Below are positions 1 through 34,932 of a stretch of DNA of 34,932 bases, one piece after another. The translations under genes were made by a program, and so were the position numbers. Position 1 is the stretch's first letter. Every line of letters starts with the position of its first letter. The notes under the pieces are model-generated. The model was not told the origin of the DNA. It saw only the letters and a list, made by a program, of their open reading frames with translations, and did no database searches. The DNA comes from Lachnospiraceae bacterium (lineage in GTDB: Bacteria > Bacillota > Clostridia > Lachnospirales > Lachnospiraceae), in assembly GCA_017469405.1 (NCBI GenBank), contig JAFUGL010000038.1, positions 1 through 34,932 on the forward strand, given 5' to 3'.

Positions 1-375
1 GATGAAAAATATAAGGGAGCAGACAGCATTATGCTCTTAAAAGAAGTCGCACGTATGATAGATGAAAAAAATATGCTTGTGGGAAACATAGATGCAACTA
101 TCATAGCACAGGCTCCAAAGCTTAGACCGTATATCGATGAGATGAGAACCAATATTGCGAATGCGTTAAGTATCGATATAGATCAGGTAAATGTTAAAGC
201 GACTACAGAAGAAAAACTTGGTTTTACAGGAGAAGGACTGGGTATAAGTGCACAAGCGGTATGTCTTCTTGAAACGGTCGATAATTTTGATTACAGATTT
301 AGCCGTGAAGTAAGTGATTTTGCAGAATTAGGCTGTGGGACATGTGGCGGATGTCCAATGCGTAAAAGTTTATAA
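1..375 (+). CDS. ispF: 2-C-methyl-D-erythritol 2,4-cyclodiphosphate synthase, 3' part
   Basis: The reading frame is open from the first base, so the gene begins outside the window. IspF converts CDP-methylerythritol 2-phosphate to the 2,4-cyclodiphosphate in the cytosolic MEP isoprenoid pathway. The visible part carries the family signatures in order: YKGADS followed by [15 protein letters not shown], and [17 protein letters not shown], followed by GI and AVCLLE, where the family normally ends. About 33 further residues follow, ending in a cysteine cluster (CGTCGGC) that ordinary IspF lacks. The missing N-terminal part holds the metal-binding Asp and His. An IspD-IspF fusion cannot be excluded because the start is not visible. 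The family call is very firm; the role of the tail is unknown. Confidence 0.93.
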
Positions 376-422
376 TAAATTTACAAGCTATAATGAAAAA
401 ATGCAATTAACGGAGGAAGAAT

Positions 423-2555
423 ATGTTTTGTAATGAATGTGGTGCAAGTCTTAAAGAAGGAAGCGTGTTTTGCTCATCCTGTGGCGCAAAGGTAAAAACC
501 ATAAGTGCGTCCGATGGTCAGAGTTTAAGTCAATCAGTAAATGCTGATACAAATAATACTGTATATAATTCAGATGATTTAAATTCATATAATAGTGAAG
601 GTGATACTGATATTTTAAGAGCGGATATGCAGCCGGAATATAATACGGATGTTTCTGATCAGGCTGTGCAAAAAAATATTATGCCACAGTATAATGTAGA
701 TAATCAGCAACAAAGTAGCTATAATTCGACTTCATACAATCAACAGCCGCAGAGCTATAATAACTCATCACAGTATGGGATGGGTTATCAGCAGCCACAG
801 AGTGATTATTCGGCGATGCAGTATAATCAGCAGCCACAGAGTGATTATTCGGCGATGCAGTATAATCAACAGCCACAGAGTGATTATTCAGCGACGCAGT
901 ATAATCAACAGCCGCAGAGTGATTATTCAGCGGTGCAGTATAATCAACAGCCGCAGAGTGATTATTCAGCAGTGCAGTATAATCAACAGCCGCAAAGTGA
1001 CAATGCATTGCCTGAAGAAGATGCTTCTTCCAATAAAAAACTTATAATAGCGTTATCTGTTATTTCATCTTTGATATTAGTGGCTATAATTACTTTGGTA
1101 TTGGTATTTGTTTTACCTAAAAAGGATAAGGATGATGACAGCAGAGCTGATAATGGCGGAAAAAATGAAAAGCAGGCAGAACAGACTGCATCATCTGACG
1201 GTGACACTACATCGGTGATAGCAGATACTACTGAGGCTGCCGTTATAGACACATCTTACAACGGACTTATAAATAATCTGGCTAATCTTACTCCGGTTAC
1301 TATAAAATTTGTATCATCGGATGTTTCGGATTATCCAAATGTAAAAACTTATTTTACTGTTGAAAATTCTGCAGGAGAAACAGTTATGCTTTCTTCTCCG
1401 AATGTTGCCATAAAGGAAAAGATTTCAAATGGAGCTGAAGTTGAGCGTGAGATTAAATCCTTTGAACAGCTTGAGGGCAGAGAGGGTATAAGCATAGAGC
1501 TTGTAGCAGATAAATCGGGAAGTATGGACTCTGATCTTGGTACCATGCAAAATATCATGAGCCAGTTCGTAAATGCTCTTGATTATAATTCGGGAGATAT
1601 GGTTGAGCTCATTGCTTTTGACTCATATGTTATGTATATGTGTACCTATACTCAGGATGTAAGCCTTTTAAATAATGGTATTAATAATATGACCACCTAT
1701 GGCGAAACAGCTTTATATGATGCTTTGTATGAGGCTGTAAGAAATGCCGGAAGCAAGGAAGGTGCCAGATGTGTAATTGCATTTACGGATGGTATAGATA
1801 ATTGCAGTGTGCATACTTCAGATGAGGTAATAAATCTTGCAAATACTTATGCTGTACCTATATTCATAATAGGTACATATAGTGGTGATTATTCGATTTA
1901 TTCTGACATTACAAGCAGAACAGGTGGAATGTACTGGGATATTTCTTCTGTATCAGATATGTCAACTATACTGGATTCGATTTACACAAGAGAAAAGAAT
2001 ATGTATTGTCTGGAGTATGTTTCCGATTCGTCGGCAGATGCTTATGCTGAGAGAAATATCTCCTGTGTAATGTCAGACGATACATTTGGTTCTTCCCTTA
2101 GTACAAGCTTTACCGCAACCGAGACCTTGGAAAAGGAAAAGCATGAGTCCAGATATGAGCTCATAGTAGAGGATATTTCCTGGAGTGAGGCAAATGAAGC
2201 CTGCCTTAAAAAGGGTGGACACCTAATAACCATAACCTCACAGGAGGAGATGGATATGGCTGTTGCGATGGCTTCTGAAAAGGAACTTAGATTTGTATGG
2301 ATGGGTGGATATACCTCTATAAGAAATGATGTTGCATATGGACACTGGATTACGGGTGAACCTTTTGAGTTCCAGCCTTGGTATCCGGGAGAGCCTTCAA
2401 GAACTGATGAAGACGGTGCGGCAGAGATGTATCTGATGCTCTGGCAGGTCAATGATGAATGGTCCTGGAATGACCAGAGAAATGACCCGGTAGGAGATAC
2501 CGGACTTGCCTACTTTAAAGGAAAAACAGGCTATATCTGCGAATACGAAGATTGA
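423..2555 (+). CDS. Zinc-ribbon / von Willebrand A / C-type-lectin-like membrane protein
   Basis: A 710-residue mosaic protein. Residues 1-25 form a zinc ribbon (CNECG and CSSCG pairs). Residues about 30-200 are Asn/Gln/Tyr/Ser-rich and include a 13-residue tandem repeat (from residue 124). A single membrane helix lies at about 206-232. A von Willebrand A domain follows at about 350-540, with an intact MIDAS motif D363-K-S365-G-S367, a later TTYGET and FTDGID. The C-terminal 135 residues look like a C-type lectin-like domain (SWSEANEACLKKGGHL, WMGG, PWYPGEPS, WSWND, YICEYE). The likely topology is zinc ribbon inside and vWA plus lectin domain outside, suggesting metal-dependent adhesion or sugar/protein binding at the surface. 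RBS GGAGGAAG precedes the ATG. The start of the GH3 gene lies 17 bases downstream, so the two are probably cotranscribed. Domains are clear; the ligand is unknown. Confidence 0.88.
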   Translation: MFCNECGASLKEGSVFCSSCGAKVKTISASDGQSLSQSVNADTNNTVYNSDDLNSYNSEGDTDILRADMQPEYNTDVSDQAVQKNIMPQYNVDNQQQSSYNSTSYNQQPQSYNNSSQYGMGYQQPQSDYSAMQYNQQPQSDYSAMQYNQQPQSDYSATQYNQQPQSDYSAVQYNQQPQSDYSAVQYNQQPQSDNALPEEDASSNKKLIIALSVISSLILVAIITLVLVFVLPKKDKDDDSRADNGGKNEKQAEQTASSDGDTTSVIADTTEAAVIDTSYNGLINNLANLTPVTIKFVSSDVSDYPNVKTYFTVENSAGETVMLSSPNVAIKEKISNGAEVEREIKSFEQLEGREGISIELVADKSGSMDSDLGTMQNIMSQFVNALDYNSGDMVELIAFDSYVMYMCTYTQDVSLLNNGINNMTTYGETALYDALYEAVRNAGSKEGARCVIAFTDGIDNCSVHTSDEVINLANTYAVPIFIIGTYSGDYSIYSDITSRTGGMYWDISSVSDMSTILDSIYTREKNMYCLEYVSDSSADAYAERNISCVMSDDTFGSSLSTSFTATETLEKEKHESRYELIVEDISWSEANEACLKKGGHLITITSQEEMDMAVAMASEKELRFVWMGGYTSIRNDVAYGHWITGEPFEFQPWYPGEPSRTDEDGAAEMYLMLWQVNDEWSWNDQRNDPVGDTGLAYFKGKTGYICEYED
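792..1001 (+). repeat. Five and a half tandem copies of a 39-bp coding repeat
   Basis: The 9-mer CAGCCACAG (or CAGCCGCAG/CAGCCGCAA) recurs at 792, 831, 870, 909, 948 and 987, exactly 39 bp apart. Each unit encodes QPQSDYSAxQYNQ, where x is Met, Thr or Val. The units are almost identical in DNA, so copy number could change by slippage or recombination without shifting the frame. It lies in the cytoplasmic low-complexity linker between zinc ribbon and membrane helix. Confidence 0.95.
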
Positions 2556-2572
2556 TTTTTTGGAGGCAAAAG

Positions 2573-3916
2573 ATGTCAGGCAGAGATAAAAAAAGAAGGA
2601 AGACTACTAAGTTTTTAACAGGCGTATTAATCATAGATGTTATAGCGATTATTGTAATATTTTTTGTATTTGTTAAATTTATTAAACCGGCAAACAAAGA
2701 TAAAGCTTCAGGCAAAGGGGATGTAACCGCAACTGAATATGTTTCGGAGACTTTGTCTGAAACTGAATCGGCAGATTTGTCAACAGATATGCAGGATAGC
2801 AATGATTCGAGTGAAGAAGAAACTACCGAAAGTCCTGTTTATGATGATCCTGCGGCCGCTTATGCTGAAGATATGCTAAGTAAAATGTCTTTGCATGAGA
2901 AGGTATGTCAGATGTTTATCATAACTCCGGAGGCGGCAACCGGTTATTTTGCTGTAACCGAGGCAGGAGAAGCCTCAAAGCAGGCACTTGTTGATTATCC
3001 GGTGTGCGGATATATCTATTTTGCACAGAATCTTCAAAGTGTTGAGCAGACTAAGACCATGCTTTCCAATGTAAAACAGTATGGTATGGATGCAAACGGA
3101 ATTCCGTTTTTTACAAGTGTTGATGAGGAGGGCGGAATTGTAGCAAGATGTGCCGATAAGCTTGGAACAACAAGCTTTAATTCTATGTATTATTATCGTA
3201 CTGAAGGAACGGAAACGGCATATAATAATGCTTATACCATAGCTTCGGACATCTCAGGTCTGGGTTTTAATCTTGATTTCGCTCCTGTAGCAGATACCTG
3301 GTCTAACAGTGCCAATACCGTTATAGGAGAAAGGGCATACAGTACAGACTATCAGGAAGCAGCTCTTCTTGTTGCGTCTGCGACAAAGGGTTTTAATGAT
3401 GGTGGAGTGGTAAGCTGTATAAAGCATTTCCCGGGACATGGAGATACCGTAGAGGACAGTCATAAGAGTGCGGCTTATATTCATAAATCATTAGCTGAGT
3501 TAGATAATGAAGATTATCTTCCTTTTAAGGCCGGCATAGAGGCCGGAACCGGTATGGTGATGGTAGGACATTTATATCTGACTGATGCGGATATTATATC
3601 ATCGGATGATGATTATCCGGCGTCACTTAATTATAAAGTTATTACAGGCGAATTAAGACAAAAGCTCGGATATGACGGAGTTGTTATAACAGATTCACTT
3701 GCTATGGGTGCTATTTCAAATTACTATTCAAGTGGGGATGCCGTAAAGCTGTCTGTGAAGGCGGGGGCAGATATCATGCTTATGCCTGCAGATTTTAAAT
3801 CAGCAGTAAGTGCTCTTGAGGATGCCGTTGAATCGGGTGAAATATCTGAAGAAAGAATAAATGCAAGCGTAAGGAGAATACTTATTCTGAAATATAATAC
3901 TCTTATTAAAGATTAA
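2573..3916 (+). CDS. Membrane-anchored glycoside hydrolase family 3 beta-N-acetylglucosaminidase (NagZ type)
   Basis: A 447-residue protein starting at the ATG 6 nt after GGAGG (2562-2566). A TTG at 2552 in the same frame is less likely. Residues about 15-38 form an N-terminal membrane anchor, then a Ser/Thr/Glu/Asp-rich spacer to about residue 95. The GH3 barrel carries DEEGGIVAR, FNLDFAPVAD, KHFPGHGDT-VEDSH (K284 to H297; the Asp295/His297 pair is typical of NagZ-type acid/base catalysis) and ITDSLAMGA with the likely nucleophile Asp374. The enzyme would release N-acetylglucosamine from peptidoglycan fragments or other glycans on the outer face of the membrane. It follows the vWA-lectin gene closely and is closed by the terminator at 3944. 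Function is firm at family level; the natural substrate is inferred. Confidence 0.92.
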   Translation: MSGRDKKRRKTTKFLTGVLIIDVIAIIVIFFVFVKFIKPANKDKASGKGDVTATEYVSETLSETESADLSTDMQDSNDSSEEETTESPVYDDPAAAYAEDMLSKMSLHEKVCQMFIITPEAATGYFAVTEAGEASKQALVDYPVCGYIYFAQNLQSVEQTKTMLSNVKQYGMDANGIPFFTSVDEEGGIVARCADKLGTTSFNSMYYYRTEGTETAYNNAYTIASDISGLGFNLDFAPVADTWSNSANTVIGERAYSTDYQEAALLVASATKGFNDGGVVSCIKHFPGHGDTVEDSHKSAAYIHKSLAELDNEDYLPFKAGIEAGTGMVMVGHLYLTDADIISSDDDYPASLNYKVITGELRQKLGYDGVVITDSLAMGAISNYYSSGDAVKLSVKAGADIMLMPADFKSAVSALEDAVESGEISEERINASVRRILILKYNTLIKD

Positions 3917-3943
3917 GTATACAAACAGCATATAAAAGTGTAT

Positions 3944-4020
3944 AAAATAAAAACCTTAGATTGTGAAAAATGTGGTAAATGTCAAATTATTTCATTTTAA
4001 GGTTTTTATTTTTTTTTACT
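3944..4020 (+). terminator. Rho-independent-type terminator after the GH3 gene
   Basis: Inverted repeat AAAATAAAAACCTTA (3944-3958) and TAAGGTTTTTATTTT (3998-4012), running into a T-rich tract. The loop is long (39 nt), which is less usual, but the arms are perfect over 15 bp. Confidence 0.72.
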
Positions 4021-4148
4021 TATGTTATAATAACGAACGTGAGTGAAAATCAAGCCGTTTGTGAAGCAAATATGTTGAGCGTCGAAGATGCATGCTTGTG
4101 AAAAATGGTGAACTTAAGCTTGGAATTTTTTGAATGGAGGATGCTCTA
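4021..4148 (+). promoter_or_regulatory. Possible nfn promoter and leader
   Basis: A perfect -10 hexamer TATAAT lies at 4026-4031, with only a weak TTTTTA-like -35 within the terminator arm. The following leader of about 110 nt has no convincing fold or known riboswitch signature. The NfnA RBS GGAGG is at 4136-4140. Confidence 0.35.
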
Positions 4149-4973
4149 GTGTATAAGATTGTAAAAAAAGAAGTTTTAAACCGTGATGTTATCTTGTTAG
4201 AGGTTGAAGCACCTTATGTTTCTGCAAGATGTGAGGCCGGTCAGTTTGTAATTGTAAGAATGGGTGAGGATGGAGAAAGAATTCCTCTTACCATAGCTGA
4301 TTTTGACAGAGAAAAAAATACGGTTACACTCGTTATCCAGATGGTTGGATATTCTACAAAGCTTATGGGTAAGCTTGAGGAAGGAGATTATTTTGATGAC
4401 TGTGTCGGTCCTTTGGGACAGCCTGCACCGCTCAATGAAAAATGGAACAGGGTGGTAGGTATAGCAGGCGGACTTGGAGCTGCTCCTTTATATCCTCAGT
4501 TAAGAAAGCTTGCCGAGATGGGTGTTAAGGTAGATGTTATCATCGGCGGACGTTCTGCTGAGTACGTAATATTTGCTGATAAGTTCAAAGAATTCTGTGA
4601 TAATGTATATATAATGACAGATGATGGTTCTCTTGGTGGTAAGGGCTTTGGTGTTGATAAATTAAAAGAGCTTGTTGCAAATGGTGAAAAGTATGATCAT
4701 GCGATTGCGATAGGTCCGCTTATCATGATGAAATTCGTGGTACTTGCAACTAAAGAGATGAATCTTCCTACTGCAGTTTCTTTAAATCCGATTATGATTG
4801 ACGGAACAGGTATGTGTGGAGGCTGTAGAGTTACCGTTGGCGGTGAAACAAAGTTTGCCTGTGTTGACGGTCCGGACTTTGATGGATTTGAAGTCGATTT
4901 CGATGAATGTATAAAGAGACAATCCTTCTTTAAGGAAGAAGAACATGAATGTATGATGAAGATAGGAGAGTAG
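4149..4973 (+). CDS. nfnA: NAD-dependent ferredoxin-NADP+ oxidoreductase, small subunit (NfnA / SudB-like)
   Basis: A protein of 274 residues beginning at GTG (YKIVKKEVLNRDV), 8 nt after GGAGG; an in-frame ATG at 4134 precedes the RBS and is unlikely. It has the ferredoxin-reductase layout: an N-terminal FAD-binding beta barrel (RIPLTIADFD), an NAD-binding Rossmann part (GIAGGLGAAPLYPQ) and a C-terminal [2Fe-2S] site (DGTGMCGGCRV with FACVDGPDFDG). With NfnB it couples ferredoxin and NADH oxidation to NADP+ reduction by electron bifurcation in the cytosol. Only 4 nt separate it from nfnB, so the two are cotranslated. Homologues are often annotated as sulfide dehydrogenase or dihydroorotate dehydrogenase electron-transfer subunit; the nfnB partner settles the choice. 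Confidence 0.9.
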   Translation: MYKIVKKEVLNRDVILLEVEAPYVSARCEAGQFVIVRMGEDGERIPLTIADFDREKNTVTLVIQMVGYSTKLMGKLEEGDYFDDCVGPLGQPAPLNEKWNRVVGIAGGLGAAPLYPQLRKLAEMGVKVDVIIGGRSAEYVIFADKFKEFCDNVYIMTDDGSLGGKGFGVDKLKELVANGEKYDHAIAIGPLIMMKFVVLATKEMNLPTAVSLNPIMIDGTGMCGGCRVTVGGETKFACVDGPDFDGFEVDFDECIKRQSFFKEEEHECMMKIGE

Positions 4974-4977
4974 GAAT

Positions 4978-6366
4978 ATGCCAAACATGAGTATGACAAA
5001 GGTTCCAATGCCACAGCAGGAGCCGGATGTAAGAAATAAAAACTTTGAAGAGGTTGCAACAGGCTATACCAAAGAGATGGCTATGGAGGAAGCAACAAGA
5101 TGTCTTAATTGTAAGCATAAGCCATGTGTAAGCGGCTGCCCTGTAAATGTTCCTATTCCGGAATTTATAGAGGCTGTTGCTGCCGGTGATTTTGATAAGG
5201 CTTATGAAGTAATAACCAGCGAAAATGCACTTCCTGCAATCTGCGGTCGTGTATGTCCACAGGAAAACCAGTGTGAAGGAAAGTGTGTAAGAGGTATCAA
5301 GGGCGAGTCGGTATCCATCGGACGTTTGGAGAGATTTGTTGCTGATTACCACATGGCACAGGGAATAAAAACAACCCCTGACATTGAGAAAAACGGTATA
5401 AAGGTTGCAGTAGTCGGCTCAGGCCCTGCAGGTATAACCTGTGCAGGCGAACTTGCAAAGAAGGGCTATGATGTAACTATATTTGAAGCATTACATAAGG
5501 CAGGCGGAGTACTTAGCTACGGAATCCCTGAATTCAGACTTCCAAAGTCACTTGTTGCAAAGGAACTTGAAAATGTAACCGATTTAGGTGTTACTATAGA
5601 GACAAATGTAGTAGTCGGACGTTCCATAACTGTTGACGAGTTATTTGAAAAAGGTTATCAGGCTGTGTTCCTTGGAACCGGTGCAGGTCTTCCTAACTTC
5701 CTTAGAATACCTGGAGAAAACCTTCTTGGAGTTTACTCTGCAAATGAGTTCCTTACAAGAGTAAATCTTATGAAGGGATACAAAAAGGGTGAGGCACCTA
5801 CTCCTGTTAAGGTTGGAAAAAATGTTGCGGTTGTCGGAGCAGGTAATGTTGCTATGGATGCTGCAAGAACAGCTAAGAGACTTGGAGCTGAAAATGTTTA
5901 TATAGTATATAGAAGAAGTGAGGATGAAATTCCTGCAAGAGCAGAAGAGGTAGAGCATGCTAAAGAAGAAGGAGTAATCTTTAAGCTTCTCAATAACCCT
6001 TCAAAGATTCTTGGCGAAGACGGATGGGTTAAAGGTATCGAGGTTGTTAAACAGCAGCTTGGAGAACCGGATGCATCAGGCAGAAGAAGACCTGAGCCTA
6101 TCGAGGGTTCAAACTATATAATAGATGTTGAAACTGTTGTAATAGCTATAGGTCAGTCACCTAACCCGCTTATCAGACAGACTACTGAAGGTCTTGAAAC
6201 CCAGAAATGGGGTGGAATCATCGTAGATGAGGAGACCGGAGAGAGTACAAGAAAGAACGTTTATGCCGGTGGCGATGCAGTTACAGGTGCCGCAACAGTT
6301 ATACTTGCAATGGGTGCAGGTAAGAAAGCTGCTAAGGCGATAGATGATTCCTTTAAAAATGATTAA
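4978..6366 (+). CDS. nfnB: NfnB / NADPH-dependent glutamate synthase small-subunit-like oxidoreductase
   Basis: A 462-residue flavoprotein, often annotated gltA. The N-terminal region binds two [4Fe-4S] clusters (RCLNCKHKPCVSGCPV and CGRVCPQENQCEGKC). Next come an FAD dinucleotide fold (VVGSGPAGITCAGELAK), an NADPH fold (VVGAGNVAMDAARTAKRLG, with YRRS downstream) and the C-terminal FAD motif NVYAGGDAVTGAATVILAMGAG. No large GltB-type glutamate synthase subunit is nearby, while nfnA is immediately upstream, so the bifurcating transhydrogenase role is preferred over glutamate synthesis. In a butyrate producer this links reduced ferredoxin from Bcd-EtfAB to NADPH for biosynthesis. The RBS is GGAGAG/AGGAA overlapping the end of nfnA. 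Confidence 0.9.
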   Translation: MPNMSMTKVPMPQQEPDVRNKNFEEVATGYTKEMAMEEATRCLNCKHKPCVSGCPVNVPIPEFIEAVAAGDFDKAYEVITSENALPAICGRVCPQENQCEGKCVRGIKGESVSIGRLERFVADYHMAQGIKTTPDIEKNGIKVAVVGSGPAGITCAGELAKKGYDVTIFEALHKAGGVLSYGIPEFRLPKSLVAKELENVTDLGVTIETNVVVGRSITVDELFEKGYQAVFLGTGAGLPNFLRIPGENLLGVYSANEFLTRVNLMKGYKKGEAPTPVKVGKNVAVVGAGNVAMDAARTAKRLGAENVYIVYRRSEDEIPARAEEVEHAKEEGVIFKLLNNPSKILGEDGWVKGIEVVKQQLGEPDASGRRRPEPIEGSNYIIDVETVVIAIGQSPNPLIRQTTEGLETQKWGGIIVDEETGESTRKNVYAGGDAVTGAATVILAMGAGKKAAKAIDDSFKND

Positions 6367-6384
6367 TGGGCAGGTTTATATAAG

Positions 6385-6894
6385 ATGGATAATTATACTG
6401 AACAGCTGGTTGTTTCAAAACCCGGTGTAAAGGAAAAAATATTATTTGTTTTGGCACTTATTCTTACCACTTATGGTATCGTGGCTGCATTGTTTATAAA
6501 TTTCAGCACAGGCGCGATGCTTGTAATAATAGGTGGAATAGCTATATATTTTGCAAAAAATAATATGTCCTTTGAATACGAATACATTTTTACCAACGGG
6601 GATTTTGAAATCGCAAGAATAGTTGCGAAATCAACCAGAAAAAATGTATGTGAGATTCATGAAGGCGACATAAAAAGAATTCTTCCGTATAATTCCGAAA
6701 AGTTTCAAAATGAGCTTGATATAAATGCTGATTTGACTGTAAAGGATTATTCATCAAGAGAGGAAATCGGACGCGCAGACTGCTTTGCCTTTATAAAAAA
6801 TGATAATGGCAAGGATTTGGCTGTTATACTTGAACTTAATGATAAAAATAAGGATTATATCAAGTCGATATATAAAAACAAATTGGAATTATAA
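6385..6894 (+). CDS. Small membrane protein of unknown function (DUF6106-like)
   Basis: A 169-residue protein with two adjacent membrane helices at about 19-37 and 43-58, followed by a soluble, charged C-terminal domain of about 110 residues that probably faces the cytoplasm. No catalytic motif is visible. It starts 18 nt after nfnB, with GGGCAGG as a plausible RBS, and it ends just before a strong terminator, so it is likely the third gene of the nfn transcript. The resemblance to the DUF6106 family is from memory and not certain. Confidence 0.7.
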   Translation: MDNYTEQLVVSKPGVKEKILFVLALILTTYGIVAALFINFSTGAMLVIIGGIAIYFAKNNMSFEYEYIFTNGDFEIARIVAKSTRKNVCEIHEGDIKRILPYNSEKFQNELDINADLTVKDYSSREEIGRADCFAFIKNDNGKDLAVILELNDKNKDYIKSIYKNKLEL

Positions 6895-6911
6895 TATATA
6901 AATTAAACCAT

Positions 6912-6960
6912 TAAAACCTTTATTGTGGCATAAATGCTGCAATAAAGGTTTTATTTTTTA
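6912..6960 (+). terminator. Strong intrinsic terminator after the nfn transcript
   Basis: An 18-bp stem, TAAAACCTTTATTGTGGC (6912-6929) with GCTGCAATAAAGGTTTTA (6935-6952), has only one internal mismatch region, a 5-nt loop and a T-rich tail. Confidence 0.9.
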
Positions 6961-7054
6961 CTTTTTTATTGAATTAAGAAACAGGCTTTAAATCAATGTA
7001 TAAATTTGATGCAAAAATATCAAAATAATAGTGTTGATGACAAGGAGAAAACGG

Positions 7055-7498
7055 ATGAAAAACATAATAAAAAGAATTAATCCCCATATATTAAAAAAAG
7101 TATTTGAAAATCTGATTTTGTGGCTTACGGGCGGATTGTTATACTTTTATCTTGAGATAGCTTACAGAAGCTATTCGCATTATTCTATGATTATCTGTGG
7201 CGGACTATGCTTTCTTGTGGTTGGTACGGCAGGAGATTATATACTGAAAAACAAAAAGCCTTTAATTACATCTATAGTATTGATAATGTTTTTTGGGACA
7301 TTGATCATAACAACCTTAGAATTTATCACCGGAATAATAGTAAATATAAAATTTGATATGGGAGTTTGGGATTATTCTTCTTTGAAGTTCAATGTTTACG
7401 GGCAGATTTGCCTTGGATATACTTTGCTTTGGGCACTTTTGAGTCTTTTATGTGTTTATTTTATTGATATAATAAAAAAGTATATATTCGAAAAATAA
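7055..7498 (+). CDS. Putative ABC-transporter-permease-like membrane protein (CmpB family)
   Basis: A 147-residue integral membrane protein. The ATG at 7055 is chosen because AAGGAG ends 7 nt before it; the frame also has upstream GTG and ATG codons without an RBS. Four membrane segments are visible at about residues 18-35, 43-62, 72-95 and 118-140. The sequence before the last helix, GVWDYSSLKFNVYGQICLGY, resembles the conserved block of the family labelled putative ABC transporter permease (ABC_trans_CmpB). Members are common in Clostridia and no transport function has been shown to my knowledge. No ATPase is adjacent. It appears monocistronic, flanked by terminators. Confidence 0.72.
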   Translation: MKNIIKRINPHILKKVFENLILWLTGGLLYFYLEIAYRSYSHYSMIICGGLCFLVVGTAGDYILKNKKPLITSIVLIMFFGTLIITTLEFITGIIVNIKFDMGVWDYSSLKFNVYGQICLGYTLLWALLSLLCVYFIDIIKKYIFEK

Positions 7499-7532
7499 AG
7501 CCGAAGCTGAAATGACAGCTGCGGCTTTTAAT
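7498..7532 (+). terminator. Bidirectional terminator between convergent genes
   Basis: AAGCCGAAGCTG (7498-7509) pairs with CAGCTGCGGCTT (7516-7527), a 12-bp stem with one A/G mismatch. T-rich sequence follows on the plus strand, and on the minus strand the stem runs into TTATTTTT, so it can end both the 7055 gene and the convergent minus-strand gene at 7555-7788. It overlaps the stop codon of the former. Confidence 0.85.
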
Positions 7533-7554
7533 AATCTTATATGTATCTTTATAT

Positions 7555-7788
7555 CTACGGCTCCAGAGGAGTCATCTTTAATCCTTTGTACATCTTGGTA
7601 TATAAGCTTTTCTCATCCTGATATAACATATAACCACGGGGACCATCTTTTACAACGTATGCATACTTATTTTTCTGCACGTTCATATATAAAACCTCGT
7701 CTACATTAAGCTCCTTAGCCTTAGCCTTAGCAGTGTACACGTTAAGTGGCTCTAATTTAAATTTTTTTACAGCCTGATCAACTGTCAT
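7555..7788 (-). CDS. Small protein of unknown function, 77 residues
   Basis: A short minus-strand gene beginning MTVDQAVKKFKLEPLNVY. This start is chosen because GGGAGGTAG lies 5 nt before the ATG; an in-frame ATG at 7866 (103 residues) lacks a good RBS. The protein is basic and soluble, with the N-terminal part probably helical (VDQAVKKFKL, AKAKAKELN). I do not recognise the family. It has its own promoter and ends at the shared terminator. Bases between promoter and start can form a hairpin, hinting at post-transcriptional control. The function is unknown. Confidence 0.7.
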   Translation of the reverse strand: MTVDQAVKKFKLEPLNVYTAKAKAKELNVDEVLYMNVQKNKYAYVVKDGPRGYMLYQDEKSLYTKMYKGLKMTPLEP

Positions 7789-7890
7789 GTTAACTACCTC
7801 CCTGAAAGTAACTGATTTTAATGCTTGATAATAATTATACAAATGAATATAATTATCAGTAGGCATTAACGTTCATTCTCTTCTAAAGAT

Positions 7891-7919
7891 AGTATATTGT
7901 ATATTATTTACAAAGTCAA
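7891..7919 (-). promoter_or_regulatory. Sigma-A-type promoter of the 77-residue protein gene
   Basis: Read on the minus strand, TTGACT (7919-7914) and TATACT (7896-7891) are separated by exactly 17 bp. The expected transcript starts near 7884, leaving a leader of about 96 nt before the chosen ATG. Confidence 0.72.
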
Positions 7920-7968
7920 TTGGTAAATTGAAATAAAAATAAATTTTTTTGAAAAAAAGAGGATAAAA

Positions 7969-8553
7969 ATGGAAAAAGAAAGATTGCTTTTGCACGCATG
8001 TTGTGCTCCCTGCAGCTCATATGTGTTGGAATATCTCGAAAATAAATATGATATAACAGTATTTTATTATAATCCCAATATCACTGAGATGGCAGAATAT
8101 AAAAAAAGAGTCAGTGAAATCACAAGATTTATTGATGAAGCACCATTTGCAAAAAATGTAAAACTTCTTGAAGGTAAATATGAGCCTGAGCTTTTTTTTG
8201 AGATGGCAAAAGGATTAGAAAGTGAACCGGAAAGGGGAAAAAGATGTTATAAATGCTATGAACTTCGTATGGAAGAAACTGCAAGATATGCAAAAGAAAA
8301 AGAATTTGATTTATTTACAACAACGCTTTCTATAAGTCCTCATAAAAATGCAGATTGGTTAAATGAGATTGGAAACAGGCTGTCTGAAAAATATGAGATA
8401 GATTATCTCTATAGTAATTTTAAAAAAAACAACGGATATTCGCGTTCAATACAACTGTCTAAAGAATATAACCTATACAGACAAAATTATTGTGGCTGTA
8501 TATATAGCAAAGAAGAAAGCCTAAGAAGAGAAAAAAACAGAGAAAAAGTATAA
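7969..8553 (+). CDS. queH: Epoxyqueuosine reductase QueH
   Basis: A 194-residue protein of the QueH (former DUF208) family, which reduces epoxyqueuosine to queuosine in the wobble base of tRNAs with GUN anticodons, as the non-orthologous replacement of QueG. Family signatures are all present: HACCAPCSS (Cys11, Cys12), RCYKCYELRM (Cys93, Cys96), FTTTLSISPHKN, FKKNNGYSRS and YRQNYCGCIYS (Cys175, Cys177). The Cys and Asp residues bind a [4Fe-4S] cluster and a second metal in characterised members. No other queuosine gene is in the window, so it stands alone between minus-strand genes. A purine-rich RBS (AAGAGGAT) precedes the ATG. Confidence 0.93.
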   Translation: MEKERLLLHACCAPCSSYVLEYLENKYDITVFYYNPNITEMAEYKKRVSEITRFIDEAPFAKNVKLLEGKYEPELFFEMAKGLESEPERGKRCYKCYELRMEETARYAKEKEFDLFTTTLSISPHKNADWLNEIGNRLSEKYEIDYLYSNFKKNNGYSRSIQLSKEYNLYRQNYCGCIYSKEESLRREKNREKV

Positions 8554-8642
8554 ATTATACTTTGAATTATTTTTTTACAATTAGACAAATTTTAACTTGT
8601 TTATAAAAAACATATATAGTAGAATTGATATATAAAAAAGAT

Positions 8643-9029
8643 TTATAAAAATGTACTTATAAGATTATTTATAGCCTCTTTCTGTTTGGGATTAAGTTTA
8701 TTGTAATTTTGCAAAAGTTCCTGATCAGATAAGGATAAATCGTCATTAGAATAACATTTAAAATTCTTGTATTCTGGTGCACAGGATAGTCTTTTCGCAG
8801 GTATTAAGGCACAAATCAGTTCCATTGGATTTATTCGATAAAATGTCGAAATATTAAGCAGGGATTCAAGGGATGGAGTTTGGAGTCCGAGCTCGTATTT
8901 TGAATAAGTTGCTCTCGACAATCCCAGTATTTCTGCGATTTCATTTTGACTTAGTGAACATTCTTCACGTTTTGATTTAAGAATTGAAGCTAAGTGCTGA
9001 TTTTTGATTGTTGTTTTTTTCTTCTGCAT
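8643..9029 (-). CDS. XRE-family helix-turn-helix regulator, 128 residues
   Basis: Residues about 11-68 form a Cro/C1-type helix-turn-helix domain (LASILKSKREECSLSQNEIA followed by EILGLSRATYSKYELGLQTPS). The C-terminal 60 residues carry a helical tail (LSDQELLQNYNKLNPKQKEAI), a pattern often seen in XRE regulators. AAGGAGG precedes the ATG at good spacing. The gene follows another XRE gene by 48 nt on the same strand, so both may be one transcript. No toxin, phage or conjugation gene is adjacent, so the target is unknown. Confidence 0.85.
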   Translation of the reverse strand: MQKKKTTIKNQHLASILKSKREECSLSQNEIAEILGLSRATYSKYELGLQTPSLESLLNISTFYRINPMELICALIPAKRLSCAPEYKNFKCYSNDDLSLSDQELLQNYNKLNPKQKEAINNLISTFL

Positions 9030-9077
9030 GATACAACCTCCTTGTGCGGTAGTGGAATATTTATATTATCAGTTCGA

Positions 9078-9311
9078 TTATTTAATTGGTTTATGATTAC
9101 TCATTGCAGTATTGTAAAAATATAAAAAAAGATTAGTGTCAAGAATAACAGACAATGCTGCCAATGTATTTACATCAGGGAGACGGAGCCCTTGTTCGTA
9201 GCTGCTGTAGGCCTGCCTTGATATACCCAGTTCTTTGGAGATATCCATTTGGGTTATATGGCGGTTTTGGCGGATATTCTTAAGGCATAAGCCGAAGTCT
9301 TTATGAGACAT
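9078..9311 (-). CDS. XRE-family helix-turn-helix regulator, 77 residues
   Basis: Almost the whole protein is a single Cro/C1-type DNA-binding domain (FGLCLKNIRQNRHITQMDIS and GISRQAYSSYEQGLRLP), with a short hydrophobic end (NLFLYFYNTAM). The start ATG follows CGGAGGTGA. It is divergent from thyA, whose start is 97 bp away, so both may share an intergenic control region. It is probably cotranscribed with the next XRE gene. Such tiny regulators often act with an adjacent small protein, here perhaps the second XRE protein. Confidence 0.82.
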   Translation of the reverse strand: MSHKDFGLCLKNIRQNRHITQMDISKELGISRQAYSSYEQGLRLPDVNTLAALSVILDTNLFLYFYNTAMSNHKPIK

Positions 9312-9407
9312 TATGATTCACCTCCGTATTTTATAAATTTAGCATATTTTTATTACGTTTCACAGTTAAAAAAATTAACCCAAAGGTTCAAAAAAAGGAG
9401 TTATAAG

Positions 9408-10238
9408 ATGAGTAAAGCAGATGATTTGTTTATTAAGATGTGTACTGATATTATTGAAAATGGATTTAGTACAGAGGGTGAAAAAGTCAGACCCAAATGG
9501 CCGGATGGTTCATATGCCTATACTATAAAAAGATTTGGTGTTGTAAACAGATACGATTTATCCGAAGAGTTTCCGGCTATAACATTAAGGAAAACCTATA
9601 TTAAATCTGCTGTTGATGAGATGCTTTGGATATGGCAGAAAAAATCCAACAATGTCAATGATTTAAAAAGTCATATATGGGATGAGTGGGCTGATCCTGA
9701 TGGTTCGATAGGAAAAGCATACGGATATCAGATGGGCGTGAAGCATCAGTATAAGGAAGGCATGATGGATCAGGTTGACAGGGTTATCTATGATTTAAAA
9801 AATAATCCATACAGCAGACGAATTATGACCAATCTGTATGTACACCAGGATCTTCATGAGATGAACCTTTATCCGTGTGCATATAGTGTAACCTTCAACG
9901 TGACAGGGGACAGGCTCAATGCGATTTTGAATCAGAGATCTCAGGATGTGCTTGCGGCAAATAACTGGAATGTGGTTCAATATGCGGTACTGGTTTATAT
10001 GCTCGCTCAAGTCACAGGCTTCAAACCTGGAGAATTGGTTCATGTGATTGCGGATGCTCATATATATGACAGACATATTGATATAGTAAAAGAATTGATA
10101 AAAAGACCTACTTATCCGGCACCGAAATTTACTCTTAATCCTGAGATAAAGGATTTTTATGATTTCACAACGGATGATATAACCATTGAAGATTATCAGA
10201 CAGGTCCGCAGATTAAGGATATTCCGATAGCGGTATAA
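9408..10238 (+). CDS. thyA: Thymidylate synthase
   Basis: A 276-residue ThyA that methylates dUMP to dTMP with 5,10-methylenetetrahydrofolate. The ATG at 9408 is chosen because AAGGAG lies 8 nt upstream; the frame is open further upstream, across the divergent XRE start, but has no RBS there. The catalytic Cys157 lies in LYPCAYSV, followed by LNQRSQDVLAANNWNVVQYA, a clostridial form of the usual QRSxDxxLGxPxN segment, and DAHIYDRHID near the C-terminus. It produces dihydrofolate that the downstream folA product recycles; the genes are 56 nt apart and probably cotranscribed. Confidence 0.95.
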   Translation: MSKADDLFIKMCTDIIENGFSTEGEKVRPKWPDGSYAYTIKRFGVVNRYDLSEEFPAITLRKTYIKSAVDEMLWIWQKKSNNVNDLKSHIWDEWADPDGSIGKAYGYQMGVKHQYKEGMMDQVDRVIYDLKNNPYSRRIMTNLYVHQDLHEMNLYPCAYSVTFNVTGDRLNAILNQRSQDVLAANNWNVVQYAVLVYMLAQVTGFKPGELVHVIADAHIYDRHIDIVKELIKRPTYPAPKFTLNPEIKDFYDFTTDDITIEDYQTGPQIKDIPIAV

Positions 10239-10294
10239 TGCATTGTAAAATGCTTAATTATGAATAAGGATAAGTTGTTTGTGAGGTATAAAAA

Positions 10295-10798
10295 ATGAAT
10301 CTTATTGTAGCAGTAGATAATAATTGGGCAATAGGTAATAAGGGCGAGCTCCTTGTTTCAATTCCGGAGGATATGAAGTTTTTCAGAAAAGTAACTATGG
10401 GAAATGTAGTTGTATTAGGAAGAAAAACACTTGCCGGTTTTCCGAACGGGCTCCCACTTAAAGGCCGTGATAATATTATTTTTTCAAAAAATCCAAATTA
10501 TAAGGCGGATGGAGCAACAGTTGTTCATTCAAAGGAAGAGCTTTTTGAAGAATTGAAAGCTTATAACGATAAGGAAATATATGTAATAGGCGGAGGAAGC
10601 ATATATGAGATGCTGCTTCCGTATTGTAAATATGCTTACGTTACAAAGATAGATTATAAATATGAGGCAGATACATATTTTCCAAATCTTGATATCCTTG
10701 AAAATTGGAAATTGATAGAAGAAAGTGACGAAAATACATACTTTAGCATAGAATATTATTTCTATAAATATGAAAATACATCGCCAATTGAATTTTAA
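10295..10798 (+). CDS. folA: Dihydrofolate reductase
   Basis: A 167-residue DHFR reducing dihydrofolate with NADPH. Recognisable blocks are IVAVDNNWAIGNKGELLVSI, PEDMKFFRKVTMGNVVVLGRKT (folate and NADPH sites), and EIYVIGGGSIYEMLLPYC, followed by YVTKID and ADTYFP. It closes the folate cycle with ThyA upstream. Only a weak RBS (GTGAGG) is seen 11 nt before the start. An AT-rich imperfect inverted repeat follows the stop but no classical terminator. Confidence 0.95.
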   Translation: MNLIVAVDNNWAIGNKGELLVSIPEDMKFFRKVTMGNVVVLGRKTLAGFPNGLPLKGRDNIIFSKNPNYKADGATVVHSKEELFEELKAYNDKEIYVIGGGSIYEMLLPYCKYAYVTKIDYKYEADTYFPNLDILENWKLIEESDENTYFSIEYYFYKYENTSPIEF

Positions 10799-10802
10799 AA
10801 AA

Positions 10803-10871
10803 TTTAAATTGAAATTTAATTGTTTAAATTGAACAAAAATACTTTAAAAAAGTATTTATATGTGATATAAT
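10803..10871 (+). promoter_or_regulatory. Promoter and operator-like repeats before the YbjQ-type gene
   Basis: A consensus TATAAT -10 (10866-10871) is preceded at 17 bp by TTTAAA (10843-10848) as a weak -35. An inverted repeat AATACTT/AAGTATT (10838-10844, 10850-10856) covers the -35. Just upstream, TTTAAATTGAA occurs twice (10803-10813 and 10823-10833), 20 bp or about two helical turns apart. AT-rich sequence makes chance matches easier, so the operator role is tentative; the promoter is more secure. Confidence 0.55.
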
Positions 10872-10916
10872 TTTACGAGGATTTTTTATAACTAAATAGT
10901 TTAGGGAGGTTTACAT

Positions 10917-12014
10917 ATGGGTAATATTTTTGTAACTACAGGCTCAAACATCGAGGGGTATGATATTGTTGAGTATTTGGGTTTTGTTAGTGGAGAGACA
11001 GTTTTAGGTTCCAATTTCTTAAAAGGCTTCGTAGCAGGTGTTACAGAGGCTTCTGATTCTGAAAGTGAAAAGCTTACAGCCAATTTAGAGCAGGTTAATG
11101 GTATTGCTCTTGAAAAACTAAAGAGAGTTGCTGAAAAACAGGGCGCTGATGCGATTATAGGTCTTCAGCTTAATTATACGCAGTTCGCAAATTATTCTGT
11201 TGGTACAATAGCATCCGGAACAGCAGTAAAGCTTGTAAAAAGAGATGTTGTTGAGCAGGTGGTTGCAAAAGACTTATATGTAACTAACTATTACAACAGA
11301 CTTGTTCCAAGACCTGTTAAGGTTATATTGAGCGGAACCAATAAAGCTGTTAAGATATCAGCATGGTTTTACAACTATAACATGGATGACATCAAGGCTA
11401 TAAGAGCTGATGTTGAGCTTACCAATCTTTATGAAGAGAAGCTGCTTCTTAAGGATTTGGATTTTGTATTTGAAAAGGGAAATATTACTCAGATAGAATC
11501 CAATGAAATTGATTGTAAGCTCCCTGCAAAGGATATACTATTAATTAAGGATTCAAAGGTTACTATTTCCAAATATGTTACCAGCCGTGGAGTATTTGCA
11601 TGTAATGATTTACCTATCAATGTTACAATGCCTATGCACAGACTTATCGCTCTTAAGGAAAAGAGAGGTTTGGATGCTGTTGAGAAGTATAAGACAGACG
11701 GTATGGTTTGGACATGTAACTGTGGTTATGTAAATGAGGCAGGTTCTGATGAGTGTGTAATCTGTGCACGTAAGCAGGAGGATATGAAGAGTAATTCCAA
11801 GTTCAATCCTGATGAGATGATTGCAAAGATGCAGACTAAAGAATATGTTATTGAGATTAAAGATGTTCTTATGGAATACATTAAGGATATTGACAGTGAG
11901 TACAGAATGGAACTTCTTGAGATTATGGAATCAGGTTTACAGTACGAGAAGACAAGAGGTAACATGAAGGAAACTGTAATAGAAAAGGTAGAAAAGGTCT
12001 TTGAAGGACATTAA
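10917..12014 (+). CDS. YbjQ-like (UPF0145) protein with RanBP2-type zinc finger
   Basis: A 365-residue soluble protein. Residues 1-105 match the YbjQ/heavy-metal-binding-domain family (VTTGSNIEGYDIVEYLGFVS, then GADAIIGLQLNY). The middle (about 115-245) looks beta-rich and I do not recognise it. At about 262-282 there is a RanBP2-like zinc finger (VWTCNCGYVNEAGSDECVIC). The C-terminal 70 residues are helical and charged. It starts after a GGAGG and is first in a tight group: 30 nt to the TPR protein, then the coiled-coil gene. The zinc finger suggests protein or nucleic-acid binding. The overall function is unknown. Confidence 0.82.
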   Translation: MGNIFVTTGSNIEGYDIVEYLGFVSGETVLGSNFLKGFVAGVTEASDSESEKLTANLEQVNGIALEKLKRVAEKQGADAIIGLQLNYTQFANYSVGTIASGTAVKLVKRDVVEQVVAKDLYVTNYYNRLVPRPVKVILSGTNKAVKISAWFYNYNMDDIKAIRADVELTNLYEEKLLLKDLDFVFEKGNITQIESNEIDCKLPAKDILLIKDSKVTISKYVTSRGVFACNDLPINVTMPMHRLIALKEKRGLDAVEKYKTDGMVWTCNCGYVNEAGSDECVICARKQEDMKSNSKFNPDEMIAKMQTKEYVIEIKDVLMEYIKDIDSEYRMELLEIMESGLQYEKTRGNMKETVIEKVEKVFEGH

Positions 12015-12044
12015 TAATACTATTATGATTTAGAGGTGGCATGT

Positions 12045-14927
12045 ATGGGTTCCGGTCTTAGCATGGCTAGTGTAAACAAAATAAAAGAATTAGCAGCTCA
12101 AAGAGAGTATAGCCTTGCATTAGATATTATTGACAGTCAGGATTTGTCAAAATCTCTTAATCCGCAATTTTTAAAATTATGCGGAGATATATATATAAAA
12201 TCAAAAAGATATGCTGATGCCAGAAATGTATTGGTAAGAGCACATAGTATGGCACCTGAGGCAAAGCGAATAATATTTGCCTTGATAGACCTTTATACTA
12301 AGATGGGTTATAAGGAACTTGTCGATAAGTATTATGAAATTTATATGTATGATGCTGATGAAGAAAGCATTGATACAAAGCAGGTAAAGTATACTTATGA
12401 AAAGTATAATGGGGCTGAGATTGAGAAAATCAGAGATTATATAATACCATATTATATTGATAATATGGATTATGATTGGAGTTTCGAGGCGTATCTTATG
12501 CTGGTTTTGAATGATGATGAGGATGATAAAGAATTATTAAAAGCCTTGATAGATGAGTATTCAGCAACATTTAAAAACAGTGATAATTTAAAGATGATGG
12601 ATTCTATAAAAGATGATAAAGTTATAGCATCCAGTAAATTTTATAATTTCAATAAAGAGATATTATCTGATGATGAAGTCGGACAAAAGATAATTCGTAG
12701 AGAAGAAAAAAAGCAGCTTGAGGTGGATTATGACAGAATAAATCCTGCTGAAGCCACAATTATTGAAGTTGTTGATGATGAAGAAAAGAAGTCAAAAGGT
12801 TTCTTTAGAAGAAAACACAATAATGAAGATTCGGATGGAAATGGAGAAACAGCTTCTGATGATGAAAAATCTGAAAGTGACAGTATAAATGATTTTTCGC
12901 AGAATGTAGATGGATTTTATGAGAATTTAAAGAATAATCAGTCTTCAGATGAAAAAAATGATGATCAGGCTCAAGAAAAGAAATTGGCTGATATTTTCAA
13001 AAAGATTTTTTCAAAAAATAAGAATGAAGATGATCAGAGTAAAAATGATTTAAACGTTGAAGAGCCAAAACCTGATGGACAAGAGCCGGACGCACAGGAA
13101 GAAGCTAAAGAAGCTGAAGTTGAAACTAAGGAAGAGCCGGACGCACAGGAAGAAGCTAAAGAAACTGAAGCCGAAACTAAGGCAGAGCCGGTCGCACAGG
13201 AAGAGGTTAAAGAAACTGAAGCTGAAACTAAGGAAGAGCCGGTCGCACAGGAAGAGGTTAAAGAGACTGAAGCTGATACAGAGTCTTCTAAATATGATGA
13301 AATAGATATAAAAGAAGAAATGGTAGTGTCCGTAAATGATGAACCTTCGGATGTGCAGGAAAAAATAAATAAGGATGAAGAAGATAATATGCAAGGCAGC
13401 GGACGTTCGATTGATATTAATAATGAAGATGATTTTTCAGAAGATGATTTTGATGACTTTTCAGAAGATGATTTTGATGAGTTTGCCGCTGAATCGGAGA
13501 CTATAGAAGAACTTAGTAAAAAAGAAAATGGTGAAGAAGTTAAAGATATAGATAATGAGGCTTCATCTAAAGCGATTAATAATACCACTGTTCTTTTTGA
13601 AGATGTTGATTTATCTTTTGATGAAGATGAGGATGATTTTGAAGTTGATGATTTCTCAGATTCGAAGCAAGATGATTTTGATTTTATGCCAGAAAGTGAG
13701 ACTTTCGAAGAGTTAACAGATTCTGTTTCAAATGAAAAGATTAATATTGATGAGTTTGAAGAAGCATATAATATAGAAAAAGAAACAGAACCGGAAACTG
13801 AGTCTGAAGAGACAGAACCTGAAACGGAAGAGTTTGAGGAAGAGCCTGAAACAGAAGAATTTGAGGAAGAACCTGAAACAGAAGAGTTTGAGGAAGAGCC
13901 TGAAACAGAAGAATTTGAGGCAGAGTCTAAGACAGAAGAATTTGAGGCAGAGTCTGAAACAGAAGAGTTTGAGGCAGAGTCTGAAACAGAAGAGTTTGAG
14001 GCAGAGTCTGAAACAGAAGAGTTTGAGGAAGAGCCTGAGACAGAAGAGTTTGAGGCAGAGTCTGATACAGAAGAGTTTGAGGAAGAGCTTGAGACAGAAG
14101 AGTCTGAGGAAGAGCCTGAAACAGAAGAGTTTGAGGAAGAGTCTGAGGATAAGCCTGAATCAGAAATACCTGAATCAGAGTCTGAAACAGAAGAGTTTGA
14201 GGAAGAGCTTAAGACAGAAGAGTCTGAGGAAGAGCCTGAGACAGAAGAGTCTGAGGAAGAGCCTGAGACAGAAGAGTCTGAGGAGGAGTCTGAGGAAGAG
14301 CCTGAGACAGAAGAGTTTGAGGAAGAGCCTGAGACAGAAGAGTTTGAGGAAGAGCCTGAGACAGCAGAGTTTGAGGCAGAGTCTGAAACAGAAGAGTCTG
14401 AGGCAGAACCTGAAACAGAAGAGCTTGAGGAAGAGCCTGAGATAAAAGAGTCTGAAATGGTTTCAGAATATGAGCAAATAGAAGATGAAACCGATTATTC
14501 AGAGGAAGACATTTCGGAGTTATACAGACTTGAAAGAGAAAAGATTAAAAAGGAAAATAAAGAAAAGAAACTTGATTTTCCTGTATTCAGATCTTCGTTG
14601 TTCCCTAATTATCATAATGATGTTCCTGAAGTGGAAAATAATTTCCGGGAAATTATGAATGACAGTAAGAACAAAATAGATGAGAATTTTGAGAAGGAAG
14701 CTAGATTGCAAAGAGAGACAGAAGAATTGCTTGCTTCGTTGGGAATAAAAATAAGTAGTTCTTCAAGCGCTGATGTCAAGGAAACCGGAAAAGCAATGAA
14801 TAATGAAGTTAAATATGAAACTTCAAAGGAAACCGATACAAAAATTTCCAGAAGAGAATTAAAAGAATCACTTAAGATTGATTCTGAAAAAAAGAATATT
14901 CTTAGGAAAATGAAAGAATACAGATAG
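12045..14927 (+). CDS. TPR protein with very acidic Glu-rich repeat region
   Basis: A 960-residue protein. The ATG at 12045 follows GAGGTGG; a GTG at 12036 inside that RBS is rejected. Residues about 5-180 are TPR-like helical hairpins (YSLALDIID, FLKLCGDIYIKSKRYADARN, YTKMGYKELVDKYYEIY). A charged linker follows, then four 17-residue repeats (about 346-415), two related Asp/Phe-rich segments (DDFSEDDFDEF and DDFEVDDFSD, each before ESETxEEL), and about 220 residues of 9-residue EEFEEEPET-type repeats. The last 140 residues are mixed-charge coiled coil with a basic end. No signal peptide or membrane helix is seen, so it is cytosolic. The strongly negative middle may act as a spacer or bind the Lys-rich product of the next gene. 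The family is unknown. Confidence 0.85.
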   Translation: MGSGLSMASVNKIKELAAQREYSLALDIIDSQDLSKSLNPQFLKLCGDIYIKSKRYADARNVLVRAHSMAPEAKRIIFALIDLYTKMGYKELVDKYYEIYMYDADEESIDTKQVKYTYEKYNGAEIEKIRDYIIPYYIDNMDYDWSFEAYLMLVLNDDEDDKELLKALIDEYSATFKNSDNLKMMDSIKDDKVIASSKFYNFNKEILSDDEVGQKIIRREEKKQLEVDYDRINPAEATIIEVVDDEEKKSKGFFRRKHNNEDSDGNGETASDDEKSESDSINDFSQNVDGFYENLKNNQSSDEKNDDQAQEKKLADIFKKIFSKNKNEDDQSKNDLNVEEPKPDGQEPDAQEEAKEAEVETKEEPDAQEEAKETEAETKAEPVAQEEVKETEAETKEEPVAQEEVKETEADTESSKYDEIDIKEEMVVSVNDEPSDVQEKINKDEEDNMQGSGRSIDINNEDDFSEDDFDDFSEDDFDEFAAESETIEELSKKENGEEVKDIDNEASSKAINNTTVLFEDVDLSFDEDEDDFEVDDFSDSKQDDFDFMPESETFEELTDSVSNEKINIDEFEEAYNIEKETEPETESEETEPETEEFEEEPETEEFEEEPETEEFEEEPETEEFEAESKTEEFEAESETEEFEAESETEEFEAESETEEFEEEPETEEFEAESDTEEFEEELETEESEEEPETEEFEEESEDKPESEIPESESETEEFEEELKTEESEEEPETEESEEEPETEESEEESEEEPETEEFEEEPETEEFEEEPETAEFEAESETEESEAEPETEELEEEPEIKESEMVSEYEQIEDETDYSEEDISELYRLEREKIKKENKEKKLDFPVFRSSLFPNYHNDVPEVENNFREIMNDSKNKIDENFEKEARLQRETEELLASLGIKISSSSSADVKETGKAMNNEVKYETSKETDTKISRRELKESLKIDSEKKNILRKMKEYR
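13083..13286 (+). repeat. Four tandem 51-bp coding repeats
   Basis: GAGCCGG recurs at 13083, 13134, 13185 and 13236, a strict 51-bp period, encoding 17-residue units of the type EPDAQEEAKETEAETKE. The first two units have D-A and E-A where the last two have V-A and E-V, so the array seems to have grown by pairwise duplication. Confidence 0.92.
13783..14450 (+). repeat. Long array of 27-bp Glu-rich coding repeats
   Basis: About 24 units of 27 bp encode ETEEFEEEP variants, with F/S/L alternating at the fifth position and EEEP/EAES at the end. The strand is extremely purine-rich (GAGGAAGAG type). An insertion with KPESEIPESES breaks the array near 14150-14180, and one unit carries an extra SEEE. 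The array is prone to copy-number change and to assembly errors. Confidence 0.92.
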
Positions 14928-14964
14928 ATCTGACATAAATAGTTACCGAAAGGGGGATAATTAA

Positions 14965-17900
14965 GTGGCTATTGATCAAAGAGAAGCATTGATTGCTGCT
15001 GTTAGAGCACAGGTCGAAAAGGAAAAAGCTGCTAAAGCTGCAAAGCTAAAAAAAGAACAGGAAGCTGTTAAACTAGCCGGTGTTAATATTGTAGATGAAA
15101 AATCTGACGATAATAAACCGAAATATAAGACTTTATCAGCTGAGGATTTAGCTAAAATTGAAGAGAAGAAAAGACGTAAGTATGCAGCTGAGCATGGAAT
15201 TGACTTAGAAGCAGCAGAGGCTAAGGCTGCAGAAGAAGCTAAGGCTGCAGAAGAAGCTAAGGCTGCGGAAGAAGCTAAGAAAGCTGAAGAGGCCAAGAAG
15301 AAGGCAGAAGAAGCCAAGAAAGCTGAAGAGGCCAAGAAGAAGGCAGAAGAAGCCAAGAAAGCTGAAGAGGCCAAGAAGAAGGCAGAAGAAGCTAAAAAAG
15401 CAGAAGAAACCAAGAAAGCAGAATCAGAAGGATTGGGTATGAGTGTCGGCATCCAGCCTGATAAGTCCGGTAAATCTTTATCCGATGTCGGAACTAAGGA
15501 TGATGAAGGACTTGGAAAGAAAGCATCCGGTGGTCTTGGTCTTAAACTTAAATTGAGTGATGATAAGACAGAAGATAAAAAATCATCTGCTGCAAAAGAT
15601 AGTAAGCCAAAGGTTGATGAAAAGGCAAAATTACGTCCTGAAAAACTTGTTGGTGGAAGTGATACAGTCAAGGTAATTGAAGATGATAGTGTTACTGATG
15701 AAGAAGGTACTGTAACTAAAGATGGTAATACTACTGTAATTTCAGATGGTGCAGGATGGAAGGCGTCTGAGGAATCAAAGAAACAGACCAATCCTGATGA
15801 TATTATAAATATAGTTCCTAATAGAGCTGCACCTTCAAGTGATGTCAAGAATATGTATGATCTTGATGATGACGATGAAGATGCTCTTGGAGCTGAGATA
15901 TCGAAGCTTGCAGATTACAATGATGGTAAAAAGTCTGCTGAGAATAATGTTGAAGAGGCAGTCGGGGAAGAGGCTAAAAAACAGGATAAAACTGATATTG
16001 CCAATAAAAAACTTGCTGAGGAAGAAGCAAGAAAGAAAGCTGCTGCAGAAGCCGCTAAGAAGAAGACTGGTGATGCTTCCGGCAAGAAGGTATCTGCTGC
16101 TGAGGAAGCTTTAAAGAAGGCTGAAGCTCAGAGAAATAAATTAAAAGAGGCTGAAAGAAGCGCTGATGAACGTGAGAGACGTATAGCAGAGGCTCAGGCG
16201 AAGATAAGAGCTGAGGAGGCTGCTAAGAAGAGAGCTGAAGAGGCAGAAAAGAAGAAAGCAGAAGAGGCTGCAAAGCGTAAGGCTCTCGAAGAAGAACGTA
16301 AAAAAGCGGCTGAAGAAGCAAGACGTAAGGCAGAAGAAGAAGCTAGAAAGAAAGCTAAGGCAGAAGCTCAAAAGGCGGTTGATGAGGCTAAAAAGAAAGC
16401 TTCTGAAATTGAAAAGAGACTTGCTGATGCTAAAAAGGCTGAAGAGACAGCTGCAAAGACTACAGCTGATTTAAATAAGAAACTTGAAGATAATTCCAAT
16501 AAACGTGCCGAAGAAGTTAAAAAGGCTAAAGAGCAGGAAGATAGTCTTAATAAAGCTAAAGAAGAGGCAAAAGCAAAGGCTGAAGAAGCTGCTAAGAAAA
16601 AAGCAGATGAACGAGCTAAGAAGAGAGCTGATTTTGAAGCTAAAGCAAAGGCTGACAAAGATGCCAGAGCAAAGCTTCTTGAGGATGCCAAGAAGGCTGA
16701 GGATGAAGCAAAGAAGGGCGTCGATGCTGCCAAGGCAGGCGTAGAAGCAGCAAAGAAAGCAGTTGAGGATGCCAAGAAGAAGGTTGAAGAAGCTGCTAAA
16801 CAGTTAGAAGCTGCTAAAGCTGCACAGGCTGATGAAGAAAAGAAAGTTACCGAGGCAGATAAAAAGGTAGAAGAAGCTAATAAGAAGGTAACAGAAGAAG
16901 CTAAGAAGGTTGAAGAAACCAATAAGAAGATAGAAGCTGAAGAAAAAGCTGCAATAGAAGCAGAGAAGAAGCTTAAATCAGAAGAGGATGCTGCTGCAAA
17001 GGTAGATGCTGACAGCATTAAGAAAGCTGAATTTGCTGCAGTTGTTAAGCTTGATGAGTTTATCAAAGAAAATGCAGAAAAAGATAAGGCTAGAAAGGCC
17101 GAGGAAGATGCAGATAAGAAGGCTGTAGAAGAAGCAAAGAAGGCTGAAGAAGACGCTAAGAAGGTTGTTGCTGATATTGAAAAAGAGGTTGATGCAGTCA
17201 ACAAGGAAATTGCTGAAGCTGAAAAAGCAGTAAGTGCTGCTGATACTCTTAAGCTTGATATCAAGACCTTTAATGCAGGTAGACTTCCTATCGCAGCATC
17301 ATATCTTGTTAAGTATACAAAGGCAGAAGTGCTTGGTGATAGAATTGTATCCGTATTTGAAGAGGTTGCAAAAGCTGAAGGTGCATCAAGAAATATGCTT
17401 TTGTTAGGTGAGCACGGCTTTGGTCTTACAAGTGTAGGTGAGGATTTTGCAAGAAGTTTCTATGACATGGGAATTTGTAAGGCAAAGACCATTGCTAAGA
17501 TAAAAGCTTCAGCTCTTAATAAGGTTAAGCTTGCAGATGCAATGACAAAGCTTAAAGGTGGATGTCTGGTAGTGGAGAGCTCAGGACTTATAGCAGCAGA
17601 CAGATTGAGAGAGCTTCTTACATTAACTGCTCCTGAAAATAACGATATTATCATGATTCTTACAGGTGAGCAGGATTCTATCAAGAGACTTCTCAAGGAT
17701 GTCAAAGAGGCTAATGGTAAGTTTGAGCACCAGATAAAGATTAACAGCATTAAGAATGATGATATGATAAGCATCGCTAAGGGTTACATAGAACAAAGAG
17801 GCTTCAAGGCTGATGCTGATATCGATGGAGTAATAAAAAATGCACTTATGGCTATGGAATCCGGTAACATTGACAGAATGTTAAAGTTTATCGATGACGG

Positions 17901-17976
17901 AATACTTAAGTGTGAGGAAAGAGAGAAAGCAAAGGGAAGTAATGACCAGAAATTACTTGCTGCAGATTTTAAATAG
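14965..17976 (+). CDS. Coiled-coil protein with degenerate AAA+-like C-terminal domain
   Basis: A 1003-residue cytosolic protein starting at GTG, after AAAGGGGG. Residues about 80-155 and 340-760 are almost pure Ala/Lys/Glu heptad sequence and predict long single helices or coiled coils, separated by a disordered stretch. Residues about 765-990 look like an AAA+ domain of SpoVK/CbxX shape: a strand then GEHGFGLTS (815-823) where a Walker A would be GxxGxGKT/S, and CLVVES (867-872) where a Walker B would be hhhhDE. The Lys is replaced by Leu821 and the Asp-Glu by Glu871-Ser872, so ATP hydrolysis is unlikely. It follows the acidic TPR gene by 37 nt. A structural or scaffold role, perhaps binding the acidic partner, is inferred. 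The out-of-frame and antisense frames here are composition artefacts. Confidence 0.83.
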   Translation: MAIDQREALIAAVRAQVEKEKAAKAAKLKKEQEAVKLAGVNIVDEKSDDNKPKYKTLSAEDLAKIEEKKRRKYAAEHGIDLEAAEAKAAEEAKAAEEAKAAEEAKKAEEAKKKAEEAKKAEEAKKKAEEAKKAEEAKKKAEEAKKAEETKKAESEGLGMSVGIQPDKSGKSLSDVGTKDDEGLGKKASGGLGLKLKLSDDKTEDKKSSAAKDSKPKVDEKAKLRPEKLVGGSDTVKVIEDDSVTDEEGTVTKDGNTTVISDGAGWKASEESKKQTNPDDIINIVPNRAAPSSDVKNMYDLDDDDEDALGAEISKLADYNDGKKSAENNVEEAVGEEAKKQDKTDIANKKLAEEEARKKAAAEAAKKKTGDASGKKVSAAEEALKKAEAQRNKLKEAERSADERERRIAEAQAKIRAEEAAKKRAEEAEKKKAEEAAKRKALEEERKKAAEEARRKAEEEARKKAKAEAQKAVDEAKKKASEIEKRLADAKKAEETAAKTTADLNKKLEDNSNKRAEEVKKAKEQEDSLNKAKEEAKAKAEEAAKKKADERAKKRADFEAKAKADKDARAKLLEDAKKAEDEAKKGVDAAKAGVEAAKKAVEDAKKKVEEAAKQLEAAKAAQADEEKKVTEADKKVEEANKKVTEEAKKVEETNKKIEAEEKAAIEAEKKLKSEEDAAAKVDADSIKKAEFAAVVKLDEFIKENAEKDKARKAEEDADKKAVEEAKKAEEDAKKVVADIEKEVDAVNKEIAEAEKAVSAADTLKLDIKTFNAGRLPIAASYLVKYTKAEVLGDRIVSVFEEVAKAEGASRNMLLLGEHGFGLTSVGEDFARSFYDMGICKAKTIAKIKASALNKVKLADAMTKLKGGCLVVESSGLIAADRLRELLTLTAPENNDIIMILTGEQDSIKRLLKDVKEANGKFEHQIKINSIKNDDMISIAKGYIEQRGFKADADIDGVIKNALMAMESGNIDRMLKFIDDGILKCEEREKAKGSNDQKLLAADFK
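15283..15399 (+). repeat. Three tandem 39-bp repeats in the coiled-coil gene
   Basis: GCTGAAGAGGCCAAGAAGAA starts at 15283, 15322 and 15361, period 39 bp, encoding KAEEAKKKAEEAK-type units. Three 18-bp KAAEEA units precede it. Confidence 0.9.
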
Positions 17977-17984
17977 TAATTGAA

Positions 17985-18040
17985 AAAAACAGTGCCGATG
18001 TATATAATTAATTGTGTTATATGCATTGGCACTGTTTTTG
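17985..18040 (+). terminator. Hairpin between the coiled-coil gene and the MreB paralogue
   Basis: AAAAACAGTGCC-GATG-TATATA (17985-18006) pairs with TATATGCATTGGCACTGTTTTT (18018-18039), nearly perfect with one G-U, followed by a weak T tract inside the arm. It can act as a full or partial terminator; no clear separate promoter for the next gene is visible, so partial read-through to the MreB paralogue is possible. Confidence 0.75.
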
Positions 18041-18070
18041 TGCTATAAAAAAATACAGAGGATGATAAAA

Positions 18071-19078
18071 ATGGTTAATATCGATATAGGAATTGATTTG
18101 GGAACCAGCAACACAGTTATATACATAAAGGACAAGGAAATCGTAGTCAATCAACCATCAGTTGTAGCGTACGAAGTCAAGACAAAAAAGATAATAGCTG
18201 TTGGTGTTAAGGCTAAAAAAATGATTGGAAAAACTCCTGAAGGAATAGATGTGGTTTGTCCGATAGTTAAGGGAGTTATCTCTGATTATACACTTACAGA
18301 GCGAATGATAAAGGCATATGTGAGAAATGCAATAGAGCAAAGAAAAATATGGGGTAAACCGACTATTTGCGTTTGTGTTCCGAGTGGGGTAACGCAGGTT
18401 GAAAAAAAGGCGGCGTGTGATGCTGTACTAAGAACCGGAGCAAGAAAGGTATATGTTTTGGAAGAACCTTTTGCAGCGGCTATAGGAACCAATGTGGACA
18501 TCGATGGACCTAAAGGTCATATGTTTGTTGATATAGGCGGAGGTACTACAGATATTGCTGTTGTTACAAAGGGAGCGATAAGCATAAGTAAGTCGGTAAA
18601 GGTTGCAAGCGGTGATTTTGATGAGGCAATTATTAAATATTTAAGAAGAAAATACAGCGTTCAGCTTGGCAATATGTCTGCTGAACAGTTAAAGATAGAG
18701 ATTGGATCGGTTTATCCGCGAGAACAGGATGCCGTAGGCTATGCAAAGGGCAAGGAACTTATGAAAGGACTTCCGACGAAGCTTCCTATACATTCTTCTG
18801 AGATAGAAGAGGCTACCGGAGAGGTTGCGGACATGATAGTTGAAGCAATTAAGCAGGTTCTCGAGCAGACGCCTCCTGAACTGGTAAATGATATAGCTGA
18901 ATTTGGTATAGTTTTGTCCGGTGGCGGAAGCAAAATATACGGTATGGATAAGCTGATAGAGGAAAAAACGGGTGTAAGAGTAAGAAAAATGGAAAACCCG
19001 GAGCTTGTTGTAGCTACAGGCGCGGGAACAGCAAGAAAATATGTAGCTGATGAAGTGATTATTACATCCGATGTGTAA
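18071..19078 (+). CDS. MreB-family actin-like protein, solitary paralogue
   Basis: A 335-residue actin-fold protein starting MVNIDIGIDLGTSNT. The ATG follows GAGG 9 nt upstream. MreB hallmarks are present: phosphate-1 loop GIDLGTSNT, ICVCVPSGVTQVEKKA, the EEPFAAAIG segment, phosphate-2 MFVDIGGGTTDIAVV, FDEAIIKYLRRKY, the IEIGSVYP block and adenosine motif GIVLSGGGSKIYGMD. ATP binding should be intact. The loop that inserts in membranes in MreB (often SLF) reads KIWGKP, so it is altered but still hydrophobic. No mreC, mreD or rodA follows; downstream is the butyrate operon, upstream the coiled-coil gene. It could be an Mbl/MreBH-type cell-shape protein or the filament partner of the upstream group. 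Confidence 0.9.
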   Translation: MVNIDIGIDLGTSNTVIYIKDKEIVVNQPSVVAYEVKTKKIIAVGVKAKKMIGKTPEGIDVVCPIVKGVISDYTLTERMIKAYVRNAIEQRKIWGKPTICVCVPSGVTQVEKKAACDAVLRTGARKVYVLEEPFAAAIGTNVDIDGPKGHMFVDIGGGTTDIAVVTKGAISISKSVKVASGDFDEAIIKYLRRKYSVQLGNMSAEQLKIEIGSVYPREQDAVGYAKGKELMKGLPTKLPIHSSEIEEATGEVADMIVEAIKQVLEQTPPELVNDIAEFGIVLSGGGSKIYGMDKLIEEKTGVRVRKMENPELVVATGAGTARKYVADEVIITSDV

Positions 19079-19102
19079 TAAAAAAGTATAATAAAATCAA
19101 GG

Positions 19103-19140
19103 TTTATGGTGTTGCTTTAAACCATAAAATATGATATTAT
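19103..19140 (+). promoter_or_regulatory. Butyrate-operon promoter with an inverted repeat over the -35
   Basis: TTGCTT (19112-19117) and TATTAT (19135-19140) are 17 bp apart. Transcription should begin near 19147, 57 nt before thl. An inverted repeat TTTATGGT (19103-19110) / ACCATAAA (19121-19128) is centred on the -35 and is well placed for a repressor site; it could instead be a weak terminator of the MreB gene, but no T tract follows. Confidence 0.7.
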
Positions 19141-19151
19141 CTATGTATCAC

Positions 19152-19176
19152 TGTCGAGTGGTATGCACACTTGACA
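19152..19176 (+). promoter_or_regulatory. Leader hairpin or operator in the butyrate mRNA
   Basis: TGTCGAGTG (19152-19160) and CACTTGACA (19168-19176) pair over 9 bp with one G-U and a 7-nt loop. In RNA the stem would lie within a few bases of the predicted 5' end; in DNA it is a 25-bp near-palindrome just downstream of the promoter. The RBS GGAGG (19191-19195) stays free. Confidence 0.55.
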
Positions 19177-19203
19177 AAAAATTAAACAACGGAGGTTTTC
19201 AAA

Positions 19204-20403
19204 ATGGCAAAAAAAGTAGTTTTAGCAGGCGCATGTCGTACAGCAATCGGTACTATGGGTGGTTCATTAAGTACTACACCGGCAGCAGAGCTTGGTGCAA
19301 TAGTAATTAAGGAAGCACTTAACAGAGCAGGCGTTGCACCTGAAAAGGTAGACCAGGTTTACATGGGCTGTGTAATCCAGGCAGGTTTAGGACAGAACGT
19401 AGCACGTCAGGCATCAATTAAGGCAGGTCTTCCTATCGAGGTACCAGCAGTTACCATCAACGTAGTTTGTGGTTCAGGTCTTAATTGTGTAAATATGGCT
19501 GCACAGATGATTCAGGCAGGAGATGCTGATATCGTTGTTGCAGGTGGTATGGAGAATATGTCAATGGCTCCATTTGCACTTCCACAGGGACGTTACGGAT
19601 ACAGAATGACTTGGCCAAGCCAGAGCCAGGGCGCTCTTGTAGATACTATGGTTAAGGATGCTCTTTGGGATGCATTTAATGATTATCATATGATCAAGAC
19701 TGCTGATAATGTAGCTGAGCAGTGGGGACTTACAAGAGAAGAGCTTGATGAGTTTGCAGCAAACAGCCAGCAGAAGGCAAGCAGAGCTATCAAAGAGGGA
19801 GCATTTAAGAAGGAAATCGTTCCTGTAGAGATTAAGAAGAAGAAAGAGACAGTTGTATTTGACACTGATGAAGGAGTTCGTGACGGTGTTACACCTGAGT
19901 CTCTTGCAAAGCTTCGTGCTCTTTATCCGGACGGATATGTTACTGCAGGTAATGCATCAGGTATCAATGATGGTGCAGCAGCAGTTGTTGTAATGTCAGA
20001 AGAGAAGGCTAAAGAACTTGGTGTTAAGCCTATGGCTACATTTGTAGCAGGTGCTCTTGCAGGTGTTGCTCCTGAGATTATGGGTGTTGGTCCTGTAGCA
20101 GCTACTAAGAAGGCTATGGCTAAGGCAGATATGAAGATTGAAGACTTTGATATCATCGAAGCAAACGAGGCTTTTGCTGCACAGTCAGTTGCAGTTGGAA
20201 AGGATCTCGGAATAGATGTAGAAAAGCAGCTTAATCCAAACGGTGGTGCTATCGCACTTGGACATCCTGTTGGAGCTTCAGGCTGCCGTATCCTTGTTAC
20301 ACTTCTTCATGAGATGGAAGCTAAAGATGCTAAGACAGGTCTTGCTACACTCTGTATCGGTGGTGGTATGGGTTGTGCAACCATCGTAAAGAGGGAGGAC
20401 TAA
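19204..20403 (+). CDS. thl: Acetyl-CoA acetyltransferase (thiolase)
   Basis: A 399-residue thiolase condensing two acetyl-CoA to acetoacetyl-CoA, the first step of butyrate formation. The nucleophile Cys89 sits in [13 protein letters not shown]; His354 in [17 protein letters not shown] and Cys384 in CIGGGMG complete the active site. A strong RBS (GGAGG) and very regular codon choice, shared with the rest of the operon and distinct from the more AT-rich neighbours, fit high expression. It is first in a six-gene operon, one base before crt. Biosynthetic rather than degradative direction is inferred from the operon. Confidence 0.96.
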
Positions 20404-20404
20404 T

Positions 20405-21196
20405 ATGGAATTCATAACATACGAGCAGGATGGGTTTGTAGGTGTTGTTACAATTAACAGACCACAGGCACTTAACGCTTTAAACAGCCAGGTGCTTGAA
20501 GAGATAGAAGCTACTTTCGATGCCATTGATTTAGATAATACAAGAGCAGTTGTTCTTACAGGTGCCGGAGAGAAGTCATTTGTTGCAGGCGCAGATATAG
20601 GAGAGATGTCAACTCTTACAAAAGCTGAGGGTGAAGCCTTCGGTAAGAAGGGTAATGATGTATTTAGAAAGATTGAAACATTCCCTATCCCTGTTATAGC
20701 AGCCGTTAACGGTTTTGCTTTAGGCGGCGGATGTGAGATTTCAATGAGCTGCGATATCAGAATTTGTTCTGACAATGCTGTATTCGGTCAGCCTGAGGTT
20801 GGACTCGGAATTACACCGGGATTTGGTGGAACTCAGAGACTTGCCCGTCTTGTTGGCGCAGGTATGGCTAAGCAGATGATTTACTCTGCAAGAAATATCA
20901 AGGCTGATGAAGCATATAGAATCGGTCTTGTAAATGCAGTTTATACTCAGGAAGAACTTCTTCCTGCAGCTAAGAAACTTGCAGCAACTATTGCAGCAAA
21001 TGCTCCGATAGCAGTTCGTAACTGCAAGAAGGCAATCAACGAAGGTCTTGAGGTTGATATGGACAAGGCTATCGTTATTGAAGAAAAATTATTTGGTGAC
21101 TGCTTCGAGACAGAAGATCAGAAGGCAGGCATGGGTAATTTCTTAGAAAAGGATAAGGAAAAGAAGCTTAAGGTTGTTCCTTTCCAAAATAAGTAA
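20405..21196 (+). CDS. crt: 3-hydroxybutyryl-CoA dehydratase (crotonase)
   Basis: A 263-residue enoyl-CoA hydratase family enzyme dehydrating 3-hydroxybutyryl-CoA to crotonyl-CoA. The fold markers are AGADIGEMS (oxyanion hole), AAVNGFALGGGCEISMSCDI and FGQPEVGLGITPGFGGTQRL, which hold the two catalytic Glu positions. The start lies one base after the thl stop, with the RBS (GGGAGGAC) inside the thl coding end, so translation is probably coupled. Its third position in the pathway but second in the operon is the usual clostridial arrangement. Confidence 0.95.
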   Translation: MEFITYEQDGFVGVVTINRPQALNALNSQVLEEIEATFDAIDLDNTRAVVLTGAGEKSFVAGADIGEMSTLTKAEGEAFGKKGNDVFRKIETFPIPVIAAVNGFALGGGCEISMSCDIRICSDNAVFGQPEVGLGITPGFGGTQRLARLVGAGMAKQMIYSARNIKADEAYRIGLVNAVYTQEELLPAAKKLAATIAANAPIAVRNCKKAINEGLEVDMDKAIVIEEKLFGDCFETEDQKAGMGNFLEKDKEKKLKVVPFQNK

Positions 21197-21201
21197 AAAT
21201 A

Positions 21202-21252
21202 CACGTTGGATGAGCCAAGCGGATGCTTTTTATCTGCTTGGCTTGTGGCGTG
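21202..21252 (+). other. Intergenic hairpin between crt and hbd
   Basis: AGCCAAGCGGA (21213-21223) pairs with TCTGCTTGGCT (21233-21243), 11 bp with one G-U, and outer CACG/CGTG (21202-21205, 21249-21252) extend it. No T tract follows, so it is probably not a terminator. It may be an RNA processing or stability element that separates crt from hbd levels. Confidence 0.6.
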
Positions 21253-21296
21253 AAATACAAAGATGTTAGTAATACATTATTCAAGGAGGACTAAAA

Positions 21297-22136
21297 ATGA
21301 TAGTAGGAGTTATTGGTGCCGGAACTATGGGTTCAGGTATAGCACAGGCTTTCGCAATGACTGATGGTTATGAGGTTAGACTTTGCGATATTAAGGAAGA
21401 GTTTGCTGAGGGTGGAAAGGCTAAGATTCAGAAGAATATAGATTTCCTCGTTGGTAAAGAGAAGATTACAGCAGATAAGGGTGCAGAGATTATGAGCAAG
21501 ATTACAACAGGTCTTAACAATATCTGTGCTGATTGTGATCTTATAATCGAGGTTGCACTTGAGAAGCTTGAGATTAAGCAGAATATATTCAAAGAGCTTT
21601 CAGGTATGGTAAGCAAGGATTGTATCTTTGCTTCAAATACTTCATCACTTTCTATCACTAAGATTGGTGAGGGCTTAGACAGACCGCTTATCGGTATGCA
21701 CTTCTTCGATCCTGCAGATAGAATGAAGCTTGTTGAGGTTATCAAGGCTGAGAACACTCCACAGGATATGGTTGATAAGATTAAGGCTATAGCAGTTGAA
21801 ATCGGAAAGACTCCTGTAGAGGTTAAGGAAGCTCCTGGATTCGTAGTAAACAGAATCTTAATCCCAATGATAAATGAAGCAATCGGTGTTCTTGATGCAG
21901 GTACTGCTTCAGCTGAGGATATCGATATCGCTATGCAGCTTGGTGCATCACATCCAATGGGACCTCTTCATCTTGGAGATCTTATCGGGCTTGATATCTG
22001 CCTTGCAATTATGGAAGTTCTTTATACTGAAACTAAGGATGAGAAGTACGCTCCACAGCCACTTCTTAAGAAGATGGTTGCAGACGGAAAGCTCGGCAGA
22101 AAGACCGGCGAAGGTTTCTTTAACTACGCAAAATAG
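21297..22136 (+). CDS. hbd: 3-hydroxybutyryl-CoA dehydrogenase
   Basis: A 279-residue 3-hydroxyacyl-CoA dehydrogenase reducing acetoacetyl-CoA to 3-hydroxybutyryl-CoA. The N-terminal NAD(P) fold is VIGAGTMGSGIAQAFA; the SNTSSLSITKI and GMHFFDPADRMKLVEV blocks carry the catalytic Ser and His; GFVVNRILIPMINEAI begins the C-terminal dimer domain with LGASHPMGPLHLGDLIGLD. RBS AAGGAGGA. It comes after the hairpin of the crt-hbd gap (100 nt), the largest gap in the operon. Confidence 0.96.
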   Translation: MIVGVIGAGTMGSGIAQAFAMTDGYEVRLCDIKEEFAEGGKAKIQKNIDFLVGKEKITADKGAEIMSKITTGLNNICADCDLIIEVALEKLEIKQNIFKELSGMVSKDCIFASNTSSLSITKIGEGLDRPLIGMHFFDPADRMKLVEVIKAENTPQDMVDKIKAIAVEIGKTPVEVKEAPGFVVNRILIPMINEAIGVLDAGTASAEDIDIAMQLGASHPMGPLHLGDLIGLDICLAIMEVLYTETKDEKYAPQPLLKKMVADGKLGRKTGEGFFNYAK

Positions 22137-22178
22137 TATTTAAACTATAAAAACATATAAAATGGAGGAACAAAAATC

Positions 22179-23345
22179 ATGGATTTTACATTGAGCAAAG
22201 AACATGAGATGGCAAGAACTCTTTTCAAGGATTTCGCTGAAAATGAAGTTAAGCCGCTTGCTCAGGAAATCGACGAGCAGCACAGATTTCCAAGAGAAAC
22301 AGTAGAAAAGATGGCTAAGTACGGATTCTTAGGAATTCCTGTACCAAAGGAAAACGGTGGACAGGGATGTGATCCTTTAACATATGTTATGTGTGTTGAG
22401 GAGCTTTCTAAGGTTTGCGGTACTACAGGCGTTATCGTATCAGCACATACTTCACTTTGTGTTGATCCTATCCAGACTTATGGTACACCTGCACAGAAGG
22501 AGAAATATCTTCCTGACCTTGCTTCAGGTAGAAAGTTAGGTGCATTTGGTCTTACTGAGCCGGGTGCAGGTACTGACGCTCAGGGACAGCAGACTAAGGC
22601 TGTACTTGATGGAGATGAGTGGGTACTTAATGGTTCAAAGTGCTTCATTACTAACGGTAAGGAAGCTGATGTATATATCGTTATCGCAGTTACAGGTACT
22701 GTTGAGAAGCGTGGTAAGAAGATGAAGGAAATATCAGCATTTATAGTTGATAAGGGAACTCCTGGATTCACATTTGGTACTAAGGAAAACAAGATGGGTA
22801 TCTGTGGTTCATCAACTTATGAGCTTATATTTACTGATTGCCGTATCCCTAAGGATGCACTTCTTGGACAGAAGGGTAAGGGCTTCAATATTGCGATGCA
22901 TACACTTGATGGTGGACGTATCGGTATCGCTGCTCAGGCACTTGGTATTGCAGAGGGCGCTCTTGAAACTACAATCAACTACGTTAAGGAAAGAAAGCAG
23001 TTTGGCAGAAGCATAGCTCAGTTCCAGAATACACAGTTTGTTTTGGCTGACCTTGCTACTAAGGTTGAGGCTGCTAAGCTTCTTGTATATAAGGCTGCTA
23101 TGAAGAAGGCTGAGTTTGCTGTTAATCCTAAGGCTTCATATTCAGTTGAGGCTGCTATGGCTAAGCTTTGTGCAGCAGAGGTAGCTATGGAAGTAACTAC
23201 TAAGTGTGTTCAGTTACACGGTGGTTATGGTTACATCAAAGAGTACGATGTAGAGCGTATGATGCGTGATGCTAAGATTACTGAGATCTACGAAGGAACT
23301 TCTGAAGTTCAGCGTATGGTTATCAGCGCAAACTTATTAAAGTAG
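22179..23345 (+). CDS. bcd: Butyryl-CoA dehydrogenase
   Basis: A 388-residue FAD-dependent short-chain acyl-CoA dehydrogenase reducing crotonyl-CoA to butyryl-CoA. Signatures include GAFGLTEPGAGTDAQGQQT and KCFITNG (FAD binding), GKGFNIAMHTLDGGRIGIAAQALG, RKQFGRSIAQFQNTQF and IYEGTSEVQR near the end, with Glu372 the likely catalytic base. It sits directly before etfB and etfA, so it works as the Bcd-EtfAB complex; in related anaerobes this complex bifurcates electrons from NADH to crotonyl-CoA and ferredoxin. The RBS is GGAGGA 9 nt before the ATG. Confidence 0.95.
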   Translation: MDFTLSKEHEMARTLFKDFAENEVKPLAQEIDEQHRFPRETVEKMAKYGFLGIPVPKENGGQGCDPLTYVMCVEELSKVCGTTGVIVSAHTSLCVDPIQTYGTPAQKEKYLPDLASGRKLGAFGLTEPGAGTDAQGQQTKAVLDGDEWVLNGSKCFITNGKEADVYIVIAVTGTVEKRGKKMKEISAFIVDKGTPGFTFGTKENKMGICGSSTYELIFTDCRIPKDALLGQKGKGFNIAMHTLDGGRIGIAAQALGIAEGALETTINYVKERKQFGRSIAQFQNTQFVLADLATKVEAAKLLVYKAAMKKAEFAVNPKASYSVEAAMAKLCAAEVAMEVTTKCVQLHGGYGYIKEYDVERMMRDAKITEIYEGTSEVQRMVISANLLK

Positions 23346-23357
23346 GAGGAAGAGAAC

Positions 23358-24140
23358 GTGAAGATTATCGTTTGTATAAAGCAGGTACCTGATACAAAGG
23401 GCGGCGTTCAGTTTAACCCTGATGGTACATTAAATAGAGCTGCAATGCTTACAATCATGAATCCTGATGATAAGGCTGGACTTGAGGCAGCACTTAGATT
23501 AAAGGATGAGTACGGTGCTGAGGTTACTGTACTTACAATGGGATTACCAAAGGCTGAGGATGTTCTTCGTGAAGCTATGGCTATGGGAGCTGATAAGGGA
23601 ATCCTTGTAACAGACAGAGTTTTAGGTGGTGCTGATACTTGGGCTACATCTACTACAATCGCAGGTGCAATCAGAAATCTTGAGTATGACCTTATTATCA
23701 CAGGTCGTCAGGCTATCGATGGTGATACTGCTCAGGTTGGACCACAGATTGCTGAGCATCTCGGACTTCCTGTTATCTCTTATGCACAGGATATAAAGAT
23801 TGACGGAGACAGCGTTATCGTTAAGCGTCAGTATGATGACGGTTATCATATGTTAAAGGCAAAGATGCCATGTCTTATTACAGCACTTTCAGAATTAAAT
23901 GATCCAAGATATATGACTCCTGGTGGAATCTTTGATGCAGTTAAGGCTGAGATTACTACTTGGGGAAGAGCAAATCTTGTAGATGTTGATGATGCAAACC
24001 TTGGACTTAAGGGCTCACCAACTAAGATTGCAAGAGCTTCCGATAAGGTAAGAAAGGGTAGCGGAGAAAAGGTTAACCTTGATGCCGAAGAGTCAGTTAA
24101 GTATATCGTAGATAAGTTAAAAGATAAGCACGTAATATAA
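23358..24140 (+). CDS. etfB: Electron transfer flavoprotein beta subunit
   Basis: A 260-residue EtfB beginning at GTG (KIIVCIKQVPDT) after GGAGGAAG, 12 nt from bcd. Family features: NPDDKAGLEAALRLKDEYGA, VTVLTMG, DRVLGGADTWATS and DLIITGRQAIDGDTAQVGPQ, and the C-terminal arm that embraces EtfA. In bifurcating systems EtfB carries the FAD that accepts hydride from NADH. It is cytosolic and forms a heterodimer with EtfA. The gene pair with bcd supports the fermentation role rather than fatty-acid degradation. Confidence 0.94.
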   Translation: MKIIVCIKQVPDTKGGVQFNPDGTLNRAAMLTIMNPDDKAGLEAALRLKDEYGAEVTVLTMGLPKAEDVLREAMAMGADKGILVTDRVLGGADTWATSTTIAGAIRNLEYDLIITGRQAIDGDTAQVGPQIAEHLGLPVISYAQDIKIDGDSVIVKRQYDDGYHMLKAKMPCLITALSELNDPRYMTPGGIFDAVKAEITTWGRANLVDVDDANLGLKGSPTKIARASDKVRKGSGEKVNLDAEESVKYIVDKLKDKHVI

Positions 24141-24164
24141 TATAAAGGAAAAGTGGTGAATAAA

Positions 24165-25208
24165 ATGGGATTAGAAGAATATAAGGGCGTATATGTCTTT
24201 GCACAGCAGGTTGATAACGTTTTAAGTAACATTTCCTTCGAATTAATCGGTGAAGGTAAGAGACTTGCTAAGGATTTAGATACAGATGTAACAGCAGTTT
24301 TAGTAGGTTCAGGTGTTAAGGCACTTGCAGATGAGCTTGCTGCTTATGGTGCAGACAAGGTTATCGTTGTAGATGATCCTGAACTTAAGAATTACAGAAC
24401 TGAACCATATGCACATGCACTTGCTTCAGTTATTAATGAGTACAAGCCTGAGATTTTCTTGGTTGGTGCAACTGCTATCGGTAGAGATTTAGGTCCTACT
24501 GTATCAGCAAGAGTGGCAACAGGTCTTACTGCAGACTGTACTTCGCTTGAGATAGGTGATTTCCCTATCAATCCAATTCCGGGACAGGAGCAGAAGCACA
24601 ATCAGCTTCTTATGACTCGTCCTGCATTTGGTGGTAACACTATAGCAACTATCGCTTGTCCTGATAATCGTCCACAGATGGCTACAGTTCGTCCGGGCGT
24701 TATGCAGAAGCTTGACAAGGTTGAAGGAGCTAAAGCAGAGGTTATCGAGTTCAATCCTGGATTTACTCCAAATAACAGATATGTAGAGATTCTTGAGGTT
24801 TCTAAGGCTGTTTCAGATATCAAGGATATCATGGATGCTAAGATTCTTGTATCAGGCGGACGTGGTGTTGGTTCACCTGAGAACTTCAAGCTTCTTGAGG
24901 ATTTGGCAGAGGCTATCGGTGGACAGGTTTCATGTTCACGTGCCGTTGTTGATTCAGGCTGGAAGCCAAAGGAACTTCAGGTTGGTCAGACAGGTAAGAC
25001 TGTTCGTCCAAATGTTTATTTTGCAATTGGTATTTCAGGTGCTATTCAGCACGTTGCAGGTATGGAGGAGTCTGATATCATCATCGCAATTAACAAGGAT
25101 GAGGATGCTCCAATCTTTGATGTAGCTGACTACGGTGTAGTTGGTGACCTCAACAAGATTGTACCGGCACTCACTGAGGCAATCAAAGCAGAGATAGCTA
25201 ATAAATAA
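24165..25208 (+). CDS. etfA: Electron transfer flavoprotein alpha subunit
   Basis: A 347-residue EtfA. The ATG at 24165 (MGLEEYKGVYVFAQQ) is preferred, though GTG codons at 24153 and 24156 in the same frame, closer to AAAGGAA, would add four or three residues. The N-terminal domain pairs with EtfB; the C-terminal FAD domain shows VSGGRGVGSPENF, CSRAVVDSGW, QVGQTGKTVRPNVYFAIGIS, GAIQHVAGM and INKDEDAPIFDVADYGVVGD. No N-terminal ferredoxin domain is present. It is the last gene of the butyrate operon and is followed by a giant palindrome rather than a classical terminator. Confidence 0.93.
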   Translation: MGLEEYKGVYVFAQQVDNVLSNISFELIGEGKRLAKDLDTDVTAVLVGSGVKALADELAAYGADKVIVVDDPELKNYRTEPYAHALASVINEYKPEIFLVGATAIGRDLGPTVSARVATGLTADCTSLEIGDFPINPIPGQEQKHNQLLMTRPAFGGNTIATIACPDNRPQMATVRPGVMQKLDKVEGAKAEVIEFNPGFTPNNRYVEILEVSKAVSDIKDIMDAKILVSGGRGVGSPENFKLLEDLAEAIGGQVSCSRAVVDSGWKPKELQVGQTGKTVRPNVYFAIGISGAIQHVAGMEESDIIIAINKDEDAPIFDVADYGVVGDLNKIVPALTEAIKAEIANK

Positions 25209-25212
25209 TAAA

Positions 25213-25537
25213 GCTATGTTCATTTGGTTACACCAAGTGTGAGATATGAGACTTTCACACCCGGTAATCTGTAAATAGAATGTATATAATAAGGCAGTTT
25301 ATCAACTTGCCATCGATTTGTAAAATCAGAGCACTCATGCTTTTGAGATTCGCACGAAAACGAGAACTCGCTTCGCTCAAACAGCTCGTTTTCTGAGCGA
25401 ATCATCTTCAAGCATTCGTTTCTGATTTTGCACAAATCGGGCAAAATGTTGATTAAACTGCCTTTTATATCCATTCTTTTATTTACAGATTACCGGGTGT
25501 AAAGTCTCATTCCGCACTTCGTGCGGATGAACATAGC
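25213..25537. repeat. 325-nt branched palindrome
   Basis: The outer arms GCTATGTTCAT (25213-25223) and ATGAACATAGC (25527-25537) enclose two small hairpins (TTGGT/ACCAA at 25224-25236; TCCGCAC/GTGCGGA at 25511-25527), then long matching arms (GAGACTTT to GTAAATA on the left, TATTTACAG to AAAGTCTC on the right, and onward to TCTGATTTT), and a core with GAAAACGAG/CTCGTTTTC. Mismatches are scattered, many allowing RNA pairing. It may be an intergenic mobile repeat (MITE-like), a structured RNA, or a transcript end for etfA. Frames within it are repeat artefacts. Confidence 0.88.
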
Positions 25538-25574
25538 TGATATAGTTGTATAATTGATAAAATGTAATTATTAT

Positions 25575-25739
25575 TTATATCTGATTTAGAGAGTTTGTAT
25601 CCTCGAAATATAATTCTAAAGCTTCATTTAGATTGGTTTGTGCTTCAAGCATTGTTTTTCCTTGTGATGTAACATTTGTGGATATGTCTGTCGCAATATA
25701 CCATGGGTCTTCAAATACTATTTTAATTTGACTTGTCAT
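25575..25739 (-). CDS. HicB-like antitoxin domain protein, 54 residues
   Basis: A very short minus-strand gene with a strong GGAGG RBS (25744-25748 on the plus strand) that overlaps the end of the upstream membrane protein gene; its ATG is 2 nt from that stop, so translation is probably coupled. The product (WYIATDISTNVTSQGKTMLE, then AQTNLNEALELYFED) matches the HicB/UPF0150 fold pattern: a two-strand start, VTSQGKT turn, and EA.xNLxEALELYxE helix. HicB partners HicA, an mRNA interferase, but no HicA-like gene is seen nearby. It may be an orphan antitoxin or a domain with another role. The call rests on pattern recognition alone. Confidence 0.75.
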   Translation of the reverse strand: MTSQIKIVFEDPWYIATDISTNVTSQGKTMLEAQTNLNEALELYFEDTNSLNQI

Positions 25740-25741
25740 AG

Positions 25742-26467
25742 TTACGCCTCCGTATCTTTTTCGATTATCGTATCAAAGCATAAGAGTAGCAAGCGGAGAA
25801 TTATTGGTACAAATAAAACTATAAATATTATTGATAATATAAGTCTGTCTTTAAATGATCTCATTTTATCGATAAATAATATGAGAGTTAAAAATGATAA
25901 TAGGAGTATGAGTAATATGTTTAGCCTAAAGTAAATTATAGTGTCTCTGCGTATTATGTGCTGACTGCCGATAGACATCAAAATAGTTCCGGTAAATACG
26001 ATAATCATTTCTGTTATCAGTGTAATGATAAAATTTGTGCTTTTACTCCATTCGTTATTAAATGGTATACTTTTAAAAAGGCAGAGCATAAATCCGGAGA
26101 ATAAAAGTAAAGTGCCTAAAAAAGAAAATGATATGTCCTTTACTATACATGCTTTTGATAGTTTTTTGTTTCGCCAGTTGTGTATGCGTATACTATTATC
26201 ATTTTCACGATATATTTTATATCGTTCATTTTTTAAGCCCAGCAATAGTTTGTATTCTTCGTTGTATTTGTTTTGGTTTGATATAACATATGTGTATTCT
26301 TGTGAATTAAAAATTATAGTATTTATAATTTTGTTATCGTCCTCCAAGACTTTTATTTCATAGTCTTCTTTGGTGAGGGTTATTTCATTATAAGCTTCAT
26401 TGTAATTTGTTTCGCCTTCAGCTTTCTTTATATTCATATATATATCTTTAAGTGAATTAAGCTTCAT
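25742..26467 (-). CDS. Unknown four-helix membrane protein
   Basis: A 241-residue protein with an N-terminal soluble region of about 105 residues, rich in Lys, Asn, Tyr and Glu, followed by four membrane helices at about 110-130, 146-166, 178-198 and 208-228. The RBS is AGAGGAT. No known family was recognised. It is the middle gene of a three-gene minus-strand operon, 63 nt after the single-span protein and 2 nt before the HicB-like gene. Codon choice is more AT-rich than in the neighbouring butyrate genes, which may mean acquisition, but that contrast may only reflect expression level. Confidence 0.75.
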   Translation of the reverse strand: MKLNSLKDIYMNIKKAEGETNYNEAYNEITLTKEDYEIKVLEDDNKIINTIIFNSQEYTYVISNQNKYNEEYKLLLGLKNERYKIYRENDNSIRIHNWRNKKLSKACIVKDISFSFLGTLLLFSGFMLCLFKSIPFNNEWSKSTNFIITLITEMIIVFTGTILMSIGSQHIIRRDTIIYFRLNILLILLLSFLTLILFIDKMRSFKDRLILSIIFIVLFVPIILRLLLLCFDTIIEKDTEA

Positions 26468-26530
26468 TTGAATTATCCTCTTGTTTAATATTTTGCTTTT
26501 CAGATTACACAGGACGAAGTTTGTGTGGTT

Positions 26531-27334
26531 TTATTTGTTTTCTTCAATAAATTTTCTTACTTCGTCAGGGTTGTTTTCGATTAAAAGCGGTTCGACGTTG
26601 TTTTTGGTGGAGTAAAGCATGGGACTTCCGATGCTTTCTTCAAGATAAAAACTTTCGTCTATAGGATAGTAATCGTGCACTATGCCGAAACCTGTTGTTG
26701 AAAACAAATAATATGAAAAATATAATTTTGCCGTTATGCTTTCGGATATTTCCTTAGGCAGACTGTTTCTTACAGCGTCAGTGCTTGTGGCAGTATCGGT
26801 TTTCCATGCCTTTGATATAGCATCGGTTATTGCGTCTTTATCTTCGCCGGCATAGGTGATGATATCATCTATTGTAAGTGTGTGTAATGTAATGTATTCT
26901 TTTAGTGCATCAAGTCCTTCTGTATTGTATTCTTCGCCGTCAATTACTATGTTGTTGCCGTGAAACTGAAAGGTTATTCTGTCGGCAGGGTAGGTTGGTA
27001 TATATGTTATGTCAAAGCTTTTTTCATCTTCAGAGTTATTTTTGACTTTTGATTTAATTTTTATATCACCAAGAAGCTTATATATTTCTTCGTTTGTCTC
27101 GCCAAATATATACATGCCGTATAGTATATCCTGCTCGTAGTCGTAATAGTTATTGAGTGTTCCATAGTAATAAGAACCGTCCTCGGAAGTTGGATTTACG
27201 GTTTTGTATGAGTCAAGTTCGCGCAGATAGTGATTGTTGTATTTATTTTGAGTTGTAATATATATAGCAAAAAATATTATCAATATAAGAATTACAGCGA
27301 GTATAGATAAGAATTTTATTTTTTGTTTTTTCAT
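26531..27334 (-). CDS. Unknown membrane-anchored extracytoplasmic protein
   Basis: A 267-residue protein with a basic N-terminus and one hydrophobic helix (about residues 8-26), likely an uncleaved anchor; the rest is hydrophilic and would lie outside. There is no lipobox Cys. No family was recognised. It is the first gene of the minus-strand operon, with RBS AAAGAGG and a good promoter 48 nt upstream. With the next gene it may form a two-protein membrane complex. No enzymatic motif is visible. Confidence 0.75.
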   Translation of the reverse strand: MKKQKIKFLSILAVILILIIFFAIYITTQNKYNNHYLRELDSYKTVNPTSEDGSYYYGTLNNYYDYEQDILYGMYIFGETNEEIYKLLGDIKIKSKVKNNSEDEKSFDITYIPTYPADRITFQFHGNNIVIDGEEYNTEGLDALKEYITLHTLTIDDIITYAGEDKDAITDAISKAWKTDTATSTDAVRNSLPKEISESITAKLYFSYYLFSTTGFGIVHDYYPIDESFYLEESIGSPMLYSTKNNVEPLLIENNPDEVRKFIEENK

Positions 27335-27388
27335 TTTGTTTATACCTCTTTATTTTTCAAAATCAAATATTGTTTCATATTTTAAATT

Positions 27389-27525
27389 ATTATATATCAA
27401 AAATCATATTTGAACAATCAAAACGTATTGGAACAATCAAAACAAAACGTTTCTTGACTATAAAACAAATTGTATTTGTACAATCAAAACAACGGATTGA
27501 TTTAGAAAAGTTGCTTTGTTATAAT
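27389..27525. promoter_or_regulatory. Divergent promoters with three copies of a 13-bp element
   Basis: Minus strand: TTGTTC (27417-27412) and TATAAT (27394-27389), 17 bp apart, serve the membrane-protein operon. Plus strand: TTGATT (27497-27502) and TATAAT (27520-27525), also 17 bp apart, serve the YunG-NUDIX gene. Between them GAACAATCAAAAC occurs at 27412-27424 and 27431-27443, and GTACAATCAAAAC at 27478-27490. The first copy contains the minus-strand -35, and the third lies 6 bp before the plus-strand -35. This layout suggests a shared regulator binding site. Confidence 0.65.
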
Positions 27526-27608
27526 GAACGCATGGGCGATGAACATATCTTCATAATAAATGAGTATTGCCTTAAGGCTTTAATTTGTGTTGAAGGGATT
27601 AGATTTAA

Positions 27609-28520
27609 ATGAAAGAATATAATTTCTACGGATGGGAACAGGCGGATGTGCCTGCTTTAGATGATACATACAATGGGATAAACACACCGCGTGATTTGTA
27701 TGATGCATTATCAGATATTTGGTGCGAATATACTTGTGCGCCACGTTTGAGAAATGAGTGGTCATCTGACAATAAAACTCTTGGTCAATGCTCAATCACG
27801 GCATTTCTGGTACAGGATATATTTGGCGGTGAGGTCTATGGTGTACTTCGCCCGGGTGGGAATTATCACTGTTATAATGTAGTCGGTGATAAGAAATTTG
27901 ATCTGACAAGTGAGCAGTTTGGGGATGAGGTACTTTGCTATGACGATAATCCCATACAGACGCGAGAGGTTCATTTTGCCAAGGAAGAGAAAAGATTAAG
28001 ATACGAATATCTGAAAAATGAATTATTGAAAGCTACAAATGCAAATAACACAAGTGCAAAAAGTGAGCATACAACCCTTTGCTACATAATTAAGGATGGC
28101 AATGTGCTTATGATGCTTCGCAATAAGAAAAAGCAGGATATCAATCAAAATAAATGGATAGGTGTGGGAGGACATTTTGAACATGGTGAAAGTCCGGATG
28201 AATGCCTTTTAAGAGAGGTTAAGGAAGAAACGGGCTTGACGCTTACAAGCTATAAGGCAAGAGGCATCGTTACATTTTGCTATAAGGATGTGGTTGAATA
28301 TATGCATCTTTATACTGCCGACCAGTATGAGGGCGAGCTATCTATTTGTGATGAGGGTGAGCTTTCCTGGATTGATGAGGACAAGGTTATGGACCTAAAT
28401 ATCTGGGAGGGTGACCGGATATTTCTAAAGCTTTTACTTGAGGATGCGGGATATTTTTCGCTAAAGCTTATCTATGATGATGAAGGAAGGCTTATAGATA
28501 AACAGCTTGTTATTTATTAA
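27609..28520 (+). CDS. YunG-like domain fused to a NUDIX hydrolase
   Basis: A 303-residue two-domain protein. Residues about 25-125 resemble the YunG family (SDIWCEYTCAPRLRNEWSSD, LGQCSITAFLVQDIFGGEVY, HCYNV, FDLTSEQFGDEV), with conserved Gln-Cys and His. Residues about 150-300 form a NUDIX domain with an intact box GGHFEHGESPDECLLREVKE-ETGL (GX5EX7REVXEEXGL), as in MutT/8-oxo-dGTP diphosphatases. A NUDIX enzyme cleaves nucleoside diphosphate-linked substrates; the substrate here cannot be read from sequence. The start lies after GAAGGG, and the RBS is followed by an ATGA overlap with a short upstream frame. It is divergent from the membrane operon. Confidence 0.85.
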   Translation: MKEYNFYGWEQADVPALDDTYNGINTPRDLYDALSDIWCEYTCAPRLRNEWSSDNKTLGQCSITAFLVQDIFGGEVYGVLRPGGNYHCYNVVGDKKFDLTSEQFGDEVLCYDDNPIQTREVHFAKEEKRLRYEYLKNELLKATNANNTSAKSEHTTLCYIIKDGNVLMMLRNKKKQDINQNKWIGVGGHFEHGESPDECLLREVKEETGLTLTSYKARGIVTFCYKDVVEYMHLYTADQYEGELSICDEGELSWIDEDKVMDLNIWEGDRIFLKLLLEDAGYFSLKLIYDDEGRLIDKQLVIY

Positions 28521-28634
28521 CGATTTACATAACTATAAGTTTTTGAAATGGATAACACATAGAAGATAATAAATATAAGAATAAGTTGATGTAAATATAT
28601 TATATAAATTTTTTAATATATTTCGGAGGATGCT

Positions 28635-29363
28635 ATGTTTAGAGAAGTTACCATGGAGGAAATCTCCGATGGAAGAACCTATGAATTAAATGACATGGTT
28701 AAGTGTGATACCGGCGACTGTAAGGATTGCCATAAGTGCTGTACGGGTATGGGTTCGTCGGTGATAATAGATCCGTTTGATGTCTGGAGATTAAAAAATG
28801 AACTTAAGCTTGGCTTTGAAGACCTTTTGCAAAAGGAATATATAGAGCTTAATATGGTAGATGGTTTGATTCTTCCCAATCTAAAGATGAATGAGAAGGA
28901 TGCCTGTTCATTTTTAGATAATAACGGAAGATGCAGCATACATAAGTCAAGACCCGGGATTTGCAGGATTTTCCCGCTTGGCAGGGTTTATGATGAAAAG
29001 GGTTTTAAGTATTTTGTTCAAAAAGGACAGTGCAGTAAAGAAAAAAGTCTTGCGAAAATCAAGGTTAAGAAGTGGATTGATACGGATGGACTTTCAAAAA
29101 ATCAGGAATATGTTTTAAAATGGCATGATTTTATAAGAGCTGTCGGAGATAAGATGATTAGACTGAGGGACAGTGGCAGGGGTGAGATGCTTAATGATAT
29201 AGCCATGTACGTTCTAAATGAGTTTTTTGTCAAGGATTTTTCTACAGAGATGTCAGACATTAATTATGAAGAATTACAAGATGATAATGTTGGTGCTTTT
29301 AATGGGATTTATGATATAATTGTTGACAGAATTGAAAAAGCTCATGATGTAATATTTAAATAA
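28635..29363 (+). CDS. YkgJ-family cysteine cluster protein
   Basis: A 242-residue protein of the YkgJ/CxxCxxCC family, putative metal (Zn or Fe-S) binding proteins. Cys residues lie in CDTGDCKDCHKCCTGMG, CSFLDNNGRCSIHKSRPGIC and a later QCS; the SIHKSRPGICRIFPLG block is typical. The C-terminal 110 residues are helical. The RBS is CGGAGG. It stands alone, with 114 nt upstream that hold only AT-rich sequence. The function of the family is not established. Confidence 0.9.
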   Translation: MFREVTMEEISDGRTYELNDMVKCDTGDCKDCHKCCTGMGSSVIIDPFDVWRLKNELKLGFEDLLQKEYIELNMVDGLILPNLKMNEKDACSFLDNNGRCSIHKSRPGICRIFPLGRVYDEKGFKYFVQKGQCSKEKSLAKIKVKKWIDTDGLSKNQEYVLKWHDFIRAVGDKMIRLRDSGRGEMLNDIAMYVLNEFFVKDFSTEMSDINYEELQDDNVGAFNGIYDIIVDRIEKAHDVIFK

Positions 29364-29518
29364 TACTAAAGAAACGCGATTTAAAAATACCGAATATCTG
29401 TGACTCGAAAATACGATATAAGGCAAAAAAATTAAATAAGGCAAAAAAAACTAAATAAGGCTTAAACATTACTAAATGAATAAATTAAAAAACTAAAATA
29501 AAAAAGTGAGGATGAAAG
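29364..29518 (+). repeat. AT-rich intergenic region with short direct repeats
   Basis: ATAAGGCAAAAAAA occurs near 29418 and 29436, and AATAAGGC again near 29454, spaced 17-19 bp. No gene or terminator of good quality was seen; GTGAGG before 29519 is the RBS of mtnN. Confidence 0.45.
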
Positions 29519-30211
29519 ATGCTTGGAATAATCGGTGCAATGGATGAAGAAGTAAGCAAATTAAAAGAGGCTATGGAAGATGTTGAAATAACAAAAAAGG
29601 CCTCAATGGATTTTTATAAGGGCAAGATGTCCGGAAAGGATGTAGTTGTGGTTCGCTCCGGTATAGGCAAGGTTAATGCCGGTATGTGTACTCAGATTCT
29701 TTCGGATTTATATGGCGTTGAGGCTGTTATCAATACAGGTATTGCCGGAAGCTTAAATGCTGATATAGATATAGGTGATATAGTTCTTTCTACTGATGCA
29801 CTTCAGCATGATATGGACGCAACAGGTTTTGGATATGAGCCGGGAGTCATACCGCGTATGGAGACATCGACATTTATAGCTGATGAAAAATTAAGAAGTA
29901 TAGCAAAGGAATGTTGTGTAAGGGTTAATCCTGATATTAAGGTGTTTGAAGGAAGAGTAGTAAGTGGAGATCAGTTTATCTCAGATAAGGGTGTTAAAGA
30001 CAGAATCGTAAAAAGCTTTGCAGGCTTTTGTACGGAGATGGAGGGCGCAGCCATAGCTCAGGCAGCTTATCTCAATAAAATTCCTTTTCTTATTATAAGA
30101 GCGATATCGGATAAGGCGGATGACAGTGCGACAGAGGATTATCCAACCTTTGAAAAGAAAGCTATAGAGCACAGCGTTAAATTGGTTAAAGCTATCGTGG
30201 AAGAATATTAA
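29519..30211 (+). CDS. mtnN: 5'-methylthioadenosine/S-adenosylhomocysteine nucleosidase
   Basis: A 230-residue nucleosidase (Pfs) that cleaves adenine from methylthioadenosine and S-adenosylhomocysteine. Motifs: MLGIIGAMDEEVSKLK at the N-terminus, VVRSGIGKVNAGMCTQ, INTGIAGSL, GDIVLSTDALQHDMDATGFG, GRVVSGDQFI, TEMEGAAIAQAA and IRAISDKADDSA (the catalytic Asp and Glu segment). Its product S-ribosylhomocysteine is the substrate of LuxS, encoded next. The genes are separated by a palindrome and about 196 nt, so they may not share one transcript. Confidence 0.95.
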   Translation: MLGIIGAMDEEVSKLKEAMEDVEITKKASMDFYKGKMSGKDVVVVRSGIGKVNAGMCTQILSDLYGVEAVINTGIAGSLNADIDIGDIVLSTDALQHDMDATGFGYEPGVIPRMETSTFIADEKLRSIAKECCVRVNPDIKVFEGRVVSGDQFISDKGVKDRIVKSFAGFCTEMEGAAIAQAAYLNKIPFLIIRAISDKADDSATEDYPTFEKKAIEHSVKLVKAIVEEY

Positions 30212-30227
30212 ATTACGATATTGACAT

Positions 30228-30306
30228 ATGCCATGATACAATTTAGGTACACACAAATCTCGCTGGCGCTCACGATTTGCTTTGTACCTAAATTGTATCA
30301 TAGCAT
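30228..30306. repeat. 79-nt palindrome between mtnN and luxS
   Basis: ATGCCATGATACAATTTAGG-TAC (30228-30250) matches the reverse complement of 30284-30306 at 22 of 23 positions; the arms continue inward with AAATC/GATTT around a CGCTGGCGCTC core. Like the larger 25213 element it lies just after a stop codon, and it may belong to the same class of intergenic elements or serve as an mtnN transcript end. Confidence 0.85.
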
Positions 30307-30407
30307 AGTTAACTGCATATTATATATAGCTAAAAACAATAATGATTTTAATAACTTATTATGTTATACTTGTAAAAGAATTTATTTAATGAAAAGGAGA
30401 TACAAAA

Positions 30408-30932
30408 ATGGACTTAATTCCAAGCTTTTCCGTTGACCACACTAAGATTGTTCCGGGAATCTTTACCAGTAGAGTAGATGTTCTTGGAGATCAAAAGGTT
30501 ACAACCTATGACGTAAGAGTCACAAGACCTAACATAGAGCCTGCTGTTGAAGTAGCAGCAATGCATACACTGGAGCATATTATCGCTACATACTTAAGAA
30601 ATAATCCTGATTGGAAGGATGAGATTATCTACTGGGGACCTATGGGATGCCTGACAGGTTTTTATCTTATCATGAAGGGTAACCGTGAACCAAAGGATAT
30701 CTACGATCTGGTTCTAAGAGCCTTTAAGTCGGTAGAAAGTACAGATGAGGTTCCGGGTGCTTCTGCGGAAAACTGTGGTAATTATCTGATGCACAATCTT
30801 GAGATAGCTAAGTGGTATGCACGTAAATTTGCCGGTTATTTAACTGAAAACAAAGGAAAGTCTGAAATCTTTGAGTATCCAAGGTCTGAGAGACTCGTGA
30901 CTGAAGACGGTCGTCAGTTTTTTGATTCTTAG
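30408..30932 (+). CDS. luxS: S-ribosylhomocysteine lyase (LuxS)
   Basis: A 174-residue LuxS cleaving S-ribosylhomocysteine to homocysteine and the AI-2 precursor 4,5-dihydroxy-2,3-pentanedione. Metal ligands are His53 and His57 in the HTLEH motif and Cys123 in GASAENCGNY; Cys81 in GPMGCLTGFY and Glu56 are catalytic. RBS AAGGAGAT. A TATACT -10 (30365-30370) without a good -35 lies upstream. It ends at a terminator. The protein is slightly longer than usual at the C-terminus. Confidence 0.96.
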   Translation: MDLIPSFSVDHTKIVPGIFTSRVDVLGDQKVTTYDVRVTRPNIEPAVEVAAMHTLEHIIATYLRNNPDWKDEIIYWGPMGCLTGFYLIMKGNREPKDIYDLVLRAFKSVESTDEVPGASAENCGNYLMHNLEIAKWYARKFAGYLTENKGKSEIFEYPRSERLVTEDGRQFFDS

Positions 30933-31016
30933 ATAATGGTATAAGAATATACTTTTTAAAAATGCTTCAAAGAGCATGGCTTTATATTTGATTATCATAA
31001 CAAAATATTATTAATT

Positions 31017-31059
31017 AAAAAGACAAAATCTGAAATATAAATCGGATTTTGTCTTTTTT
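31017..31059 (+). terminator. Intrinsic terminator after luxS
   Basis: AAAAAGACAAAATCTGA (31017-31033) pairs with TCGGATTTTGTCTTTTT (31042-31058); one G-U, an 8-nt loop and a T run at the end. It lies 85 nt after the luxS stop codon. Confidence 0.88.
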
Positions 31060-31123
31060 AGTTTACATAATTGAAATGAGTTGACATAAAAATGATACTA
31101 TTTGTTGCATTTTACAAAATATA

Positions 31124-31150
31124 TTGACTAAAAATATAAAATTTTATAAT
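31124..31150 (+). promoter_or_regulatory. Promoter of the small 63-residue protein gene
   Basis: TTGACT (31124-31129) and TATAAT (31145-31150) are good hexamers, though the 15-bp spacer is short. Confidence 0.45.
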
Positions 31151-31199
31151 CTTAAATTATAAGGTTAAAAGGTATGGCGAAATATGGGAGGCTGGCATT

Positions 31200-31391
31200 A
31201 TGAGTAATGACAAAAAATTTACGAATGAGGCAGATGATAATAAATCTGAAAATGAAAATGGAGGTAAGAAAAAATTAAATTATAGTGCATATTATAATGA
31301 TATTATAGTGAGAGAGCAACCTTTCTATAATATTGATAAAACTTATAAAGGGAAATATGTTCCACTGAAAAAACAGGATCTGTTTAAATAA
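31200..31391 (+). CDS. Small hydrophilic protein of unknown function, 63 residues
   Basis: A short frame with a strong RBS (GGGAGG, 31186-31191) 8 nt before its ATG and a promoter upstream. The product is charged and probably disordered (Asn/Asp/Glu/Lys-rich first half, then Tyr-rich YSAYYNDIIVREQPFYNIDK). No signal or membrane segment is seen. I do not recognise it. It lies between luxS and a giant surface protein gene; the 342-nt gap to the latter makes joint transcription uncertain. Confidence 0.62.
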   Translation: MSNDKKFTNEADDNKSENENGGKKKLNYSAYYNDIIVREQPFYNIDKTYKGKYVPLKKQDLFK

Positions 31392-31733
31392 ATCAGATAT
31401 TCATCTTTTTATAAAATAATCCGATATAACCATTGGCGAGGTGGCTTTATAATTTTTAATAATGAAAATATTGTATATTATTTTATTATAATACACAAAA
31501 TGCACCATTATTAACAAAAAAAATACCATATTTTGTAGAATTTTATAAAAAACTATTTTATTTTTTATAATAATGTGGTATAATTCCTTATATTATGGCA
31601 TAAAAGACGTATTTTTATGCCTAAAAATCTTAGAGAATTAAATATAATTAATTAAGAGAATACAGAAATTTTAATAAACGCAGCTGTTGAAAAGGTTTAT
31701 CAGGTAAATTAATTATAATGATGAGGTGAAGAG
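31392..31733 (+). promoter_or_regulatory. Leader and promoter region of the surface protein gene
   Basis: No gene was seen in these 342 bases. An extended -10 TGGTATAAT (31576-31584) is the best promoter, with TTTTAT as a weak -35. Just at the expected transcript start a perfect 9-bp hairpin GGCATAAAA/TTTTATGCC (31597-31605, 31613-31621, loop 7 nt) occurs, followed by about 110 nt of AT-rich leader to the RBS GAGGTGAAGAG. The hairpin may protect the 5' end or control expression. Confidence 0.55.
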
Positions 31734-34700
31734 ATGAATTTTAAGGACAAATTAATTAAAAGGTTAGTTGATGTCGGTAAAAAACATAGGATATTGGTAT
31801 ATCCTATGCTCATTCTTGTTGCAATAATAAGTGCAATTTCTCATGCTGTATATTGGGGAAAAGGCAATGGCAGAAAGCTTGTTGCTTCTGTTGCTATAGT
31901 TGCGCTTTTGATTACACAATCTCTCTTCCTTACATCATCAGCGGATATGGGCGACAGTCCCGAGCCTGATGCAGGAGCGACCGTGTCGGACGAAACTCCT
32001 GTTGATGTAGACTCACCGGATGGAGCCATAATAGATGAAGGTTCGGTTGATGAGGCAGTTTTAAATGATGAAGCAGCAGAGGATTCTGTTTTAGATGAAG
32101 GCGAAAGCTTAGATGCTGCAAATGCAGATAATAATGATATTGCAGATGATAATATGACTGATGGAACTCTGAATGCCGAAGGAGAAAGTGATAATCCGGA
32201 TGGCTCGGAATTGCCTGAAGAATTGTTAAATGATGATATAGATGTATTGGGCGCTGAAGGAGATGAGGGTACTGAAGAAACCCCTATTTCAAATGGCGTT
32301 AAATATTATATGTATTATACTGTTAACGGTTCAGCTGCAACTTCATATCTTGGTGGTTCAGCTGTTAATGAAACAGGTGAGGCAAATCAGTGGTTTTCTT
32401 CGGCAGATGCAAAGGCAGCATGGGAATTTGGTGATTATAAAGGAATATCGGTATCGGGTCCGTTCTTTGATACAGCAGGAACACCCGCAGATAATTCTGC
32501 TGAAGCATTTGCATCTGATACAGCTACAAAAGATGGCGATGGAAATGTAAATGTTTATTTTATAGCTTCAAGAGTAAGCTATGATGTGGTTATTACCAGT
32601 GCAGGAACTACTTTGACAGCTACAGATACTGTCCCTTATGTATCAAGTGATTTAGCTATTGCTGGTTCTGCGTATACTATCAAAAGTGCAGAAGATTATG
32701 GATTGGTTAATAAAGGATATACATTTAACGGTTTGAGCGGAAGCTATATCTCAGGTGATAAGGATGCTGAAGTTACTGTCAATGTTGCATCATTAGTTTC
32801 TCAGATTGATGCTGAAGCAGTATGGACACCTCAGCCTTTCAAAGTTAAATGTTATGTTACTTCCGATGCTATGGAGGATAAGGTTACACTTGCAGATCCT
32901 TCAAATACATATATAGAGGTTAATTGTATATATGGTCAGGATGTAAGTTTACCAAATGCATCAACAGTTTCGGGATATGCTACAAGTAAAGGTTATTATT
33001 TCTCAGGCTGGCAGCTTGGAGGAAATGAATATACAAGTATAAATGCATCTGAGCTTGCGGAATTTGCCGAAGGTTCCAATGATGTAAATGAATATGGTAA
33101 AGATTTGGTTGCGGTTTGGAAATACAGAAACGTAACACCAAGTCTTGTGAAAAACGCATCAAGTACAGGTAAGACTACTGTTGAAGGTCTTAGTATTACC
33201 GCTGAGTATGGAGATACGGTAAATGTTGATGTGCTTACAAATTATGTTGAGGCAGGAGATGGATCAACATCTGTAAATAATTTCTCATATGAGATTACTT
33301 CGGGTAATGGCGATTTGGCTGCACTCGGACTAAATATATCTACAACTACTGATTCAGGAACAGGTAAGGTAGTAGGATTTAATATCAATGGTACTTTAAA
33401 TAATATAAATACAGATTGGGCAAATGTTGTAATTACAATTACAGATGAGAATAAGCTTGATTCTGCAGGAAAGGACAGCTTTACTATCAAAGTTAAGTCC
33501 AATAAAAAGCAGGTTACTATAGTTCCATCATCTATAAAGAATGGTGACAAGGCTGTAACAAAGGCATATGACGGTGATGCCAAGATGACAGTTTCAGACA
33601 GATGTGATGTAGAAACCAGGATTGGAAGTGATGAGGTATATGCTAAGTTCAGTACTGAGGCAGAGGCTGATAACGAAAAAGCAGGTACCGGAAAAGCACT
33701 TACCATCAAAAATGTAACCTTGGATGGTGCCAAGGCAGGATTCTATGAACTTTTAGATGACTCAGGTGCTGTAGTGGATGGAGGAAATATTACTATCCCG
33801 GGTATTGCAACCATAACTCAAGGTTCAATTGCTCTTGGAATTGAACTTGTGGAAGGAGAAAGCGATAGTATATTATTTGGTCAGGCAACACCAAAATACA
33901 GACTTTATATAACTAATCCGGAAAATCTTGCTGAATCTGATATAGCAGATTATGAAGCTGACAATGAGACATTTATAAAGAATAAACTTGGATTTACAGG
34001 AGAGTATAGTTGTGCAAGAACTCTTTACAGCAATCCGGGAGAATATTCGATTTATCCTGTTATTGATACTTCAAAAGCAAATTACCTCTCAACATCACCT
34101 TCTGCAAAATTCACTGTAAGCAGAGAGTCAGGTAATGGACATTATGAATTACAGAATAGTCCGGTAAACGGTATATATGCTGATTTAAAGATAATTGCAA
34201 CAAATGATTATGATAAAATCAGATTATTAGATGATGGTGAGGGTGATATAGCTGAGTCTATGTCAAAAGCCAGTGCAACCGCATTATTTGACAATGTTGT
34301 GTCTGTACCTAATATGCAGGATGGAACTGTAAGAATACAGATGCTTAACTCTTCAACAGGTGCAATTACTGAGATAGTTACACTTGAACATATCAGCGTA
34401 GATAGAAATTGTCCAAGTCTTGAAAGCTTTAGTGTTACACCGGCTGAAAAGTTTAATGAATTTAATTTTGGTACATACTATCATGCACAGGAAGTGGATG
34501 GTATAAAGGTTGAAGCCGCAACATTAAAATTCACATATTCATCAACGGGTAGTGAGTGTGATAAATTCTACTATGAATTCCTGGATGAAGATGGTAATGT
34601 TCGTGGTAATATAACACATGAAGTAAAGATGACAAAGGATGAGTCAACAGGATTATATCATGCAACTATTACTATAGGAACAGGAACTTATGGTAAATTA

Positions 34701-34932
34701 AGAGTATATGCAACAAATCTTGTTGGTACACCTTCAGATGTTAGTTACATTAAATTAAATGAAAGTCTTTCCAAAATGACTGATTATTATGAGTGGATGG
34801 TAGAAAACAGTATCTCTGCTTCAGATATTAAGGTCGTTGATTCAAAAGGAAATACAGCAGTATCGGGAGTATGGTATAATTCACTTTCTTACAGTACTAC
34901 CGCAACAGATAATGATAGTGGAATTCAGTATA
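31734..34932 (+). CDS. Giant repeat-type surface protein, 5' part
   Basis: The frame is open for 1066 codons to the window end; the stop is outside. The N-terminus has two hydrophobic stretches: residues about 19-40 (ILVYPMLILVAIISAISHAV) and 50-70 (VASVAIVALLITQSLFL, then TSSA), the second a likely signal peptide with cleavage near SSA-D. A very acidic Asp/Glu/Ala region follows to about residue 185. Then come beta-rich repeats: a Listeria-Bacteroides-type segment (GYYFSGWQLGG) near 425, and a YDG-type adhesin segment (TKAYDGDAKMTVSDR) near 615. It is probably exported and cell-surface attached, binding host or fibre surfaces; the anchor is not visible. The RBS GAGGTGAAGAG precedes the ATG. 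Confidence 0.88.
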   Translation, partial: MNFKDKLIKRLVDVGKKHRILVYPMLILVAIISAISHAVYWGKGNGRKLVASVAIVALLITQSLFLTSSADMGDSPEPDAGATVSDETPVDVDSPDGAIIDEGSVDEAVLNDEAAEDSVLDEGESLDAANADNNDIADDNMTDGTLNAEGESDNPDGSELPEELLNDDIDVLGAEGDEGTEETPISNGVKYYMYYTVNGSAATSYLGGSAVNETGEANQWFSSADAKAAWEFGDYKGISVSGPFFDTAGTPADNSAEAFASDTATKDGDGNVNVYFIASRVSYDVVITSAGTTLTATDTVPYVSSDLAIAGSAYTIKSAEDYGLVNKGYTFNGLSGSYISGDKDAEVTVNVASLVSQIDAEAVWTPQPFKVKCYVTSDAMEDKVTLADPSNTYIEVNCIYGQDVSLPNASTVSGYATSKGYYFSGWQLGGNEYTSINASELAEFAEGSNDVNEYGKDLVAVWKYRNVTPSLVKNASSTGKTTVEGLSITAEYGDTVNVDVLTNYVEAGDGSTSVNNFSYEITSGNGDLAALGLNISTTTDSGTGKVVGFNINGTLNNINTDWANVVITITDENKLDSAGKDSFTIKVKSNKKQVTIVPSSIKNGDKAVTKAYDGDAKMTVSDRCDVETRIGSDEVYAKFSTEAEADNEKAGTGKALTIKNVTLDGAKAGFYELLDDSGAVVDGGNITIPGIATITQGSIALGIELVEGESDSILFGQATPKYRLYITNPENLAESDIADYEADNETFIKNKLGFTGEYSCARTLYSNPGEYSIYPVIDTSKANYLSTSPSAKFTVSRESGNGHYELQNSPVNGIYADLKIIATNDYDKIRLLDDGEGDIAESMSKASATALFDNVVSVPNMQDGTVRIQMLNSSTGAITEIVTLEHISVDRNCPSLESFSVTPAEKFNEFNFGTYYHAQEVDGIKVEAATLKFTYSSTGSECDKFYYEFLDEDGNVRGNITHEVKMTKDESTGLYHATITIGTGTYGKLRVYATNLVGTPSDVSYIKLNESLSKMTDYYEWMVENSISASDIKVVDSKGNTAVSGVWYNSLSYSTTATDNDSGIQY

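Follow-up and report, generated by a model that had tools for sequence, protein, structure and literature searches.

In EccA proteins, a TPR domain is followed by a CbbX-type AAA domain, CbbX itself being the red-type Rubisco activase. Condensins provide a further point of reference, since a precedent for their placement by a cell-pole scaffold exists with MksBEF and DivIVA of Corynebacterium (PMC10123090). The DNA compared here with these systems, hereafter the window, comprises 34,932 nt of a Lachnospiraceae bacterium (GCA_017469405.1, contig JAFUGL010000038.1, forward strand), of which the region 10,917-19,078 was studied. A first-pass annotation had described this region as a possible cytoskeletal or scaffold gene group of four members encoded in the same direction. 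The open-frame check confirmed the four genes on one strand at the positions listed below, as well as the intergenic gaps of 30 nt (to the ATG at 12045) and 37 nt joining the first three.

10843..10871, + strand: promoter-like site TTTAAA-17-TATAAT, 10/12, with TG before the second hexamer, 5' of ybjQ (consensus scan)
10917..12014, + strand: 365-aa protein with a YbjQ domain and a zinc finger (PF01906, 82.3 bits; cysteines kept in 19/19 aligned rows)
12045..14927, + strand: TPRac, the first of the two split halves, made up of TPR head, acidic repeat linker, and conserved C-terminus (frames, charge, profile, alignment)
12756..14645, + strand: TPRac linker of acidic repeats, spanning residues 241-870 in the 963-aa frame, with a net charge of -227 (charge count)
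14965..17976, + strand: KAE, the Lys/Ala/Glu protein and second of the two split halves, made up of conserved N-terminal segment, charged single-helix-like rod, and pseudo-AAA+ C-terminus
14965..15063, + strand: conserved N-terminal segment of KAE, candidate docking helix (alignment; near-copy inside the one-chain protein of G131)
15991..17244, + strand: charged-helix rod of KAE, residues 343-760 (i+3/i+4 pair statistics)
17257..17973, + strand: pseudo-AAA+ domain of KAE, CbbX/EccA type (57-row profile A1 against the PDB)
17407..17430, + strand: degenerate Walker A GEHGFGLT, Lys to Leu (alignment)
17980..18008, + strand: promoter-like site TTGAAA-17-TATAAT, 11/12, overlapping the hairpin (consensus scan)
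17985..18039, + strand: 24-pair hairpin of terminator form between KAE and mreB2 (scan and shuffles)
18071..19078, + strand: MreB2, 335 aa, clade-specific MreB on the Mbl side of the family (Pfam, NCBIfam, tree)

TPRac and KAE as halves of one family protein

Profile searches of contigs from 150 genomes of the family showed that TPRac and KAE are two halves of one family protein, which is usually a single chain of a TPR head, a long acidic linker, and a CbbX/EccA-like AAA domain. Both ends were matched in 101 of the 150 genomes, lying in one frame in 92 of them and in two neighboring genes in six, the window included; either end was matched in 146 of the 150 sampled genera. The underlying table was compiled by hand from the two end searches with one row per genome, the same frame being defined as same contig and same open-frame length irrespective of strand. 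G045 has two copies, of which the C121 copy was entered, while G009 (two frames on one contig) as well as G086 and G137 (different contigs) were assigned neither to the one-chain nor to the split form; L037-L040 denote contigs of G466, G464, G450, and G447. The split form mostly prevails in the clade of the window. Within this clade, G131 has the one-chain form, carrying the KAE N-terminal motif inside the protein.

The TPR N-terminus proposed for TPRac was substantiated by a 48-row profile headed by the window protein, finding TPR structures at 4.3e-35; the Pfam TPR matches of TPRac alone stayed below their cut-offs, and the head of the family protein gave generic TPR matches only. The C-terminus of TPRac and the N-terminus of KAE are strongly conserved in the alignment. 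Chain lengths vary among the relatives, and L187 ends abnormally in the repeat. Neighbors of the one-chain gene in 27 loci include glgB (13), rsmA (12), and aconitase (8), from which no common function emerged. Neither the gene group nor the one-chain protein was found in the titles and abstract starts of the largely open-access literature covered.

The charge count confirmed the strongly acidic middle of TPRac. However, the notion that both repeat proteins carry opposite charges proved wrong, with net values of -238 for TPRac versus -6 for KAE, and binding via opposite charge was rejected on account of the charge-balanced KAE. In the KAE rod, which contains four Pro or Gly, acid-to-base pairs at i+3/i+4 amount to 127 compared with 61.6 in shuffles (z 11.4), a pattern that would be that of a rigid single helix.

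Regarding the C-terminus of KAE, the AAA+ core homology to the CbbX/EccA group was apparent from profile A1, with the window sequence as first row (CbbX 2.4e-22, EccA1 3.7e-12). The window KAE alone gave no Pfam or NCBIfam match at E 0.1. No family exceeded its cut-off for the AAA end, either in Pfam (window and four one-chain relatives) or in NCBIfam (window protein). The suspected defect of this domain was borne out for both Walker motifs. Instead of Walker A GxxxxGK[T/S], the window holds the degenerate motif listed above, and the Lys is lost in 10/10 clade sequences (G040, G070, G106, G002, G131, and five from the genus of the window). It is missing too from G129 and from every one of the 28 further genus genomes read, compared with 42 of 48 others keeping it; the remaining six of these 48 sequences outside the clade represent further losses. 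Walker B (hhhhDE) reads Glu-Ser in the window, with Asp-Glu present in none of 58 sequences and the second-position acid kept in four of 58 relatives. Consequently, the wider family may still bind ATP, and a few members perhaps hydrolyze it, whereas the AAA head of KAE would, judged by its motifs, neither bind nor hydrolyze ATP in the usual way. Many weak AAA matches outside the family fell into frames of ~310-390 aa, which we take to be SpoVK-like AAA+ ATPases.

Gene order and the MreB paralog

The order thyA-dfrA-ybjQ-TPR-KAE-mreB2 was found in every one of the 21 genus loci with full coverage, with KAE-mreB2 present in seven further genus loci cut by contig ends, and all four genes appear in order in three other genera (G040, G070, and G129). 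Thus, homologues of the upstream genes are grouped and near an MreB gene in related genomes, the outcome upon which the first-pass annotation had made its grouping depend. This is part of a general synteny, since thyA-dfrA upstream is kept too, as is thl downstream in G040, G070, and G129. The genes of G002 are spread over three contigs, one with the TPR-KAE pair, another with thyA-ybjQ, and a third with mreB2-ygiQ; ybjQ of G106 lies at a distance of three genes from TPR. This general synteny and the parting of genes where the order breaks show that only two of the four genes form a true unit, namely TPRac-KAE as split protein, with mreB2 as its clade-wide companion. The YbjQ assignment is sound (82.3 bits against a cut-off of 23), as is the zinc finger, Cys-X-Cys...Cys-X2-Cys with all four cysteines kept, which presumably resembles a RanBP2-type finger. 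Nevertheless, ybjQ is the weakest member and probably only a neighbor; YbjQ was matched in 48 of the 150 genomes, G131 not being among them. A scaffold role is plausible, and a cytoskeletal one at most possible.

The hairpin noted before the mreB gene is present (-33 kcal/mol, 0/200 shuffles as low, z -8.6) and can be specified as having intrinsic-terminator form with an overlapping promoter match. As the terminator scan of the region was near chance (4 sites versus 3.9 in shuffles), the terminator case rests on the 24-pair stem. Promoter-like sites were somewhat above chance (33 versus 21.5 in shuffles, sd 4.1), so that the one upstream of ybjQ is not evidence of function. The hairpin together with the overlapping 11/12 match indicates that mreB2 may have its own promoter in the window. 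KAE and mreB2 are practically contiguous, with almost no gap, in the two sister species G452 and G462 (L208 and L209).

MreB2 contains a full-length MreB_Mbl domain (Pfam 382.8 bits, cut-off 27). It exceeds the NCBIfam cut-off of NF010539 (378.2 versus 293), remains just below that of TIGR00904 (359 versus 365.75), and is far from that of MamK (89.2 versus 400 bits). Based on the ribosome-binding site read by eye, ATG 18071 is the likelier start compared with GTG 18014. The MreB2 sequences group with Mbl, away from the mreCD-linked MreB (100/100), as a clade separate from Mbl (98/83 in one tree, 90/79 in another). "Ordinary mreB moved" was therefore rejected as a description of MreB2. MreB searches and trees placed it in 6/6 split genomes and in none of the 22 outside genomes that matched best. 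A wide distribution was rejected as well for these 22 next-ranked genomes (20 in one tree, G067 and G008 in another), which all have Mbl by tree. Genes resembling flhO/P adjoin 16 of 20 outside Mbl genes; beside MreB2, neither mreCD nor such a gene was seen.

The annotation as an MreB paralog without mreCD beside it thus holds. MreB2 is not an obvious spare, because no mreB precedes mreC in any of seven clade genomes examined and because two of the eight MreB2 genomes searched, G456 (one contig) and G002, have no other full-length MreB. G131 of the same clade has only an Mbl. Other genomes have lost mreB from this position too: of 50 mreC loci outside the clade, 45 have mreB before mreC and five do not, the 50 having been chosen by score from 134 (the 30 highest and 20 low ones) and not at random. 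Upstream of mreC in G070, no radC was recognized. MreB2 has the appearance of a functional member of its family, and it would most likely replace the lost mreB as the partner of MreC/MreD/PBP2/RodA.

Linkage with the jetABC condensin genes

Strong JetC, defined by 990 bits or more, was found in 22 of the 150 genomes; some JetC match at E 0.001 occurred in 104, these being mostly weak and partial. The one-chain gene lies downstream of jetC in 14/22 strong-jetC genomes, directly in 11 (including G015 with a gap of 1.2 kb) and with one gene between in three. Upstream of these 14 linked loci, dnaX-ybaB-recR was present in nine, four stretches ended too early, and one had other genes. The eight unlinked genomes consist of five split ones, in which the TPRac-KAE pair lies away from the jet locus, G131 with a distance of 7.7 kb, and G092 and G115 with the two genes on different contigs. 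The window genome itself retains jetABC (contig C56). JetD_C (PF09983, which may miss type III JetD) was found on the jetC contig in 0/22, although a jetD could still follow in G115, where jetC runs to the contig end, and elsewhere in 6/22 genomes. Weaker JetC (123-190 bits) in 11 further genomes was near the TPR-AAA gene in none of them, and the Jet-linked sequences are not one clade, with five changes on the tree.

The co-occurrence of JetC and TPR-AAA gave a Fisher p = 1, a statistic that is uninformative because the TPR-AAA protein is near-universal. With strong JetC in 22/150 and either end in 146/150, JetABC cannot be the sole client. A tentative naming of the gene after jetC in split genomes as rsmA was rejected because Pfam assigned radical SAM in two cases and metallophosphatase in one. 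PADLOC revealed no Jet subunits among YbjQ, TPRac, and KAE, the fourth gene being MreB by Pfam; it returned no match for TPRac or KAE and one weak match for YbjQ (E 0.018), and an anti-phage defense role of the window genes was rejected accordingly. Rfam gave no match on the window.

Possible functions and relation to known systems

The reading that we favor, at an even chance of being correct, is that TPRac-KAE represents a non-hydrolyzing tether for cell or chromosome organization, in the clade acting with MreB2, which replaces the lost mreB. TPRac and KAE would work jointly as one long tether, the TPR head holding the client, the acidic linker and the charged rod giving a reach of tens of nanometers, and the dead AAA head acting as binding or oligomerizing module. 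Through their conserved segments, the C-terminus of TPRac and the N-terminus of KAE may bring the halves together again. As for the ancestral client, it would most likely belong to chromosome organization, considering the JetABC condensin and the replication-repair operon, and in the window's clade the tether likely acts with the MreB2 elongation machinery. We infer a contact with MreB2; against the favored reading count the position of KAE-mreB2 within general synteny (thyA, dfrA, and thl being kept), the terminator-like hairpin and promoter match parting the two genes in the window, and G131, having the one-chain form with only an Mbl.

In a competing explanation, TPRac-KAE is a split chromosome-organization accessory, partnering either jetD-less JetABC or replication-repair proteins, with MreB2 and YbjQ as mere syntenic neighbors. 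The position after jetC in 14/22 genomes, nine of these 14 with dnaX-ybaB-recR upstream, and the jetABC retained by the window genome agree with it, as do the shared thyA-dfrA and thl synteny and the signals before mreB2. We consider it possible but the less probable account, since the five split strong-JetC genomes carry the pair elsewhere than at the jet locus, the weaker JetC types are unlinked, the split form and MreB2 coincide in 6/6 sampled genera, and KAE and mreB2 nearly touch in G452 and G462. One clade being one evolutionary event, this coincidence does not provide six independent cases. Bolder, and in our view doubtful, is the idea of a one-chain TPR-pseudo-AAA protein as dedicated fourth partner of a jetD-less housekeeping JetABC in the family, in the clade split, freed from the condensin locus, and standing beside a replacement MreB, thereby physically connecting a condensin-linked scaffold to a bacterial actin.

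That all four proteins, YbjQ-zinc-finger included, form one cytoskeletal or scaffold assembly with repeat proteins bound by opposite charge, as initially modeled, appears improbable: the order kept in 21/21 genus loci plus three other genera and the short gaps would suit it, but KAE is charge-balanced, ybjQ parts from the pair in G002 (with thyA, on another contig) and G106, and G131 lies outside the YbjQ-matching genomes. Still more remote is a secretion-system chaperone of the EccA-like TPR-AAA kind that has degenerated in the clade of the window. The domain order is the same, and EccA1 ranks third among the solved sequences found, but no secretion gene was noticed beside the loci read, in which part of the neighbors was named, Walker B Asp-Glu is absent from all 58 sequences, and the linker is hundreds of residues long. 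We assign similarly little probability to gene decay, by which the split and the lost Walker motif would reflect relaxed selection on a protein without a job. Variable chain lengths, the abnormal end of L187, and the six further Walker A losses could be taken as its traces; against it, the pseudo-AAA domain of 28 other genus genomes shows 49-98% identity to that of the window without internal stops, and the chain ends are strongly conserved.

A protein of which one end or the other is matched in 146 of the 150 genera sampled from a major gut and rumen family, yet having no AAA-end family over cut-off, deserves attention. Split and one-chain forms together make the partner question testable, i.e., what the TPR head binds and why the ATPase could die. 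Furthermore, the locus suggests that mreB has been replaced in nature by another MreB, and genomes keeping the replacement only are well suited for asking which properties an MreB must have to work with MreCD. A jetD-less JetABC behind dnaX-ybaB-recR is in turn a lead on the kinship of plasmid-defense and chromosome-organizing condensins.

Compared with EccA1, the TPR-AAA+ protein of ESX-1, the likeness consists of a TPR domain preceding an AAA domain of CbbX type; here hundreds of residues separate the domains, which in the window occupy two chains rather than the single chain of EccA, and the catalytic motifs are lost. CbbX is the best sequence match of the AAA domain, but its Walker B IDEA contrasts with mostly IIEKA or alike in the family, the window's clade additionally lacking the Walker A Lys. 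MreB2 shares the full-length domain with MreB and Mbl and differs by its separate clade and by its adjacency to KAE in most genomes having it. With regard to Wadjet type III / MksBEF (JetABC; PMC10586767), relatives of TPRac-KAE stand directly after jetC in 11 genomes, and the JetABC of the 22 strong-jetC genomes differs from Wadjet JetABCD in that no jetD was found beside jetABC. The condensin placed by DivIVA in Corynebacterium serves as an analogy only.

A single protein encoded by two genes

The first-pass annotation had described four genes in one direction in the window, the first three joined by gaps of 30 and 37 nt. All four were found on the same strand and both gaps were confirmed:

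10917-12014, + strand, YbjQ-zinc finger gene (ybjQ)
12045-14927, + strand, acidic TPR protein gene (TPRac)
14965-17976, + strand, gene of a Lys/Ala/Glu protein with pseudo-AAA+ C-terminus (KAE)
18071-19078, + strand, MreB-type gene (mreB2)

Genome counts within a sample of 150 genomes of the presumed family, Lachnospiraceae, one per genus, showed that TPRac and KAE are the two parts of a single protein. Matches to the AAA end of KAE were found in 123 of these genomes and matches to the TPR end of TPRac in 124; either end was matched in 146 and both ends in 101. The same open frame holds both ends in 92 of the latter (one-chain form), and two neighboring genes encode them in six (split form: the window genome G000, G002, G040, G070, G106, and G129); G009, G086, and G137 match both ends and were placed in neither class. 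One-chain proteins are arranged as TPR, long acidic linker, and AAA, some with a short charged-helix stretch within the linker (e.g., L050 and L051). Within a class-wide draw of 291 genomes, more than 170 bits were reached by 9 of 10 family members and by none of the 281 non-family genomes, the best score there being 84.9 bits. Given how common the one-chain form is, the change is more simply explained by fission. The AAA tree places one-chain G131 inside the otherwise split clade of the window (clade support 100/100, position within the clade weak), and its protein carries a close copy of the KAE N-terminal segment mid-chain; a re-fusion in this genome is possible.

Between its N-terminus and the AAA head, KAE displays a charged single helix pattern, with 127 acid-to-base pairs at i+3/i+4 vs 61.6 in shuffles (z 11.4) and 28 like-charge pairs vs 122.4. 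The G040 relative contains 502 residues free of Pro and Gly (z 17.3), and the pattern is weaker in the G002 relative (z 3.4). Opposite charges of the two repeat proteins had been proposed; this fails because the net charges are -238 (TPRac) and -6 (KAE). Conserved genus-wide are the C-terminal end of TPRac (less clearly so in G040, G070, G129, and G106) and the N-terminal start of KAE, candidate segments for rejoining the halves. In G466 (L187), TPRac ends abnormally inside the repeat region, at 663 aa, compared with other species, owing to either a frameshift or an assembly error in the repeats.

The AAA+ domain of KAE proved defective, as had been annotated. CbbX and EccA1 are the solved sequences nearest to its profile. 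Fifty-eight domains, taken without duplicates from the window, the named relatives, and the fetched loci, were compared. Of these, 42 have the Walker A lysine; the 16 lacking it comprise every one of the 10 window-clade domains and six scattered others, and a later check found the lysine also gone in 28/28 other genus genomes and G129. None of the 58 has the Asp-Glu pair at Walker B, where Glu-Lys is commonest (18 domains) and an acid is retained at the second place in four. Judged by these motifs, the AAA head of KAE is presumably inactive. Elsewhere in the window genome (L053:1222-5592, contig C38), a 1456-aa protein combines a pair of AAA domains from this profile group with an M41 (FtsH-type) peptidase domain at its C-terminus.

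Gene neighborhood and MreB2

An AAA head above 200 bits was found in 29 of 37 genus genomes, window included; of the eight others, seven are 64-87% complete and G467 97%. The order thyA-dfrA-ybjQ-TPR-KAE-mreB2 appears in 21/21 fully covered genus genomes (of 28 besides the window), and KAE-mreB2 in 7/7 in which contig ends cut the locus. The suggested search for the four-gene order also showed it to be kept in G040, G070, and G129 of other genera, and broken in G002. As thyA-dfrA and thl are conserved along with the four genes, synteny alone singles out neither ybjQ nor mreB2. Where the order is broken, TPR-KAE remain joined; in G002, ybjQ accompanies thyA and mreB2 accompanies a ygiQ-like gene. 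The latter, which we take to encode a YgiQ-like radical-SAM protein (L044:14522-16456, L077, genus loci), lies 3' of mreB2 in 21/28 genus loci. It also follows mreB2 where this is apart from KAE; in the window it is absent from this position and thl comes directly next.

In the window, the four-gene run sits between dfrA (assigned, as was thyA, by Pfam) and a butyrate gene set, presumably thl-crt-hbd-bcd-etfB-etfA from the look of the translations. The hairpin reported before the MreB gene was found there as a stem of 24 pairs followed by T's. It is overlapped by a promoter match (11/12) from a scan with terminator totals near chance (4 vs 3.9) and promoter totals above chance (33 vs 21.5). 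Further along, two minus-strand genes (25742-27334; 241 and 267 aa) had no Pfam match over the cut-off, and a large open frame (31734-34931; 1066 aa), repetitive and surface-type in appearance, runs past the window end.

The MreB proteins of these genomes are of three kinds: mreCD-linked, Mbl (adjoining flagellar-rod genes in the window genome), and MreB2. In the MreB tree, MreB2 groups on the Mbl side, well apart from the mreCD-linked kind (100/100), and forms its own clade (support 98/83; second tree 90/79), which includes the sole MreB of G002. No mreB precedes mreC in 7/7 clade genomes examined (G000, G040, G070, G129, G106, G131, and G002); outside the clade, mreB does so in 45/50 mreC loci looked at (30/30 best-scoring and 15/20 low-scoring), being missing in the other five of the 20 low-scoring loci, which are from other genera. 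The window genome has radC-mreC-mreD-pbp2-minC-minD-rodA without mreB (L076:7898-15304, contig C28). In G456, which belongs to the window's genus and is a single contig, MreB2 adjoins KAE and is the sole full-length MreB; it is likewise the only full-length one in G002, there on a contig different from that of KAE. Consequently, MreB2 is probably a working MreB and not a spare. It is present in 6/6 split genomes and in 0/22 next-ranking search genomes outside the clade; Mbl is the only MreB of G131. Since one clade represents one history, this is companionship of MreB2 with the split form and not proof of contact.

Proposed tether and the jetABC condensin genes

We propose that TPRac and KAE would act as a tether or scaffold without ATP hydrolysis. 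The TPR head would take clients, the acidic linker and charged rod may provide reach, and the presumably dead AAA head could serve as a binding or oligomerizing end, the halves possibly rejoining via their conserved ends. The pair may contact MreB2 or JetABC. In the chief rival explanation, chromosome organization is still the task of the pair, and MreB2 is no more than its neighbor.

A strong match to the condensin protein JetC (PADLOC JetC3 group, 990 bits or more) was found in 22/150 family genomes. The TPR-AAA gene lies downstream of jetC on the same strand in 14 of these 22, as direct neighbor in 11 and with one gene between in three. On the AAA tree, Jet-linked sequences are scattered among several branches; therefore, the link either dates far back or has more than one origin. 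Among split genomes, the five that have strong JetC carry the TPR-KAE pair away from the jet locus; the TPR-AAA gene of G131 is 7.7 kb from it, and none of 11 genomes with weaker JetC (123-190 bits) showed the linkage. Upstream of jetA, dnaX-ybaB-recR occurs in 9/14 jetC-linked loci. JetD_C is present in 6/22 strong-JetC genomes, in 0/22 on the jetC contig. Nine genera (L123-L130 and L133, from G008, G094, G017, G042, G061, G047, G125, G014, and G096) have a jetABC set of Wadjet/Mks type behind dnaX-ybaB-recR with no jetD on the contig, which suggests that this condensin serves housekeeping rather than defense.
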